64,000 nt of DNA. Source: Candidatus Aveggerthella stercoripullorum. GTDB taxonomy: Bacteria > Actinomycetota > Coriobacteriia > Coriobacteriales > Eggerthellaceae. A program made the translations under genes and the position numbers. This document shows positions 1 through 64,000 of this stretch, piece by piece. Under the pieces are notes generated by a model that worked only from the letters and a program-made list of their open reading frames with translations, was not told where the DNA came from and did no database searches. The first letter of the stretch is position 1. Every line of letters starts with the position of its first letter. The stretch covers positions 1 to 64,000 of the forward strand of contig DVGB01000004.1 of assembly GCA_018712955.1 (NCBI GenBank), in the 5' to 3' direction.

Positions 1-198
1 CGCGGGAACGTCCGAAACCGCTTCCGTCATGACATCATCGACTTCGACCGTTGCTTCCGCCTGAGCAGCCTGCCCAGACGCAGGTTGTTCAGCCTCTTGT
101 CCAGCGCAGCCAGGTAGAAGCGCAAGCGAGACCACAGCGGTGCCCGCCACGATTAGAAACCCAAACTTCTGCCGCATGCCCGTAACGCGCTTTTGCAT
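1..198 (-). CDS. Putative lipoprotein, N-terminal part only
   Basis: The minus strand from the ATG at 198 stays open to the window edge (66 codons). The product begins MQKRVTGMRQKFGFLIVAGT, followed by a hydrophobic stretch and the lipobox LLPGC, which predicts cleavage and lipidation at the Cys near residue 31. After the Cys comes a Gln/Ala/Glu-rich linker, the usual tether of a surface lipoprotein. The functional domain lies outside the window. It is the last gene in a minus-strand run of cell-envelope genes. Confidence 0.7.
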   Translation of the reverse strand, partial: MQKRVTGMRQKFGFLIVAGTAVVSLALLPGCAGQEAEQPASGQAAQAEATVEVDDVMTEAVSDVPA

Positions 199-221
199 GA
201 TGCTCCTCGCAAACTCAACCA

Positions 222-1310
222 TCAGTCCAGAGGGACAACCGTACAGTTCGTCAGGATAACATCGGCCTTCTGCCAAATCGACCCTATCCAGGAATCTACT
301 GTGCCCACGACCGCAACGCGCCTGTTAAGGACGCTTCCGGGAAGGGATCCCATGTTTTCGTACACTTGGACCAAGGAAACGTTCTCATAGCGCCGAAAGC
401 TGCCCATCGTTTCGACATTGAACGTAGCCGCATCATCGAGCCATAGTAGAAACGACTCTTGAGGTCCTGTCGATCCCTGCGACCACCAGTAATCCTCCAG
501 GTAACCTGAAAGATAGACGACATCTCCCGTTGCGTAGACGGAACCAGCATCGCACTCCCCAAGCGTGCCCCCTGCAGAAAGGTCGAGAACGTCACGATGC
601 TCAACGGATATCATCTTCGCAAAGGCGCAGCGTTGCGCAGCGCCCTGCGGATTTACCCTTCTTGCTCCGTTTGCCGCTGCCTCGCCTGTAATAATGCCTC
701 GATCGACCGCCCATCCCATTGCCTCACGCGCCCAAGAAGAAACTTCACCACTGTCGCCAAACTGATCCAGCGCACGACAATTCGAAGCTGTTGGCTGGTG
801 CGCAATCAGCCTTGAAAAATTAGATAGGATGACGGCAAGCTGCTCGCGCGTTATGGGATCATCCGGCCCAAAACGATTCGTTCCGCCATAGCCGTTGATA
901 ACCCCTGTTTTCCTCGCCCATAAGATAGCGCGGCCATGATACTGGGTATAGTCAACATCGTCGAAAGCAGCGCCGCCCACGGCAGGCTCGCCGGCTATGC
1001 GCCAAAGCACAATGGCGACCTGACCGCGCGTAATTGCATCGTATGGACCGAACAAGTTCGTCCCGCCGTACCCCTGAAGCAAACCATGATCGAGCACGTA
1101 GTCCAAATCGCCACTGACCACAAACCAGTCAGATGGCGAAACGTCGGAAAAGCCTTGGTGAGAACGAACAGCTACCGCATCCCCTACGGGAGCAAACGAT
1201 TGCGCCGTCGCCTCTTTCAAGCAGGCCGACCCGCATGCTAAAAGCGCCGCCAAAACGGCGAAAAGCACTCGTGAAAACGCGAATCTGAGCTGTTTTGAAG
1301 CGGTCTTCAT
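222..1310 (-). CDS. SLH-domain surface protein
   Basis: The 362-aa protein has an N-terminal hydrophobic signal (about residues 10-28, containing LLAC, so lipoprotein processing is possible). Three S-layer-homology repeats cover about residues 55-255; each has the FxDV...W...A...G...GYG..FGP...ITR pattern, the third less perfectly. SLH domains usually bind secondary cell-wall polymer. The last ~100 residues do not resemble a family I recognise. The ATG at 1310 follows GGAAGGAACG. The SLH block closely resembles that of the protein at 2241-3656, so the two are paralogues with different partner domains. Confidence 0.85.
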   Translation of the reverse strand: MKTASKQLRFAFSRVLFAVLAALLACGSACLKEATAQSFAPVGDAVAVRSHQGFSDVSPSDWFVVSGDLDYVLDHGLLQGYGGTNLFGPYDAITRGQVAIVLWRIAGEPAVGGAAFDDVDYTQYHGRAILWARKTGVINGYGGTNRFGPDDPITREQLAVILSNFSRLIAHQPTASNCRALDQFGDSGEVSSWAREAMGWAVDRGIITGEAAANGARRVNPQGAAQRCAFAKMISVEHRDVLDLSAGGTLGECDAGSVYATGDVVYLSGYLEDYWWSQGSTGPQESFLLWLDDAATFNVETMGSFRRYENVSLVQVYENMGSLPGSVLNRRVAVVGTVDSWIGSIWQKADVILTNCTVVPLD

Positions 1311-1325
1311 CGTTCCTTCCTTTGC

Positions 1326-2219
1326 TTAACGGGCTTTAGTAGGAGTAAATGCGACATTCACCGTCGTGTCGACTGAATTGCCCCCTACCAGGTTGACGTA
1401 TTGAATCACCAGGTGAGAATCGTCGACCCGATGCCACGTGCCCACCATTGGGTCATTCGCCACCTGTTCACCGTTATCGCCCCTATAGGTCATCGAGAAG
1501 ACAGCGTCTCCTTGTTCCTCGCCGTTCGAAGGCTCTAGCATATTTGCCGACAAGAAGCCCTGCGCGCTCCCATAGCCCTCGTCTGGTATCGTAATTTCAA
1601 GAATCCACTCGCCCTCTCCGATGGGCTTTTCAAGTCCGCTTTTAGGAACGCGGAGTTTCAAAGACCAGCTGTTGAAGAGGCTTACCATGTCGTTCATTTG
1701 CGCGACGAAACTCTCTGTTTCCGCATCGGTCATACCGTACTGCGCGCGCAGTCGCGAGAGCATAGGCTCGTTAGCACGCACTCCCTCAAACGCCAAGGAG
1801 TAAGCCAAATCGCCTCCTTGATCCGCCTCGAGCACGCAAGACCCCGTCGCTGATATGTCAACCTGGTCGCTTCCCGTCAGGCCGAACAAACTCATACCTC
1901 CCGCCGTGCCCACAATATCCATGCTGAACGCACCGTCTTCGACCACGAGAGTCACATCTGGATACGACAAAGTGACGCCATTGGCGGTTCCTGTCGAGCT
2001 GAGCGTCCACGTGCCCTCAAGAGAGGGCTTGCTGAACAAACGCGGAGCTATCGTCACCACGAAGACAACAACGAGAACCAGGAGCGTAGCTATCGCGACG
2101 CCGACAGCTACTCGCTTTCTTTTCTTGCTCCTAGGCTCCCCTTCGCCCACTCTGCAACCACACCGAGGGCAATACGCCCCGCCAGGCACTATCTCCTTGC
2201 CGCAATTTGGACAAAACAT
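1326..2219 (-). CDS. Zinc-ribbon single-pass membrane protein
   Basis: The product begins MFCPNCGKE and carries a CxxC...CxxC zinc ribbon (first ~25 residues), a basic RSKKRKR stretch, one membrane segment (about residues 38-58), and a ~230-residue beta-rich extracellular part of unknown function that begins LEGTWTLSS. The frame is open to an ATG at 2231, but 2219 gives the MFCP/MICP start shared by the sister proteins at 6534-7535, 7567-8244 and 9095-11668. It lies 16 bp from the neighbouring SLH gene and is probably co-transcribed with it. Confidence 0.75.
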   Translation of the reverse strand: MFCPNCGKEIVPGGAYCPRCGCRVGEGEPRSKKRKRVAVGVAIATLLVLVVVFVVTIAPRLFSKPSLEGTWTLSSTGTANGVTLSYPDVTLVVEDGAFSMDIVGTAGGMSLFGLTGSDQVDISATGSCVLEADQGGDLAYSLAFEGVRANEPMLSRLRAQYGMTDAETESFVAQMNDMVSLFNSWSLKLRVPKSGLEKPIGEGEWILEITIPDEGYGSAQGFLSANMLEPSNGEEQGDAVFSMTYRGDNGEQVANDPMVGTWHRVDDSHLVIQYVNLVGGNSVDTTVNVAFTPTKAR

Positions 2220-2240
2220 CCAAGCCCCCATCGAATAGCA

Positions 2241-3656
2241 TTACCCAAGGCCCAGCACATCACGATGGAATACGCTAGCCATCTTGGCGACAGCGCACCG
2301 CTGCGCGTTGCCCTGCGGGTTCACCCAGGTGCCGCTGGCGGTCGCCTCGCCGGAGATGATGCCCTCATCGACCGCCCAGCCCATCTGCTCGCGCGCCCAC
2401 GAGGACACTTGGTCGGCGCCGGCGATGCGGTCGAGCGCGACGCAGTTGGTGGCGGTAGACACGCGGGCCACTTTCTCGGCGTAGTTCGCCAGCATCACGC
2501 ACAGCTGCTCGCGTGTCACCGGGTCGTCAGGGCGGAACGTGTTCGTATCGCCGTAGCCGCTGATCACGCCCGTCGAGCGCGCCCACCGGATGGCATCGCC
2601 GTAGTACTGAGAGTAATCGACGTCGGAGAAAAGCTGCGCAGAGGCGCCCGGCTCGCCTGCAACGCGCCACAGGATAGTCGCCATCTGGCCGCGCGTCACG
2701 GAATCGTAGGGACCGAAGCGCTTGTTGCCGTAGCCGGACAGCAGCCCGTGGTCCACCGCGTAGCCAAGAACGTCGTCCGTTGCATACCAATCACTTGGGG
2801 ACACGTCGACAAAACCGTACGAGCCGGGCGAAGGCTCGTTCGCGGCGTTCACCCGGAGGTGGTAGGTCGCGGTCGTGGTGCCGCGCGGCGCCACCTGGAC
2901 GTAGTAGGTGCCGGCCGGCAGGCCGACCTGCTGCGTGGTGAAGTCGCCCACGTTGCTGCGGTAGACGTTCCAGCGGTCGTAGTCGTCCCCGTTCTGGTCG
3001 CGCAGGTAGACGGTCCACCCCTTGTTCTCGTCGACGAACTCCGTCCCGAAGGTCAGCGTGACGACGCCGGCAGAGGACAGCGAGAAGCGGTAGAAGTCGT
3101 CGTCGTAGCCGTCGAAGATGCTGCCGTAGTAGAGCGAGTTCACCGAGATCGCGTCGGCGTCGCTGCGGTTGTCGTTGTACTCGGTCTCCCAGTCGCCCCG
3201 CTGCTCGAAGTTCACCCGGAGGTGGTAGGTCGCGGTCGTGGTGCCGCGCGGCGCCACCTGGACGTAGTAGGTGCCGGCCGGCAGGCCGACCTGCTGCGTG
3301 GTGAAGTCGCCCACGTGGCTGCGGTAGACGCCCCAGGAGTCGTAGGAGTCCCCGCCCTGGTCGCGCAGGTAGACGGTCCACCCCTTGTTCTCGTCGACGA
3401 ACTCCGTCCCGAAGGTCAGCGTGACGACGCCGGCAGAGGACAGCGAGAAGCGGTAGAAGTCGTCGTCGTAGCCGTCGACCAGCGCTCCGGTAACCGTGGC
3501 GCCAACATTGATCGTCGTCGCGTTGCTCAACGAATCATTGTCCCGCGCCTCAAGCGTCGCCCCTGCGTCTTCCTGCGCAGCGAACGCCGTAGTCGGCATC
3601 AGCCCGAACGCCAGCACGAGCGCGAACGCGCATGACAGAATTCGATTCCTGCCCAT
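2241..3656 (-). CDS. PPC-repeat and SLH-domain surface protein
   Basis: A Sec signal peptide (LAFGLMPTTAFA, cleavage near residue 28) is followed by two copies of a pre-peptidase C-terminal (PPC)-like domain, recognisable by DDFYRFSLSSAGVVTLTFG and GTYYVQVAPRG, and then three SLH repeats reaching the C-terminus. PPC domains are extracellular beta-sandwiches often attached to secreted enzymes; no catalytic domain is present here, so an adhesive or structural surface role is inferred. The start at 3656 is chosen because GGAGG lies 8 nt before it; the upstream ATG at 3671 overlaps that site. The two PPC domains are almost identical at DNA level. Confidence 0.85.
   Translation of the reverse strand: MGRNRILSCAFALVLAFGLMPTTAFAAQEDAGATLEARDNDSLSNATTINVGATVTGALVDGYDDDFYRFSLSSAGVVTLTFGTEFVDENKGWTVYLRDQGGDSYDSWGVYRSHVGDFTTQQVGLPAGTYYVQVAPRGTTTATYHLRVNFEQRGDWETEYNDNRSDADAISVNSLYYGSIFDGYDDDFYRFSLSSAGVVTLTFGTEFVDENKGWTVYLRDQNGDDYDRWNVYRSNVGDFTTQQVGLPAGTYYVQVAPRGTTTATYHLRVNAANEPSPGSYGFVDVSPSDWYATDDVLGYAVDHGLLSGYGNKRFGPYDSVTRGQMATILWRVAGEPGASAQLFSDVDYSQYYGDAIRWARSTGVISGYGDTNTFRPDDPVTREQLCVMLANYAEKVARVSTATNCVALDRIAGADQVSSWAREQMGWAVDEGIISGEATASGTWVNPQGNAQRCAVAKMASVFHRDVLGLG
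2848..3115 (-). repeat. Intragenic repeat, copy 1 (PPC domain)
   Basis: This 268-bp stretch is repeated at 3211-3478, offset by 363 bp, with only a small block of mismatches around 2951-2994 (its partner around 3314-3357). It encodes the core of the second PPC domain. The near identity points to a recent tandem duplication or gene conversion. Confidence 0.9.
3211..3478 (-). repeat. Intragenic repeat, copy 2 (PPC domain)
   Basis: Partner of 2848-3115. It encodes the core of the first PPC domain of the same protein. Confidence 0.9.
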
Positions 3657-3842
3657 ATGATCACCCTCCATTCGGCTTCATGGCGCATTCCTCATGGAAT
3701 GCGTGCTTCGAATGTACGGATGATCGAGGCCACTTGGTCCGAAACGGAAAAATCATTCCCGTTTATGTCAAAATCGGTTTTACTCCGCCTTACGAGCTGC
3801 AGCAGACGGCCTACTTGCCCAGGCAAACGGTGCGGCACCACC

Positions 3843-4787
3843 TCATGGCGTCACGGCATCTTCGCGCGGCAGCGCCAGCGTGACCGTAGTGCGGAACGTG
3901 CCGTTCGTCTGTTCCGTTTCGACCGTGCCGTCGAAACGGTCGGCCACTTCGCGTAGGATAGTCAAGCCCCAGCCATGCTCATCCAGTCCCTTTGCACGCC
4001 TTGCGCGCCGCTTCTCGCGCCCAGTACGCAGCGGGCACCCGTTCTCAGCGTCGATTACGAACAACCCGCTCGCCTTACCTGCGCGGATTTCGACATGCCG
4101 ACGCTCCATGCCGCATGAAGAGCAAGCTTTAATCGCATTATCCATGACGTTAGCAAACAGGGAGCACAAGTCCATCTCGGGAAACGGCAAATCCTGTGGC
4201 ACGTCCAGATGAGACGTAAGCGCGATTCCCTTGTTTTCGCACTCGGCAGCCTTCGCTCTCATGAGCGCGTCAACCACCCTGTGCGCGCACTGTCGATTGA
4301 CAGGGGACCTCAGCAAGCCCGCCGCCATGTCGATATGCGCCATCGCGCCGTTCACGTTACCCGCGTCGAGCTTGCGCTCTATTGCAGTCAACTCATTTTG
4401 AATCGAGGAACGCAATGTACGCGCAGCACTTGCCTCCGCATCGAGTTCGGCACGATAAGCCTGCTCTGCTTGCAAGCGCTCTTCGAGCAACAAGGCGCGC
4501 GCTTCGTCGAACGCTCTTCTCCGCAATCTCCGAATCGCCTCGAACAGTGCGACATCAGCCCCAGCACAGCCTACGCAAACGAGCGCAATCATCGTCACGA
4601 CGGCAGTTCCCAATTCTGCCCGGAACGCCACCATGAACAAAAACGTCGCCATCGCCAGCTGGGCAAACGGAAAGGAACTAATTGCCAATCGGCGAGAAAG
4701 CGACGCGTTGCGAAACCGCCCAAGCGAAAAGACAACCACGCCCGCGAGCAACCCAAGGGCAATAATTGCAAGGACTGCTTCAAGCAT
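3843..4787 (-). CDS. GHKL ATPase-type kinase subunit lacking the phosphoacceptor His
   Basis: The 314-aa protein has two or three N-terminal membrane segments (to about residue 85), a coiled-coil helix, a helical segment aligned with an AgrC-type H-box, and a C-terminal GHKL ATPase with an N-box (DLCSLFANVMDNAIKAC, about 206-222) and a glycine motif (DEHGWGLTILREVADRFDG, about 269-287). Where the preceding gene product has RHDMRNHL this one has RSSIQNEL, so the His that would be phosphorylated is Ser (about 127). Start 4787 has AGGT upstream and overlaps the preceding gene by 8 bp. It probably works only with that partner. Confidence 0.85.
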   Translation of the reverse strand: MLEAVLAIIALGLLAGVVVFSLGRFRNASLSRRLAISSFPFAQLAMATFLFMVAFRAELGTAVVTMIALVCVGCAGADVALFEAIRRLRRRAFDEARALLLEERLQAEQAYRAELDAEASAARTLRSSIQNELTAIERKLDAGNVNGAMAHIDMAAGLLRSPVNRQCAHRVVDALMRAKAAECENKGIALTSHLDVPQDLPFPEMDLCSLFANVMDNAIKACSSCGMERRHVEIRAGKASGLFVIDAENGCPLRTGREKRRARRAKGLDEHGWGLTILREVADRFDGTVETEQTNGTFRTTVTLALPREDAVTP

Positions 4788-5661
4788 GCTCGACCTCGCT
4801 TCTTGCCAGTCTGCTAGACAGCTTGCGCGCATAACCGCGCGCCGCTTCGCTTTCGCCCTGATCCGCGAGCGCAGCAATCACCTGCAAGTGATTCCGCATG
4901 TCGTGACGGAATTTCGCCACCTCTTCGGTCCGGCGAATCGTGGCAGCACAGTAGGTATTATCCAGCTCCAGCCGTTCCGCCAGCTCTGCAACTCGCTCGC
5001 ATTCCGCCTGCGCTGCATAATAGGAGTTGAGCGTCCGTAGGAACAGGGCATCTACCACAAGACCGACCATCACCATGACACTGCATGCAAGATAGTAGGA
5101 CGTCGACGACCTGAAGAATAAATAGCCCATATTGACCGCACAGAACAGCAAGGCGAATTGTGCCGCCGGAAAGCCCGCTAGCAGCCACTGCCCCGGCATG
5201 TGCGAGCCTTCCGACCACCAGTCGAAGGCCACGCGTAAAAGCGTCAACAGCCCCACCAGAATGACCAGGTGAACCGCATGCATGAGCACGAAAGCCCCGA
5301 AGTACTCCCGTGCGGCATCGTAACTCGACATCGGCGCGTCGGTAAGCACCATCCACAACGCGCCAGCTACGAGCTCATCCGCAAACAAACATATCTCCAC
5401 CGACGCAATGACGATAACCCTTCTGCTCACTTTGCCCTGAGAGAAAACGAACGGAAGCAAAATATCGTAGAAAAAGCCGAGCGCAATCTTGAGCTCGGGA
5501 GTAAACCCCGAACGGAAGGAGTTGACCGTCACTGCAATAAGGAACACGATCGCAAGGTACTGCACCGGCTCTCGCATCGAAAGCAACCGCGTATGAAAGT
5601 AGCCCACCACAAGTCCGGTTGGCATAACGAACAATAGGTCGAGTTGGACATCCGTGAACAC
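4780..5661 (-). CDS. Membrane sensor with H-box but no ATPase domain
   Basis: The 293-aa protein has about six membrane helices (to residue ~208), a coiled-coil linker, and an AgrC/LytS-like H-box FRHDMRNHLQ with the expected phosphoacceptor His near residue 253. It stops about 40 residues after that His, before any kinase catalytic domain. The missing catalytic half is supplied in outline by the overlapping next gene (3843-4787). The start is GTG at 5661, with GGAAAGG 8 nt upstream, 24 bp after the response regulator gene. A frameshifted single kinase is unlikely, because the second protein has its own membrane segments and its own degenerate H-box region. Confidence 0.85.
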   Translation of the reverse strand: MFTDVQLDLLFVMPTGLVVGYFHTRLLSMREPVQYLAIVFLIAVTVNSFRSGFTPELKIALGFFYDILLPFVFSQGKVSRRVIVIASVEICLFADELVAGALWMVLTDAPMSSYDAAREYFGAFVLMHAVHLVILVGLLTLLRVAFDWWSEGSHMPGQWLLAGFPAAQFALLFCAVNMGYLFFRSSTSYYLACSVMVMVGLVVDALFLRTLNSYYAAQAECERVAELAERLELDNTYCAATIRRTEEVAKFRHDMRNHLQVIAALADQGESEAARGYARKLSSRLARSEVEHA

Positions 5662-5685
5662 GGTGACAGCCTTTCCATCGTGCGG

Positions 5686-6417
5686 CTAGACAAGCGAGCG
5701 CGCATACAGGGATAAGGCTCGGCGGACCTCTGCTCGATGCCGCTGGCTGACCGGAACGGCGCTCCCGTCAAGCAACGTGACACGCCCTTTTTCGATGCGC
5801 TCTACCCATGCCATGTTCACGAGAAAACTTTTGTGACACTGCACAAAACTCGAGGGAAGTAAGCGTTTTGCATCTTTAATCTTGGCGTATGTCTCGAATG
5901 TTTTGTCGCTCTGAACAATACGAATCTTTCTTTTCACGCTTTCAACGTACAGAATGCAAGACGGTCGCACAACAAAGCCCTCCCGACCAAGCTTCAGCAT
6001 GACTGGCCGAAAAGACTGCTCTTCCAAGCGCGCGCATGCTGCCTCAAGAGCTTCATCAAGATGCTCTTGAACAAGAGGTTTCTCGAGTAGGTAGACATGT
6101 TGCGTCCTGTATACGCTCGTGTGGTATTCGTCCGCATAGCCGGTTACGTAAATTACTTGCGTAGCATCGCGCTGCCCAGAAAAGCAACGCTTAACAAGAC
6201 CGATGCCATCTTCTTCGCTTTCTCCAAGCTTTATGTCGACCAGAAGAATGTCGACAGACGTGCCCTGCGATAGGAACACTTCGAGTTCATTCGGCTTCAT
6301 GGCCTTTACAGAGCTAAATGCAGATGCTCGCTTAGAGCGTTCGACCATGCCCGCAATATGAAGAGCTTGATAATAATCGTCGTCGATCACTACGATCGAA
6401 TATCCCTCGTCGAGCAT
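5686..6417 (-). CDS. LytTR-family response regulator
   Basis: The protein has an N-terminal receiver domain (acidic IDDD near the start, phosphoacceptor Asp in ILLVDIKL, Lys in LLEKPL) and a C-terminal LytTR DNA-binding domain (about residues 140-243, with FVQCHKSFLVNMAWV). Regulators of this class control surface-protein, peptide or virulence genes. Start 6417 has AGGAAGG 8 nt upstream. It is the first gene of a three-gene unit with the two kinase halves. Likely targets are the surrounding zinc-ribbon and SLH genes, by location only. Confidence 0.9.
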   Translation of the reverse strand: MLDEGYSIVVIDDDYYQALHIAGMVERSKRASAFSSVKAMKPNELEVFLSQGTSVDILLVDIKLGESEEDGIGLVKRCFSGQRDATQVIYVTGYADEYHTSVYRTQHVYLLEKPLVQEHLDEALEAACARLEEQSFRPVMLKLGREGFVVRPSCILYVESVKRKIRIVQSDKTFETYAKIKDAKRLLPSSFVQCHKSFLVNMAWVERIEKGRVTLLDGSAVPVSQRHRAEVRRALSLYARSLV

Positions 6418-6533
6418 CGCACCCCTTCCTCGACCACCCCCGCTCTTTATTATAAATGCGAATTGAGCAATCCCATATCCCACCGCTTATTGGCGAGGCT
6501 TTCCTCCCCGCCCGCTTCATCGCCGCTGAGAAA

Positions 6534-7535
6534 CTATTTGGCGACAAACGAGGCGCACAGCTCTTCGAATTCCGATTCGCTCAGCGATTCGTTTACCACG
6601 TACATTGCCGTCGCTTTTGAAGAGGTAAACGACCGGGCATTATTCGGAACGCTGGGGATGTTGAAGTTGTAAACGGCTACATAGAATCCATCCACGGCCG
6701 CGCCCTCTTGAGCACCGGTATACAGATAATTTGCAACGGGGCTCCCGTCTGCTTTACGCATTGCCTCCCGCGTCTCAATCGCAGACTCGTCCATTCGCCA
6801 TGCTTCGCCCCAAGAAGTCGGCATCGCAAGACTGAAGTATTCACAATCGTACAAGGTGCCCTGCTCGGGAGCGGAAGCAGCAGCCGTTTCAGATGAGCTG
6901 CCAATGAATTCACCCGAATACTTCGCATAGGCACTTGTATAACCTCCGTCGATTGCAGCAGAAAGAGCAGCGTTCGCTTGACTTTCGTCGCTATACCGTC
7001 CTGTCGTGACGCACCACCATGTCTCCGAGTTCAATTCTCCCCAATCGTCGGACCGCACGACTTCGGCGCCTAGACCTTTGTCTGTTGCGCCTCTCGCAAT
7101 TTCATTCGCCTGGGTTTCTTCTCGACTAGCCCCGATCCACACGCCCCAAAATGGAGCACTCGTACTAGGTGCGGACGCCTCAACATCGTCCTTTTTCTGA
7201 CCCTTTTCCTGTGAATCAGTCCCTCCCGCAGACGAGCTCAGTGCAGCATCTTCTGCCGACGGCTGCTCTTGCGTCGATTCGGCGGCAGTTTCGTGCATGG
7301 AAGACGCCTCTTGCGCTTCGTCTCGATTGGCAAGTGAAGGCACGACGACGATTGAGACCATAGCTACAGCGGCAATCGCCACAACAGCAACGATAGCAAT
7401 AGCGCGCACCGCAGACTTGTGGCCATTGTCCGAAGCGCTTACCTCAGAAGGCTCTAGACTCTGCAACTCCGCACCGCAAGCGTCGCAAAACGACGAGTCG
7501 TCGGGAAGCTGTTTTTTGCAATTTGGACAAATCAT
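6534..7535 (-). CDS. Zinc-ribbon membrane protein with SPOR-like region
   Basis: The 333-aa protein begins MICPNCKKQLPDDSSFCDAC (zinc ribbon), followed by one membrane segment (about 43-68), a Ser/Glu/Gln-rich linker, and a region about 125-210 (FWGVWIGASREETQANEIA...WWCVTTGRYSDESQANAAL) with the alternating pattern of SPOR/sporulation-related repeats, which bind denuded peptidoglycan. The last ~100 residues are not recognised. The gene lies just upstream of the LytTR regulator in the same orientation. Confidence 0.75.
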   Translation of the reverse strand: MICPNCKKQLPDDSSFCDACGAELQSLEPSEVSASDNGHKSAVRAIAIVAVVAIAAVAMVSIVVVPSLANRDEAQEASSMHETAAESTQEQPSAEDAALSSSAGGTDSQEKGQKKDDVEASAPSTSAPFWGVWIGASREETQANEIARGATDKGLGAEVVRSDDWGELNSETWWCVTTGRYSDESQANAALSAAIDGGYTSAYAKYSGEFIGSSSETAAASAPEQGTLYDCEYFSLAMPTSWGEAWRMDESAIETREAMRKADGSPVANYLYTGAQEGAAVDGFYVAVYNFNIPSVPNNARSFTSSKATAMYVVNESLSESEFEELCASFVAK

Positions 7536-7566
7536 GCCATCTCGCTTTCCACGCTAAAAAGGCGCT

Positions 7567-8244
7567 TTATTTCCTCCCTTTTGACTGCAGGGAAAGCATC
7601 ACGATCGAAACGATTCCCGTTGCCCACGGCCAAATCGTGGCAGAAATCACACCTGACACCGTCACACCAACCATGGAGTTAGTACCCTGCGAAATACTCG
7701 CATCGACCCCGAAGCACGCAATGAGCACCACCACGACGGCCAGGAGCGCGGTAACGTACCCCGCTTGCGTTTCCTTACTATGCCTAAAGCTTTGATATGC
7801 GGCATTTCCGAGCATGCAAACCATAATGAGCCATAAAAAACCAAGCACAACAGCGACAGCGGCAAGCATGATATATGCATCGGACGAAGCAAAGCTCTCA
7901 TAGCTCGACAAGCGCGCAGCTAATTGGAAGAGCTCAGGCAGAGAAGCCGACTGCTTCAGAATGTACGCATCAAGCGAAACCCATGGTAAAAACGAGGCCA
8001 AAATGAGCGCAATGCTCACGATGCCCGTCACGTGCTTAAACTTCGTATCGGAAACCTGAGGGGTAGGAGCTGGGTACGACACGGAAGCCGAACTGCTGTT
8101 CGGGGCAAAATCGGGCGCTCGATCAGGCGATACGCCTTCACGCTCCGCACCGCCCAACGATGCGACATCTGCTACAGGCTCGCCACAATTGCCGCAAAAC
8201 GCAGCGTGCGTTTCTAGCTCATGCCCGCATTTAGGACAAAACAT
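7567..8244 (-). CDS. Zinc-ribbon protein with four membrane segments
   Basis: The product begins MFCPKCGHELETHAAFCGNC, a zinc ribbon, then a Ser/Pro-rich linker and four hydrophobic segments (roughly 95-115, 135-165, 180-200, 205-222). The second of two adjacent ATGs (8244) is preferred, with AAGGAG about 6 nt before it. No enzymatic motif is visible. It belongs to the local set of zinc-ribbon proteins. Confidence 0.75.
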   Translation of the reverse strand: MFCPKCGHELETHAAFCGNCGEPVADVASLGGAEREGVSPDRAPDFAPNSSSASVSYPAPTPQVSDTKFKHVTGIVSIALILASFLPWVSLDAYILKQSASLPELFQLAARLSSYESFASSDAYIMLAAVAVVLGFLWLIMVCMLGNAAYQSFRHSKETQAGYVTALLAVVVVLIACFGVDASISQGTNSMVGVTVSGVISATIWPWATGIVSIVMLSLQSKGRK

Positions 8245-8286
8245 CATTCCCTCCTTTGCTTGCCGCCATCAAGGCTTTCATCGAAG

Positions 8287-9027
8287 CTATTTCAGCGACG
8301 CCCCGCATTTGCGGCAAAACGATGCATCCGGATTGTTAAAAAAACCGCACTGTCTGCACTCCAGCTGAGCGCACGACGAAAAGGCCTCGGTCGCGATCTC
8401 CTCTGGCACCGAGCTGACCACGCAATCGGCGTCGGAGAGGGCCTCCGCCTCCTTCGCAGAGCCGCCTTCAATCGCAGCACCGCACACTACACAAAACGAC
8501 GCCCCATTTCGCAGCTCGGCGCCGCACCGCACGCAAGTCGGCGCCGACTCCGCACTATCCCCCAAATTGTCAGGAAGACGCGTTCCACAATGAATGCAAA
8601 ATGCCGCCGTCTGTTTGTTGACACCATGACATTGCGGACAAGCAACCGTATCGCCGCGCACCGCCGAACCAGACGCCTCGCAAACCACCGCAGCGTCTTC
8701 CATCGGACCAGAGCCCGCTCCTGTCGTCGACGCCGCTGAAGCAGCAGCCATCTCTCCTAGAGCTCTCACTTGTTCAAGCTCTGCAGCGAGCGCAGCACGC
8801 TGCTGCTCATAATCGGCAATTGTGCTAAAAAGCGCGCTCTGAGAACTGCAGAACGCGTCATCGTCCTTCAGGGCATCGAAGCCCGCACGTCCAAGCTGCG
8901 CATATAGTTCAATGCCGCGCTTGTCCAATTCGGAAATCTGCGCTTTAAGCGCGATGGCCTTTGTGCCACGTCCAGCGGAAGCAACGCCCCGGTTGATCAA
9001 ATCGTTTGCATCCTCAAGAAGACCCAT
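8287..9027 (-). CDS. Coiled-coil protein with multiple C-terminal zinc ribbons
   Basis: The 246-aa product starts MGLLEDANDLINRG. A helical, probably coiled-coil N-terminal half (to ~110) is followed by three CxxC...CxxC zinc ribbons (CPQCHGVNKQTAAFCIHCG, CVRCGAELRNGASFCVVCG, CRQCGFFNNPDASFCRKCG). There is no membrane segment, so unlike its neighbours it is probably cytosolic. GGAGG lies 9 nt before the ATG at 9027; the longer open frame to 9291 has no such support. It could be a soluble partner of the membrane zinc-ribbon proteins (inference). Confidence 0.8.
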   Translation of the reverse strand: MGLLEDANDLINRGVASAGRGTKAIALKAQISELDKRGIELYAQLGRAGFDALKDDDAFCSSQSALFSTIADYEQQRAALAAELEQVRALGEMAAASAASTTGAGSGPMEDAAVVCEASGSAVRGDTVACPQCHGVNKQTAAFCIHCGTRLPDNLGDSAESAPTCVRCGAELRNGASFCVVCGAAIEGGSAKEAEALSDADCVVSSVPEEIATEAFSSCAQLECRQCGFFNNPDASFCRKCGASLK

Positions 9028-9094
9028 GGTGCTATCCCTCCATCCTTGCCACCCAAGATAACCGTCCATTATTCCGGGAGAACAAATTGTTTCG

Positions 9095-11668
9095 TCAGCT
9101 TGCCCGCATCGAGACCAGCTGGTATCCATCCCCATTTGGACGAACGACGGCGGTGCCGGAGTATGCCTGCTGTCCTCCGTCGAGATGACCGAGCAGTTCC
9201 TCCTCGGACATTCCGTACAAGCTTGTATCGAGGGCGTTGTACGGAGTACCCGACGTGTACACGACGTACGAAACTCGATACAAGCCATCACCTATTCCTT
9301 CGGAAGAAGTCGCAAGCGCAATGCCATTCGCCGTGCCCGGTGCCGTCACGCCAAAATACAGCCATCCGTCATAGCAGTAATACGCGTCATCGAAGATGGC
9401 ATGATCGTACGTCGTGCCAAGATAGCGCTGCGTGACCTCGTCCAAGACACTCTCAGGGATTCTCGCGTTGTAGACGCCCTGGGCACCGCCGCCTCCCGGC
9501 CCGGGAATGTCATAGGAATTCCCGGGAGCATACTCGACCACATCAGTCTTGTTGATGCGGCAGTGCTCTCCGACAAACGCGCCTATCACGTTGCCCTCAG
9601 GCGCCGCAGTGCTATCGAATGGACTCGTTCGAGCGAAGTTCATTTCCGTGAAGTTGCTCAAGAACTGGTTCACGCCTTGATACGTTTCTGCATTCGAGAG
9701 ATCGAGCCCCGGCAACGCTTCGACAGGCTCCTCCTGTTTCGACGGCGCATTCTCCTCGCCTTGCTCGGCCGACTTGCTTGATGAACTCTCTGACTGAGAC
9801 CCAGCTTCTTGCTTCTCGCTCAAATCCTCCCCTTCGGACGCTCCAACGCTGCTTGCCACCGCCGGAACGCCGTTCAAGGAATCGCGATCATGAGCCCGCA
9901 GCGAGAGCTCGCCTGGGCACAACGCAAGCGAAGGCACCGGATCGACACTGTCAAAGGGGACATAGGCCGCATCGCGCACAGAGAAGACAACACCGTATTG
10001 AGGAGCTCCACCGCCCGGAAACCACAGGTCATCGCTCGAAGGGCCGTTCCAGGTTGCCAGGCCAAACTCGATCGAGACTTTCGGCACATAGGCTTCCTTT
10101 GCCCGATCGTCGAGCGATCCAATGCGCTTGACGTAGGTTATCTTGAACACTGTTCCGCCGATTCCGTCGTTTTCAGGGGACGAAATTGCAATCGATTCAA
10201 CATAGCCGTCGGCGTTGCATGCGAGCTCGGCCGTACGAACGTCATCGCTTTCGGCAAGACCGTACTCGACCGTCGTTGGGAATCCATTGCCATCATACGT
10301 AGCTTTCGCGTAATACAAATCAAGGGCCGTCGAATATTGCTCCGTCGAGTCTGTCTCGAGCACGAGGCGTCCAGCGTCGTCATAGGAATAACTACCCGTG
10401 TCGCAAATCGTCAACGGACCGGCAAGGCCGTTATTGCGCCATGTCTCGACACGCCACGCTTGACCAGACTCGCCGTATGCAATCGTCGTGTTTTGTACAG
10501 TCTCGCCACCGGTCGAGGAGTACGTTCCCGAAAGGTCAATCGCTCCCAAACGCTCGCCGTCATACGTATAGCTTCTCGCCACGTTCGAATGCATTGTCTG
10601 CATCGTAAAAGACGAGAGCCTTCCTTCGCCATCGTACGAGAACGCATAATCCCCGCGCGAGAGTCCCGTCTGCCGCATGTCCGTTACCCCAACGATGCGG
10701 CCGTCTTCGTTGTAGCTGTATTGGTACATTGGGCCATCCTCTCCGGAAGTTCGTTCGGAAAGGCGCCCCGCTTCGTCGTATTTGAAATACTGGAGTTCAG
10801 TTTGCTCGCCAGATGAATATGTCAAACAGTTCGGACGGCCGTCGCCAAGGTAAGTCATTTCGTAGCTTTGCACCTGACCATCCGGAAGCGTCCGCGTTAC
10901 GGTCGTTGGCAAGTCAGCAGCGTATAAACCTGCTTCCTCCAAGCCCACAACCTGAACTGACGGATCGCAGAATACGGTCGAAATGCTCGCGTTGTGCGAC
11001 AGGTCGACACTTCCCACAGAGCTTCCCTGCAAGTCGACAAATTCAAGACCATCAACGCCCGCAAAATCAAGATGATCTATCGTCACGCCTCCACACACAA
11101 TCGTTTTAATATTCGCAAAACAGCCAATGCCCTCAAGCGTAATCTGCCTACTTTCCTGTCCAGACCACACCGGAGCGTTTCCGGGCGTTGGATCGACACC
11201 GGTCATCCGGGCATTGCTGTCGTCGACAGTATTAACGGTCAAAAACGTGAACGATTGCGGGTAAACCTCGAGGGCTACGATTGCGGACGTCTCGTTTTCC
11301 GTGAGTATTCCGTTGTGATCAAGATCAACTTGCTCTTCAATGGCGGTTCGCATCATTTCATCCGGAAAAGCGACGCCGTTCACAAACGTCAAGCCGAACA
11401 TGCCCGGCAAAACCGCACGTGCGGCGAAAAAACCGCCCACTGCGCCAAGGAGCAAAGCGGCGACAGCAATTGCAATACATGTAGCAGTTTTAACCGTGCG
11501 CTTTTTTGGACGTCGCTCGTCTTCGGGCACAAGCGACCCTTGCGGGTCTATGTTGACAGGAGTTGGCGTCGTCGCTGTATTTTCCGAATCAGGACAAACG
11601 CAGAAACCGCACCCGTCGCAGAAGATGGAGTCATCAGCAATATCTTTATGGCATTGCGGGCAAATCAA
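9095..11668 (-). CDS. Zinc-ribbon, single-pass protein with YD repeats
   Basis: The 857-aa protein has an N-terminal zinc ribbon (CPQCHKDIADDSIFCDGC), one membrane segment (about 62-90), an EF-hand-like DLDHNGILTENE near 122, a short LRR-like stretch (ITLEGIGCFANIKTI...VDLSHN), and then several YD/RHS-type repeats (FKYDEAGRL, YSYNEDGRI, FSYDGEGRL, YSYDDAGRL; about 290-440). A Ser/Glu-rich linker (~630-670) leads to a C-terminal domain of ~180 residues. The start is TTG at 11668. YD repeats normally form shells around secreted toxins, but this protein lacks a toxin domain and is far shorter than RHS proteins. First gene of the minus-strand cluster. Confidence 0.8.
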   Translation of the reverse strand: MICPQCHKDIADDSIFCDGCGFCVCPDSENTATTPTPVNIDPQGSLVPEDERRPKKRTVKTATCIAIAVAALLLGAVGGFFAARAVLPGMFGLTFVNGVAFPDEMMRTAIEEQVDLDHNGILTENETSAIVALEVYPQSFTFLTVNTVDDSNARMTGVDPTPGNAPVWSGQESRQITLEGIGCFANIKTIVCGGVTIDHLDFAGVDGLEFVDLQGSSVGSVDLSHNASISTVFCDPSVQVVGLEEAGLYAADLPTTVTRTLPDGQVQSYEMTYLGDGRPNCLTYSSGEQTELQYFKYDEAGRLSERTSGEDGPMYQYSYNEDGRIVGVTDMRQTGLSRGDYAFSYDGEGRLSSFTMQTMHSNVARSYTYDGERLGAIDLSGTYSSTGGETVQNTTIAYGESGQAWRVETWRNNGLAGPLTICDTGSYSYDDAGRLVLETDSTEQYSTALDLYYAKATYDGNGFPTTVEYGLAESDDVRTAELACNADGYVESIAISSPENDGIGGTVFKITYVKRIGSLDDRAKEAYVPKVSIEFGLATWNGPSSDDLWFPGGGAPQYGVVFSVRDAAYVPFDSVDPVPSLALCPGELSLRAHDRDSLNGVPAVASSVGASEGEDLSEKQEAGSQSESSSSKSAEQGEENAPSKQEEPVEALPGLDLSNAETYQGVNQFLSNFTEMNFARTSPFDSTAAPEGNVIGAFVGEHCRINKTDVVEYAPGNSYDIPGPGGGGAQGVYNARIPESVLDEVTQRYLGTTYDHAIFDDAYYCYDGWLYFGVTAPGTANGIALATSSEGIGDGLYRVSYVVYTSGTPYNALDTSLYGMSEEELLGHLDGGQQAYSGTAVVRPNGDGYQLVSMRAS

Positions 11669-12481
11669 GAGCGCACCATCCCTTCGCGCATAATCGGCAC
11701 GCTGGGGAAACGCACGAACGACGTGAGCTAACTCGACCTGCGAATTCCATTGCTGCCGCGTACAAACATTGTGTTAGCCGTATTTTTCATTTAATCCACA
11801 GCTTTCTTAGCGTGGTCAATTTGAGCGTAAAAAATAAAGCCATTAATGTTAAAACTGACATCTTCGCTCCCGGTTCCGCCCGGCCAAGCTCACAGCGTAC
11901 AAAACCACCTGGCATTAGAGCAAAACTCATTGCGTTGATAGATTTCGCCAATGCGGACTCTAGGCAAGCCAACCCACTTGAACATTGGAAGCGACAATGC
12001 AACTGGAAGATTGCGCGATTGAACGAACCCTGGCGCAAGAACGCATGAGGACCTTTTATTTCAAGCCGCCTCACCCAGAGCGTATTCATGCGGAACAGCC
12101 TTGCTGTTTTGCGCCAAATCAGGCAGATAGTGGAAAGAATTTCGAGTGCTGAACCCACCATGCTGAAAATGCCGTCCGAGCAGAAAACCCGACCTGGAAA
12201 AACACTCTTGCAAAGCACGCTCAGATGCCGAGCAGCATCTCTTTTCTCGCATCATGATCGTAGGACGGGTTCAGCACTCGAAATTCTTTCCGCTATCTTG
12301 TCGTTTTGCTGCAAGTCCTGAACGAAACAACCGCGAACAGCAGCAAAACAGGAAGCAAGCCGAGAGCCGGCCTCTTCTCGCAAACACCCCCGGAAAAGCC
12401 CGGCACCCTGTTCGCCGCCGCCACCCAACAACAACCGCAACGCAGGTTCCAGACCGCGCCTCAAACAGATGTGATGACCTT
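11669..12481. other. Gene-poor region
   Basis: 813 bp with no convincing gene. The open frame at 11787-12218 (minus) has no recognisable domain or good start site. The main visible structure is the long inverted repeat at 12125-12298. The start of the zinc-ribbon cluster and the plus-strand EamA gene point away from each other, so promoters for both are expected here. Confidence 0.6.
12125..12298. repeat. 32-bp inverted repeat, possible miniature mobile element
   Basis: The arms at 12125-12156 and 12267-12298 are reverse complements at 31 of 32 positions (ending GTGCTGAACCC / GGGTTCAGCAC), separated by 110 bp with no gene. The similarity stops sharply at the outer ends. No target-site duplication is evident. 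It may be a non-autonomous element, or a DNA/RNA hairpin. Confidence 0.7.
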
Positions 12482-13444
12482 ATGAGCAACGAGTCGGCCA
12501 CCATCGCCCGCGGCTCCAGCCGCCAGATGAACGGGTTCCAAGCGAACCTGTGCCTTCTGTGCGTCACGCTCTGCTGGTCAACAGAAGCTATCATCTTCGC
12601 TGCCATCCCCGACAGCGTCTCGTCGTTCGCTACCACGTGCATTTCCGCGTTCATCGGCGCGACCTTGCTGTTGCTCGTGTTCAACAGGCGCATCGTCTCC
12701 GCCTTGCGTGCAGACCGCCTGCGCCTCGTCCGCCGCTGCGTCGTGCTCGGCGTGCTCAACTTCGTGCTGAACATCGGCTACATCGAGGGCCTGCGCTACC
12801 TCAACGTCGCCACCGGCGCGTTCGGCTGCATCGCGACCGCCGTGTTCGTGCCACTGCTGCTTCTTGCGTTCCGACGCAAGGTCTCGACCATCACCTGGAT
12901 TTCCGCCGGGCTCATCGCCGTCGGCGCGACGCTCGTCATCTCCAACACCGCTGAGCCGGAGGATTTTCGCGGGCTTGCTATCCTTGCAGGCGCCTGTCTC
13001 GTCAATGCCTGCTATATCGTCAAGCTCAGCGACTACGCGCGTGAGCACGATCCTTTCGCCGTTGCTGCACTCTATCTCGTCGTCGTGTGCCTGGTCAGTT
13101 TCGTCGCCTGGTGGTTCGTCGACCCCGGCGTGGTCTTCACGTTCGCGTAGACGCCCCGGACGGTCGCGTGCCTGTTCTTGCACGGGTACTTCATCACCGC
13201 GTTCGCGACCGTCGTCAACACCTTCGTGAACGCGCGCACGACGGCAGACAGCGCCGCCATCGTCTACTCGATCGAAATCGTCTTCACGGTGTCGTGGGGC
13301 GCACTGCTTCCCGCAACCATCATCGAGCCGCTGACCCTCACGCCCGTCATCGTCGTCGGCTGCGCCTTCGTGGTCGCCGGCAACGTCATCTCCGTTGCCC
13401 GGGCACTCTTCACGTCGCTTCGCAAGGAGAGGAGCGGCGCATGA
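12482..13444 (+). pseudogene. EamA/DMT-family transporter with in-frame amber codon
   Basis: The frame runs MSNESATIARGSSRQ..., with the paired-helix pattern of EamA drug/metabolite transporters, to a TAG at 13148-13150. It then continues in the same frame (TPRTVACLFLHGYFITAF...) to a TGA at 13442-13444. Together the parts give ~320 codons, the normal EamA length with ten helices; the first part alone (222 aa) lacks the last three or so helices. The normal stop overlaps the next gene's ATG as ATGA, as in an intact operon. The nonsense change is therefore probably recent, unless the codon is read through. Confidence 0.8.
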
Positions 13445-14058
13445 CGGCGCCCTTTGCTTCCGCACAAGCCGACAGCGGCATCCTGCGCCGAATGGTACGC
13501 TTCGTCGCAACGGTCATCCTGCTCACGGCGGTCTACCTTGCCGTGTCGCTGCCGTTTAAGTTCGCGCTCGAACTAATTCCCGGCTTCACGGACATCCGCC
13601 CGGTCGCTTGCTTGCAGCCCATCTTCGGCGTGTTCTTCGGCATCCCGGGATGCCTCGCCTTCGGCGTCGGCAACCTTATCACCGACGCAATGAGCGACAG
13701 CCTGCGCTGGTCGTCCATCGCAAGCTTCGTGGCAAACGTCGGAAACCCGCTGCTGTTCTGCCTGCTGTGGTGGCGCCTGCGCGACGGCGTGTTCGACCTC
13801 CGCACCGGGCGCAACATCGCTTTGCTCGCGGGCCTTTCGTTCACGTGCGCCTGCCTGCAGTCGCTCGTCATCTCCGTCGCTGTCGCGGCAGCCTACCCGG
13901 ACGTGGACGTCCTCCTCTTCGCCCTTTCTGTCGTCGGCAACCACACCGTGTTCCCCGTGCTGTTCGGTGCGCCCATCGCCATCCTCATGCAAGAGGAGAT
14001 GGGCAAGGACCCGCGAGGGCTGGGCGGTCGTTTCCGCCTTGCCAACACCCCTGCATGA
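13441..14058 (+). CDS. S-component-like membrane protein
   Basis: The 205-aa protein has five or six hydrophobic segments. The phrase FTDIRPVACLQPIFGVFFGIPGCLAFGVGNLITD (read in two parts, about residues 47-80) resembles the substrate-binding S subunits of ECF vitamin transporters and related small membrane proteins. GGAGAGGAG precedes the ATG, which overlaps the stop of the EamA gene by 4 bp, so the two are translationally coupled. It lies directly upstream of the TPP riboswitch but is not covered by it. The substrate is unknown. Confidence 0.65.
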   Translation: MTAPFASAQADSGILRRMVRFVATVILLTAVYLAVSLPFKFALELIPGFTDIRPVACLQPIFGVFFGIPGCLAFGVGNLITDAMSDSLRWSSIASFVANVGNPLLFCLLWWRLRDGVFDLRTGRNIALLAGLSFTCACLQSLVISVAVAAAYPDVDVLLFALSVVGNHTVFPVLFGAPIAILMQEEMGKDPRGLGGRFRLANTPA

Positions 14059-14261
14059 TGCCGCCTGGGCGCAATCCGCGCACCTCACGATGAGACGTCG
14101 CACAACCCGGGGGCATGCACAGTGCTTGCACGGCCCGCAGTCCGACCATAGCTCTTTTGCCCGCATCGCAGACGCCCTGCAAGGCCGCGAACCCTCTCCT
14201 TGAACCATCGCACGATTCGTCGCCTCCATGCGCGCTATGAGCGCTATCATGGACAGCACAG

Positions 14262-14420
14262 ATGCAGGGGTACTTGCCGGAAGAAGCCTCCCGCAGCCTG
14301 GCGCGTCGGCGCAGGGAAACCCGACGCCGCGCATCCAGCACGCAGGCTTCGTTCGGTCGGTTGAGAGGGCAGAGCCCAACCCTTCGAACCTGTCAGTTAA
14401 CACTGGTGTAGGGAGCATGC
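14262..14420 (+). promoter_or_regulatory. TPP (thi-box) riboswitch
   Basis: The conserved thi-box segments appear in order: GCAGGGGTACTT near 14264, GGTTGAGAGGG near 14360, then ACCCTTCGAACCTGTCAG and CACTGGTGTAGGGAGC up to 14417. The P3 arm is long (14281-14345). It precedes thiM and is followed by an intrinsic terminator, so ligand-dependent premature termination is the likely mechanism. Confidence 0.95.
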
Positions 14421-14440
14421 TTGCGAAGTGCATTGCAAGG

Positions 14441-14469
14441 GCGCTGCCGAAATCGGCGGCGCTCTTTTT
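14441..14469 (+). terminator. Riboswitch-controlled terminator
   Basis: A 9-bp stem (GCGCTGCCG / CGGCGGCGC, one G-U pair) followed by CTTTTTG lies between the TPP aptamer and thiM. Confidence 0.85.
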
Positions 14470-14521
14470 GCATTCGCCGTGCCCCGCCCCGGCGCGCCGG
14501 GGCCGAGCGAAAAGAGGAAAC

Positions 14522-15358
14522 ATGATCAGCAAGGCAGAACTTCAGCAGCGCATCGTGCAGACAGTACGCGATGTGCGCGAGACCAATCCCATGGCGGGGT
14601 CCATCACCAACACGGTGACCGTGAACTTTGTGGCAAACGCGCAGATTGCCGCCGGCGGGTCGGCCGCCATGGTGTACCTGCCCGACGAGGGCGAATTCCT
14701 CGCCAACGCAGGATGGGCGACGTACCTCAACATGGGCACGCTTTTGCCCGTCTACGAAGAGACGATCCCGCGCACAGCGCAAACGCTCCACGAGCTACGC
14801 CGTCCCTGGGTTCTCGACCCGGTCGGCATCGGCATCGGCTCCCTGCGCACACGACTGCTCGCTCAGCTCAAAGAGTACAAGCCGACCATCATCCGCGGAA
14901 ACGCCTCGGAAGTCATCGCGCTTGCCTCCTTGTGGGAGATTGCGACCGAGGCCACGGCATACGTGCGCGGCGTCGACTCCACCCAAGGCGTCGGCGAAGC
15001 TCGCTCTGCTGCCATCGCGCTTGCGCGCTATACGGGCGGCGCCGTCGCTGTCTCCGGCGTAGACGACCTTGTGACCGACGGCGTTATGGTCGCCCGCTCG
15101 CACGGCGGCTCACACTTCATGGCGAAAATCACCGGGTCCGGCTGCAGTCTGGGTGGCGTCGCCGCAGTCTACGCCACCATGGCCCCAAGCCCTTTCACCG
15201 CCGCACTGACCGCCGTGAACGCATTCAATCTGGCGGGAACGCGCGCCGAAAAGCGCGTCGACGCTCCCGGCAGCTTCCAGGTGGCGTTCCTCGACGAGCT
15301 GTACAAAGCCTCTGCCGAAGACATCGCCCGCAATTCCTTCGATCTTGAGGAGGCATAA
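14522..15358 (+). CDS. thiM: Hydroxyethylthiazole kinase
   Basis: ThiM phosphorylates 4-methyl-5-(2-hydroxyethyl)thiazole for salvage into thiamine. The 278-aa product has the ribokinase-like fold with NPMAGSITNTVTVNFVANA near the N-terminus, the nucleotide-site segment IIRGNASEV, and GSGCSLGG (about 210-217), whose Cys is typical of ThiM. The ATG at 14522 follows AGAGGAAAC; the open frame to 14228 runs through the riboswitch and is not coding. It heads the TPP-controlled operon. No thiD is seen in the window. Confidence 0.95.
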   Translation: MISKAELQQRIVQTVRDVRETNPMAGSITNTVTVNFVANAQIAAGGSAAMVYLPDEGEFLANAGWATYLNMGTLLPVYEETIPRTAQTLHELRRPWVLDPVGIGIGSLRTRLLAQLKEYKPTIIRGNASEVIALASLWEIATEATAYVRGVDSTQGVGEARSAAIALARYTGGAVAVSGVDDLVTDGVMVARSHGGSHFMAKITGSGCSLGGVAAVYATMAPSPFTAALTAVNAFNLAGTRAEKRVDAPGSFQVAFLDELYKASAEDIARNSFDLEEA

Positions 15359-15661
15359 ATGAACACGCTCGTGGCAGTGGCCATCACGCCGTTCGGCGTA
15401 GGCGACGAGCTAGGGCCTGAGGTGGCAGAAATCGTGCGCATCATTCGCGAGTCCGGCTTGCCAAACCGCACCTACTCCATGTTCACGGAAATCGAAGGCG
15501 AATGGGACGAGGTCATGGACGTCGTCAAGCGCGCTACTTTCGCGCTGGCCGACAAGGGCATTCGAACCGAAGTCGTGCTGAAAGCGGACATTCGTCCGGG
15601 ACATGAGAATACGATGGAGCGAAAGGTCGAGACGGTCGAACGCATTCTCGCTGAATCCTGA
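15359..15661 (+). CDS. Thiamine-binding protein, MTH1187/YkoF family
   Basis: This 100-aa single-domain protein (MNTLVAVAITPFGVGDELGP...VEIVRIIRESGL...PNRTYSMFTEIEGEWDEVM) matches the small ferredoxin-like family (formerly DUF77) that binds thiamine-related ligands, including YkoF-type proteins of thiamine precursor uptake. GAGGAGG lies before the ATG, which follows the thiM stop directly, so the two are in one operon under the TPP riboswitch. Confidence 0.88.
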   Translation: MNTLVAVAITPFGVGDELGPEVAEIVRIIRESGLPNRTYSMFTEIEGEWDEVMDVVKRATFALADKGIRTEVVLKADIRPGHENTMERKVETVERILAES

Positions 15662-15679
15662 TAACGCGGCCGAGCGGGA

Positions 15680-15836
15680 GGAGGGACGCAGAGTGCTCGG
15701 TTCGACGTTCCGCTGCTCGGTTATTCCTTGGGACCAAGGAATAACCTCGTGCGCTGCACTGCTTCGTGCCTAAAAATGCGCGCTTTGCGCGCTGCAGGAG
15801 TAGCACTCAGACTCACCGAGCACTCTGCGTCCCTCC
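15680..15836 (+). repeat. Structured element, copy A
   Basis: A 157-nt unit bounded by a perfect 21-bp inverted repeat (15680-15700 with 15816-15836). Inside are TCGACGTTCCGCTG (15702-15715), a 13-bp hairpin with a 2-nt loop (15719-15746), TGCGCTGCACTGCTTC (15750-15765) and a GCGCGCTTTGCGCGC hairpin (15778-15792). These parts recur in the same order on the other strand at 15856-16049, but with different stem sequences. It may be an RNA gene, a REP/MITE-like DNA element, or an mRNA leader structure. Confidence 0.8.
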
Positions 15837-15855
15837 CCCGCTTCCAATCGCGCCC

Positions 15856-16049
15856 GCATGCCCGGTCTCGGGTGCGGGCGGGGCGTATGGCGAAAGCGAG
15901 TCTGAACACCATTCCTGTAGCGCGCGAAGCGCGCCGTAAAAGACATGAAGCAGTGCAGCGCATGAGCTTGAGCCCGACGGGCTCAAGCGAACAGCGGAAC
16001 GTCGAGCTAGAGCGCCATGCGCCCCGCCCGCACCCGAGACCGGGCATGC
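15856..16049 (-). repeat. Structured element, copy B (inverted)
   Basis: A 194-nt unit bounded by a 37-bp inverted repeat with one mismatch (15856-15892 with 16013-16049). Read on the minus strand its core matches copy A: TCGACGTTCCGCTG (16004 down), a central hairpin GCTTGAGCCC/GGGCTCAAGC (15966-15988), TGCGCTGCACTGCTTC (15962 down) and GCGCGCTTCGCGCGC (15934 down). The outer stem and central hairpin differ in sequence from copy A but keep their pairing. It ends 33 bp before thiE. Confidence 0.8.
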
Positions 16050-16081
16050 AGGCGCATCTCGAAACGAAGAAAGGAAACGAC

Positions 16082-16783
16082 ATGTCAATCCGCGAGAACT
16101 TGGATATTTCGGCCTACTTGGTGCTGGGTCCGGAGAACACACTGGGCCGGCCGGTAGGCGACGTTGTCGCGCAAGCGCTCGATGCCGGGTTCACGTGCGT
16201 GCAGGTTCGCTCGAAAGTCTGCGGCGCACGCGAGCTCATAGCATGCGCGCAGGAAGCAGCCGACGCTATCGCGGCAGCAGGCGCGCAAGACCGCGTGGCC
16301 CTTCTGGTCGACGACCGCCTGGACGTGGCGCTTGCAGCACGCGATGCAGGCATCAAGGTAGACGGCGTGCACGTAGGGCAAAGCGACGTGCCGGTCGAAG
16401 TCTGCCGAAAATACCTGGGAGAAGACGCCATCGTCGGCCTGTCCGCCCGCGCGCACGAAATGCGCGCGTATATCGAAACCGCCGATATGAGCCTTGTCGA
16501 CTACCTGGGCGTCGGGCCGTTGCACGAGACGGCCACGAAACCCGACTGCGGCATGGACGACGACGGCCGCGTCATCACACGCAGCCTAGAAGAGCTGGCC
16601 GACCTGCATCGCGTTTCGCCCAAGCCCATCGTGGTGGGCGGCGGCGTGAAGGCAGCCGACATCCCTGCTCTTGCGAAGACCGGCGTGGAAGGGTTCTTCG
16701 TCGTGTCCGCCGTCTGCAGCGCGGAAGACCCGCGCGCCGCAGCAGCAGAGCTCGTAGACGCCTGGCGTGCAAACGCCTCGTAA
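16082..16783 (+). CDS. thiE: Thiamine-phosphate synthase
   Basis: ThiE couples HMP-PP and thiazole phosphate to give thiamine phosphate. The 233-aa TIM-barrel protein shows QVRSK near the N-terminus, the DDRLDVALAA...DGVHVGQ motif (about residues 80-101), and the phosphate-binding PIVVGGG near 180. AAAGGAAACGAC precedes the ATG. It belongs to the thi salvage set but is separated from the upstream gene by 420 bp containing the two structured elements. Confidence 0.95.
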   Translation: MSIRENLDISAYLVLGPENTLGRPVGDVVAQALDAGFTCVQVRSKVCGARELIACAQEAADAIAAAGAQDRVALLVDDRLDVALAARDAGIKVDGVHVGQSDVPVEVCRKYLGEDAIVGLSARAHEMRAYIETADMSLVDYLGVGPLHETATKPDCGMDDDGRVITRSLEELADLHRVSPKPIVVGGGVKAADIPALAKTGVEGFFVVSAVCSAEDPRAAAAELVDAWRANAS

Positions 16784-16947
16784 GCAGCGCGGTTCTCACA
16801 TTCTGGCCAGGCCTTTCCGCGACCAATGCGCCTGAGGGCGAAAGGCGGGTTTTCGGAAAGAACGGCTATACTGGAACGATGCATCGAAGGCGGGCTGCAT
16901 GCCCGCCTTCGCATACCTGCTCAAACCGACGGCACGAAAGAAGCTCC

Positions 16948-17718
16948 ATGCCCGCACAGCCCACACCCCATAGCATCGATACCGCCACCGGCAAGGAAGC
17001 GCCTGCCGAAATCTCCTCCGAGCGCGTGAAGGACATTTTTTCGCGCATTGCGCGCAAATACGAACGGTTCAACGCCGTCTCGAGCTTCGGGGCGTACAAA
17101 AGCTGGCTGCACACTATGGCGCGCATGGCGCCTATCGAGCACGCCGACGACGTCCTCGACATCGCAGGCGGCACAGGCGATGTCTCCTTCACCATGGCGC
17201 GCGAAAAGCGGCCGCACCACATCCAGTGCACCGACCTTGTGCCCGAAATGCTCGACGTAGCACGCTGGCACGTGGAAAAGCAGGGAAAGAACCAGGGCGT
17301 GCCCATCGACTTCGAAGTCGTGGATGCCCAGGACATCCCCTACCCGGATGCCAGCTACGACGTCGTCACCATGGCGTACGGCATCCGCAATATGCCCAAC
17401 CGCGAACAAGCGCTTTCGGAAATGTTCCGCGTGCTGCGCCCGGGCGGCTCGCTCGTGTGCTTGGAATTCTCCACGCCGCCGAACGCACTCTGGCGGGCGC
17501 TCTACGGCTTCTACCTTAAGCACCTTATCCCCTTCTGGGGCGGCCTTATCACCGGCGATCGCGAAGGCTTCGTGTACCTGAGCCGCTCCATCAAGGCATT
17601 TCCCGACCAGCGCTCTTTCGCGCGCATGCTGGAGGACGCCGGCTTTTCAGGCGTGACATGGAAAAACTGCACGGGCGGCATCGCAGCGGTCCACGTGGCA
17701 AAAAAGCCCCTCGGCTAG
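16948..17718 (+). CDS. menG: Demethylmenaquinone methyltransferase (UbiE/MenG)
   Basis: This SAM-dependent enzyme carries out the last C-methylation in menaquinone synthesis. Motifs include FSRIARKYERFNAVSSFG, the SAM site DVLDIAGGTGDVSF (about 70-83), YGIRNMPNREQALSEM and RVLRPGGSLVCLEFS. The 256-aa size is normal. ATG 16948 is chosen because the family begins a few residues before the ISSERVKDIFSRIA segment. A hairpin at 16887-16911 (GAAGGCGGGC/GCCCGCCTTC) lies between thiE and this gene, so the link to the thi operon is uncertain. Confidence 0.93.
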   Translation: MPAQPTPHSIDTATGKEAPAEISSERVKDIFSRIARKYERFNAVSSFGAYKSWLHTMARMAPIEHADDVLDIAGGTGDVSFTMAREKRPHHIQCTDLVPEMLDVARWHVEKQGKNQGVPIDFEVVDAQDIPYPDASYDVVTMAYGIRNMPNREQALSEMFRVLRPGGSLVCLEFSTPPNALWRALYGFYLKHLIPFWGGLITGDREGFVYLSRSIKAFPDQRSFARMLEDAGFSGVTWKNCTGGIAAVHVAKKPLG

Positions 17719-17816
17719 AAACGCGCTGCCCAGCCGTCGCGCCATCGCAGACACCGTCCCGCCATATCGTCAGCACCGCACTCCCGCCCCGATGACCACC
17801 GTCACGTTCGCTTGAA

Positions 17817-17857
17817 GCGGCGACGGGCCCGTCGCCTCATGCCGCGCGCTTTTTCTT
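17817..17857 (+). terminator. Terminator after menG
   Basis: GGCGACGG/CCGTCGCC palindrome (17819-17836) inside a wider GCGGC/GCCGC stem, followed by CTTTTTC. Confidence 0.65.
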
Positions 17858-17876
17858 CAACCTGCCATGCATGCCG

Positions 17877-17905
17877 TTGCCTGCACAGCCCTGTATTCCT
17901 ATAAT
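17877..17905 (+). promoter_or_regulatory. Sigma-70-type promoter for the glycine riboswitch
   Basis: -35 TTGCCT (17877-17882), a 17-nt spacer, and a consensus -10 TATAAT (17900-17905). Transcription would start near 17912, just before the riboswitch. Confidence 0.75.
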
Positions 17906-17929
17906 TCTGCATGCAAGGTATTGGACGAA

Positions 17930-18090
17930 GATTCCGGGAGAGATCCGGCGGCAACTCGCCGGGCGCCGAAGGGGCAGAAACTCTCAGGCAAAAGAACCGG
18001 AATCGGACAAACCTCTGGAAAGCCGATTGAACGGCGCCGACGAAGCGAAGCCTGCTGAGCGGGCGAATCTTTCAGGCAAACAGACAGGGG
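17930..18090 (+). promoter_or_regulatory. Tandem glycine riboswitch
   Basis: Two consecutive aptamers are visible. The first has GGGAGAG, then GCCGAAGGGGCAGAAACTCT, then CAGGCAAAAGAACCG (to ~18000). After the linker ACAAACCTCTGGAAAG, the second has GCCGACGAAGCG and CTTTCAGGCAAACAGACAGGGG (to 18090). The aptamers normally control glycine cleavage or amino-acid transport genes. Here no recognisable plus-strand gene follows; the next gene is on the opposite strand, ending at 18319. Confidence 0.92.
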
Positions 18091-18116
18091 CTCGCTCGCA
18101 TCGGCGCGCCCCTTTT
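18087..18116 (+). terminator. Glycine riboswitch terminator
   Basis: Stem GGGGC-CGC / GCG-GCCCC with one mismatch, followed by TTTTC. It overlaps the end of the second aptamer, as expected for an expression platform. Confidence 0.65.
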
Positions 18117-18270
18117 CGTATCCCCGTGCGAAAAGCGTCCGTCGCATCGTGAACATGCTTTGCGAAGGGCGTCCCGCACTCCTTTATCCCGGCTGCCCCT
18201 GTTCCGAGATAGCGAACGTCCGCCGAGCGCAGGCACGCACGCACCTGTCTGCGGCGCTCGCCCGCGCTCT

Positions 18271-18302
18271 ATGCCCCGCGCGCTTGCCCGCACGCGGGGC
18301 AT
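18271..18302 (+). terminator. Second hairpin in the riboswitch downstream region
   Basis: Perfect 10-bp stem ATGCCCCGCG/CGCGGGGCAT followed by TTCTCT. It would stop read-through from the riboswitch before the antisense tsaD region. There is no U-run in the tsaD direction. Confidence 0.5.
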
Positions 18303-18318
18303 TTCTCTGCAATCAGAA

Positions 18319-21168
18319 TTAGTACGGTTCGTCCAGCGGCGCATGAGCCTGGGCATCGGCGTCCAGGGAGAAGAACTTCCCCTGCCGATACCGATCAAGC
18401 GCCACCAGCGCAATCATGCCTGCGTTATCACCGCACGCGGACAGCGGCGGCATCGTAAGCCGCACGCCAATCTTCTTGCACATGTGCTCGTACGCCGCAC
18501 GCAACGCCGGATTCGCCGCCACACCGCCGCCCAAACAGAACTCTTTCGCGCCCGTCTCCACGAGCGCCGTCTTTGCTTTGGCCACCTGGACGTCCACGAC
18601 CGCTTGCTGGAAGCTCGCCGCGATATCCGGCAGATTGAGCTCCCGCCCCGCCTCGCGTTCCTTGTTGATGTACGTGGTCACGGCAGTCTTCAGGCCGGAA
18701 AGCGAAAAGCGCAGATCGTGCGAGTGGAGCAGCGCGCGCGGGAAGGGAATGGCTTTCGGGTTGCCCTTTGCCGCAAGCTTGGAAATGACCGGGCCGCCCG
18801 GATACCCCAGGCCGAGCGCTTTTGCCACCTTGTCGAACGCTTCGCCGACCGCGTCGTCAATGGTCGACCCCAACGTCTCGTAGTCGCCCCACGCCTTCAC
18901 GAGCACGAGCATGGTGTGCCCGCCCGAAACGAGCGAGACCACCATGGGCGGCTGGATATCGGGCGTGGCAACCTTGTTGGCGTACAGATGGCCTTCCATA
19001 TGGTTCACGCCGATAAACGGCAGGTTCGCGCCCCACGCTGCACCCTTCGCGAAGGCGACGCCTACGACAAGCGCGCCCACCAGGCCGGGGGCATACGTGA
19101 CTGCCACCGCATCCAAATCGCGCCAACGAAGGCGCGGCACGTCTATGCGGCGGGCTGCCACCTCCAGGCATTCGTCCGTCACCCCGCAGATGGCTTCGAT
19201 ATGCTTGCGGCTCGCAATCTCCGGAACTACGCCGCCGAAACGCGCATGGAAGTCAATCTGGGAGGCCACGATGTCGGAAAGGAGCGTCCCCTCCCCGTCG
19301 ATGACGGCAGCCGCCGTTTCGTCGCACGAGGACTCAATGGCCAAAATGAGCGGACGGTGCGCGCTCAGCACGGCTTCCACACCCGCTGCAGAAGACGCAG
19401 CCGAAGCGCCCACCGTAGCCGCTTCGGAGGACACCACGCCCTGGTCCTGCGCAATCGCCTGCTCCTGAAGCGTCATGCCCGCCACATCACGGGATGCAAG
19501 CGGCAGCGGGCCCGTCATGATGACCGCGTCTTCGCGGTCGGAGTAATAGCGCGGACGCACGCCCAAGGATTCGAAACCGAGCGCTTTGTAGAGCGCCTGC
19601 GCACCCGTATTCGACGCACGCACTTCCAACGTTGCCTCGTGTGCTCCCAGATCGCGCGCGTCAGCCGCAGCGCGCGCCAACAGCCCGCGCGCAATACCGC
19701 GGCGTCGGCACGCCGGCTCAACGGCAACCTTCAATATCTGCATCTGCCCGTCGACCACCCACGTGCCCACGTAGCCCGCAAGCATCAGGCCGTCCGCGCC
19801 GGCCGCAGCGTCCGCCCACGCCGCCGATTGGCAGGCCGGTCTCTCTGCCAAACTCACGATGGAGGAAGAGCCGCATTCCGACCCCAAAATCAGCGAGGGC
19901 GTTCCTGGTGCCGGAGATTGACGGGATTCCGAGGGCGTAGCGTGCTCCGCACGTGAGTCCTCGGAATCGCGGCAAAATCCGGCGCCGGGGGCGGCCGCAG
20001 CGTCAGCAGGTTCCGCCGGCTGGCAAGCCGGCGGAACCATATAAGCCGCCCACCACACGCGGTCTTTGCGCGGCAGTTCGTCCAGTACGAGCGCTTCGCT
20101 CCACGCATCCGTGCCCATAGCACGCGCCTCCAACGCCGCAACGTCGGCCGCGTGCGCCGCATCGAGCGGCTTGTAGACCACCCCATGCTCGTCAGGCTGC
20201 GCATTCAAGATAGCCGCATCATGCATGGTGCGGCGCTGGTCAGCGCGCAGCCCCGCTTCGGATTCCTGGACACCGGTCGTGAGATTCTTCGGGTCGTTCT
20301 TCGCGAGGCGGATACGCTCGTTCTCCTCTGCATCGGACAGGCGCGTGTAGACCGGCAGCGCAAACGCCGGATTGCCCGCCTGCGCATCGCACGGGTCGAA
20401 GCCGTCCTTTCGCCAGGCAGCCTGGAACGCCAGCAGCAGCCCTTCGCCCGTCGGCGTCCAGAACGCTTCGTCCGCAAAGGTGCCGAGCGGCGCGAACAGG
20501 TCAGCGTACTTTTTGAGCGCATCGCCCGCGATGAGCGCAGTCGATGCACCATCCCGCCTGTCGGAGCTTGCCCGCCTGGCCCCATGCCCTGAAGCAGCAC
20601 CCGTTGAAGGCCCGTCCTGAACGTCCTCCCTGCCATCGTCGCCGTTTTCGCCCGGCAGCACGACATTCAGCCCTTCAGCCAAAAACGATGCTGCGTCGGC
20701 CGCCTTCAGCACGCAGTCTTCGTTTTTGCGCACCACGTCCGCATCGGTCAGCTCATAGCGGACGGGATAGACCTCTTTGCGCATGGCATCCGCCGCCACG
20801 GCGATTGCCCCGCGCACGCCTGCATTCTGCAGTTTCCACGCCAAGGCGTCCATCGTGGACACGCCCCACAACGGCACTTCGAGCGCGCTCGCGACCCCCT
20901 TTGCCGTTGCCATGCAAATGCGCACGCCCGTAAACGAGCCCGGCCCGCGTCCGCAGACGACGCACGCAATCTGCCCGCGATCGACGCCCTCGCGCGTAAG
21001 CAGCGCATCGATCTGAGGGATAAGCTGGGTGTTCGATGCACGGCGCGCCTCCATTTCGAAACTTGCGAACGCACGCACGCACTTCGCTTTCGCATCCAGC
21101 CGTCCCAGCCCGATGGCGATGACCTCGTTGGCCGTGTCGAATGCCAGCACGATGTTTCGCTGATTCAT
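18319..21168 (-). CDS. tsaD: TsaB-RimI-TsaD fusion (tRNA t6A synthesis and N-acetyltransferase)
   Basis: One 949-aa polypeptide joins three enzymes. Residues ~1-300 are TsaB-like (FDTANEVIAIGLG, CGRGPGSFTGVRI). Residues ~325-590 form a RimI-type GNAT acetyltransferase (VAVEPACRRRGIARGLL, NTGAQALYKALGF), interrupted by a ~75-residue Ala/Pro/Ser-rich insert. Residues ~605-949 are TsaD (ESSCDETAAAV, metal ligands in NHMEGH near 722-727, GVAANPALR). TsaD with TsaB and TsaE places threonylcarbamoyl on A37 of ANN-decoding tRNAs; RimI acetylates ribosomal protein S18 in other bacteria. The ATG at 21168 lies 135 bp after tsaE on the same strand. Confidence 0.95.
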   Translation of the reverse strand: MNQRNIVLAFDTANEVIAIGLGRLDAKAKCVRAFASFEMEARRASNTQLIPQIDALLTREGVDRGQIACVVCGRGPGSFTGVRICMATAKGVASALEVPLWGVSTMDALAWKLQNAGVRGAIAVAADAMRKEVYPVRYELTDADVVRKNEDCVLKAADAASFLAEGLNVVLPGENGDDGREDVQDGPSTGAASGHGARRASSDRRDGASTALIAGDALKKYADLFAPLGTFADEAFWTPTGEGLLLAFQAAWRKDGFDPCDAQAGNPAFALPVYTRLSDAEENERIRLAKNDPKNLTTGVQESEAGLRADQRRTMHDAAILNAQPDEHGVVYKPLDAAHAADVAALEARAMGTDAWSEALVLDELPRKDRVWWAAYMVPPACQPAEPADAAAAPGAGFCRDSEDSRAEHATPSESRQSPAPGTPSLILGSECGSSSIVSLAERPACQSAAWADAAAGADGLMLAGYVGTWVVDGQMQILKVAVEPACRRRGIARGLLARAAADARDLGAHEATLEVRASNTGAQALYKALGFESLGVRPRYYSDREDAVIMTGPLPLASRDVAGMTLQEQAIAQDQGVVSSEAATVGASAASSAAGVEAVLSAHRPLILAIESSCDETAAAVIDGEGTLLSDIVASQIDFHARFGGVVPEIASRKHIEAICGVTDECLEVAARRIDVPRLRWRDLDAVAVTYAPGLVGALVVGVAFAKGAAWGANLPFIGVNHMEGHLYANKVATPDIQPPMVVSLVSGGHTMLVLVKAWGDYETLGSTIDDAVGEAFDKVAKALGLGYPGGPVISKLAAKGNPKAIPFPRALLHSHDLRFSLSGLKTAVTTYINKEREAGRELNLPDIAASFQQAVVDVQVAKAKTALVETGAKEFCLGGGVAANPALRAAYEHMCKKIGVRLTMPPLSACGDNAGMIALVALDRYRQGKFFSLDADAQAHAPLDEPY

Positions 21169-21303
21169 GAAAGGCCTGTCCTCCGATTTCGCACGAAAAG
21201 GCGCAGCGCCCGTCTGCCCCCGCGCTCGGCAGGAACAAACAGGCTGCTTGCGCCCGTGATTCTCGAATCCGCATTGTAGCGCATTCGGCGGAAGGCTTTG
21301 CGC

Positions 21304-21810
21304 TTACGAATAGTCCTTGCGCAGACGAGAGCGAGAGTCCTTCGCCCACAGGAAGAGCAGACGGCGAGGACGGTCGCCGTACGCGTGCATGCGGAACGTG
21401 CGCGTTTCGTCCTCGTTGACCGTAATGTCGACCTCGAGGTATTCGTACGGCAGCTCGTCGGGGAATTTGTCGCCCCATTCGACGAAGCTGGCACCAGGTC
21501 CGTCGAGAATCTCGAAATACCCGATGTCCTCCAGCTCGTCGGGGCTCTCCAGGCGATACAGGTCGAAATGGTACAGCGGCAACGACGCCTTTTCGTATGC
21601 CATCATGATGTTGAACGTGGGGCTCGTGACCGCACCGGTCACGCCGAGTTTGGCCGCCACGCCTTGCACGAATTGCGTCTTGCCCGCACCAAGGTCACCC
21701 GAAAGCAATATCACGTCGCCCGCGCGCAAAAGCGGCGCGAGCGTGGCAGCAAGCTGCTTCGTGGCATCCGGGGAAACCGACGTGCGCGTGTATGTCAGAC
21801 CGTTCGCCAT
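21304..21810 (-). CDS. tsaE: tRNA t6A synthesis ATPase TsaE
   Basis: The 168-aa P-loop protein shows LLSGDLGAGKTQFVQG (Walker A, about 35-50), SPTFNIMMAYE and LYHFDLYRL, all typical of TsaE. It forms the t6A complex with TsaB and TsaD, encoded immediately downstream as one fused protein. The start at 21810 (MANGLTYTRTS) matches family length; the open frame to 22020 adds an unrelated tail. Confidence 0.93.
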   Translation of the reverse strand: MANGLTYTRTSVSPDATKQLAATLAPLLRAGDVILLSGDLGAGKTQFVQGVAAKLGVTGAVTSPTFNIMMAYEKASLPLYHFDLYRLESPDELEDIGYFEILDGPGASFVEWGDKFPDELPYEYLEVDITVNEDETRTFRMHAYGDRPRRLLFLWAKDSRSRLRKDYS

Positions 21811-22137
21811 AAGCGCATTGTACGCCCCTACCGCCAGAAGCCAGCGGCACAGACTGCCCAGCGCGCCGAAATCCCACGGGACTGCTACCGTTCTGTAACG
21901 AGAAACACGCAATTGGGCATCCGGTGCGCAAGAGACGCCAGAAAACAACAGGAGCACCAGATTGCCTGCGCGTTTTCGCGTGCAGCCAAAAGCCGCACGG
22001 TCCGAGAGCATTATCGGCATCCCTCCGAGCTACGTTGCCTGCACGTTTGAATTTTCGCCAAAGTTGCAGTTTCATAAGGCTGTCACCCCTGTTTTCGCGC
22101 CCTCTGCGCGACCAAGACGAGAAAGACGAGGCATAGC
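21811..22137. other. Divergent intergenic region
   Basis: 327 bp between the divergently read tsaE and flavodoxin-like genes. I see no gene, riboswitch or strong repeat; promoters for both directions are expected. Confidence 0.5.
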
Positions 22138-22761
22138 ATGAAAGTACTGCTGGTCAATGGCAGCCCGCACGCGCAGGGCTGCACCTACACGGCACTGTGC
22201 GAAGTGGCGAATGAACTGGAGCAAAACGGCATTGAGACCGAAATCGTCCAGACGGGCACGAAGCCCGTTCAGGACTGCATCGCCTGCGGCGGCTGCAAGG
22301 ACAAAGGCTGCTGCGTGTTCGAGGACGGCGTGAACGAATTCTTGGAGAAGGCAGCGCAGGCGGACGGCTTCGTGTTCGGCACGCCGGTGTACTACGCCCA
22401 TCCGAGCGGACGGCTGCTCTCGTTCCTGGATCGTGCGTTCTATGCGGGCGGGCGCCGCGTGTTCGAGGGCAAGCCGGGCGCTGCCGTTGCCTCCGCGCGC
22501 CGCGGCGGCACCACTGCCACGCTTGATGCGGTCAACAAGTATTTCAGCTTCGCGGGCATGCCGATGGCGGGCTCGACCTACTGGAATATGGTGCACGGCA
22601 CCGCGGCCGAGCAGGTTGCGCAGGACGAAGAGGGTCTGCAGACCATGCGCAACCTGGGTCGCAACCTGGCCTGGATGGTGAAAGCGTTCGCCGTTGCGCG
22701 CGAGCAGGGCATTAAACCGCCCGTACCGGAAACCACCCTCAAAACGAACTTCGTGCGATAG
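22138..22761 (+). CDS. Flavodoxin-fold NAD(P)H oxidoreductase with Cys cluster
   Basis: The 207-aa protein has the FMN-binding VNGSPHAQGCTYTAL loop at the N-terminus, then CIACGGCKDKGCCVFEDG (about 48-65), a Cys arrangement found in iron-sulfur flavoprotein-like reductases, and GTPVYYAHPSGRLLSFLDRAFY, the typical dimer/FMN segment. It probably transfers electrons between NAD(P)H or ferredoxin and small acceptors. Substrate unknown. Monocistronic, ending at a strong terminator. Confidence 0.85.
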   Translation: MKVLLVNGSPHAQGCTYTALCEVANELEQNGIETEIVQTGTKPVQDCIACGGCKDKGCCVFEDGVNEFLEKAAQADGFVFGTPVYYAHPSGRLLSFLDRAFYAGGRRVFEGKPGAAVASARRGGTTATLDAVNKYFSFAGMPMAGSTYWNMVHGTAAEQVAQDEEGLQTMRNLGRNLAWMVKAFAVAREQGIKPPVPETTLKTNFVR

Positions 22762-22809
22762 CGCCTGCGCATTTTGCGCACGAGCCCCCTCGAGGCCTAT
22801 CGCCAAACG

Positions 22810-22850
22810 AAAGCGCCGCTCGGCTCGCAAGAGCCTCGAGCGGCGCTTTT
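22810..22850. terminator. Bidirectional terminator
   Basis: AAAGCGCCGCTCG paired with CGAGCGGCGCTTTT, placed between the convergent flavodoxin-like gene and folD. Confidence 0.85.
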
Positions 22851-22870
22851 GCACGGCGTTTCCTGCGCCC

Positions 22871-23722
22871 TTATGCCAGCGTCAGCTCCGCCGCGCGAAC
22901 CGTGTGTTCCATGGTCGTGGACGTGGTAACAGACCCGATGCCGCCTGGCACCGGCGTGATTGCGCCGACCACGGGCTCCACCTCGTCAAAGTCCACGTCA
23001 CCGCACAGGCTGCCGTGCGCGTCGAAGTTAATGCCCACATCGAGCACCGTCTGGCCGGGCGAAAAGTAGCGTGCGCCGAACGCCCGCGGGCGGCCGGTCG
23101 CGCAGATGACGATATCGGCGCTCTTCGTAATCTCTTCCAGATTCTCCGTGCGAGAATGACAGATGGTCACGCTCGCATTGCGACGAAGCAGCATCATGGC
23201 AACAGGCTTGCCGATCACAAGCGAGCGTCCCACGACCACGACATGCTTGCCCGTGATAGGAATCCCATAGTGGTCGAGCATGGTCACGCACGCCTCTGCC
23301 GTGCACGGGGGAAATCCTTCATGGCCGTCCGCGAACACCGACGCCAGCGAGGTCATGGAAATGCCGTCCACGTCCTTTGCGGCGGCAAGCTCGTTGCACA
23401 TGGCCTTTTCGTCCATGTAGGTCGGCAGCGGTCTGAACATGAGGCAGCCGTGGACCGCGGTATCGTAGTTGATGGACTGGAGCGAAACGGACAAGGCAAC
23501 TTCGGGCGCCAAAGAATCGAGCACGCATTTCTTGACTTCAATGCCCAAGCTGGCCGCACGCTTGACCGCCGTGCGCTCGTAGCTCAAATCGTCGGGGCGC
23601 TCTCCCACGCGCACGATGGCGAGCATCGGCGTCACTCCCTGCTGCGCAAGGCGCTCAATGCGCGCTTTCATGTCCTCCGCCATCGCGGCGACCACTTCTT
23701 TGCCTGTCAGCAGCTGTGCCAT
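22871..23722 (-). CDS. folD: Methylene-THF dehydrogenase / methenyl-THF cyclohydrolase
   Basis: FolD interconverts 5,10-methylene-THF and 10-formyl-THF using NAD(P). The 283-aa protein shows YERTAVKRAASLGIEVKK with the catalytic Lys, VVVGRSLVIGKPVAMMLL (nucleotide site, about 163-180) and the signature PVPGGIGSVTTS near the C-terminus. The ATG at 23722 has AAGG upstream. It is followed upstream on the same strand by fchA and fhs, forming a one-carbon cluster. Confidence 0.95.
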   Translation of the reverse strand: MAQLLTGKEVVAAMAEDMKARIERLAQQGVTPMLAIVRVGERPDDLSYERTAVKRAASLGIEVKKCVLDSLAPEVALSVSLQSINYDTAVHGCLMFRPLPTYMDEKAMCNELAAAKDVDGISMTSLASVFADGHEGFPPCTAEACVTMLDHYGIPITGKHVVVVGRSLVIGKPVAMMLLRRNASVTICHSRTENLEEITKSADIVICATGRPRAFGARYFSPGQTVLDVGINFDAHGSLCGDVDFDEVEPVVGAITPVPGGIGSVTTSTTMEHTVRAAELTLA

Positions 23723-23765
23723 ATGAAACCTTCTATGTCCTCGAGGCGCCTCTTCAGGCGCGCGT

Positions 23766-24380
23766 TTACTTGATTGCCTGCATCACCAGTTCGATCGTCG
23801 CCTCAGCGCGATCGCCCCACACGTCGATAAGCTCGTCGGCTTCGGCGCGATAGGCGGCAGCACGGTCGGCATCGTCCATGCTCGCCACGTTGATGTACAC
23901 GTTGAACGACGCGCCCACGAGCGCTGCCTTCGCGAACGCCGCAGCCACGCCCGCGTCGGAAACCGCCAAACGCGAGCCCTCTGCCGCCATAAACTCCGTG
24001 ATCTCGATGACCTCCGCGCACGCGCGCATAATCTCGAGCGGCACTTCGCACGCATCGACAAGGGCCTCTTGCAACGCCGCGTTCTTTGCCGCCTGCTCCT
24101 CGGGCGTTGCTTTCGGCAGACTGTAGGCGCGCGCAAGCGGCGCGAAGGCTTCTGCATCCTCGTCGATAAGCTCAAGCAGTCGTTCGCGCAAGGCCGCCAG
24201 CTTCTCGAGCGATACGATCACGTCCGCTTCGACCGCCGCATACTTCTTTTTGCCGACCGTCAGGTTGCCCACCATGGACGACAGCGCGCTTGCCAGCGCT
24301 CCGCAGTACGCGGACGCGCCACCCCCGCCTGGCGTGGGGTCTTTGCTTGCCAGTGCGTCAATGAACGCGCGATTAACCAT
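23766..24380 (-). CDS. fchA: Methenyl-THF cyclohydrolase FchA (FTCD-C family)
   Basis: The 204-aa all-helical protein shows DPTPGGGGASAYCGALASAL near the N-terminus and the long helices of the cyclodeaminase/cyclohydrolase family (FTCD_C). It hydrolyses methenyl-THF or deaminates formimino-THF. AAGGAGG precedes the ATG at 24380; the open frame to 24452 lacks support. The adjacent folD also has cyclohydrolase activity, so the pair is partly redundant. Confidence 0.9.
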   Translation of the reverse strand: MVNRAFIDALASKDPTPGGGGASAYCGALASALSSMVGNLTVGKKKYAAVEADVIVSLEKLAALRERLLELIDEDAEAFAPLARAYSLPKATPEEQAAKNAALQEALVDACEVPLEIMRACAEVIEITEFMAAEGSRLAVSDAGVAAAFAKAALVGASFNVYINVASMDDADRAAAYRAEADELIDVWGDRAEATIELVMQAIK

Positions 24381-24773
24381 GCTTTGCCTCCTTGCTGCGT
24401 GCGGGCGGCGTCGCGCCCCCGCAGCCGTGACGAACCGTCTGCGAGAAAGCATGCCAGCTTTCCAAAGCGCCGTCTACCACAACACCCCGCCTTGTCGGCA
24501 AAAATCCACCGGTCGACAGTGCGCGAAAGCAGAAACGGCGAAGGCTTACCGCGCAGGGCAAAGTACCGCCACCGCACGAGACGCGCTGCCGCAGGAACAG
24601 CGCCCGCCCGCAATGCAAGCGAACTATTGCACTGGACACGACGGCATGCGCAACAACCTGCCGTGCAAAAGAAAAGACCCTGGGGGCATCCTCCAGGGTC
24701 TCATACTCTCGTAAAGCCGCTATCGCGCGCAAACAAGGCTTTATCGCCATCCTGCGCGCATTCGAAGCCGCGC
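24381..24773. other. Intergenic region between fhs and fchA
   Basis: 393 bp containing the fhs terminator (24667-24700) and the presumed fchA-folD promoter. No folate- or ZTP-type riboswitch was recognised on inspection. Confidence 0.5.
24667..24700 (-). terminator. Terminator after fhs
   Basis: On the minus strand GACCCTGG/CCAGGGTC (24676-24683 with 24693-24700) is followed by TTTTCTTTT. Confidence 0.9.
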
Positions 24774-26462
24774 TTAGAACAGGCCGGAAATCTTGCCCGT
24801 TTCGTCGACGTCGATCTTGAACGCCGCCGGGCTCTTGCCCAGGCCCGGCATCGTCATGATGGAGCCCGTGAGCGCGACCACGAAGCCCGCACCGGCCGAC
24901 ACCTTCACCTGACGAACCGTAATGGTGAAGTCGCGCGGAGCGCCCAGTTTCGTCTGGTCGTCAGAGAAGGAGTACTGCGTCTTCGCCATGCACACCGGCA
25001 TACCGCCAAAGCCCAGGTCCTCGAGTTTCGCCAGCTCCTTCTTCGCCGCCGGCTCGAAGCTCACGCCGTCCGCACGGTAGACGCGTTTCGCGATGGCCTC
25101 GATCTTTTCGGCGAGCGAAAGGTCGTCGCCGTACGCGAACTCGAACGTGTCAGCACTGCGGCCGTCCCCGTCGCCCTCAGCGCACAGGCGCACGACCTCG
25201 TCGGCAAGCTCCAGGCCGCCTTCGCCGCCCTTTGCCCACACCTGGGACAGCGCCACGTTCACGCCGAGCTCTTTGCACTTGCGCTCGACAAGCTCCACTT
25301 CCGCCTGCGTGTCGGTCGGGAACTGGTTGATGGCGACCACGCACGGCAGGTTGTAGACCTTCGTGATGTTCTCGACATGCTGGAGCAGGTTCGGAAGACC
25401 TGCCTCCAACGCCTCCAGGTTCTCTTCGTTCAGCTCTGCCTTCGGCACGCCGCCATGGTTCTTGAGCGCACGGACGGTAGCGACCACGACGACCGCGTCG
25501 GGCTTCAGGCCCGCCAGGCGGCACTTGATGTCCAGGAACTTCTCCGCGCCCAAGTCAGCGCCGAATCCGGCTTCGGTCACGCAGTAGTCGCCGAGCGCCA
25601 TGGCCATGCGCGTGGCCATGATGGAGTTGCAGCCGTGGGCGATATTGGCGAACGGGCCGCCATGCACGAACGCAGGCGTGCCCTCCAGCGTCTGGACCAA
25701 ATTCGGTTTGAGCGCGTCCTTCAACAGCGCGGTCATGGCACCTTCCGCATGGAGATCGTGCGCCGTGACCGGCTTGTCGTCGAAGGTGTAGCCCACCACG
25801 ATACGACCCAGGCGCTCCTTCAAATCCGTGATGGAAGTGGCCAGGCAGAAAATGGCCATGACCTCAGAGGCCACCGTGATATCGAAGCCGTCTTCGCGCG
25901 GAACGCCGTTCACGCGGCCGCCCAGGCCGTCGACGATGAAGCGCAGCTGGCGGTCGTTCATGTCCACCACGCGCTTCCACGTGATCTTGCGCACGTCGAT
26001 GCCCAGCTCGTTGCCGTTATGGATATGGGCGTCCAGCAAAGCAGCAAGCAGGTTGTTCGCCGCGCCGATAGCATGGAAGTCGCCCGTGAAGTGCAGGTTG
26101 ATGTCCTCCATGGGAATGACCTGGGCATAGCCGCCACCTGCAGCGCCGCCCTTGATGCCGAAGACCGGGCCCAGGGACGGTTCGCGCAGCGCCACCATGA
26201 CGTTCTTGCCGCGGCGGGAAAGCGCGTCCGCCAGGCCGACCGTCGTCGTGGTCTTGCCCTCGCCGGCGGGCGTCGGGTTGATGGCGGTCACCAGAATGAG
26301 CTTGCCCGGCGTGTGGTCCTCGTTGCGCAGCAGGTTGTAGTCGACCTTTGCCTTGTAGTTGCCGTAGCACTCCAGGTACTTTTCGTCGATGCCCGCTTTC
26401 GCGGCAATCTCGGAGATCTTCTTCGGCGTGGTAGCCTGGGCGATTTCAATGTCAGTCAGCAC
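24774..26462 (-). CDS. fhs: Formate-tetrahydrofolate ligase
   Basis: Fhs makes 10-formyl-THF from formate, THF and ATP, feeding purine synthesis or the methyl branch of the Wood-Ljungdahl pathway. The 562-aa protein has the P-loop [18 protein letters not shown] (about 65-82), [21 protein letters not shown] (across 95-115), and [25 protein letters not shown] in two parts. The GTG at 26462 (GAGG upstream) gives normal length; the frame to 26579 adds an Arg-rich tail. With folD and fchA it forms a formate-to-methylene-THF route. Confidence 0.96.
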
Positions 26463-26807
26463 GTCGGGCCCTCTTTCTCTTCGCGATGTTCGCGGCGTGA
26501 CCGTACGCCGCCAATCAGGAGCCCACGACCTGCGCATGCGCCCCTTCGGCTTCGGACGGCACTGCCGACGCAAAGCCACCGTTCATCATACGAGGCGCCT
26601 GCCCCCGCTGCAATCTGCTCCTCGGCAATCGCGCGAAGTATCACGGTCGGTACACAGCAAACGAGGATTTAAGTGCACTGCAAGCATAAACGCCCTCAGT
26701 ACAGCATAACGCTGAACCCCGCGTCAGCCGCCGCTGGAAGGCCACGCGAAAAATGCTTCGGGCGGAACCGCGCCGAAGTCTTCCCTACTCAGCGAACGGC
26801 GAGACCA
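26463..26807. other. Intergenic region upstream of fhs
   Basis: 345 bp between fhs and the 3' end of a histidine kinase gene on the same strand. It should hold the fhs promoter and leader. I see no match to known folate riboswitch consensus motifs and no small gene. Confidence 0.5.
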
Positions 26808-27842
26808 TTATTGCTCAAGCGGCGGAAGGGCGGGCAGCGCCACCAGGAAGCACGCGCCCCCCTCTGGCCGGTTGAACGCGACGACCGTGCCGTCGTGCGC
26901 CTCTACCGCTGACTTGACAATGGCAAGCCCCAGCCCTGTTCCGCCTGTCCCGCGCGTGCGGGAAGAGTCGGCCCGATAAAACCGGTCGAACAGGAGCTTC
27001 GGGTCTACGTCGCCGAAGCCGGGGCCGTCGTCCTTTACGGCCATAAGGCTTTTATCCCCTAGTCCGTACAGCTCGATCTCAATATGCCCGCCCTCGTCGA
27101 CAAAACGGCTCGCGTTCTCCACCAGGTTCATGACCACCTGCTTAAGCCGGTCGGCATTGCCCAGGACATCGGGCGCCTCTCCCACGATGGCCACGTTCGC
27201 ATCGCGCTCGTGCAGGGTGGACGCCAACGCGTCCACCGCATTGCGCGCGATGTCTTTAAGGTTCACGCGCGCAAGCTCTAAAGGCATGGTGTCCTCTTCG
27301 ATGTGCTGGAGTGTGAGCAAATCGTTCGAAAGCCTCGTGAGGCGCTCTGCTTCGTTGATGATGGTTTCGCAGAACTTCTGATGCAGCTCGGGCGGGAGGT
27401 CAGGGTCCTCCAAAATCTCCGCGTTCCCTCGAATGGCCGTGAGCGGCGTGCGCAGTTCATGCGCAACGTCGCTGATGAACTTCGTCTGGCGCTGCTGCTT
27501 GGTGGCAAGGTCGCTGCGCTGGGCTTTCGCCGTGCAGCAGAGGTTTTGGAATTCGGCCGAAAGCACGTCCGCTTCGTACAGGCTGCCGGTCGGCGAAAAA
27601 TCGACGTTCGCATTCCCTTGCCTCGTCGCAATGATCTTGCGGTGCAGGTCGTGCAGCGGCTGCGCCAGGAAATGCCCGACGAGCAACGCCACGCCGAACA
27701 CGACGACCGCCGCCGGCAGAAGCGTCAGGAACAGCAGCGGGCTCGCGCCGAACGCCCCGACGCCGAACACGACGCAACCTGCGCACGCCAAAAGGGCCAG
27801 CAGCGTGGCAAGCAGGGCAAAGTATGTCGAAAGATGCTTGAT
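26808..27842 (-). CDS. Sensor histidine kinase
   Basis: A HisKA-type kinase with two N-terminal membrane segments and almost no extracellular loop, a HAMP-like linker, the H-box FISDVAHELRTPLTAIRG, N-box LKQVVMNLVENASRFV, DDGPGFG and GTGGTGLGLAIV. It pairs with the response regulator immediately upstream. The first standard start (TTG 27791) would delete most of the first membrane segment. The frame is open further, and GGAGG (27847-27851) precedes an ATC at 27842, giving KHLSTYFALLATLL as the N-terminus. I chose this start, but it is unusual. Confidence 0.85.
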   Translation of the reverse strand: MKHLSTYFALLATLLALLACAGCVVFGVGAFGASPLLFLTLLPAAVVVFGVALLVGHFLAQPLHDLHRKIIATRQGNANVDFSPTGSLYEADVLSAEFQNLCCTAKAQRSDLATKQQRQTKFISDVAHELRTPLTAIRGNAEILEDPDLPPELHQKFCETIINEAERLTRLSNDLLTLQHIEEDTMPLELARVNLKDIARNAVDALASTLHERDANVAIVGEAPDVLGNADRLKQVVMNLVENASRFVDEGGHIEIELYGLGDKSLMAVKDDGPGFGDVDPKLLFDRFYRADSSRTRGTGGTGLGLAIVKSAVEAHDGTVVAFNRPEGGACFLVALPALPPLEQ

Positions 27843-27853
27843 AGCGCCTCCGG

Positions 27854-28549
27854 CTAGGCACGGAAACGGTAACCGTAGCCGCGCACCGTCTCCACCAGGC
27901 CCGGGTCATAGCCTGCGGCAGCAATCTTGTCGCGCAGGCGCTTGATGTGCGTATCCACGGTCTTTGTTTCGGTCAGGTACTCCCAACCCCACGCTTCGCG
28001 CAGCAAATCTTCGCGCGAGACGACCTTGCCCGCGTTCTTCATGAGGCTGACCAGGAGCTCGAACTCCCGCGGCGTCAGCTCGATTTCGCCCTTGTCGCCC
28101 GTGGCGGTATGGGCGTCCTCGTCGATCGTGATGCCGCTTGCGGAGATGGCATGGTGCCCGCCCTTCAAATCCGACCCGCCGCCACGGCGCAGCAGCGCGC
28201 GCACGCGCGCGACCAGCTCGCGCACGCCGAACGGCTTTGCCAGATAGTCGTCGCCGCCAATCTCCAGGCCGACGACTTTGTCCAGCTCCGTGTCGCGCGC
28301 GGAGAGGAACAGCACCGGTGCCGAAGTCTTCGCCCTGATGCGACGGCACAGTTCGTAGCCGTCGATGCCAGGAAGCATAATATCGAGCACGAACAGGTCG
28401 TAGGCATGCTGGTTCATCAGCTGCAGCGCATCTTCCCCGTTCGAGGCGACATCGGCCGTAAAGCCCTCTTTGCGCATGGCGTAGCTGACGAATTCGGTAA
28501 TGGACGGTTCGTCGTCCACGATGAGAATGCGGGCAGGATCTTCGGCCAT
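27854..28549 (-). CDS. OmpR/PhoB-type response regulator
   Basis: The 231-aa protein has a receiver domain (IVDDEPSI, phosphoacceptor Asp in FVLDIMLPGIDG near 55, Lys in LAKPFG) and a winged-helix output domain (ELTPREFELLVSLMKN..., VRGYGYRFRA at the end). GGAGAGG precedes ATG 28549. It forms a two-component system with the kinase encoded 11 bp further on. Divergent from coaX. Confidence 0.93.
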   Translation of the reverse strand: MAEDPARILIVDDEPSITEFVSYAMRKEGFTADVASNGEDALQLMNQHAYDLFVLDIMLPGIDGYELCRRIRAKTSAPVLFLSARDTELDKVVGLEIGGDDYLAKPFGVRELVARVRALLRRGGGSDLKGGHHAISASGITIDEDAHTATGDKGEIELTPREFELLVSLMKNAGKVVSREDLLREAWGWEYLTETKTVDTHIKRLRDKIAAAGYDPGLVETVRGYGYRFRA

Positions 28550-28643
28550 GGAACCTCTCCTATCGCTGTTCGTACCTATGCCTAGTATCATAGCATGCGT
28601 CGAAATGAGCCGCGCAATGCGCGCAGGAAGGATTGTCAGGGAC

Positions 28644-29426
28644 ATGTTACTTGCTATCGACGTGGGAAACACCCAGACCGTGCTCGGGATTTATCGGGGG
28701 GAGCGCCTTGCGCACATGTGGCGCGTCGCCACCAACAAAGCGCACACGGGCGACGAGCTGCGCCTGAAGCTGTGCGGCCTCATGCAGGCAGAAGGGCTTT
28801 CGCGCGATATGATCCGCGGCGTTGCCCTGGCTTCCGTCGTCCCTGCGCTCACGCTGCGCTGGCAGGATGCATCCCGCGCGGAGTTCGGCCGGGAACCGTA
28901 CGTGTGCACGGCGTCCACCGCAGGCAGCCTGTTCCGCACGAACTACGCGAACCCGGCGGAAATCGGCGCCGACCGCGTCGCAGACGCCGTGGCGGCGCAA
29001 GCCCTCTACGGCACGCCGGTCGTCGTGGTCGACTTCGGCACCGCCACGAACATCGAGGTCGTCGACGAAAACGGCATGTTCGCGGGCGGCATCATCGCAC
29101 CCGGTCTGGAGACGGGCGCGAACGCGCTGTTCTCGCACGCATCTCGCTTGGCCGCCATCGACCTGGTCGACCCGCGCACGGCGATCGGAGGCTCGACAGA
29201 GCAGGCGGTCCAGGCAGGCATCGTCTACGGCGAAGCAGACCGCGTGGACGGGCTGGTGCGCCGCGTGTTCGCCCAACTGGGATACGAAGCGACCGTCGTG
29301 GCGACCGGCGGCCTGGCATCCCGCGTGGCACCGTTGTCCTCGACCATCGACCGCGTCGACCCCGAGCTCACGCTGCAAGGGCTGCGCATGCTGTTCGAAA
29401 GCCACGAGGACACCGTCGAACGATAG
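28644..29426 (+). CDS. coaX: Type III pantothenate kinase
   Basis: CoaX phosphorylates pantothenate, the first step of CoA synthesis. The 260-aa ASKHA-fold protein shows DVGNTQTVLG at the N-terminus, EIGADRVADAVAA (about 105-117), VVVDFGTATNIEVVD and GGIIAPGL. ATG 28644 follows AGGAAGG...AGGGAC. Standalone plus-strand gene divergent from the response regulator. Confidence 0.95.
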   Translation: MLLAIDVGNTQTVLGIYRGERLAHMWRVATNKAHTGDELRLKLCGLMQAEGLSRDMIRGVALASVVPALTLRWQDASRAEFGREPYVCTASTAGSLFRTNYANPAEIGADRVADAVAAQALYGTPVVVVDFGTATNIEVVDENGMFAGGIIAPGLETGANALFSHASRLAAIDLVDPRTAIGGSTEQAVQAGIVYGEADRVDGLVRRVFAQLGYEATVVATGGLASRVAPLSSTIDRVDPELTLQGLRMLFESHEDTVER

Positions 29427-29589
29427 CGTTCGACGCAACGCAAGCGCACGAATGGAACGAGCACGCGAACGGAGCGGGCCCCTACCGTAAGCGGACGGGC
29501 AAGACGGGCTTCGGAGCAAACGGCGTTCGTCTCGCACGGCAGGATCGACCCGCGCAGGCGATAGGCGTACCTGCCGCCTTATCTTCGCG

Positions 29590-30183
29590 CTATCCTACCG
29601 CTCGCCTGACCGCGTTCGCGACCATAACGGCAACGACCATCTTCACCACGTCGATCACGGCGAACGGAGCGATGGCCACCATGAACGCTTCTGCTGGGCT
29701 CATGCCGGAAACCGCCATCAACTGCGCCCAGCCTACCGCGTACGTCACCACCATGAAAGCTATGACCGCAGAAGCGTCCACCGCCCGCGAGGCGGCCTTA
29801 CTGCGCTCCGCAAGGCCTTCGAGCGCACAGCGTACGCCCGCCGCGCACACTGCCCCCAGGATGAAACCCCACAGAAAGCCGCCTGTCGGCCCCACGAGCA
29901 TCCCAAGGCCGCCGCGCATGCCGCTGAACACCGGCAATCCGAGCGCGCCCAGCAGCACGTATCCGGCAACCGCCGCCACCGCCTCTTTTGGACGCAGCGC
30001 TAAAACTGAGAACGCAACGGCGAAGGTCTGCAGCGTGAACGGAACGGGACCGAAGGGCACGGTCACCCATGCGCATACCGCCATGACCGCCATGCAGAGC
30101 GCACAGAGCGCAAGCGAGCGCGCCCGCGAAACTGGCCGACGGTACGCCGTTTTCGAGAACACCGGCTTCTTCCGAACTTCCAT
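29590..30183 (-). CDS. bioY: Biotin transporter BioY
   Basis: The 197-aa membrane protein matches the ECF S-component BioY: LALCALCMAVMAVCAWVTVP, FGPVPFTLQTFAVAF, GYVLLGALGLPVFSG and GPTGGFLWGFI. It takes up biotin, with or without an ECF module. Start 30183 (MEVRKKPVF) has AGGTGT upstream. A biotin ligase gene (birA) lies 1.9 kb away. Confidence 0.93.
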   Translation of the reverse strand: MEVRKKPVFSKTAYRRPVSRARSLALCALCMAVMAVCAWVTVPFGPVPFTLQTFAVAFSVLALRPKEAVAAVAGYVLLGALGLPVFSGMRGGLGMLVGPTGGFLWGFILGAVCAAGVRCALEGLAERSKAASRAVDASAVIAFMVVTYAVGWAQLMAVSGMSPAEAFMVAIAPFAVIDVVKMVVAVMVANAVRRAVG

Positions 30184-30221
30184 GCACGACACCTTTCTCT
30201 TCACGCACCGCGCAAGTATAG

Positions 30222-30256
30222 AAAAGGCCGCCATCCCTACAGGACGGCGGCCTTTC
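30222..30256 (-). terminator. Terminator after the MATE gene
   Basis: AAAGGCCGCC/GGCGGCCTTT with TTTTC on the minus strand; may act in both directions. Confidence 0.85.
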
Positions 30257-30285
30257 GCAAGGTGACAATTGCAGCTCAGGCGCTT

Positions 30286-31758
30286 TTAGAACTTCGCCTG
30301 AATCTCGCCCGACTCCAGCTTCTTCATGCGGCGCAGCTCATGGAGCATGAACGCCAGGGTCGTGAGAATTGCCAAGCCGTCAGCGATAGGCACGGCAAAA
30401 TACACCGCATCCAGGCCTGTGTACTGCGGGAGCAACGACGGCAGCACGTACGGAAGCGACAGACAGAGCGGAATCAGGAAGATGATCTGGCGTGTCAATG
30501 AAAGGAAGACGGACTTCGCCGGCTGGCCGGTCGCCTGGAAGTAGTTCGAGCAGACGATCTGGAAGCCGACGAACGGAATCATCATCATCTGGACCGTCAG
30601 CGCGAACACGGTAAAGTCGGCGAGCTCCGGATGCGTGATGCCGAACGCCCCTACAATCTGCGTCGGCCAGAGGTGGATGATCGCCCACATGAGGATGCCG
30701 ATCGCCGTCGCGCCCAGAATACCGTACGCAAGCGTCTTCTTCACGCGGTCGAACAGGTGCGCACCGTAGTTGTAGCCCAGCAGCGGTTGCAGCGCAATCG
30801 CCACGCCAATCAGCGGCATGACCACAAAGGATGCAACGCGCTGGACCACGCCGATGGAAGCCTGTGCGTCGTCCGCGCCGATAGGAGACAGCGCGCCCCA
30901 CTTTGCCAGCAGGTAGTTCACTACGAAGTTCACTATGGCCATGCCCACCTGCAGGATGAAGGAAGCAAAGCCCAGCGTGACAATCTTCACGACGACGGGA
31001 CCGTGCAGCTTCAGACAGCGCGCACGCAGTTTGAGCGGAGACTTCTTCGTGAAGAGGAAGTACCACATGACCGAAGCGCACGAGACCGCCTGGCCGGCGA
31101 CGGTAGCCAGCGCACTGCCCGCCACACCCCATTTGAGCACCATAACGAACAGAGCGTTGAACACGGTGCACGCAATCGCACCGATAAGCATGGTCATGAA
31201 CGCGCGGAACGGCGCGCCTGCCGTGCGGATGAAGTTGTTGATGCCCATGCCGACCATCTGGAATACGAAGCCCATGCCGACAATCTGCATGAACGTGCGC
31301 GCGTACGGGCGCGCTTCGTCGGTCGCGCTGGAAATCGTGAGCAGCCATTCGACCGCCGGGGTATTGACCAGAATGGCGACGAACACGGCGACGATGATGG
31401 AGAGCGTGAACGTGTTGCCCAGGCTGATCTCCGCATCCTCGTGGCGGCCTTCGCCCAGACGCAGCGCCGCGAGCGCATTGCCGCCGTTGCCGACGAGCAT
31501 GGCGAGCGCCATCATCACGACCATGGCGGGAAATGCCACCGTCACCGCCGTCAGGCCGATCTCGCCCACGCCCTGTCCCAGGAAGATGGAATCGATGACG
31601 TTGTAGGCGCCGTTCACCAGCATGCCCAGGATGGACGGGATGGCGAACTCCACGATCAGCTTCGGGATGGACGCAGTGCCCATGCGGTCAACGCGCTCGG
31701 CATCTCCTTTTCCGGCGTTCGGGCGCCCTTGTTTGTTGATGTCAGTAATCGTGCTCAT
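30286..31758 (-). CDS. MATE-family efflux transporter
   Basis: The 490-aa protein has about twelve membrane segments and the MATE features IPSILGMLVNGAYNVIDSIFLGQ near the N-terminus, GNGGNALAALRLGEGR, and a second half repeating the pattern (QPLLGYNYGA). Such proteins export cationic compounds or drugs with Na+ or H+. Start 31758 (MSTITDINKQG) has GGGGGAGC upstream; the longer open frame is not supported. Confidence 0.93.
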   Translation of the reverse strand: MSTITDINKQGRPNAGKGDAERVDRMGTASIPKLIVEFAIPSILGMLVNGAYNVIDSIFLGQGVGEIGLTAVTVAFPAMVVMMALAMLVGNGGNALAALRLGEGRHEDAEISLGNTFTLSIIVAVFVAILVNTPAVEWLLTISSATDEARPYARTFMQIVGMGFVFQMVGMGINNFIRTAGAPFRAFMTMLIGAIACTVFNALFVMVLKWGVAGSALATVAGQAVSCASVMWYFLFTKKSPLKLRARCLKLHGPVVVKIVTLGFASFILQVGMAIVNFVVNYLLAKWGALSPIGADDAQASIGVVQRVASFVVMPLIGVAIALQPLLGYNYGAHLFDRVKKTLAYGILGATAIGILMWAIIHLWPTQIVGAFGITHPELADFTVFALTVQMMMIPFVGFQIVCSNYFQATGQPAKSVFLSLTRQIIFLIPLCLSLPYVLPSLLPQYTGLDAVYFAVPIADGLAILTTLAFMLHELRRMKKLESGEIQAKF

Positions 31759-32049
31759 GTGCTCCCCCGTATACGAAGCCCGCCTTCGCTCATGCCATTC
31801 TGCAGTGCAGGGCGGGCGATGCTGTGCGGAGCCTACGCCCCGACGTAGGACCATCCGACAGTAAGGCGCGAATTCGCGCAATGGCATATTGTACCCATGG
31901 AGCAGCGGGGGTTCTCTCTGCCTTGATGGATTTATTGTGGACTACAATTGAGGGCTGCGCGCTCGTTCTTTTGCACAACACCGTTGCCTCATTCCGAATG
32001 GAGGTTCCTCGCGTCGTCCTTGCCGCCTTTGCGCGCCCGTACAGCGCGC

Positions 32050-32919
32050 TCAGCCGACCTTCGTCAAATGGATTTCCCCCGATTGAGCAGGAAAAATCGT
32101 GCCATCCGGCTGGCGCAGCAGGAGCCTGCCCTGTTCGTCCGCGCGCTCGACCACGCCGGAGACGAGCGCATCGCCCGCCATCGAAACCGCTTCGACCTTT
32201 GCACCGCGCAGGCTGAGCAACCTGTTGTACTCATCGCAGAACGCGGCAAACCCTTCAGCCGTCCACCGCGCATAGCGCCCTTCGAGCTCCGCCAGAACGC
32301 ATGCGGCAATATCCTCGAGAAGGCGCGCCTGCTCTGCGCTCAATCCCTCTTCGCCGACAAAACCCTCCACGGTGCCTTCCCCGGCGCCCTCGCAATCCTG
32401 TAGGCCTTCGAAAGCGTACGCCGGCGAATTCTTTCCGCCCACGACGACATCTTCTGCAGGCCGCAGGGCGTTCACGCCGATGCCCACGCACACACCTCCC
32501 GCAAGCGCCTCGAGCGATATGCCGCAAAGCTTCCCTTCCGGGCAGACCACATCGTTCGGCCACTTAATCTGGACCTTGCGCACGCAGCCTAAACGCTGCA
32601 GCGCTGCGCGCACGGCAAGAGAGACGACCAGGCTTAACGTGGGAAGCTGCACGAGGGGCACCTCGGGGCGCAAAGCAAGCGAAAGGTACACGCCCCCTAC
32701 GGGACTTGCCCATAATCTGCCCTGACGTCCATACCCGCCGCACTGTTCGACTGCCACGCAGACCGCCCCTTCGGGGCAACCCGCGCGTAAGGCATCTTTC
32801 ACCAGGCTGTTCGTCGACGGCGTCGCGTCGAGCACCTTGACCGAAAACGGCAGAGCACATCCGCCTGTGCGAAAATCCCCTATGCGCGCTTCAATGCGCG
32901 CCTGGTCGAATACCGCCAT
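32050..32919 (-). CDS. birA: Biotin-[acetyl-CoA-carboxylase] ligase
   Basis: The 289-aa enzyme attaches biotin to carboxylase or decarboxylase carrier domains. It shows DATPSTNSLVKDAL, the biotinyl-AMP motif GYGRQGRLWASPVGGVYLS and KWPNDVV. It lacks the N-terminal DNA-binding HTH of bifunctional BirA, so it probably does not repress transcription itself. It starts 10 bp after the folP-folK stop, so the two are co-transcribed. Confidence 0.93.
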   Translation of the reverse strand: MAVFDQARIEARIGDFRTGGCALPFSVKVLDATPSTNSLVKDALRAGCPEGAVCVAVEQCGGYGRQGRLWASPVGGVYLSLALRPEVPLVQLPTLSLVVSLAVRAALQRLGCVRKVQIKWPNDVVCPEGKLCGISLEALAGGVCVGIGVNALRPAEDVVVGGKNSPAYAFEGLQDCEGAGEGTVEGFVGEEGLSAEQARLLEDIAACVLAELEGRYARWTAEGFAAFCDEYNRLLSLRGAKVEAVSMAGDALVSGVVERADEQGRLLLRQPDGTIFPAQSGEIHLTKVG

Positions 32920-32929
32920 AGAGCGCAGC

Positions 32930-34243
32930 CTAGCGTTCGATACGGTGCGCTTCGCCCAGGCGCACCTCGTCGGCCGTGATCTCCTTGCCGTTCGCCAGCA
33001 CATGATGCGGCGCAATCTCCAGCAACGGCTTCACCACGAAATCCCGCTCGGCAATCCGCGGATGGGGCAACACGAGCTCTTCGTCATCGCTCACGTAGCA
33101 CTGGTAATCCAGGATATCCAGGTCGAGCGTGCGTGGTCCGTTCGCGATCGTGCGCACGCGACCCAAGCTGTTCTCTACCGCATGCAGATAGCGCAGCAGC
33201 TCGCGCGGCGGCAAACCGGTGCGCACGAGCATGACCGCGTTCACGAAGTCTTCCTGGTCTTCATAGTAGGCGGGCTTGCTTGCGTAGAAGGAAGATACGT
33301 CGATGATCTGCGTGTCCGGCAGCAGGCACAGATCGGAAACGGCCTGGTTCAGGATGGCTATCTTGCCTTCCTGCTCTTCGCCCGGATTCGCCACGAGCGC
33401 AACGCTGCTCCCCATGCCAATCAGGGCGTACGGGCGCAAATCAGCAAGCTTCGCCACGGTCTGCGCAACATCGTGGGCGCGCACGACGCTGCAACCGAGC
33501 TCGCATGCCATGAGCGCTTCTGCCGCCGACGCCTCGTCGCGGTCAGCAGCCTCGTCGATGCCGTACATGCTCCCAATGAAGCTTTTGCGCGAAACGGCGC
33601 ACATGACCGGATACCCCGTATGCACGAATTCGTGGAAGTTCCGCACCACGTCCTTCGTCTGGGAATACGTTTTGCCGAAGCCCGGACCCGGATCCACGCA
33701 AATACGGCTGCGGTCAACGCCCGCCGCCTCCAACAAAGCCGCCTGCGCACGCAGATAGTCGCGCACTTCCGCTACGACGTCGTGGTAGCGCGGGTTTTCC
33801 TGCATCGTGGCAGGGTCGCCTTGCATGTGCATGACGACCAGCCCCGCATCGCATGAGGCGGCAAGCGCGCGCATGGCAGGGTCGCGAAACCCTGAAATGT
33901 CGTTGATGATGGACGCGCCCGCCTCGACGCACGCCTGCGCTACGGCAGCATGACGGGTATCAATGCTCACGCACACACCGCGCGACGCGAGCGTGCGCAC
34001 CACCTCCAGCACGCGCGCCAGCTCTTCCTCTTCGGTAACGGGAGCAGCGCCAGGGCGCGCCGACTCCCCGCCCACGTCGATGATGAGCGCACCTTCTTCG
34101 ACCATGCGCTCCGCATGGGCAAGCGCTGCTTCGACGGACGCATGCTGCCCCCCGTCCGAAAAGGAATCGGGCGTAACGTTCAGAACGCCCATCACCACCG
34201 GCGTTCGAGAGTCGAACGCATAGCCTGCACAATGCCAGATCAT
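32930..34243 (-). CDS. Dihydropteroate synthase / HPPK fusion (FolP-FolK)
   Basis: The 437-aa fusion joins two successive folate enzymes. Residues ~1-270 are FolP (MGVLNVTPDSFSDGG, IIDVGGESARPGA, DPGPGFGKT, RKSF). Residues ~272-437 are FolK (GMGSSVALVANPGEEQ, FYASKPAYYEDQEDFVNAV, the RTLDLDILDY motif and LPHPRIAERDFV). FolK pyrophosphorylates hydroxymethyl-dihydropterin; FolP condenses it with p-aminobenzoate. The order is reversed relative to the reaction order. FolE and FolB are not nearby. Confidence 0.95.
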   Translation of the reverse strand: MIWHCAGYAFDSRTPVVMGVLNVTPDSFSDGGQHASVEAALAHAERMVEEGALIIDVGGESARPGAAPVTEEEELARVLEVVRTLASRGVCVSIDTRHAAVAQACVEAGASIINDISGFRDPAMRALAASCDAGLVVMHMQGDPATMQENPRYHDVVAEVRDYLRAQAALLEAAGVDRSRICVDPGPGFGKTYSQTKDVVRNFHEFVHTGYPVMCAVSRKSFIGSMYGIDEAADRDEASAAEALMACELGCSVVRAHDVAQTVAKLADLRPYALIGMGSSVALVANPGEEQEGKIAILNQAVSDLCLLPDTQIIDVSSFYASKPAYYEDQEDFVNAVMLVRTGLPPRELLRYLHAVENSLGRVRTIANGPRTLDLDILDYQCYVSDDEELVLPHPRIAERDFVVKPLLEIAPHHVLANGKEITADEVRLGEAHRIER

Positions 34244-34334
34244 GGATTCCCAACCGTCCTTTGCTCAAACGAAAAGCGGTACCCTCCGAGACCGTCCGTC
34301 CCAAAGGGCACCGCCCTCTCTTACGCTGTCGTCG

Positions 34335-36680
34335 CTACTTCTGCTCGGAGCCGTCGTGCTGCGAACCGTCCGCGCTCGGCTGCTGCGGCTGGCCAGGCTG
34401 CTGCGGCTGCTGGGGTGCCTGCGAACCGGGCTGCTGCCAGCCTTGCGGCGGCTGCGGCTGCTGCATGTCGCCCGGAGCCGCATGCCTACCGCGACCGAAG
34501 AAGCCGAACGAAGCGTCTTCCTCGTTCTCGAACGCGCGCTCTACCTGAGCGCCGAAGCCACCGCCTGCTGCGTTGCCGTTTTGCGGAGCAGGCTCTTCGA
34601 CCGCCGGCGGCACGTATCCTTCGGCAATGGTATTCGCCGCTTCGTCGCGCTCCTTGCGGCCTTCGTCGGACTGCTCGTGAGCAAGGTATTCGTTCCAGCG
34701 GTTGTCCAGCAACGCCTTGCAAGCTTCGCCTTCGACCGTCTCGCGCTCCAAGAGCACGCTTGCCATGAGGTCCATCTGCTCGCGACGTTCGGAAAGGATC
34801 TGGTAGGCGCGGTCATGCGCTTCCTTCATAATGCGCGAGACCTCGGCGTCGATGCGCTTTGCCGTCTCCTCGGAGTAATCCTGCGTGTTGCCGTAGTCGC
34901 GGCCCAGGAAGACCTCGTGGTTCGGCTGGCCGAAAATCTGCGTGCCCATCTCAGCGCTCATGCCGTACTGCGTCACCATGGCGCGTGCCATCTTCGTGGC
35001 GCGCTCCAGGTCGTTGCTCGCGCCGGTCGTGATGTCGTCGCAGAAAATCTCCTCTGCCACGCGACCGCCCAGGAACACGGCCAGGTCGTCGAGCATCTCC
35101 TTCCGGCCGTTGAGCACCTTATCCTCCTTCGGGATGGACAGGGTGTAACCCAACGCACGGCCGCGCGAGATGATCGAAATCTTGTGCACCGGATCGGCGC
35201 CAGGCAGCAGATGGCCGACCAAGGCATGACCGCTCTCGTGGTAAGCGATGGTGCGCTTCGTCTTGTCGTCCATGATGCGGCCCTTGCGCTCCGGACCGGC
35301 AATCACGCGCTCCATAGACTCGCTCACCTCTTGCATGGAGATGACCTTTTTGTTGCGACGTGCCGTGAGCAGCGCGGATTCGTTCAGCAGGTTGGACAGG
35401 TCGGCGCCGGTAAAGCCCGGCGTGAGCTTGGCGATCTTCGCAAGGTCGACGTCCTTGGCAATAGGCTTGTTGCGCGCATGCACCTGCAGGATGCGCTCGC
35501 GGCCTTTCACGTCCGGCGCGTCCACCACAATCTGGCGGTCGAAACGGCCCGGGCGCAGCAACGCCGGATCCAGAACATCCGCGCGGTTTGTCGCAGCGAT
35601 GAGCACAACCGAGTCGTTGGTCTCGAAGCCGTCCATCTCCACGAGCAGCTGGTTCAAGGTCTGCTCGCGCTCGTCGTGACCGCCGCCCAAGCCCGCACCA
35701 CGCTGACGGCCGACCGCGTCGATCTCGTCGATGAAGATGATGGAGGGGCTGGCCTCTTTCGCGTTCTTGAACAGGTCGCGCACGCGCGAGGCGCCCACGC
35801 CGACGAACATCTCGACGAAGTCGGAGCCCGAAATGCTGAAGAACGGAACGCCGGCCTCGCCTGCAACCGCGCGCGCCAACAGCGTCTTACCGGTGCCAGG
35901 AGGGCCGACGAGCAGGCAGCCGCGCGGAATCTTAGCGCCCATGGCCTGGTATTTGGCCGGATTCGCCAGGAAGTCCTTGATCTCCTGCATCTCCTCGACC
36001 GCTTCATCGACGCCTGCGACGTCAGAGAACTTCACGCTCGGACGCTCTTCGATGTAGTTCTTCGTCTTCGCCTTGCCGAACGACATCTGCGAATTGTTCG
36101 CCTTCTGCATCTGGGAGAAGATGAAGAAGAAGAACACCGCGATAAGGATGATGGGCAGGAAGGACGACAGGATGCTCAGCCACGGGGAAGGCAGCGTGAT
36201 GTGGTACTGAATGTCCGGATGGGCCGCCATGAGCTGGCCGAGCGAGTCGGACCCCACGTAGGTAGAGGTAAAGTTGCGCTCCGAGCCCAGCGTGGAAGCC
36301 TCGACGTCGGTCGTGCCTACGCCCGCGAGCACGCTGCCGTCCGCACCGCGCTCCATGCTCAGCAGGGAGTTCAGTGCGTTAAAGGACGTGTTGAAGGAGT
36401 CCGCCACCGTGGACCCCGCCGTCACGGCCGGATAGTACGTGCCGCTCACGGTGTCCCCGCCCGCGTCGTAGTCGACCGTGAGCACGCGACCCTGCTCGAC
36501 CGCCGTCACGAACTCCGACGTGAGCAGGGTGTCCGTCGGCTTCTGGTCGGTGGACGCGTTCATGAAGCCCATGAACTGGCTGCCCACGAAAAACGCGATG
36601 ACCAGGAAGCACACCGTCGACACGATGGCCATCCGGGAATCCGGCTTTTGCTGCAAAGGCTTTTTGTTCTTATCTGACAT
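34335..36680 (-). CDS. ftsH: ATP-dependent zinc metalloprotease FtsH
   Basis: The 781-aa membrane AAA protease has two membrane segments (about 18-40 and 165-190) flanking an extracellular domain, the AAA module (Walker A GPPGTGKT 259-266, Walker [25 protein letters not shown]), and the zinc site HESGH (481-485). It degrades misfolded membrane proteins. The C-terminus carries a long Gln/Pro/Gly-rich tail (about 725-781), longer than in E. coli. hpt lies just upstream, the common bacterial order. Confidence 0.97.
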
Positions 36681-36739
36681 CTATGCTCGTCTTTCAGCTG
36701 CATGGCAGCACGTTCGCGCACCCTGCAGCGGTCTGTCTC

Positions 36740-37285
36740 TTAACGCAACTCTCTTTTCAGGACCCCGATGAACGGGAGGTTCCGGTACCGTTCGGCATAA
36801 TCAAGCCCGTAGCCCACGATGAACTCGTCGGGGCATTCGAAGCCAACGTACCTGCACGCAACGTGTGCCTGGTTCGCAACGTTTTTGCGCAAAAGCACGG
36901 CCATTTCGACGGATGCGGCATTGCGTGCCGCAAAGCTTTCCGCCACACTGCTCAACGTCAAGCCCGAGTCCAGCACGTCTTCCACAATAAGGACGTGCCG
37001 ACCTTCCACGCAGGACGTCACGTCCTTCAGGAAGCGCACAACGCCAGAGCTCTTCGTGTCGTTGCCGTACGAAGAAACGGCCATGAAATCCATCTCGAGG
37101 GGAAGCTCGATAGCGCGCACCAGGTCAGCCGCGAAGATGGCGGCACCGCGCAGGATGGAGACGACCAGCAGGTCTTTGCCGGCGTAGTCAGCGCTGATCT
37201 GCGCGCCCATCTCCCTGACGCGACGGGACAAGTCTTCTTCAGCGAACAAGACCCGTTCCACGTCCTGGTGTACGTTAGCAGCCAC
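36740..37285 (-). CDS. hpt: Hypoxanthine phosphoribosyltransferase
   Basis: The 181-aa purine salvage enzyme shows SILRGAAIFAADLVRAIELP, MAVSSYGNDTKSSGVV and the PRPP loop VLIVEDVLDSGLTL (about 100-113). The start is GTG with GAGGAGCAC upstream. It lies 59 bp before ftsH. Confidence 0.95.
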   Translation of the reverse strand: MAANVHQDVERVLFAEEDLSRRVREMGAQISADYAGKDLLVVSILRGAAIFAADLVRAIELPLEMDFMAVSSYGNDTKSSGVVRFLKDVTSCVEGRHVLIVEDVLDSGLTLSSVAESFAARNAASVEMAVLLRKNVANQAHVACRYVGFECPDEFIVGYGLDYAERYRNLPFIGVLKRELR

Positions 37286-37469
37286 GTGCTCCTCTTTCCG
37301 AACGGTCGGTACAACGGCCTAGTGTAGCATTACGCACAAAAGCGACGGCTACAAGACCGTAACGCCCCCGCCCTGTCTCACGATTTTTTCAAATCAACGA
37401 TGCGAACAGGCGCAACTGCAGGACGCCGAACCGACTGGCGCCCGCACCGTTCGCGTTTCCTGCAGGCTT

Positions 37470-38177
37470 TTACCGTGCGCACGCCGAGCGGCACAGCTCG
37501 GGATACTCTTCGAGCAAGCGCTTGACCGGCAGGCCGACGATGGTGTCGTAGTCCCCTTCGTAGCGGTCTACGAGCACTGCCCCTTTGCCCTGGATGGCAT
37601 ACGCGCCCGCCTTGTCGTACGATTCGCCTTCGTCCAGATAAGCGTCAATCTCCGCATCGGAAAGGTCCTTGAAGACCACCTGGCTTTTCTCGACGAACGT
37701 GCGGAAGCCCAAAGAGAGCTTCTCGATCTCAGGCGCCATGACCGCCCACACGGAAACGGACGTCATCACCTCGTGCGTTCGTCCGGAAAGCTTGCGCAGC
37801 ATGCCCTTTGCTTCCGAACGGCTGTGCGGCTTGCCGAAAATCTCCCCGTCGAGCACGACCATCGTGTCTGCTCCCAGAATAAGCGCAAGCCCGGTGTAGT
37901 CTTCCGCCAGCACCTCCTGCACGACGGCGCCCGCTTTGCGCTCGGCAAGCTTTTTCACGGCCTCTTCCGGGTTCGCCTGCAGGTCAGGCTCAAGCGATTC
38001 GTCCACGTCCGCCGTGCGGACTTCGAAGCGAACGCCCGCGTCCTGCAACAGCTGGCGACGACGCGGGCTGCCGGACGCCAGAATGATGTCGAAATCCGCA
38101 AAAGACGGCACCGACGCTTCTTCGGGCGCGCTTTTGTGCCCTGCCTCGTTCAACGCCTCGTCTGTCCGATCGCTCAT
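37470..38177 (-). CDS. maf: Maf-family nucleotide pyrophosphatase
   Basis: The 235-aa protein shows the Maf signature LASGSPRRRQLLQDAG, RKAGAV, ILGADTMVVLDG, GKP and KAGAYAIQGKGAVLVDRYEGDYDTIVGLP across the C-terminal half. Maf proteins hydrolyse non-canonical or excess nucleoside triphosphates. Its ATG overlaps the tilS stop by 4 bp (ATGA). An acidic ~25-residue extension precedes the domain. Confidence 0.93.
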   Translation of the reverse strand: MSDRTDEALNEAGHKSAPEEASVPSFADFDIILASGSPRRRQLLQDAGVRFEVRTADVDESLEPDLQANPEEAVKKLAERKAGAVVQEVLAEDYTGLALILGADTMVVLDGEIFGKPHSRSEAKGMLRKLSGRTHEVMTSVSVWAVMAPEIEKLSLGFRTFVEKSQVVFKDLSDAEIDAYLDEGESYDKAGAYAIQGKGAVLVDRYEGDYDTIVGLPVKRLLEEYPELCRSACAR

Positions 38178-39310
38178 GCGCCTTCGCCCTTTCCGTTTTC
38201 GCCCGCGCCCTTCTTCCTGCGCGCTCGGTAGGCGGCCATCGGCTCGATGCGTAGCCCGCGCTTGTTGGCAGAAAGCGCAAGGTCGCCTTGGATGTTGTTC
38301 GTATACCCGGATACCGGCCCGTTCTCGCCGAAGCCCTCGCAGACTGTCTCAACGGACGCGGACTCTACGCGCGCATCAGACCCCAGAATGCTCTGGAGGA
38401 CCTCGCGTACGACGCGACGCTGCAACGGGACCTTCACGGCGGCAAACTCCGGCGCGATCACGCAGCCGGCGGCGTAGTCGGGAAGGCCGCCTTCAAGTGC
38501 CGTCCATTCCACCAGACGCGCAGCGACATCTGCTGTCTGGGCCTCCAGCATGTCGTCTTCGTCCGCAATAAGGTTCATGGTACGGCAAAGAGAGTCGAGC
38601 AATTGCGGATTGCGCTCTTTGGCGCGCGGCACGATCTCATGGCGCACGAAGGCGCGGAAACGGTCCGTGTGCGCGTTCGTCGCGTCTTCGCGCCAAAGGT
38701 TTCCTTCGGCATCCCGCACGACTTCCCTGCCCGCCGCAGCGCGCGTTTTCACGAATGCGCGCAGGTCTTCGCGGCTTACATCCAGGCACGGACGCGCAAC
38801 AGGCCCGTTCGTATAGCGCATGGAACGGAAGCCTCCCGGTCCCGTTCCGACAATCGAGCGCATGTAGAAATTCTCCACGCGGTCGTCCTGCGTGTGCGCC
38901 GTCCAAATCCGCGCCGCCGAAAGCGGGCGCCCCTCGTGGCGGCACATGCTCGCCAGCGCTTCGTTAGCGGCCAGATAGCGCTCGCGACGCGCAACCGCCT
39001 CCACGTTCTCCCCGCTCGCGTCGGCAAGCCCTGCAACGTTGATCTCGCAGCAGAACAGCGGGAATCCCAGCAAGTCCGCGAGCTGGCGCACGAACTCTTG
39101 GTCGGCGTCGGCATCGGCACCACGCAGTTTATGGTTCACGTGAAGAATGGCGACCGGGCCTATCACGCCTTGTGACGCCAGATCAGCGGCTGCGTAAGCG
39201 AGCGCCGTGGAGTCGGATCCCCCTGAGACCATGAGCAGCACGGCGGAATCGTCCGTCACCAGCCCGCGCTCTTCGATCGTTTTCTTCATGCGCTCGAGGA
39301 CTTTCGCCAT
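38174..39310 (-). CDS. tilS: tRNA(Ile)-lysidine synthase
   Basis: TilS adds lysine to C34 of tRNA-Ile(CAU). The 378-aa protein has the PP-loop VSGGSDSTALAYAAADLA, the HVNHKLRG motif, and the AHTQDDRVENFYMRSIVGTG segment. The C-terminal substrate domain is present but divergent. The gene is coupled to maf downstream and lies 15 bp after cysK. Confidence 0.93.
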   Translation of the reverse strand: MAKVLERMKKTIEERGLVTDDSAVLLMVSGGSDSTALAYAAADLASQGVIGPVAILHVNHKLRGADADADQEFVRQLADLLGFPLFCCEINVAGLADASGENVEAVARRERYLAANEALASMCRHEGRPLSAARIWTAHTQDDRVENFYMRSIVGTGPGGFRSMRYTNGPVARPCLDVSREDLRAFVKTRAAAGREVVRDAEGNLWREDATNAHTDRFRAFVRHEIVPRAKERNPQLLDSLCRTMNLIADEDDMLEAQTADVAARLVEWTALEGGLPDYAAGCVIAPEFAAVKVPLQRRVVREVLQSILGSDARVESASVETVCEGFGENGPVSGYTNNIQGDLALSANKRGLRIEPMAAYRARRKKGAGENGKGEGA

Positions 39311-39325
39311 ATGGACGCCCCTTTC

Positions 39326-40273
39326 CTACGCAATGCCCGCGAACAGCTCCGTCGACAAGTACCGCTCGCCCGTGTCCACGGCAAAGGTCACGATGGTCGA
39401 CCCCTTCGCTTCCGGATATGCAGCAACCAGGCGCTTGACGGCGGCGATATTCGCGCCGGAGGAAATGCCTACCAACAGCCCTTCCGTCCGCGGCAGCGCA
39501 CGAGCTTCCTCAAGGGCCTCTGCCGTCGGAACGGCAATCGCGTCCGCGATAGCCTCCAAATCAAGGTTGCCCGGCACGAAGTTCGCACCGATTCCCTGGA
39601 TACCGTGCGGACTGGGCGTCAGCTCCTTGCCCGCCAGCGCCTGCCCGATAAGGGGGCTTTCCGCCGGCTCGACCGCAAAACAGCGCGTCCCTGCACCTTC
39701 GCGCGCGAAATAGTGCGCACAACCGGAAATGGTACCGCCCGTCCCTGCGCCTGCAAGCACGTAGTCGGGCGCGAAGCCCAGGGCGGCCTCTATCTCGGGC
39801 GCCGTCGTCAGCTCGTGGGCAAGCGGATTGTCCGGGTTTTCGAACTGCCCGACAATCCAAGCCCCCGGCGTCGTGGCCTCGATGCGCTCCGCCTCCGCAA
39901 CCGCACCTGCCATGCCTTCTGCTGCGGGCGTAAGCACCAGACGCGCACCATAGGCAGCCAAAAGCGCCCGGCGCTCGAAGCTCATAGACTCCGGCATGGT
40001 GAGAATCACCTCGTAGCCGCGTGCGGCACCGATCATAGCGATCGCGATGCCCGTGTTGCCGCTTGTCGGCTCAATAAGCACGCTCTCGCCTGGCGTGATG
40101 CGGCCCGCCTCTTCAGCTCGATCAATCATGCAAAGCGCGGCGCGGTCCTTGATGGACGCGCCTGGATTCGCCGCCTCGTACTTTACGTAGACTTTCGCGC
40201 CCACCGCAGCCGAAATCTTCTCCAAGAAAATGAGATCCGTGCCCCCGATAGCGCGGGATACTTCGTCAGTCAT
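39326..40273 (-). CDS. cysK: Cysteine synthase (O-acetylserine sulfhydrylase)
   Basis: The 315-aa PLP enzyme shows NPGASIKDRAALCMIDRAEE with the PLP Lys (near 42), EPTSGNTGIAIAMIGAARGY, GTGGTISG and VGISSGAN. It makes cysteine from O-acetylserine and sulfide. AAAGGACTTTC precedes ATG 40273; the open frame to 40480 is not supported. First gene of a cysK-tilS-maf run. Confidence 0.95.
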   Translation of the reverse strand: MTDEVSRAIGGTDLIFLEKISAAVGAKVYVKYEAANPGASIKDRAALCMIDRAEEAGRITPGESVLIEPTSGNTGIAIAMIGAARGYEVILTMPESMSFERRALLAAYGARLVLTPAAEGMAGAVAEAERIEATTPGAWIVGQFENPDNPLAHELTTAPEIEAALGFAPDYVLAGAGTGGTISGCAHYFAREGAGTRCFAVEPAESPLIGQALAGKELTPSPHGIQGIGANFVPGNLDLEAIADAIAVPTAEALEEARALPRTEGLLVGISSGANIAAVKRLVAAYPEAKGSTIVTFAVDTGERYLSTELFAGIA

Positions 40274-40463
40274 GAAAGTCCTTTCGTCATGCCGCCCTTT
40301 TTGCCGAAGCGGCCGCTTGCACCGCGCGAAAACGGGCACACTTCTGCCGAGGAGCGCCCCGCTTGACCGCTTCGGACAGTCTGCCTCTCTTGGATGGTCT
40401 TCCTGCCAACCTAGGAAAGGCCGGGAAGCTGTCCTCGCACGCGATTCTACTACCGATGCCGCT

Positions 40464-42119
40464 TTACCCTTCGAGCGCACAGATGTTCTCTACGTGCGCG
40501 GTGTGCGGAAACATGTCGACCGGACATACCGCGGTCAAACGGTAGCCTGCATCCTTCAGGACGGACACGTCCCGAGCCTGCGTATCGGGATTGCACGAAA
40601 TGTAGACGACGCGCCGCGGCTTGAGCGCCGCGACCGCGCGAAGGAACTCTTCGCTTGCGCCTGCCCGCGGCGGGTCCATGAGCAGCACGTCGACATGTTC
40701 TCCCCGTACCGCCATTTCCCGCATGAACGCGCCCGCATCCGCCGTTGCAAACTCCACATTCTCCACGCCGTTGTGCGCTGCGTTCTCCCGCGCGTCCGCG
40801 ATGGCGGACGCCACGTTGTCCACGCCAATCACGCGCACATCGGCCGCGCTGTTCGCCGCGACCAGCCCTATCGTGCCCGTGCCACAGTATGCGTCCAGCA
40901 CCGTCTCGCCTCCTGAGAGGCGAGCCATCTCGACCGCACGACGGTAGAGCACTTCCGTCTGCACGGCGTTGACCTGGTAGAACGAATGCGAAGAGATGCG
41001 GAAGCTCAGTCCGCACAGCGTGTCCAGGATAAAGCCCGGACCGTACAGCGCGCGTTCGCCTTCGTGCCCGAGCACCGCGTTGGTGTTCTGTGTGTTCACG
41101 TTCTGGACGACGGTCGTGATTTCGGGACAGCGCTTCACGAGCTCGCGCGCGAAATTGCGCGAACCGGGGAACCGCTCCCCGTTCGTCACGAGCGTGACGA
41201 GCACCTCGCCGCTTTCATGCCCCACGCGCACGATGGCGTGGCGCAGGAAGCCTTCGAGCGCATCCTCGTCGTAAGGCTCTATGCGAAATTTCGGCATAAG
41301 CTGGCGGATGGCAAGCAGGATGCGCTTCGCCGTCTGGTTCTCCAGCAGGCATTCGTCAGTCGGGATGATCCGATGCGTGCCCGCCGCGTACATGCCGCAC
41401 AGTATCTCGCGCCGTGGCTTCTCGCGCCGGGCATGATGCATCCGGCCGCCGTCCCGCGCTGCCTCGGTTCCCCTGTCCGCACGGCGCATGCCCTCCCGCG
41501 CACGATCCTGCGAAATGACGCGCCCAGGAGCATAGGGGGACATGACCTTGTTGCGGTAATAGAGCGGGCTTTCCATGCCTTCTATCGGGCAAAATGCTGT
41601 CTTTTCGTCCGCGAGCGGCCCAAACAGCTCTTCCATGCGTCGCTGTTTGTCCGCCAACTGCTCCGCGTAAGGAACGCCCAGGAGCTGACACGCGCCGCAT
41701 GCGCGCTCGACAGGGCAAGACAGCCCGCTGCGGTTTGCAGGCGCCTCTTCACCGAGACTGGCAAAAGCCGCCGCCTCGCGCTCGTCAAGCGATTGCGAAC
41801 GTACGCCTGCCTGCTTTTTTGCAGCGCCCGAAGGGGCAGCCCTGTGCTTTCCAGCCGCTTTTGCCTGCCCTCCTCGCTGCCCCTCGAAGGCCGACCTTCC
41901 GGCGTTCCTGCCTTTGGCAGGTGCTTTCGGCCGGGCAGCATCGTGCCCGCCCGTCGTTTTGGACAGCGCCGCGCTGTCCGTGGCGGTTGCCTTCTTCGCG
42001 CTGCTTTTCGCCTTCGTTTTAGGCTTCCGCTTTGCGCGCTCGAGCCGCTTCGCGCGCGCGGCCGCCTTCGCCTTCTCGTGCGCCGTGCTGGTCTTGCGCT
42101 GCTTTGCCTCGTCGGCCAT
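40464..42119 (-). CDS. RlmD/TrmA-family RNA m5U methyltransferase
   Basis: The 551-aa protein has a ~110-residue Lys/Ala/Arg-rich N-terminal extension, a Cys cluster (CPVERACGACQLLGVPY) that would hold a [4Fe-4S] cluster as in RlmD, the SAM site LDAYCGTGTIGLVAA, MDPPRAG, and the catalytic Cys in YISCNPDTQARDV. It probably methylates a uridine of 23S rRNA, with tRNA as alternative. Start 42119 (MADEAKQRK) has GAGGCGGG upstream. The basic extension is unusual and may bind RNA. Confidence 0.88.
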   Translation of the reverse strand: MADEAKQRKTSTAHEKAKAAARAKRLERAKRKPKTKAKSSAKKATATDSAALSKTTGGHDAARPKAPAKGRNAGRSAFEGQRGGQAKAAGKHRAAPSGAAKKQAGVRSQSLDEREAAAFASLGEEAPANRSGLSCPVERACGACQLLGVPYAEQLADKQRRMEELFGPLADEKTAFCPIEGMESPLYYRNKVMSPYAPGRVISQDRAREGMRRADRGTEAARDGGRMHHARREKPRREILCGMYAAGTHRIIPTDECLLENQTAKRILLAIRQLMPKFRIEPYDEDALEGFLRHAIVRVGHESGEVLVTLVTNGERFPGSRNFARELVKRCPEITTVVQNVNTQNTNAVLGHEGERALYGPGFILDTLCGLSFRISSHSFYQVNAVQTEVLYRRAVEMARLSGGETVLDAYCGTGTIGLVAANSAADVRVIGVDNVASAIADARENAAHNGVENVEFATADAGAFMREMAVRGEHVDVLLMDPPRAGASEEFLRAVAALKPRRVVYISCNPDTQARDVSVLKDAGYRLTAVCPVDMFPHTAHVENICALEG

Positions 42120-42390
42120 GGGCACCCGCCTCTCCGTCTGTTTACTGCTCCCGACAGGATACCGCAGGAGCAGGACGCAAACGGCATGGGACTTTCGAAG
42201 GCATGCAGCGTTCTGCCCGGATGCAGGCAGCGCACGTGTCTTTTCGGGAAACTCCTGGCAACAGAACAGCAACTGGCCCCCGCGGTGTCCGGGCCATTTC
42301 GTATAGTGGAACAAACGCGCCGCAAACACTGCTTTCTCGATTCGCCGACAGCAGGAGCGCAACTGAAACCCGAACCGAAGGAGACGCCCC

Positions 42391-42762
42391 ATGAAATTCA
42401 TCCTGCGCTGGATTGTCACCGCCCTCGCAGTCGGCGTTGCGGTGTGGATTGTGCCCGGCATCTCCGTGTTCGGTATGGAAACATGGGCCGCCGTCGCTCT
42501 GTTCGGCCTGGTGCTCGCGCTCATCAACATGAGCATCAAGCCTATTCTGCAGTTCATCAGCCTGCCGGTTACCTGTCTTACCCTGGGCATCTTCTATCTT
42601 GTCGTGAATGCTTTCTTGCTGTACCTGGCGCAATGGCTGGCAAACAACGTCCTCGGGCTGAGCTTCCATATTGAAAGCTTCGGCAGCGCGTTCGTCGGCG
42701 CCATCGTTATCAGCATCGTAAGCGCCATTCTGAACACCATCACCGGCGCGAACGAGGAATAG
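42391..42762 (+). CDS. Holin superfamily IV-like membrane protein
   Basis: This 123-aa protein with four membrane helices (ALAVGVAVWIVPGISVFG, VALFGLVLALINMSIKPIL, LPVTCLTLGIFYLVVNAFLL, AFVGAIVISIVSAIL) matches the family called phage holin family 4 (DUF-type), which is chromosomal and common in actinobacteria. There are no phage genes nearby, so lysis is unlikely; the real role is unknown. GAAGGAGACGCCCC precedes the ATG. Confidence 0.85.
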   Translation: MKFILRWIVTALAVGVAVWIVPGISVFGMETWAAVALFGLVLALINMSIKPILQFISLPVTCLTLGIFYLVVNAFLLYLAQWLANNVLGLSFHIESFGSAFVGAIVISIVSAILNTITGANEE

Positions 42763-42895
42763 CGGCGGATCGTACCTCCCTCGCCCCGTGCTCTGGCTTT
42801 TGACGGCACCCCTCGTTCGGGAGCCGCTCCTTGTCCGGCAAAGCAGCGCAAGGAGCGGACACGGGCCGGAGCAGGACCCCTACGCCTCAGACGCA

Positions 42896-42929
42896 AAGCG
42901 GGGATTCCGCTTGTACGGAATCCCCGCTT
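42896..42929. terminator. Strong hairpin between convergent genes
   Basis: Perfect 14-bp stem AAGCGGGGATTCCG/CGGAATCCCCGCTT with a 6-nt loop, between the holin-like gene (+) and the membrane protein gene (-). The U-run is weak, so termination is likely but not certain. Confidence 0.6.
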
Positions 42930-43017
42930 GTCGCTCACGCACCGCGCTCCGCGGCTTTCTGCAAAACGGCCCTTTGCCCTCCTGACGTCGACAGATGTCG
43001 GAAGGATGGCAGGAGAC

Positions 43018-43539
43018 CTAGCGCGCGTCGCCGTAAGGCACGAAATTGCCTGCGCTTTCGTTCTTCGCCTTGTTCGCGTACACGGCAGCGATGATGCACA
43101 GCACCGCCAGGACGACGCCGGTCGGCGACATGCTCAGGCAGGTAATTGCCGCGAAGATAGCGCCGATGATCATCCACGCCTTCGCGGTGCCCACCTTTTC
43201 GAGGTTCTTCGCACCCTTGGTGCCCATGATGCCCGCAATCAGCGTGATGAGGTAGCAGACGATGCACAGGATGGCGCCGGCGACGCCGAGAAGGCCGAAG
43301 AAGGCCGTCAGCATCAGGCCGTCCTCCGCGGTCATGCCCAGTTCGTCAAGCTGCGCGGAAGCTTCAGGGCTCGCCTCCACAGACATGCTGACCGAGGCGG
43401 CAGCGTCCGGGTCGGTCGCCGCGTACGTGAGCAGTCCGGCAGTCGCGAACATGACGAGGCTCCCGATGATGGCGAGAATCGAAATGATAATGATGGCAAT
43501 GCTCAGGCCACGAAGCGTGCGAGCAGATTTGGGTTGCAT
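43018..43539 (-). CDS. Four-helix membrane protein, function unknown
   Basis: The 173-aa protein starts MQPKSARTLRG. It has four hydrophobic segments (about 13-38, 72-102, 118-136, 142-157) and an acidic, Ser-rich loop after the first one. AGGAAGGGGATGCC precedes ATG 43539. No recognisable catalytic motif. Similar small DUF4064-like membrane proteins occur in actinobacteria, but I cannot assign a family securely. Confidence 0.75.
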   Translation of the reverse strand: MQPKSARTLRGLSIAIIIISILAIIGSLVMFATAGLLTYAATDPDAAASVSMSVEASPEASAQLDELGMTAEDGLMLTAFFGLLGVAGAILCIVCYLITLIAGIMGTKGAKNLEKVGTAKAWMIIGAIFAAITCLSMSPTGVVLAVLCIIAAVYANKAKNESAGNFVPYGDAR

Positions 43540-43964
43540 GGCATCCCCTTCCTCATAATGAGCTGTCAATAATGAATGAGCGGCTTATTATCGCATTTTT
43601 TTGCATTTCCGCAGGTAAGAAAAGTATTAAATCGCATCGTGCAAACTACGCCCCCCGTGCATCAAACGGCCCTCTGCGTCATCTACGTCGCACAACAGCC
43701 TTAAGGCCCCTTGTAGATGCGCGTGCCCATGTTCGCGACGCGCATCTACAACTCACCTACCTTCAAGCAGGGATTGAGGCAAGACAGGTGGCTTCGGCGC
43801 GCTTTGACCCGCCTCCATACCGCCTTCCATCGGCGTCCCGCCATTCCTCATCTGCCTCGTGCATTGCGCATCCATTGCTGGGATAATGGCTCTGCGAAGG
43901 AGAGCGCCCCGCGACGGTGCCTGGGACATGCCGACGTGGGACGAAGAGAGAAAGGATCTCGCCG
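43540..43964. other. Divergent intergenic region
   Basis: 425 bp between the four-helix protein and the alcohol dehydrogenase. Its main feature is the 12-bp-arm inverted repeat at 43712-43750. No gene is seen. Confidence 0.6.
43712..43750. repeat. Inverted repeat upstream of alcohol dehydrogenase
   Basis: TGTAGATGCGCG (43712-43723) pairs perfectly with CGCGCATCTACA (43739-43750). It could be an operator pair or a transcript hairpin. There is no U-run, so it is not a clear terminator. Confidence 0.6.
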
Positions 43965-45152
43965 ATGGAGAACTTCGAATTCGTATCCCCCACCCATTTC
44001 GTGTTCGGGCGCGACGCCGAACTGCAAGTCGGCACGAAACTGGCCGAACGCGGTGCAAAGAAAGTCCTGCTGCACTACGGCGGGCAAAGCGCCCAGAAAA
44101 GCGGGCTGCTTGACCGCGTAAAAGGCGCATTGAAGGACGCGGGCATCGACTGGGTCGAACTGGGCGGCGTGCGCCCCAACCCGGAAATCACCCTGTCCCG
44201 CGAAGGCATCAAAATCTGCAAGGAGCAGGGCATCGACTGGGTGCTCGCCGTGGGCGGCGGCTCGGTCGTCGACTCCTCGAAGGCCATTGCCGTCGGCGCG
44301 CGCTATGACGGCGACGTGTGGGAGCTCTTCGAAACGAAAGAACAGGTCACCGATGTGCTGCCCATCGCCGTCGTGCTCACCATTCCTGCGGCTGGCAGCG
44401 AGGCGTCCAAGAACACCGTCGTCTCCAACGACGAGCTGGGCATGAAGAGCGGCTACGCGAACAACGCCCAGCGTCCGAAGCTCGCGTTCATGAACCCCGA
44501 GCTTACCTTCACCCTGCCGCCCTACCAGACGGCAGCTGGCATCACGGACATGTACTGCCATCTGTTGGAGCGCTTCTTCTGCGACGTCGGCCCGGTGCCC
44601 ATTACGGACAACATGAACCTGAGCGTTATGCGCACCATCCGCGCTGAAGCCCCGCGTGTCATGGTGAATCCTGAAGATTACGAAGCTCGCGCAAACATCA
44701 TGTGGGCCGGCATGCTCTGCCACCAGGGACTCATGGGCGTCGGCCGCCACGAGGACTGGGCAACGCACGGCATGGAGCACGAACTGTCTGCCTACGACAC
44801 CACCATCACCCACGGTGCCGGGCTGGCAGTGCTCTTCCCTGCTTGGATGGAATACGTGTGCGAAGAGAACTACGACCGTTTCGTCCAGTACGGCCGCGAG
44901 GTATTCGGCCTGGTCGCCACCGGCGACAAGGAAGCCGACGCCCTCTCCGCCGTCGACGAGACGCGCGCGTTCTTTGCTTCCCTCGGCATGCCGACCACCC
45001 TGCGCGAACTGGGCATCGAAAGCGAAGAGCAGCTTGAAGAGGCCATCGCCGAAATGCTGCCGACCTTGAAGACCAACAAGGGCGAGCCTTTCGGCAGCTT
45101 CAAGAAGCTGACCATGGAAGACGCCGCGGAAATCTACCGCTTGGCGTTCTAA
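43965..45152 (+). CDS. Iron-containing alcohol dehydrogenase
   Basis: The 395-aa protein is a group III (YqhD/butanol-dehydrogenase-like) enzyme: FEFVSPTHFVFGRDAE, the NADP-site GGGSVVDSSKAIA (about 97-109), and metal-ligand regions TAAGITDMYCHLLERFF, HEDWATHGMEHELSA and DTTITHGAGLAVLFP. It reduces aldehydes to alcohols. AAAGGATC precedes ATG 43965. Monocistronic, ending at a strong terminator. Confidence 0.93.
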   Translation: MENFEFVSPTHFVFGRDAELQVGTKLAERGAKKVLLHYGGQSAQKSGLLDRVKGALKDAGIDWVELGGVRPNPEITLSREGIKICKEQGIDWVLAVGGGSVVDSSKAIAVGARYDGDVWELFETKEQVTDVLPIAVVLTIPAAGSEASKNTVVSNDELGMKSGYANNAQRPKLAFMNPELTFTLPPYQTAAGITDMYCHLLERFFCDVGPVPITDNMNLSVMRTIRAEAPRVMVNPEDYEARANIMWAGMLCHQGLMGVGRHEDWATHGMEHELSAYDTTITHGAGLAVLFPAWMEYVCEENYDRFVQYGREVFGLVATGDKEADALSAVDETRAFFASLGMPTTLRELGIESEEQLEEAIAEMLPTLKTNKGEPFGSFKKLTMEDAAEIYRLAF

Positions 45153-45177
45153 GCAGAATTCGAAACCCCGCACGAAA

Positions 45178-45219
45178 AGATGGCCTCGACGGTTTGCCGT
45201 CGAGGCCATCTCCTTTCTT
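45178..45219. terminator. Terminator after alcohol dehydrogenase
   Basis: Perfect 15-bp stem AGATGGCCTCGACGG/CCGTCGAGGCCATCT followed by CCTTTCTT, between convergent genes. Confidence 0.85.
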
Positions 45220-45259
45220 AGCGCGCTGATGTCAGCACGCCCTTCGTCTTTTCGCCTCC

Positions 45260-45496
45260 CTATGCACGATGCGCAGCGAAATAGGCGATGATGTCCGCTG
45301 ATTCGTAGAGCGGCTCCCCGTCGATGAACAGGCAAGGCACTTGCGCTTTTCCGCCTACGCGCACCAGCTCTTCGCGCGCGCTCGGGTCTGCCACCGTGTC
45401 GCGCATCGGCACTTCGATGCCGTGCGCGTCCAGATAGCGCATGACCTTGACGCAGAAGGGGCATGCATCTTTCTTGTACAAAACGAGCTCAGGCAT
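45260..45496 (-). CDS. Glutaredoxin-like protein
   Basis: This 78-aa thioredoxin-fold protein has the redox motif CPFC near residue 12, the cis-Pro segment QVPCLFIDGEPLYESADIIAYF, and normal glutaredoxin length. GAAAGGAGCG precedes ATG 45496. It probably reduces disulfides or mixed disulfides in the cytosol. Its transcript lies downstream of ferritin on the same strand, beyond a terminator. Confidence 0.9.
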   Translation of the reverse strand: MPELVLYKKDACPFCVKVMRYLDAHGIEVPMRDTVADPSAREELVRVGGKAQVPCLFIDGEPLYESADIIAYFAAHRA

Positions 45497-45563
45497 GATT
45501 TCGCTCCTTTCGAGAACGGACAACGCCCGCGAACGCCGAAAGCCGCTGTCAGCCCACACGACC

Positions 45564-45614
45564 AAAAGCCCCCACCGCGAGCGCTTCCTTGGAGAAGCCG
45601 GCTGGAGGGGGCTT
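45564..45614 (-). terminator. Terminator after ferritin
   Basis: AAGCCCCC (minus strand, 45614 down) pairs with GGGGGCTTTT (45573 down), followed by a U-run. Confidence 0.75.
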
Positions 45615-45636
45615 AATGTGCGCTGAGGCTTTCGTG

Positions 45637-46155
45637 CTATTCGGCAGCAGCCAGCGGGGACGGCGTGGTGTAGACGCGGGCAGCATACTCCTGGTCGAGG
45701 TCGTAGAGCGCCTTCGCGTCGGAGCCGAAGAGCCTCATCTTCGTGATCATGGTATCCGCCGTGTCCTCTTCCTCCATCTGCTCGTCGATGAACCAGTCAA
45801 GGAACTTCATGGTGCGGTAGTCCTTGACCTCGGCCGCAGCAGAGTAGATGTTGTGGATGAGGGAGGTCACGTACTTCTCGTGCTCCAGGCCAGCCTCGAG
45901 CGGCTCCATGAAGTTCGTGAAAACCTTGTCCGGCGCGGCGATGGCGCCCAGCTTCACCTTCTCGCCGTTCTCATGCAGGTAGTTGCGGAAGATGAGCGCG
46001 TGGTCGCGCTCTTCGGCAGCCTGAACTTCGTAGAAGTTAGCGTAGCCCTCCAGGCCCTCCTCCTCGTAGTAGTCGGCAAAGCTCAGGTACAGATAGGCGC
46101 TGTACAGCTCCGCGTTGATCTGTTCGTTCAGCAGTTCGTAGACCTTGGCGTCCAT
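45637..46155 (-). CDS. Ferritin
   Basis: The 172-aa four-helix protein shows the ferroxidase ligands in EQINAELYSAYLYLSFADYY, EERDHALIF and FIDEQMEEEDTADTMI, the pattern of bacterial non-haem ferritin (FtnA). It oxidises and stores iron in a 24-subunit shell. Start ATG 46155. Confidence 0.95.
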   Translation of the reverse strand: MDAKVYELLNEQINAELYSAYLYLSFADYYEEEGLEGYANFYEVQAAEERDHALIFRNYLHENGEKVKLGAIAAPDKVFTNFMEPLEAGLEHEKYVTSLIHNIYSAAAEVKDYRTMKFLDWFIDEQMEEEDTADTMITKMRLFGSDAKALYDLDQEYAARVYTTPSPLAAAE

Positions 46156-46292
46156 GGCATTCCTTTCTCATGTCGCGCCGAGCGCATCGGCGCGCGTACG
46201 GTTACGAGCCGATAGTACACCCCTGCGCACGCAAGAAGCAGGAATTCAAGGGAGCACCATAATTGATACTGCGTCTCAATAAGTATCTGGCC

Positions 46293-47405
46293 TTACAACG
46301 AAAGCGCCTGCAAGATCTCGCCCGGTTCATACACGCCGCGTTCGGTCACGATGCCCGCAATGAGCGCCGCCGGGGTAACGTCGAAAGATGGGTTGAACAC
46401 GTCGGGAGAGAAACCTTCCACGTCGATGACCTCGCGCGCGTCGCGGTACTCGATAGGAATGCCCGAACCATCCGGAAGCGATGCGTCCACCGTCGACGTG
46501 GGAGCTGCCACATAGAACGGGATGCCATGGTAAGCCGCCGAAATAGCAAGCGGATACGTGCCTATTTTGTTCGCAGTGTCGCCGTTTGCAGCTATACGGT
46601 CAGCGCCCACTACGACCGCATCTACCTTGCCCGCCGCCATGAGGCTTGCCGCCATGCCGTCGCACTGCAACGTACAGGGCACGCCTGCTTGGGTCAGCTC
46701 CCACATGGTCAAACGTGCCCCCTGTCCGACCGGCCTCGTTTCGTCAGCATAGACGTGCGCAAGCTTTCCCTGCTCGAACGCCGCATACACCACGCCAAGC
46801 GCCGTTCCGTAGAACCCGCAGGCCAAAGAGCCCGCATTGCAGTGGGTGAGCACGCGCGCGCCGTCAGGCAAAAGCGCCGCGCCGTATGCTCCGATTGCGC
46901 GGTTTGCCACTTCGTCTTCGCGCGCCAACTCCTGGGCCTGCGCAATGGCGTGCGCAAGCGCCGTCCGCGCCGAAACCCCTTGCACCACCGCAGCACGGAC
47001 TGCCCCTAAGGCTTGCTCGACGCCCCATGCCAGGTTGACCGCGGTCGGCCGCACGGCAGCAAGATGCCGAGCTAAAGGCTCGAGCGCTCCGAGAAAGGCC
47101 TCGGCACCGTGCGAGGCTGCATCAAAGCCGCTTTCGGATCCATGTCGCCTGTCGCCCGCGCCCGAAAGCAGCTCTACGCCCGCCAGGCACACACCGAAAG
47201 CGCCCGCCAGGCCGAGCGCTGGCGCCCCGCGCACCGCAAGGGACGCGATGGCGTCTTCGAGCTCTTCGACACAGCGCACATCCCAGAACACCAAGCGCGC
47301 CGGGAGCTCTCGCTGTTCGACCAGGCGTACGACCGCCCCGTCCACTCCGTCCGCGCCGTCTTGAGCTACCCACGCAATAGTCCGCGGCAACGCCTCTACG
47401 CCCAT
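46293..47405 (-). CDS. mtnA: Methylthioribose-1-phosphate isomerase-like (MtnA)
   Basis: The 370-aa protein of the eIF2B/MtnA family shows the catalytic Cys in LTHCNAGSLACGFYGTALG and the catalytic Asp in VVVGADRIAANGDTANKIGT. In methionine salvage it converts 5-methylthioribose-1-P to the ribulose form; related enzymes act on ribose-1,5-bisphosphate. The start at 47405 has AAAGGGG upstream; the frame to 47735 overlaps the divergent peptide gene and is not coding. No other salvage gene is nearby. Confidence 0.88.
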   Translation of the reverse strand: MGVEALPRTIAWVAQDGADGVDGAVVRLVEQRELPARLVFWDVRCVEELEDAIASLAVRGAPALGLAGAFGVCLAGVELLSGAGDRRHGSESGFDAASHGAEAFLGALEPLARHLAAVRPTAVNLAWGVEQALGAVRAAVVQGVSARTALAHAIAQAQELAREDEVANRAIGAYGAALLPDGARVLTHCNAGSLACGFYGTALGVVYAAFEQGKLAHVYADETRPVGQGARLTMWELTQAGVPCTLQCDGMAASLMAAGKVDAVVVGADRIAANGDTANKIGTYPLAISAAYHGIPFYVAAPTSTVDASLPDGSGIPIEYRDAREVIDVEGFSPDVFNPSFDVTPAALIAGIVTERGVYEPGEILQALSL

Positions 47406-47495
47406 GCCGACCCCTTTCTTTGCCCGTTCTTCCGCACCCATCTCGCTGAGGGCTCTTTCGGTCCCCCTTTGCGCGCATTTCCGACCATCGTGCCC

Positions 47496-47501
47496 TATAC
47501 T
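47496..47501 (+). promoter_or_regulatory. -10 element of the peptide gene
   Basis: TATACT lies about 40 bp before the GTG start of the peptide gene, with no good -35 hexamer at 16-18 nt. This is the pattern of an activator-dependent promoter, and a LytTR regulator is encoded next door. Confidence 0.4.
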
Positions 47502-47541
47502 ACGACATAGAATGTCCAATACCTGCGCAAGGGGGAAAACG

Positions 47542-47748
47542 GTGAACGCTCCCGTTGACGCGCGAATGCACGATGATCGCGCCGCCGAAGCACTGCCTGA
47601 TGTGCACGGATTGAACACGTCCGAAAAGGTGGAAAGCCCCTTGACCGACGACGACCTAGAGCTTGTGCTCGGCGGCCTCGTCGAACTGCCGAACGAACCG
47701 GTCGATCCTCTTTCCGCCCTTGAACGGGACAGCACATCGCCCGCTTAA
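47542..47748 (+). CDS. Double-glycine leader peptide, candidate exported peptide
   Basis: The 68-aa product ends its leader with LTDDDLELVLGG (residues 34-45), the classical double-glycine signal (L..(D/E)(D/E)L..(V/I).GG) cut by C39 peptidases. The predicted core is 23 residues (LVELPNEPVDPLSALERDST plus SPA): acidic, Pro-containing and without Cys, so it resembles a signalling peptide more than a lanthipeptide. Start GTG 47542 has GGGGGA upstream. A C39-peptidase exporter lies 2.7 kb downstream, read in the opposite direction. Confidence 0.75.
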   Translation: MNAPVDARMHDDRAAEALPDVHGLNTSEKVESPLTDDDLELVLGGLVELPNEPVDPLSALERDSTSPA

Positions 47749-47784
47749 GCACGCGGCTGCATAACACGAAGAAAGGCCGGCCTG

Positions 47785-48129
47785 CTGCCCACGCGCATTA
47801 CGCTCGAAAACGGCGGAGCAACGCAATACCTCGAGCCCGATCGGATTATCTGCATCCAAGCAAGCGGCAAGCGCAGCATCGTGCACACGGCAGAAGGAAG
47901 CCTTGAGCTTGAAGGCCTTTTGCGCGATATCGAGCCCCAGCTCCCTGGCGTGTTCCTGCGCGTGCACCGCAGCTACCTCGTGAACGCTGCCCACGTGCTT
48001 CGCCTGCGCCGCTTCGCTCTCGAACTTTCGAACGGCATGGAAGTGCCCGTTCCCGAACGGCGCTTCACTACCGTCCAACGCGAACTGTCTTTACGACTCG
48101 CGGACAGCCCGCGCGCTGAAGCATCCTGA
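47785..48129 (+). CDS. Stand-alone LytTR-domain DNA-binding protein
   Basis: About 114 aa consisting only of a LytTR domain (RIICIQASGKRSIVHTAEG..., VFLRVHRSYLVNAAHVLRLR, then ERRFTTVQREL). There is no receiver domain, so it cannot be a standard phosphorylated regulator. The frame is the same as the upstream peptide gene, 36 nt after its TAA, with no ATG, GTG or TTG before 47881, which lies inside the domain. GAAAGG at 47771-47776 places a CTG start at 47782 or 47785. It probably controls the peptide gene (inference). Confidence 0.75.
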   Translation: MPTRITLENGGATQYLEPDRIICIQASGKRSIVHTAEGSLELEGLLRDIEPQLPGVFLRVHRSYLVNAAHVLRLRRFALELSNGMEVPVPERRFTTVQRELSLRLADSPRAEAS

Positions 48130-48230
48130 CGCCTATCGGCCGCAAGCTCCGCTCTATACGCGTGCGGGAAGCCGCCGCATCAGGCACTGCACCCGCCCGA
48201 TGCCTTCCAAGCCCACTCGGCACATCGCCT

Positions 48231-50402
48231 TTATGCCTGCTGGCGCGACACTAAGTCAGCGAACAGCCCTTGCTGCTCGATCAGCTCCTCGTACGTGCCG
48301 TCCTCGACAATCTTGCCCCCATCTAGCACCAGGATTCGGTCGCAGTGGCGAATGGTGGACAGCCGGTGGGCGATCACCAAACGCGTGCATTTGAGCTCGT
48401 CGAGCGAGTCCGAAACGATACGCTGGGTCACGTTGTCAAGCGCGCTTGTCGCCTCGTCGAACATGAGGATCTTCGGACGAGGGGCGATGGCGCGCGCGAT
48501 CATGAGCCGCTGGCGCTGGCCGCCCGAAACGCCGCCACCAGTCTCCGTCACGAACGTGTTCATGCCCATCGGCATGGCACGGATGTCATCGGCAATGCCC
48601 GCCAACTCGGCGGCTTTCCATGCCTCGTCCATGGTAAGTCCAGGCGCCGAGATGGAAATGTTGTCGTAGATGCTGCCCATGAACAGCTTGCCGCCCTGCA
48701 GCACGACGCCGATATTGCGACGCACGCTGGATGCATCCACGCCGGACAAATCGCGCCCGTCGTAATAGACCGCCCCGCGCTGGGGCGCCTCGAAACCAAG
48801 CAGCAGGCGCATGAGCGTCGACTTCCCGCAACCGGTTTTGCCCACCACTGCCACGTACTCGCCCGGGCGCACTTTGAGCGAAATGCCGTCGAGCACGGGC
48901 CTTTGCCCTTCACGGTATGCAAAGGACACGTTGTCCAGTTCGAACCCGCCCGAAAGCCGCTGGACCGCCGGCTTGTGCTCGGAGCTTTCCGGAACCGTCT
49001 TCAGGATAGGTTCCGCCAGCTCGAGCAAGGGGCGCAGCATGGCAGCCTGCATCGCAATGCCTGCGACTCCCGTGAAGGCACCCGACACCATGCCGTAGGC
49101 AGACGAGAACGCCATGTACGCCGCTACCGAAACGCCGCCGCCTATCGCTGCAGCATAGAGCGCCATCGTGCCGACGAGCGAAACCGCCGTCTGAATCGTG
49201 GACGCAAGACGCACCACGAGCGGGCCGTTGTAGGTCAGGCGCGCTAGCTTTTGGTAGACGTCCGCCCACGTTGCGAACGCACGCTTCTCCGCGCCCGCCA
49301 GCTTGACCTTCTGCACGCCAGTCAACAAGGCATACTCCCAGCCTGACCGCTTGGCCGAATAGGCAAGCATTTTGCGCGAGGTCCGAACCTGCGCGACGAC
49401 CGCAACAGCGCTCACGGCAGTCGTCGCAAGGATGACTGCAAAGGCGGGCGCCGCCAAAGCGGGAGACATCGCCCAGATCTGGCCGATGTAGACAAGCGAG
49501 AACACCGAAGTCAGACCGGTCGAAAGCACCATGCTCTGAAGGGACGACGCGATCGTGCGCACCGCCTCGACGCGCGTCGACAGTTCGCCCGTCTGGTATG
49601 CGCCGAAGAAGGAAGCCGGAAGCGAGAGAACGCGCATCATGACAGCTGCCTGGAGCGGCAGGTCAAGGCGCGTTTGCACGCGCGTCATCACAAGCTGCTT
49701 GATGCCGCCGATCACGACCTGCGAGAACATGACGCCCACCAGCAGCGCGGCGATCGGCCCGACAATGCCCAAATCGCCTATCTCCACTACGGGGCCGAAC
49801 ACGATAGAGTTCACCGTCGGCACGACCATGCCAAGCAGCGTTGCCGCCAACGTCGCCGCTACGACCGTGACGTAGTCGCTCATATCAAGGGACCGCGCCA
49901 TGAACAACAGCAGGTCGCGAACGCCCAGCTTCTCTTGCGGCAGCGGACGATAAAAGCAGTAGGCGGCATCCTCGAGCATAGCCTCGGCCTTTTGGTCGAT
50001 GCTCACCAGCGTGCCGTCATCGGGGGAACGGTACGCGTACCCGCCGCGTTTGCGGGGCAAAAGCGCCACCGGACGGCCGTCTTTCAGGAAGCCGAGCATC
50101 GCGCCGATCGCGTCGGACGTCCAGCCCTTCCGCAAGCGGACAGGACGGTACATCATCCCGGTCGACTGCAGCTGGAATTCGATCAACTCCCGCACGTCGT
50201 CCATGCCGCGCGGCGGCTCTGCCGCTTTCGCGCCGTAATAGCCGAGCACTGCCTCAAGCGCGCTTTTCGCCTGCGCGATCATGTTCATGCCGCTCGAAGA
50301 CCGCTTCCCGGTCACCGCGTCGGAAAGAGCGCGCAACGAAGCTTCGAGCTTCATCGAATCCGAGCGTTCCCGCTCTTCGATCTGACTTTCAAACCAACCC
50401 AT
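48231..50402 (-). CDS. NHLP-type export ABC transporter, permease/ATPase without peptidase
   Basis: The 723-aa protein has a long cytosolic N-terminal region (~160 residues, no C39 motif), six membrane segments (about 175-440), and a C-terminal ATPase (Walker A VVGKTGCGKSTL, signature SGGQRQRLMIA, Walker B ILMFDEATSALD). This matches the peptidase-less subunit of NHLP/NHLM bacteriocin export systems, which pairs with a C39-containing subunit. It follows that gene by 8 bp. Its 3' end converges with the LytTR gene. Confidence 0.88.
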   Translation of the reverse strand: MGWFESQIEERERSDSMKLEASLRALSDAVTGKRSSSGMNMIAQAKSALEAVLGYYGAKAAEPPRGMDDVRELIEFQLQSTGMMYRPVRLRKGWTSDAIGAMLGFLKDGRPVALLPRKRGGYAYRSPDDGTLVSIDQKAEAMLEDAAYCFYRPLPQEKLGVRDLLLFMARSLDMSDYVTVVAATLAATLLGMVVPTVNSIVFGPVVEIGDLGIVGPIAALLVGVMFSQVVIGGIKQLVMTRVQTRLDLPLQAAVMMRVLSLPASFFGAYQTGELSTRVEAVRTIASSLQSMVLSTGLTSVFSLVYIGQIWAMSPALAAPAFAVILATTAVSAVAVVAQVRTSRKMLAYSAKRSGWEYALLTGVQKVKLAGAEKRAFATWADVYQKLARLTYNGPLVVRLASTIQTAVSLVGTMALYAAAIGGGVSVAAYMAFSSAYGMVSGAFTGVAGIAMQAAMLRPLLELAEPILKTVPESSEHKPAVQRLSGGFELDNVSFAYREGQRPVLDGISLKVRPGEYVAVVGKTGCGKSTLMRLLLGFEAPQRGAVYYDGRDLSGVDASSVRRNIGVVLQGGKLFMGSIYDNISISAPGLTMDEAWKAAELAGIADDIRAMPMGMNTFVTETGGGVSGGQRQRLMIARAIAPRPKILMFDEATSALDNVTQRIVSDSLDELKCTRLVIAHRLSTIRHCDRILVLDGGKIVEDGTYEELIEQQGLFADLVSRQQA

Positions 50403-50410
50403 GTGCGCCT

Positions 50411-52684
50411 CTATTCCTGGGAAACAAGGCGCGCGTACATACCGCCCGCCGCGTACAGTTGCTCGTGCGTCCCGCGCTCGACCACTTTGCCCTGGTCAAG
50501 CACGACAATTTCGTCGCAATCCCGAACCGCTGACAGACGATGCGCGATCACAATGCAGGTGATACCGCGCTTTTTGATGGCGTTGACGACTTCAGCCTCC
50601 GTTTTCGCGTCGAGTGCGCTCGTCGCCTCGTCCATGATGAGCACGGTGGGGTCCATGGCCAAAGCGCGGGCTATCTCAAGCCGCTGGCGCTGGCCGCCAG
50701 AGAAATCGCGGCCGCCTTCGGCGAGCACGTGGTCGTAGCCGTCGTCACGCTCCATGATGTCATCGTGGATGCGCGCGTCGCGCGCGGCAAGCACGACCTC
50801 GAAGTCTTCGATGGACTCGTCCCACAGACGAATGTTGTTCGCGATGGTGTCGTTGAACAAAACGATATCCTGGTCGATAACGGCGATCGAGCCACAGCGG
50901 ACTGCGCGCGGAACGTCCTCAAGCGGCTTTCCGTCGAAGAGGATGCGGCCTTCCCAGGGGCGGTACAGTCCCGAAATCAGCTTTGACAGCGTGGACTTCC
51001 CGCAGCCGGAAGGCCCCACGAACGCAACCGAGCTGCCTGCGGGCACGTCCAGGCAGAAATCTTTGATGAGCGGGTCGGCCAGCGGCGAATACCCGAACGA
51101 GACGCCTTCCATCCGCACGTTCCCGCGCAGCTTCTCTAGGCCGTCCATCGCAAAAGGCAGCGCGGCAGACGCGGCCGCCGTCTCATCGTCCTCTTCAGAG
51201 ACGCCCGCATCGGGCGCAGGCGAACTGCCTTTCTGGACGCCCGGCCCTTCGATCGCCAACGGGTCGGACGGGTAGTCCATGACGTCCTTGATGCGCTCCA
51301 TGTCCGTGCGCATCTCCTGGAAAAGCTGCATACTGCCGATAAAGCTCTGGGCAGGCGCGCTGAATTGTGCCAGGTAGCCTTGGAACGCCAACAGCATGCC
51401 CGTCGTGAAATGCCCGCCGATGATCAGCCACACGCCAATGACCAGCACTGCCACGCTCGATGCCGTATTGACCAACTGTGGAACGAGCCCGAGGTACTGA
51501 CCAAGTCGCGCGACCTTGACCGCCTGGGTGTTCGCAGAGGCCTGATAGCCTGACCACCGGCGGAAAAAGCCTGCCTCTGCGCCTGCCGCCTTGAGCGTTT
51601 CCACCATGGAGATGCCCGCCATCGTCGCCGACGCCAGGTTCGCCTGGTCGCGCATCTGCACGCGCGTGATGTTGACGCGCTTTGCCGAAATAAGCCGTGC
51701 CACGAAAATATTGATCGCGCTCGATGCTATGCCGACCGCTGCCAAAAGCGGCGAATACGTCACCATGATAACCAGGTAGACCACCAGCATGACCGCGTTG
51801 ATAAGCAACGGTGCAAGCGTGCCCACCACGCTTTGGGCGATGCCCGCATTGGTGGCCGCACGGGAAACGATGTCGCCTGCCATGCGCTGCGAGAAAAACT
51901 CCATGGGAAGATGGAGCACCTTCCACATGAAGCTCGCGTTGGACGAAACCGCCATTTTGCCTTCGACGCGCAGCAGGTATACCGCGTTCAAGGCGCTCAC
52001 CGTGACCTGGATCAACGCCATCACCGCAAGAACCGCCATAAAAGGTATCAGCCAACCGGGGTTTTCGCCCGTGAGCAAGCGGTCGGTGAAAATCTGCGAA
52101 AGCGCCGGATTCACAATGCCGAGCAACGATGTGATCGCCGCCGTAATGGCAACGAAGGCAAGCGCTGCCTTCGCGCCGTGCAAGCGCTCGAACGCAAAGT
52201 CCTTGACGGAAGTGGGCTCGCCGCCTGGCTGGAAATCTTCGGTCGGAACGAGCTGCAGGCAGACGCCCGTGAACCCCCGGTCGAACTCCTCCATGCTGAT
52301 CTTGACCTCGCCCCTGGCGGGATCGTTCAAATAGACGGTGCCGTTTTTGATGCCGCGCACCACGACAAAGTGGTTGAACGACCAATGCGCGATGCAAGGA
52401 AACACCGCCTTGCTGGCCAGCGATTCCGGCTCCATGCGATACCCACGCGCATCGAAGCCGTACCGGCGCGCCGCCTTCACGATATTGAGCGCCGAAGAAC
52501 CGTCGCGCGAAACGCCGCAATCGCCACGCACCTGTTCGAGCGGGATCCATTTGCCGTAGTAGGCGCACACCATGGCAAGGCTTGCCGCCCCGCATTCGAG
52601 CGCCTCCATCTGCATGATCTGGGGAATCCGCGCCGCCATCTGCCCGGCAGGCCGCACGGTATGTATCCGCTTCGCCTTCGGCAT
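50411..52684 (-). CDS. NHLP-type export ABC transporter with C39 peptidase
   Basis: The 757-aa protein begins with a C39 peptidase domain: Gln25, catalytic Cys31 in QMEALECGAASLAM, His105 in FNHFVVV and Asp121 in LNDPARG. A membrane domain (~165-440) and an ATPase (GPSGCGKSTLSKLI, FSGGQRQRLEIARAL, VLIMDEATSALD) follow. Such proteins remove double-glycine leaders and export the core peptide. The likely substrate is the peptide encoded at 47542-47748. All catalytic residues are intact. It lies 3 bp after the HlyD-like gene. Confidence 0.92.
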   Translation of the reverse strand: MPKAKRIHTVRPAGQMAARIPQIMQMEALECGAASLAMVCAYYGKWIPLEQVRGDCGVSRDGSSALNIVKAARRYGFDARGYRMEPESLASKAVFPCIAHWSFNHFVVVRGIKNGTVYLNDPARGEVKISMEEFDRGFTGVCLQLVPTEDFQPGGEPTSVKDFAFERLHGAKAALAFVAITAAITSLLGIVNPALSQIFTDRLLTGENPGWLIPFMAVLAVMALIQVTVSALNAVYLLRVEGKMAVSSNASFMWKVLHLPMEFFSQRMAGDIVSRAATNAGIAQSVVGTLAPLLINAVMLVVYLVIMVTYSPLLAAVGIASSAINIFVARLISAKRVNITRVQMRDQANLASATMAGISMVETLKAAGAEAGFFRRWSGYQASANTQAVKVARLGQYLGLVPQLVNTASSVAVLVIGVWLIIGGHFTTGMLLAFQGYLAQFSAPAQSFIGSMQLFQEMRTDMERIKDVMDYPSDPLAIEGPGVQKGSSPAPDAGVSEEDDETAAASAALPFAMDGLEKLRGNVRMEGVSFGYSPLADPLIKDFCLDVPAGSSVAFVGPSGCGKSTLSKLISGLYRPWEGRILFDGKPLEDVPRAVRCGSIAVIDQDIVLFNDTIANNIRLWDESIEDFEVVLAARDARIHDDIMERDDGYDHVLAEGGRDFSGGQRQRLEIARALAMDPTVLIMDEATSALDAKTEAEVVNAIKKRGITCIVIAHRLSAVRDCDEIVVLDQGKVVERGTHEQLYAAGGMYARLVSQE

Positions 52685-52687
52685 GCG

Positions 52688-53158
52688 CTACTCCTGCCCG
52701 AAGAGGAGTGCGAGAGGGCGGTACGAACGGGTGGTGACTTCGCCTTCGTAGACGCCTTCCGGCAGCTCAAGGGAAACAGTCGCCCAATAGAACCATCCCG
52801 TTCCATCCGCTGCGGCATCCTGCGCCTCGCCTGGAAGTCCCGAAAGGGGCACGACGTCCGCGCTTACGCTGAGGACGGTCCCCGTCGTTCCCGCCACTGT
52901 GACTTCGTCGCCTTCGGAAAGGTACTCGGCGTTCGCCTGGTCTACATAGCATGCGGCCGTATTGCCAGAAACCGCAATCGTGCACGGCTGCTCGTCGGAA
53001 AGATTCGCGAAGCAAGCCCACACGAAACCGCCCGCAAGCAGCAGCAGAATCGCAATCAAGACCATCCACACGCTCGGATTCGAGACCTGGATATAGTCAT
53101 CCAAGCTTTCGGGCGACGCCGCCCGTTCCAAGCTCTTTTCTCTGAACACTCCTGCCAT
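52688..53158 (-). CDS. Short HlyD-like NHLP secretion protein
   Basis: The 156-aa protein starts MAGVFREKSLERAASPESLD, the characteristic N-terminus of NHLP system secretion proteins, followed by one membrane segment (about 35-55) and a compact beta region (EYLSEGDEVTVAGTTGTVLS) like the biotinyl/lipoyl part of HlyD adaptors. The long coiled-coil hairpin of normal adaptors (300-400 aa) is missing. AAGGAG precedes ATG 53158. First gene of the exporter operon. Confidence 0.82.
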   Translation of the reverse strand: MAGVFREKSLERAASPESLDDYIQVSNPSVWMVLIAILLLLAGGFVWACFANLSDEQPCTIAVSGNTAACYVDQANAEYLSEGDEVTVAGTTGTVLSVSADVVPLSGLPGEAQDAAADGTGWFYWATVSLELPEGVYEGEVTTRSYRPLALLFGQE

Positions 53159-53366
53159 GGGTCTCCTTGGTCGCGTGTCGTTCGAAAGGCCCGCCGTGAA
53201 GAGGGGTTTCGTCTTTTCTATTATGAAGCAACCTGCCCCAAATGAGGTGAAAAGGCGGAGAAGATAGCTGGGAAATGCGCACCAAGAAGTTCCCGAACTT
53301 GCTGCGAGAGCGCGAAATGGGTTCATGCTCACCGCGAAAGATGCAGGATGCGAAGAACGGAGGCCG

Positions 53367-53957
53367 TCACTGCTTCTCGCTCAGTGCTTCGCGCACACGA
53401 TGCACGCCGCCTGCGGTGAACAAAGCGGCCGTGCGCAAGAACCCGTCATACGGGATGCCCTGGTCCTCCTCGAGCCATATGCCGTAAATGCCCAGCATGC
53501 CGCCAAGCACGAACGCAATGTTCGCGTCGATGATCCATTCGGGAATGCCTTCCTGCTTGATTCCGGCACGCACGGCAATCCGCATGATAGGCTCCCGAAA
53601 GCACTCGATCATGCGGCCCGTCGGCAAGGCCATAAGCTCGCGCCGATTGACGATTTCGCGCCCCTTCACCCATTCGTGGATTTCCGTGAAAAACGCCGCG
53701 ACGCAGAAATCGATCAGATCTTCCGGCGGATTGTCGGCGCGTGCGCGCAACCGGTCTTCCACGTCTTCTGCCATGCGCTCTGCCAAGCGCTTCATCATGT
53801 CGAACACCATGTCGTCGATGGAGTCGTAGTGCAGATAGAACGTCTTCCGGTTGATGTCCGCCTCGCGCGCAAGCAAGCTGACCGTGATCTCGGCATACTC
53901 GCGCTCAGTCAGCAGGCGCTCGAACGCAGCGAACAGCGCTTCGCGCGTGCGCACCAC
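53367..53957 (-). CDS. TetR-family regulator
   Basis: The 196-aa protein has an N-terminal HTH (FERLLTEREYAEITVSLLAREADINRKTFYLHYDS) and a helical ligand-binding domain of the TetR_C type. The start chosen is GTG 53957, where GGGAGG lies 8 nt upstream; the frame is open to 54458 without support. It stands between the exporter operon (same strand, 208 bp downstream) and a divergent radical SAM gene, so either could be its target. Confidence 0.88.
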   Translation of the reverse strand: MVRTREALFAAFERLLTEREYAEITVSLLAREADINRKTFYLHYDSIDDMVFDMMKRLAERMAEDVEDRLRARADNPPEDLIDFCVAAFFTEIHEWVKGREIVNRRELMALPTGRMIECFREPIMRIAVRAGIKQEGIPEWIIDANIAFVLGGMLGIYGIWLEEDQGIPYDGFLRTAALFTAGGVHRVREALSEKQ

Positions 53958-54435
53958 TCGTCGGTCCTCCCGAACCCCGCTTTGCATCCCTTCCCGCCAG
54001 TCTTTCGCGGTTCTCTGCGCTCTTTCGTCCAACACGCGTGTCCCACCAACCTTCTTCCGAGGCTTTTCGCCGCCCGATGCCCGTCTGCGTCGGCGGGCCA
54101 GGCAAGCTTCCTTTGGTAACCGTTCGGTACCGCACGCCACACCTGTCTCAATACTGTGGCGTAAACACCAGGACGCTCTGTTCTGGCAATTGCCCCCTCT
54201 GTTCCCCTCACTATGATTTCTTTCAGTGCGAAATGCAACACCTGGGCAGTAACTATCCCGCAGCCACACCACAGCATGCGCGGCGTTGTATTTGCACATG
54301 GTCGCTGTGCACTCGACACGAGAGCGCACGTAGCCCCGCCCGCTCCGTTCGCGCGCAGACAGAGAGCGGACCAGGCGCCCTGCCTCTATAGGTTTGGCAG
54401 GCAGCCTCGGCGCCATCACGAGAGGGAGGAACCGT
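53958..54435. other. Divergent regulatory region, TetR / radical SAM
   Basis: 478 bp without a gene. A partial palindrome GGTAACCG-T-TCGGTACC (54115-54131) could be a TetR operator, but the arms match imperfectly. Nothing else stands out. Confidence 0.4.
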
Positions 54436-55875
54436 ATGAAAGCAACCGACGCCATCAAGCGTTCTACCTTGAACGCGCTTGTCGACTACATCACCGAGGA
54501 CCCCGAGCCGCACATTGAGAAAATCATGAGCATGCTCGACACGGTGCTGCCCGACAGCTTGTTCCCGACCCAACGCCAGGCGTTCAAAGGCGCTATCGAG
54601 CGAAAGGACAACTGGTACCAGCTCATCATGCGCATCATGGATTTGAACCCCGAAGTGCGCAACGCGCTCATCAAAACCTTCCTGGTCGAAGGCAACCTGC
54701 TTGCATGGCCCGTCCAAGAGAAGATGCGCGAAAAACACCAGTGCAATATCCCCTGGGCCATCCTGCTCGACCCGACGAGCGCCTGCAACCTCCACTGCAC
54801 CGGCTGCTGGGCGGCGGAGTACGGCAATAAGCTCAACCTTTCGTTCGACGACATCGACTCCATCATCGAACAGGGCAAAGAGCTGGGCGTCCACGTCTAC
54901 ATCTACACCGGCGGAGAGCCGCTCGTGCGCAAAAAGGACGTCATCGCCTTGTGCGAAAAGCATGCTGACTGCACGTTCCTTTCGTTCACGAACGCCACGC
55001 TCATCGACGAAGACTTCTGCCAGGACATGCTGCGCGTAAAGAACTTCGTGCCCGCCATCAGCGTGGAAGGCTTCGAGCAGGCAACGGACGCCCGCCGCGG
55101 AGAGGGCACCTACGCAAAGGTCACACACGCCATGGAGCTGCTCAAACAGCACGGGCTTCCCTTCGGCGTCTCCTGCTGCTACACCTCCCAGAACGCCAGC
55201 TCCATCGCCTCCGAAGCGTACTTCGACTGGATGGTCGAACAGGGCGTTCTGTTCTGCTGGATCTTCACGTACATGCCCGTCGGCGTGAACGCGCCGACCG
55301 ACCTCATGGCGAGCGCCGAACAGCGCAAGGACCTTTACCGTTTCGTGCGCGACATGCGTTCGAAGAAGCCGCTCTTCACGCTCGACTTCTGGAATGACGG
55401 CGAATTCGTGGGAGGCTGCATCGCCGGCGGACGACGCTACCTGCATATCAATGCTGCAGGCGACGTGGAGCCCTGCGTGTTCGCGCACTATTCGAACGCG
55501 AACATCCACGACGTCTCGCTGCTGGAAGCGCTAAAGTCGCCGCTGTTCATGGCGTACTACGAAAACCAGCCCTTCGACGGCAACCTACTGCGCCCCTGCC
55601 CCATCCTGGACAACACCGGACGCCTCGCCGACATGGTGGACGCGACGGGCGCCCGCTCTACCGACCTGGAGCACGAAGAGAACGCGCACGACCTTTGCGC
55701 GAAGTGCGCTTCGGCAGCGGCCGAATGGAAACCCGTGGCAGAAAGCCTGTGGAATGACCCGGACGACGCCCAGTTCGCCAAACGCCACGACCCCGCACAA
55801 GGCATGGCGGTTACCGACTTGGAGAAGTTCGAACGGCTCGGCCGCACCGACACGCACACGATGCCGTTTGCCTAA
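54436..55875 (+). CDS. Radical SAM protein
   Basis: The 479-aa protein has a ~110-residue helical N-terminal region, the [4Fe-4S]-SAM motif CNLHCTGC (Cys 117, 121, 124), the TGGEPL motif, and a C-terminal Cys-containing region (GGCIAGGRRYLHINAAGDVEPC..., CPIL, CAKCAS) that could bind an auxiliary Fe-S cluster. GGGAGGAACC precedes ATG 54436. Substrate unknown. Its place by a peptide exporter invites a RiPP role, but the family is also common beside TetR genes without peptides. Confidence 0.85.
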   Translation: MKATDAIKRSTLNALVDYITEDPEPHIEKIMSMLDTVLPDSLFPTQRQAFKGAIERKDNWYQLIMRIMDLNPEVRNALIKTFLVEGNLLAWPVQEKMREKHQCNIPWAILLDPTSACNLHCTGCWAAEYGNKLNLSFDDIDSIIEQGKELGVHVYIYTGGEPLVRKKDVIALCEKHADCTFLSFTNATLIDEDFCQDMLRVKNFVPAISVEGFEQATDARRGEGTYAKVTHAMELLKQHGLPFGVSCCYTSQNASSIASEAYFDWMVEQGVLFCWIFTYMPVGVNAPTDLMASAEQRKDLYRFVRDMRSKKPLFTLDFWNDGEFVGGCIAGGRRYLHINAAGDVEPCVFAHYSNANIHDVSLLEALKSPLFMAYYENQPFDGNLLRPCPILDNTGRLADMVDATGARSTDLEHEENAHDLCAKCASAAAEWKPVAESLWNDPDDAQFAKRHDPAQGMAVTDLEKFERLGRTDTHTMPFA

Positions 55876-55892
55876 CACGCCCTTCCAAAGCA

Positions 55893-55935
55893 GCGAGCGA
55901 GCGCCCCGTTCCCCTACGCTCGCTCGCCTTTCCCC
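55893..55935 (+). terminator. Terminator after radical SAM gene
   Basis: GCGAGCGAGCG/CGCTCGCTCGC stem (ends near 55927) followed by CTTTCCCC. Confidence 0.7.
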
Positions 55936-55942
55936 AAAGCCG

Positions 55943-55972
55943 ATGAGAAAAGCGACCGATCTCTTTTCTCAT
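55943..55972. repeat. TGAGAAAA inverted repeat, copy 1
   Basis: ATGAGAAAAG and CTTTTCTCAT, 10-bp arms around CGACCGATCT. Related copies lie at 57094-57126 and 57158-57188, so three of these flank the SDR gene. Confidence 0.75.
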
Positions 55973-55984
55973 TGCGTCCTCTAG

Positions 55985-56024
55985 AAACGACCAGGCAGAT
56001 TGCCCATCTGCCTGGTCGTTTTGC
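55985..56024. terminator. Bidirectional terminator before SDR 3' end
   Basis: Perfect 16-bp stem AAACGACCAGGCAGAT/ATCTGCCTGGTCGTTT followed by TTGCTTT; the minus-strand reading also ends in GTTT. Confidence 0.85.
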
Positions 56025-56066
56025 TTTATCTCAGCCGCGAGGGGCATGGAGCCCCGGCCAGTATGG

Positions 56067-57059
56067 TTAGTGGCCCCAGCCAGCATGCGCCGCGTCGGAC
56101 TCGTAGTCTTCGCCGAGCAGATCGCGCTTCAAGGCAACGCCCAGCTCGTCGACGTCCCACAGCTTGCCGCCTTCGCTCTGGATTTGGCCCACGACCTTGG
56201 GATTCGAATACAGGCTCACCTTTCCTGCTGCCGTAGCGGCGAAAACGTTACCGCTGATGTAGCCGCCTTCCTCCGAGCACACATACGCCACGAAGGGACC
56301 CAGGCCCACCGGGTCGCCATGGTCCGCCTCGACCATAGCAAGGATGCGCGGGTCGGGCGCTTGTCCGGTAATGGCCTCCACGTTGCGCACCATCTTCTTG
56401 TACTCGACCGCGTGCGACGGCGAAGCGCCCTGCGGGCAGAGCACGTTCACCGTGATACCGTGCCGATAAACCTCTTTCGCCGCCGCCCACGAAAGGCCGA
56501 CCATGCCGGCAGTGCTGCAGCTGTAGGCATCGTTGTCCGGCAGTCCGACCCATGCGTCGGACGCCACGTTGACAATGCGGCCGAATCCCTGCTCGATCAT
56601 GTACGGTGCCGCAAAGTGCATGAGCGCGAACGCGCCCTTTGAGCGGCTGACCGTCATCTTGTCCCATTCTTCCTCGGTCAATGCCAGGATGCCGCCCATG
56701 CCCATGCCGGCGGCATTGTTCACGATGATGTCGATGCGACCCCAGGTATCGACAGCCGTCTGCACCATCTTCTCCGCGGTCGCCCAGTCGGAGACGTCGC
56801 CGTAGAAGGGCAACGCCTCGCCGCCCTCGGCCTTGATGATGTTTGCCGTCTTCTCCGCATCGCCCTTAAGGCTGATGAACTCGTTCCAATCCTCTTCGGG
56901 CATGTCCTCTTTGCGATATTCCTGCGCGCTCATGCCGTTCGGCTTGCGATTGTTCGTGATGACCTTCGCTCCTTGACGCGCCAGGTAGATGGCAATACCG
57001 CTGCCGATGCCCTGGCCTGATCCGGTGACGATGGCGACTTTTCCGTCCAAGATTCCCAT
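56067..57059 (-). CDS. Short-chain dehydrogenase/reductase with atypical active site
   Basis: The 330-aa Rossmann protein has TGSGQGIGSGIA for the cofactor (about 13-24), NNAAGMGMGG, and VNVASDAWVG with the catalytic Ser. The expected YxxxK is YSCST, so the catalytic Lys is Thr. A ~45-residue insert follows the first beta-alpha unit, and the C-terminus is longer than usual. It lies downstream of the Fe-S reductase on the same strand, suggesting joint action on an enone or steroid-like substrate (inference). Confidence 0.85.
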   Translation of the reverse strand: MGILDGKVAIVTGSGQGIGSGIAIYLARQGAKVITNNRKPNGMSAQEYRKEDMPEEDWNEFISLKGDAEKTANIIKAEGGEALPFYGDVSDWATAEKMVQTAVDTWGRIDIIVNNAAGMGMGGILALTEEEWDKMTVSRSKGAFALMHFAAPYMIEQGFGRIVNVASDAWVGLPDNDAYSCSTAGMVGLSWAAAKEVYRHGITVNVLCPQGASPSHAVEYKKMVRNVEAITGQAPDPRILAMVEADHGDPVGLGPFVAYVCSEEGGYISGNVFAATAAGKVSLYSNPKVVGQIQSEGGKLWDVDELGVALKRDLLGEDYESDAAHAGWGH

Positions 57060-57093
57060 GTCTGTTCCTTTCGCTCAGAACGCACGCCGCATT

Positions 57094-57126
57094 CCCTGAG
57101 AAAAGGAGCAGTCACTTTTCTCAGGG
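57094..57126. repeat. TGAGAAAA inverted repeat, copy 2
   Basis: CCCTGAGAAAAG and CTTTTCTCAGGG, 12-bp arms with a 9-nt loop, 34 bp upstream of the SDR start. Confidence 0.75.
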
Positions 57127-57157
57127 TGTGGCGTTATTCGTCCGGCCCTGTAGCAAA

Positions 57158-57188
57158 ATGAGAAAAAGCGACTGTCTCCGTTTCTCAT
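57158..57188. repeat. TGAGAAAA inverted repeat, copy 3
   Basis: ATGAGAAA and TTTCTCAT flank a spacer containing GCGACTGTCTC, similar to copy 1. It lies between the Fe-S reductase stop and the SDR start. Confidence 0.7.
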
Positions 57189-57243
57189 GCGGGCCGTTAG
57201 CAGCGCGCGGGCGCAACCCTGCACGCGCCCGCGCGCATGCTGC

Positions 57244-59250
57244 CTAAATGTTGTTCGCGATACCCCACGCTTCTTCGATGGCATGGTGAATGACGCGCTT
57301 GTCATTGCAGCGCAAGCGCATGGTCGCATCGCCCACCAGGTACGTTTCGGGAATGGCCGCGCGAATTTCTTCCCACAGCTTCGGGCGACCGTGGTAGCCA
57401 CGGCACATGATGACGTGGTCGCAGGCGACCGCTTCTTCGGCTTTCGACTTGTTGTCGCGCAGAATGGCGCCTTCCGCCGTGACCTCAAGAAACGCATGGT
57501 TCAGCTTGAGTGTGAGCTGCCCGGTCCTCAGGTAAGAGCCCAACAGGATGGACAGGCGCTGCTGTTGCGGGCTCGAATTGTCGTCACCCAACTCCATAAG
57601 GCCCATACGGGCGCCACGGCGCGAGCTCACAATGACGTTTTTGCCCTTCTTGAGCAGGCTTAACGCCATCTCCAGGTTCATGAAGCACCCGCCGACGATC
57701 ATGACGGTCTGTCCCACATCCACCGCGTCAGTGTCGGTAGCGTAGTCGTAGAGCACCGTGACCTTGTCGCCGTGCGCATCCGACCCCTTGCACTTTGCAG
57801 GCAGGGCGTCAGCGCCCGTTGCCACGATAACGGCATCGTAGCCTTTGTCGATGATGGTCTGCGCGGTCGCCTCTTCCCGTATGACGTTCACGCCTCGTTT
57901 GTCCATCTGCACGACGTAGTAGTCGATGAGGCGCTTGATGTCGCCTTTCAGCTCCAGGGCGAATGCCGCTTCGTTCATGGTGCCGCCCAGTTTGCGCTTC
58001 TCGTACAGGTCGACCTCGTGACCGCGCTCCCGCAGCAGGCGCGCAGCCTCCATGCCGGCAGGACCGCCGCCTACGATGCCGACACGCTTGACCTTCGTGA
58101 TGGGATTGACTTCGCGAATGCCCGCCATATTGCAGCGCGGGTTCACCGAACAGCGCAGGCCGACAGCAGCATTGAACGTCTCCATGGTGCCGACACAACC
58201 GCGCGTGCAGCGGATGCACGGCATGATATCCTCGGGCCTGCCTTCCGCCAGCTTGACCGCCCACAGGGGATCGGCGATGGCGGGACGCCCCAGGCCGATG
58301 TAGTCGCACACGCCGTCTTCGAGCGCCTTTTCGGCGATATCGGGCGTGGTGAAGCCACCGTCCAGGATGAGCGGAATCTTGATGCCCGCCTCCTTGAAGC
58401 CTTTTGCAATCTCGATGAAGTCTCCGCGCTTGTCATACTGCGCGTTGATGCAGCGCACGTTGCGGTAGTCCCCGCCCACGATATGGAAGCACACGACGCC
58501 CGTCTTCTCGAGAATCTTCGCCTGCTCGATGCCTTCCTCGAGCGTCAGGCCGTCCGGACTGTACTCGCTGCCCGCCAAACGCGCGATAATCGGAAAATCC
58601 TTTCCGCACTCCTTCTGGACTTCCTCAATGATCTCTTTATAGAAGCGCACGCGGTTCTCGGGGGAGCCACCGTACTCATCGGTACGATGGTTGTAGAACG
58701 GCGAACAGAACATGGCGATCAAGTGGCAGATGGAGCCGTGAATCTGCACGCCGTCGAACCCCGCCATCTTTGCGCGCCATGCCGCCTTTGCGAAGTCTTT
58801 CTCGCACTGCTTGATCTCTGCCTTCGACATGCCGCGAATAGGGAACGGCATGACGCCGCCCATAATCTCGTTCATCGTGGACGGGCCCCAGGACGGCCGG
58901 TCCATAAGGGTAATCTGTTTGCCCATGTGATTGAGCTGGAGGATTGCCTTCACGCCGTAATCTTTGATGGCGGAAGCAAGGCGCGCGTAACCGGTAATCT
59001 GCTCGTTTTTCGTGAGCGTCTGGCTGTTCTCTTCGCCTTTGCTTGCCAGCTCGTCAATGAAGGTGCACTCTACGACGATCATGCCGAAGCGGCCTTTGGC
59101 CTGCTCGGTATAGAACTTGAGCGTACGGTCGGTCACGAACCCATCTTTGTCCGCGTTCAGCGTGCCCATCGGCGCCATGACAATGCGGTTCGGCATATCC
59201 CACGGGCCGATCTTCCCCGGTTCGAGCAACTTCGGGAACTCGGTTTTCAT
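57244..59250 (-). CDS. Fe-S flavoenzyme reductase (enoate / 2,4-dienoyl-CoA reductase type)
   Basis: The 668-aa protein combines an N-terminal old-yellow-enzyme TIM barrel with FMN (MAPMGTLNADKDG, GFDGVQIHGSICHLIA, GLGRPAIADP), a [4Fe-4S] cluster (CIRCTRGC about 335-342, then CSVNPRC), and C-terminal FAD/NAD(P) domains (VGIVGGGPAGMEAARLLRERGH). It reduces activated C=C bonds; relatives include BaiCD/BaiH of bile-acid dehydroxylation and enoate reductases. Start 59250 (MKTEFPKLL) has AGGAG upstream. The gene just upstream encodes an Xre regulator. Confidence 0.93.
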   Translation of the reverse strand: MKTEFPKLLEPGKIGPWDMPNRIVMAPMGTLNADKDGFVTDRTLKFYTEQAKGRFGMIVVECTFIDELASKGEENSQTLTKNEQITGYARLASAIKDYGVKAILQLNHMGKQITLMDRPSWGPSTMNEIMGGVMPFPIRGMSKAEIKQCEKDFAKAAWRAKMAGFDGVQIHGSICHLIAMFCSPFYNHRTDEYGGSPENRVRFYKEIIEEVQKECGKDFPIIARLAGSEYSPDGLTLEEGIEQAKILEKTGVVCFHIVGGDYRNVRCINAQYDKRGDFIEIAKGFKEAGIKIPLILDGGFTTPDIAEKALEDGVCDYIGLGRPAIADPLWAVKLAEGRPEDIMPCIRCTRGCVGTMETFNAAVGLRCSVNPRCNMAGIREVNPITKVKRVGIVGGGPAGMEAARLLRERGHEVDLYEKRKLGGTMNEAAFALELKGDIKRLIDYYVVQMDKRGVNVIREEATAQTIIDKGYDAVIVATGADALPAKCKGSDAHGDKVTVLYDYATDTDAVDVGQTVMIVGGCFMNLEMALSLLKKGKNVIVSSRRGARMGLMELGDDNSSPQQQRLSILLGSYLRTGQLTLKLNHAFLEVTAEGAILRDNKSKAEEAVACDHVIMCRGYHGRPKLWEEIRAAIPETYLVGDATMRLRCNDKRVIHHAIEEAWGIANNI

Positions 59251-59294
59251 CGGAACGGTCTCCTGTCCCACCTTCCTCTCCATCTATTGCTACC

Positions 59295-59323
59295 ATTTGA
59301 CGCTCATTCCCGAATAAAGTCAA
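59295..59323 (-). promoter_or_regulatory. Possible promoter of the Fe-S reductase gene
   Basis: On the minus strand TTGACT (59318-59323), a 17-nt spacer, and TCAAAT (59295-59300). The region is AT-rich compared with its surroundings; the -10 is weak. Confidence 0.35.
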
Positions 59324-59364
59324 TAATTTTCTATTCTTTTATCCATAAATGGAAATTTATTTCT

Positions 59365-60387
59365 CTAATAGGTTTCGAATCTTTTCTCTAAATCGGGCAG
59401 CTGGTCATAGCGGTCGATAAGCTCCTGGATGTCTGCCAGCAGGCGGCTCTTTGTACGAAAGCCCATCTCCCCCAGGTCGGAAAACGGCATGCTCACGAGC
59501 TTGAGCGCGAATGCCGGATCCCACTGGAGCATCTCATAGAAGGCATTCAGCTGGTTGGTCGTCACGACGGCCTCATGCTGGGACAGCTCCTCCAACAGGT
59601 CGGCAATACGCTGCACAATGCGCGGATTTGACCTGGTCAACGGCTCCTGCCGCTCGATGAACTCGTCGGATGATATCAGATGGCTGAACCCGGTAAGCGA
59701 ATGGAGTCCCCATTGCTCCATGTACGAGGCCGTACAGCGCAGTACGATCACCGCTTCCTCCGGCGGCATTTTCCCGACCGACGAGGGAAAGCGCATCCGG
59801 CGAAACAGGGCAAATACCAGGTCGTTCACCGCAAGATAGGACAATACGGGAACTTCCTTAGAAAACGCCTGTTCGACACGTGTCTCGTCCACGACGACGC
59901 GCACGGTAAAGCGCGGAGTCCCCTCGTAGTCCACGACCGTGACCTCGTTGGCAGGAAAGCTTTCCGGAAGGCCCGAATCCTCATTACGGTTCACCATCTC
60001 AACAAGGCCCGACAAGGTCTCGCCCGCGGCAGACAGCTGCGCTTTCACGTCGGCCGCCATAGCCGCAGGGATGACGACCGTCCGCTCTACCACGTCCAGC
60101 TGAAGAAGCCATACTTGGCTGAGCAGCCGCTTTGGCTCCATGAACGACCTGAGCACACGCGCAGCAGTCGGCAGCACCTCTTCAAAGAAATCGCCCCCGC
60201 CTGCCACGATGGACAGCATCCGAACAAGCACGTCCTTTTGGATGGACTTCACCTCGCCGTTCTCGAGCTTTGAAATGTACGACGGGCTTTTGCCCACTTT
60301 CTCGGCAAGGTCTTTCGCAGGAATGCTGCTCTGCGCATGCAGGGTCTTGAGCAGCAACGCCAGTTCAGGGGTTACGCTGAATTTCAT
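59365..60387 (-). CDS. Xre-type HTH transcriptional regulator
   Basis: The 340-aa protein has an N-terminal HTH_3 domain (LHAQSSIPAKDLAEKVGKSPSYISKLENGEVKSI across residues ~16-50) and a ~270-residue C-terminal region of unknown type, large for this class and perhaps ligand-sensing. GAGAGGACGC precedes ATG 60387. It is read toward the Fe-S reductase gene (same strand) and away from the PheRS-like gene. Shared TGGAAAT sites suggest it acts on both sides. Confidence 0.85.
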   Translation of the reverse strand: MKFSVTPELALLLKTLHAQSSIPAKDLAEKVGKSPSYISKLENGEVKSIQKDVLVRMLSIVAGGGDFFEEVLPTAARVLRSFMEPKRLLSQVWLLQLDVVERTVVIPAAMAADVKAQLSAAGETLSGLVEMVNRNEDSGLPESFPANEVTVVDYEGTPRFTVRVVVDETRVEQAFSKEVPVLSYLAVNDLVFALFRRMRFPSSVGKMPPEEAVIVLRCTASYMEQWGLHSLTGFSHLISSDEFIERQEPLTRSNPRIVQRIADLLEELSQHEAVVTTNQLNAFYEMLQWDPAFALKLVSMPFSDLGEMGFRTKSRLLADIQELIDRYDQLPDLEKRFETY

Positions 60388-60488
60388 AATGCGTCCTCTC
60401 GGAAAGCGCCGTGCCTCAAGCTCTGCGGCGCTCGTTCATCGCAGTCCTGCACTATTCGCTCAGATGGAAATATAATTCTACCATGTAA

Positions 60489-60517
60489 TTGATATTGGAA
60501 ATTATATGAAGTATGAT
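60489..60517 (+). promoter_or_regulatory. Promoter of the PheRS-like gene
   Basis: -35 TTGATA (60489-60494), 17-nt spacer, -10 TATGAT (60512-60517), about 100 bp before the start codon. Confidence 0.6.
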
Positions 60518-60615
60518 GATGCTACCGTGCAGGACATCATCGCCCTTCTCTCCATCTATGCACTGCCACGCTCCTGCACTATAGACGAGAACCATACGGC
60601 AGAAGGGTGAGTTCC

Positions 60616-61929
60616 ATGGGAAGGATAACGCAGCATCCGATTCGTTCCAAGCTCGGGGCGCTGACGCGCGCGCTCGTCGCGAACGGCTTCACGCTGCATG
60701 ACGACAGGTCAGCCTCCGAAATAGAAAGCGTCGACTGGGCATTCGCCCTGTACGAAACGCCCGATTTCCAAAGCAAGCGGCGGATAGCGCTCGAAGAGGA
60801 CGGGCGCTACACCCTGCGCACGAACGTGCTCGCTACCCAGCTTGACACGATGCGCGGCCCGCTGCCTTTGCGCACGTTCTGCATCGGCCGCACGTTCGAC
60901 GGCAACGACGCGGCCATCCCCGCACACTGGACCATCGAGGGCATCATCGTCGAAGACGAGTTCAGCGCGGCCCTCTGGTCGCGCCGCTGGACGCGCATTG
61001 CGCAGGAGGTCTACGGCATCAGCGCGAAAGCGCGGCTTGTCGCACTCGATGCGCGCACCTACAAAGTGGAATGCGAAGCCGAAGGCTCTACCTTCGCGCT
61101 CGCTCATCTGGGAAAAGCATCCGGCATCGTCCGCACGCTTTTAGGGCTTGCCTACGGCTCCGCTTCAGCTTGGGTATTTACCATAGACGTAGACGAGCTC
61201 GCTCGGCGCGCCTGCGACGCCCCTTCCCGCACAGCGCTCTATAGCCCGGTCGTTTCGTTCCTTGAGCAATTTGAAGACGACGTGCCGACACCGGGCGATT
61301 CGTTCGCCAGCATCGCAGCCGACGTACTGCGCAGTCACGAATACCGCGAATTCTACGGCCCCGGCCTCTACCCCCAGGACGCGTACCAGAAGATGAACAT
61401 GATCATGGAAAGCTGGGATCTGAACAACCGTGGCGCACTCCTGCAGCAACCGTTCGGCAACTTCACGCGCGTTCCCACCGTGCTCACGCCCTCGCTGGAA
61501 GACGCGCTCGAAGCCAACTACAAAGCCGGAGAAGCCTGCGCGAAGGTCTTTGAAATCAACCACCATTACGTGCTCCAGGCCGTCGGCACCAAACCTCTCC
61601 TGAAAACGTCCCTGTCTTTCGGCGCTTATGGCCCTGACCTCGACTGCGCAACGTTCCGCGCTGAAGTGGACACCATCCTGACCGAGCTCGGCGTAAAGAA
61701 CCATTTCTTCATTCCGACGGACATGGCCATCCCCTACGACCCGACCGACTGCTGGGTCATCCTGGACGAGCATATGCAGTATCTGGACGGCAATTTCGGC
61801 AGCATCTGCCAGAAAGCGCGCGATGCGCACGGCATCGGCGTGCCCGCCTACATGGCGCAGATCGAGATTCCCACCATCGAGCGGAAGTCGGCAGAAGAGA
61901 CCGCGTTCGTTCCGAACGAACTGCGCTAG
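60616..61929 (+). CDS. Single-chain PheRS-like class II synthetase homologue
   Basis: The 437-aa protein resembles a phenylalanyl-tRNA synthetase catalytic core. About residues 67-117 (LRTNVLATQLDTMRG, then FCIGRTFDGNDAAIPAHWTIEG) recall motif 2 of PheS. About 275-320 (FTRVPTVLTPSLEDALEANY, then KVFEI) recall the catalytic-like domain of PheT. tRNA-binding coiled coil, editing and anticodon domains are absent. It is too small for a tRNA synthetase and probably activates some other substrate (inference). AAGGG is 9 nt before ATG 60616. Confidence 0.7.
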   Translation: MGRITQHPIRSKLGALTRALVANGFTLHDDRSASEIESVDWAFALYETPDFQSKRRIALEEDGRYTLRTNVLATQLDTMRGPLPLRTFCIGRTFDGNDAAIPAHWTIEGIIVEDEFSAALWSRRWTRIAQEVYGISAKARLVALDARTYKVECEAEGSTFALAHLGKASGIVRTLLGLAYGSASAWVFTIDVDELARRACDAPSRTALYSPVVSFLEQFEDDVPTPGDSFASIAADVLRSHEYREFYGPGLYPQDAYQKMNMIMESWDLNNRGALLQQPFGNFTRVPTVLTPSLEDALEANYKAGEACAKVFEINHHYVLQAVGTKPLLKTSLSFGAYGPDLDCATFRAEVDTILTELGVKNHFFIPTDMAIPYDPTDCWVILDEHMQYLDGNFGSICQKARDAHGIGVPAYMAQIEIPTIERKSAEETAFVPNELR

Positions 61930-61984
61930 CGGCCAGAGCAGCCGCCATTGCGCAGAAGGCGATCATCGCAGGCGCATACCGAGC

Positions 61985-62020
61985 AAGGCGGCCTTTCGTC
62001 AGTGACGATGCCGCCTTTTT
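61985..62020 (+). terminator. Terminator after PheRS-like gene
   Basis: AAGGCGGC/GCCGCCTT stem followed by TTT. Confidence 0.8.
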
Positions 62021-62030
62021 CGTGATATCA

Positions 62031-62076
62031 ACCCAAAAACAGAAGCAGGGCTCCGGGGAAGGAAATGGAGCCCTGC
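62031..62076 (-). terminator. Terminator of the molybdoenzyme operon
   Basis: Minus strand GCAGGGCTCC/GGAGCCCTGC (62045-62076), then TTCTGTTTTTGG. It lies back to back with the preceding plus-strand terminator. Confidence 0.6.
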
Positions 62077-62249
62077 GAACAACAGGATTGCGAATATGGG
62101 AGGGTGAGCGCAATCCTGCAAGCGCCCGACCGTTCTTCAGGCGGACAGCACGGCGCCCAGGCTTGATGAAAGATGCCTGGGCACTGCCCGCTTTACAGGA
62201 AAGCGACCGTGCGCACGCGCCCCGCCCCATGAGGGAGGAGCGGGAAACG

Positions 62250-63137
62250 TTAAGAGATGGTGACCGGCAACGCCGCCATGACGATCAGGAAACGCAGCAG
62301 GAAGCCGCCGACGAGGACGGCCGCGTCGGAGGCGGCGCTGATGTAGTGCGCCTTGCGCGACTCCTCGAACTCCTTCGGGCTGAAGAAGAGCAGCCAGCAT
62401 TCCAGCACCGTCGGCAGCACCAGGCCCACTGCCACCAGGCCGATCCAGAACAGGGGAGCCCACTGCCCTGCCACCAGGCTCCAGACGGAGGAAAAGCCCG
62501 CCGTGGAGTTGTACGCCGTGATGAAGAGCAGCACCGCCACAAGCACGAGCTCGATGATAGGCAAGCAGAAGTGGAACTTCTTGAGCACGCCTGCGCGGTT
62601 GAACTCCTCCGGATGCTTGAAGATGGCGGTCAGAAGCACGCTCGCCGCGCCCGCAGACATGGCCGACACCAGGAACAGGATGGGCAGAAGCGCGGTGTTC
62701 CACAGCGGGAACGTCTTGCACACGCCCAAAAGCGCGCCGGTGTACATGGCAACGCACACGCCGAAGACCGCGCCCACGATCTCGAGCCAGCGCGGGACGG
62801 ACTTTTTCAGGATGTCCATGACGAGCACGATGATCGAAACGACCATGAAGCACGCCAGGAACACCACGCCCCACGTCATGACCGAGAACGGGTTGTGCAG
62901 AAGCAGCGCGAAGCGCCAGGGGTGGAACAGGCCACCCTTTGCGTCGAACATGAGCAGGACCAGGCCGACCGCTACCGCGATGGGGGCGATCAGATGGCCG
63001 ATCTTGCGCATGGTGACCGCATGCGGATGGCGCCAGTGCAGGAAGGCCGAAGTGGCGAAGGCGCCTCCGCCGAGGCCGGCCAGGAACAGGTACCATGCGA
63101 TGATGGAGTCCCAGATAGGTTCAAACGTCATTTCCAT
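62250..63137 (-). CDS. NrfD/DmsC-type membrane anchor subunit
   Basis: The 295-aa protein has eight or nine membrane helices and the NrfD-family opening IIAWYLFLAGLGGGAFATSA. It would anchor a molybdoenzyme and exchange electrons with menaquinol (menG is present in the window). It follows the Fe-S subunit gene by 7 bp. Confidence 0.93.
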   Translation of the reverse strand: MEMTFEPIWDSIIAWYLFLAGLGGGAFATSAFLHWRHPHAVTMRKIGHLIAPIAVAVGLVLLMFDAKGGLFHPWRFALLLHNPFSVMTWGVVFLACFMVVSIIVLVMDILKKSVPRWLEIVGAVFGVCVAMYTGALLGVCKTFPLWNTALLPILFLVSAMSAGAASVLLTAIFKHPEEFNRAGVLKKFHFCLPIIELVLVAVLLFITAYNSTAGFSSVWSLVAGQWAPLFWIGLVAVGLVLPTVLECWLLFFSPKEFEESRKAHYISAASDAAVLVGGFLLRFLIVMAALPVTIS

Positions 63138-63144
63138 CTTTCCA

Positions 63145-63687
63145 TCACCTCACGTAGAACACGCTGACGTCGGTCAGGTCGCCCTTGATAGGCTGGGCAT
63201 TGAGCTCTTTAATCTGGCGCGAGACCTCGGAGTCGGGGTCGTCCAAATCGCCGAAAACGCGGGCGCCCGTGATGCACGCTTCCACGCACGTGCACATCTT
63301 CGTGCCGCCTTCGGAGGCGGACACGGTGCAGAAGCGGCACTTGTCCGCAATGCCTTCCTTCTCGTTGAACGCGCGCACCTGGTAGGGGCAGGCGGCCATG
63401 CAGTACTTGCAGCCGATGCAGCGCCCGTGGTCCACCAGCACGATGCCGTCGGGGCTTATGTGCGTGGCGCCCGTCGGGCAGACGTTCGCGCACGGTGCGT
63501 CGGCGCAGTGCATGCACTGCAGCGGGACGGTCTCGATGCGAACGTTCGGGTAGGACCCGTTGACGTGCTCTTCATAGCGGATGAAGTCCTCGTCCGGCAG
63601 CAGGCCGTTCTGGCGCTGGCAGGCGGTGCGGCAGGCAAAGCAGCCGATGCACTTCTTGGTATTGATGAGCATTCCGTAGCGCGTCAT
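63145..63687 (-). CDS. Ferredoxin-type electron-transfer subunit (DmsB/PhsB-like)
   Basis: The 180-aa protein has four Cys clusters for [4Fe-4S] centres (CIGCFACRTAC, CMHCADAPCANVC, CIGCKYCMAAC, CRFC...CTC...C). It passes electrons between the NrfD-type anchor and the molybdenum subunit. There is no signal peptide, as usual, because such subunits travel with the Tat-exported partner. It starts 2 bp after the catalytic subunit stop. Confidence 0.95.
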   Translation of the reverse strand: MTRYGMLINTKKCIGCFACRTACQRQNGLLPDEDFIRYEEHVNGSYPNVRIETVPLQCMHCADAPCANVCPTGATHISPDGIVLVDHGRCIGCKYCMAACPYQVRAFNEKEGIADKCRFCTVSASEGGTKMCTCVEACITGARVFGDLDDPDSEVSRQIKELNAQPIKGDLTDVSVFYVR

Positions 63688-63689
63688 GC

Positions 63690-64000
63690 CTATGCACCTA
63701 CTTTCTTCACGGTGACGACCGTCTCCTGCGACATGGTGCCGCCATAGCCCGGCTCAATGTGGAAGGGCACGAAATCCATCTGGCGCAGGCCCACGCCGTA
63801 GGCGGTCTTCTGCTCCTTCACCGAGCAGCCGTAGTGGCTCGGCAGGTAGATGGCGGTCGGGTTGATGCGCGGCGTGGCGTGCGCGCGCGTGCGGGCGGTA
63901 AAGCCGATGGCAGGCGCCGTGAGCTCCACCTCGTCGCCGTCGGCGATGCCCAGCTCCGCAGCCTTCGCGTCGTTGATCCACACGCGGTCGAGCCCGTACT
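63690..64000 (-). CDS. Molybdopterin oxidoreductase catalytic subunit, C-terminal part
   Basis: The frame enters from the window edge (YGLDRVWINDAKAAELGIAD) and ends at 63690. It is the molybdopterin-dinucleotide-binding domain (GDEVELTAPAIGFTARTRAH, SHYGCSVKE), the end of a DMSO-reductase-superfamily subunit of ~750-900 aa. The substrate cannot be told from this part. Confidence 0.92.
   Translation of the reverse strand, partial: YGLDRVWINDAKAAELGIADGDEVELTAPAIGFTARTRAHATPRINPTAIYLPSHYGCSVKEQKTAYGVGLRQMDFVPFHIEPGYGGTMSQETVVTVKKVGA

Follow-up and report, generated by a model that had tools for sequence, protein, structure and literature searches.

The two inverted elements in the thiamine gene region of the window (the whole stretch of 64,000 nucleotides that was analysed) are members of a dispersed repeat family. 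The element is mobile, and whole copies, including the outer arms, have been inserted lineage by lineage. The copies can adopt a three-way junction in which the unpaired joints are conserved and the stems change freely, yet stay almost fully Watson-Crick paired. With moderate confidence, we describe the element as a non-coding, mobile, REP-like DNA repeat of the Eggerthellaceae, built as a large three-way junction, tagged with GTAG and probably recognised as a folded single strand.

Structure of the two copies

Copy A occupies positions 15677-15839 of the plus strand and copy B about 15845-16055 of the minus strand. Both lie between the genes of a thiamine-binding protein (PF01910) and ThiE (PF02581), and ThiM (PF02110) precedes the thiamine-binding protein. 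An earlier, sequence-only reading had placed two inverted copies here with a common order of segments inside the thi operon; the places and the order are confirmed in the sequence, and the gene setting by Pfam. Read in one direction, each copy consists of an outer arm, J1, hairpin H1, J2, hairpin H2, J3 and the second outer arm. The outer stem, H1 and H2 form the three helices of the junction (110–200 nt in total across the family), with the conserved strands J1, J2 and J3 as joints. The consensus is ACGTTCCGCTG[C/T]TC for J1 and TC[G/A]TGCGCTGCACTGCTTC[G/A]TG... for J2, while J3 is about 19 nt long and ends in TCAGA. Hairpin H2 reads GCGCGCTTyGCGCGC in A and B, and the sequences of H1 and of the outer stem differ between the two.

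In copy A (plus strand), the 25 nt arms of the outer stem, 15677-15701 on the J1 side (supported also by the fold) and 15815-15839 on the 3' side (supported also by a covariance model match), are an inverted repeat with 96% complementarity. Between them are J1 (15705-15718, ACGTTCCGCTGCTC), the hypervariable hairpin H1 (15719-15746, 13 perfect base pairs between 15719-15731 and 15734-15746), J2 (15747-15777, TCGTGCGCTGCACTGCTTCGTG...), H2 (15778-15792, GCGCGCTTTGCGCGC) and J3 (15793-15811). In copy B (minus strand), the arms are 43 nt long and form an inverted match of 95%, from 16013-16055 on the J1 side (also a covariance model match) to 15850-15892 on the J3 side. They enclose J1 (15989-16002), the hypervariable H1 (15966-15988), J2 (15944-15965), H2 (15920-15934) and J3 (15901-15919). 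In both copies the junction strands are defined by their sequence and by conservation in the family, and H2, like H1 of copy B, by sequence and fold. The stems had earlier been described as fully paired over 21 and 37 bp: the near-perfect pairing stands, while the lengths are corrected to 25 and about 43 nt. The head-to-head arrangement can also be made more precise, as it is the J3 ends of A and B that face each other.

Folded as DNA, both copies are far more stable than shuffled sequences (z of -9.5 for A and -12.6 for B; none of 200 shuffles was as good in either case). The covariance model R1 matches A at 15689-15827 (110.5 bits, E 4.4e-27) and B at 15887-16018 on the minus strand (106.5 bits, E 5.5e-26).

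Two other features were observed further along the window. A single glycine riboswitch aptamer (RF00504, 64.3 bits) is found at 17925-18009 of the plus strand, with no clear plus-strand protein gene directly behind it and the next long frame on the minus strand. A frame of 949 amino acids at 18319-21168 (minus) resembles, as judged by eye, a fusion of TsaB, RimI and TsaD.

Distribution of the family

DNA searches revealed more copies in the window's own genome (on contig C76, and a degenerate one on C66) and in both congeners, and in total copies in 17 of 138 genomes of the family. The covariance model search of Coriobacteriia that the sequence-only reading had proposed, run with a model built from 19 copies, extends this to 41 of the 138 family genomes and 19 of 48 genera, with 1 to at least 24 copies per genome. 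In one complete genome (G050) relaxed filtering recovers 28 copies, of which the poorest has an E near 0.003. Among 398 genomes drawn from the class, the model is positive in 34, every one of them in the Eggerthellaceae, and finds no copy outside this family. The copy-bearing records with names include Anaerotardibacter muris, Curtanaerobium respiraculi and an Eggerthella MAG, from which we infer that the host family is the Eggerthellaceae or its GTDB equivalent.

None of the Rfam covariance models matches the element, and a search of open-access literature turned up no account of a repeat like this in Eggerthellaceae. Plasmids gave no match. A scan of genome contigs with a 16-base J2 pattern returned mostly chance matches; one viral contig carried the pattern, and the covariance model gave no match there. 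Carriage by plasmids or phages was thus rejected. A copy in another genus (L146/L178 of G062; L146:1466-1585) also lies amid thiamine genes, between a frame resembling the C-terminus of ThiC and a ThiM-like start that follows closely; this setting is probably a coincidence.

Covariation of the stems

The pairing was examined in an alignment of 19 copies whose columns were anchored on J1, J2 and J3 and not on pairing, with H1 reduced to its first and last 7 bases and a filler loop. In this alignment 82.1% of the cells are paired, compared with 59.9% after shuffling, and the value falls to 28–52% when the partners are slid by 1–3 columns. Changes on both sides of the pair are seen in 29 of 34 pairs. 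For 90 distinct copies the paired cells reach 91.0% (60.2% shuffled) and the covariation score is 0.584 (0.156 shuffled; not reached by any of 500 shuffles). Both partners have changed in 31 of the 34 pairs, some of them inside the conserved J1 and J2; as this alignment was made to the covariance model, its figures lean towards the model. The outer J1-J2 pair is CG in 54 copies, UA in 31 and UG in 1, and the inner one CG in 62 and UA in 28. This switching between C-G and U-A assigns J1 and J2 to a single extended helix beneath H1.

Compensation is also visible at short evolutionary distance. In nearly identical copies of one genome, H1 differs by compensated changes (G064, G072 and G030), for example ACGTCC/GGACGT, ATGCTC/GAGCAT and ATGTCC/GGACAT in G064, and uncompensated intermediates of both the A.C and the G.T kind are present. 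A compensated stem change is found, too, between orthologous copies of the sister species G001 and G002. The suggestion that the loops are conserved while the stems change and remain paired, made from two copies, therefore holds far beyond them. It survived a search in which further copies might have been lacking or their stems non-complementary: copies were found, and their stems are paired.

DNA or RNA

Conserved unpaired strands with compensated stems are also what a structured RNA would display, either a small RNA or an element of the 3'-UTR (e.g. a terminator or a protector of transcript ends), spread and kept for its RNA fold. In 60 of 82 cases the gene upstream is directed towards the J1 side, and one junction position keeps a G.U pair in 64 of the 90 copies, both in line with such a role. 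Against it, the gene on the right is directed towards the element about as frequently (53 of 82), and copies A and B have opposite orientations within one operon. G.U is hardly ever seen at the covarying junction pairs, no Rfam family matches, and the copies are lineage-specific insertions (see below). The isolated stem mismatches comprise 24 G.T, 36 A.C (p 0.16) and 32 transversions, next to 2158 Watson-Crick pairs. A single transition yields G.T or A.C about equally, and selection on RNA keeps G.T, so that 24 versus 36, as indirect evidence, carries no RNA signature for the J1-to-J3 strand; the opposite strand shows no significant one either. The proposal of an undescribed structured RNA accordingly receives no positive support, and we regard this reading as unlikely.

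Insertion and mobility

Insertion flanks were searched together in three congeneric genomes (G000, G001 and G002), and the orthologous sites were then read. The insertion before hisH in G002 is missing in G001 and G000, where the flanking genes overlap as TGTAATGG, i.e. by their stop and start codons. As this overlap is present in both congeners, there is no trace of a lost element. The copies A and B of the window are missing at the orthologous sites of G001 and G002, and the trmL insertion of G000 is missing in the same two genomes. Another insertion of G002 is missing in G001, whose site reads GGGCTGTAA/CCGTTG, and one insertion is common to G001 and G002 and missing in G000. The outer arms arrive together with the insertion. 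Pre-existing palindromes as targets were rejected, since the hisH site was no palindrome.

One site in G001 retains the outer hairpin without the core, as might be expected if ancestral, non-mobile hairpins had been retained in some species and lost in others. This explanation is refuted for these loci, and highly improbable overall, by the empty hisH site of both congeners and by the genome G131, which carries about 16 full copies with 86–97% identity, arms included. In the core-less hairpin of G001 (L275, on G001:C108) the arms are joined at a short repeat, CTCGCC, and have more mismatches than the intact copy of G002, which looks inverted relative to L275. Another copy in G002 has lost its H2/J3 part.

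Palindromic ends and many dispersed, non-coding copies also bring to mind a classical MITE, a double-stranded DNA with terminal inverted repeats that is moved by the DDE transposase of a related insertion sequence. Within three genomes (G131, G064 and G072) the copies do have arms in common. Arm sequence is, however, shared neither between lineages nor, in the genome and genus of the window, between most copies, which makes the arms hard to see as ends recognised by sequence. Thus the terminal inverted repeats of conserved sequence that characterise a classical MITE are lacking. The conserved part is instead the unpaired core, and no clear target-site duplication could be made out at any of the three empty sites that were read. 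A classical MITE is for these reasons quite improbable.

Ends and gene context

Where the outer stem has a sharply defined foot, the J1-side arm is flanked on its outside by CCTGTCC and the J3-side arm by TAC. Of 73 copies, 21 have TAC immediately next to the stem, where chance would give about 1, and 18 have GTCC at the opposite end. These tags recur in several genera with unrelated stems; many tagged copies come from one genus (g2), hence not all are independent. With the foot marked by a slash, CCTGTCC/.../TAC is read on the other strand as 5'-GTA/G...C/GGACAGG, in which the G of GTA/G lies within the stem. In the copies of the window the GTA(G) tag cannot be made out clearly; A ends in CT/TCC.

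The copies are located mainly downstream of genes and often as inverted pairs. The neighbouring genes, called by a rough ORF finder, are convergent in 37 cases and divergent in 6. Inverted pairs occur in the window and at L216, L217, L218 and L235, and no convincing gene was found between paired copies. In two pairs of G008 the spacer is another short repeat: the pairs at L224:1129-1486 and L234:687-1022 enclose a MITE-like repeat with the ends AGGTTCCA(A)GAAG ... CTTCTTGGAACCT. At L198-L209 of G131, copies adjoin other repeats, including CGTCATTGCGGGCTTGACCCGCAATCT-like units that recall CGTC-tagged REPs. On G050:C1, 24 of the 28 copies lie in one replichore (1.55–2.43 Mb), several of them as plus-then-minus pairs 0.5–1.3 kb apart.

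Search for the mobilising enzyme

Y1 transposases are encoded in 71 of the 138 family genomes. The share is about half among the genomes that carry the element too, so that no association is seen, and the copy-rich genomes G131, G008, G004 and G050 have none. The RAYT genes that were looked at are bordered by different repeats, and as a rule the element does not lie next to them; the single copy found about 1 kb from a RAYT (L288, a short contig) was taken as chance. A RAYT or other Y1 enzyme as the mobiliser was consequently rejected, as neither co-occurrence nor linkage is seen in the family genomes. A bias towards one replication strand, as in IS200/IS605, is not observed in G050 (11 plus and 13 minus copies in one replichore), the one complete, copy-rich genome on which this comparison rests.

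A structured, non-coding and dispersed repeat could also be a retroelement, multiplied via an RNA copy by a reverse transcriptase of the group II, retron or DGR type. RVT_1 proteins are missing from most copy-rich genomes, namely G131, G008, G050, G015, G078 and G009, and by this the reading is largely refuted; we consider it very improbable.

Relation to known repeats

The main REP superfamily is marked by GTAG at one end, and its members are found downstream of genes and in pairs of opposite orientation (PMC3733652); the substrates processed by TnpA-REP are single-stranded REP hairpins with a conserved motif in front (PMC8266576). With these REPs and BIMEs, mobilised by RAYT (TnpA-REP), the element shares its non-coding, palindromic nature, the GTA(G) at the stem foot on one strand (in the fraction of copies given above, A and B not clearly among them), the position mostly downstream of genes and the often opposite orientation of neighbours. 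It differs in size and shape, a REP being a hairpin of 20–40 bp, and in what is conserved, which is the sequence in REPs and the junction strands, not the stems, in the element. It is moreover copy-rich in genomes without a Y1/RAYT gene, and the RAYTs of the host family carry other repeats. The proposal of a REP/MITE-like element with paired ends is nonetheless supported by the dispersed copies, their absence in sister genomes, the GTAG-type tag, the downstream position and the inverted pairs.

The end hairpin of IS200/IS605 has a short tag at its foot. Such hairpins and other folded single-strand substrates are recognised by structure near the end (PMC6006769), and the element may be recognised likewise. 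It differs from IS200/IS605 in having no internal transposase gene, in forming one compound structure in place of two separate end hairpins and in the missing association with Y1 genes. The attC site of integrons is variable in sequence, conserved in structure and recognised as a folded single strand. The likeness of the element to it, in variable sequence and conserved structure, is one of analogy, with no claim of membership; no cassettes are seen by the element and the architecture is different. Repeats of the ERIC, RPE and Correia/NEMIS type are intergenic, palindromic and MITE-like, with about 100–200 bp. The element resembles them in location, palindromic form and length; they have a common sequence including the ends, while the element keeps mainly the unpaired joints.

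For the REP-like single-strand repeat that we favour, a protein would recognise the folded strand by its junction strands and its GTA(G) tag rather than by the stem sequence. The same protein might move or copy the element in trans, in the manner of single-strand transposases of the HUH/TnpA-REP type. Since such a protein would not read the stem, the stem sequence would be free to drift, with pairing presumably kept by selection or by hairpin-templated correction. Should the element influence the host, for instance by bidirectional termination or by protecting transcript ends between the thiamine genes, this would be incidental. A bolder version, that this is a new class of single-strand mobile DNA which has its identity only in the unpaired junction strands, has its arms rewritten while paired and is moved by an enzyme other than Y1 (RAYT), can be offered only tentatively.

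Repeats are usually recognised by shared sequence, so a family like this one, whose largest parts have none in common, is missed by ordinary repeat finders. It provides a natural test of how a protein can recognise a branched DNA fold. It also lends itself to testing by what route REP-like repeats multiply where the genome has no RAYT gene, a question that is likewise open for the CGTC-tagged REPs (PMC3733652). With about 16 near-identical copies in one genome and up to 28 in another, complete one, the element may be active now, and it may be tractable in culturable Eggerthellaceae.
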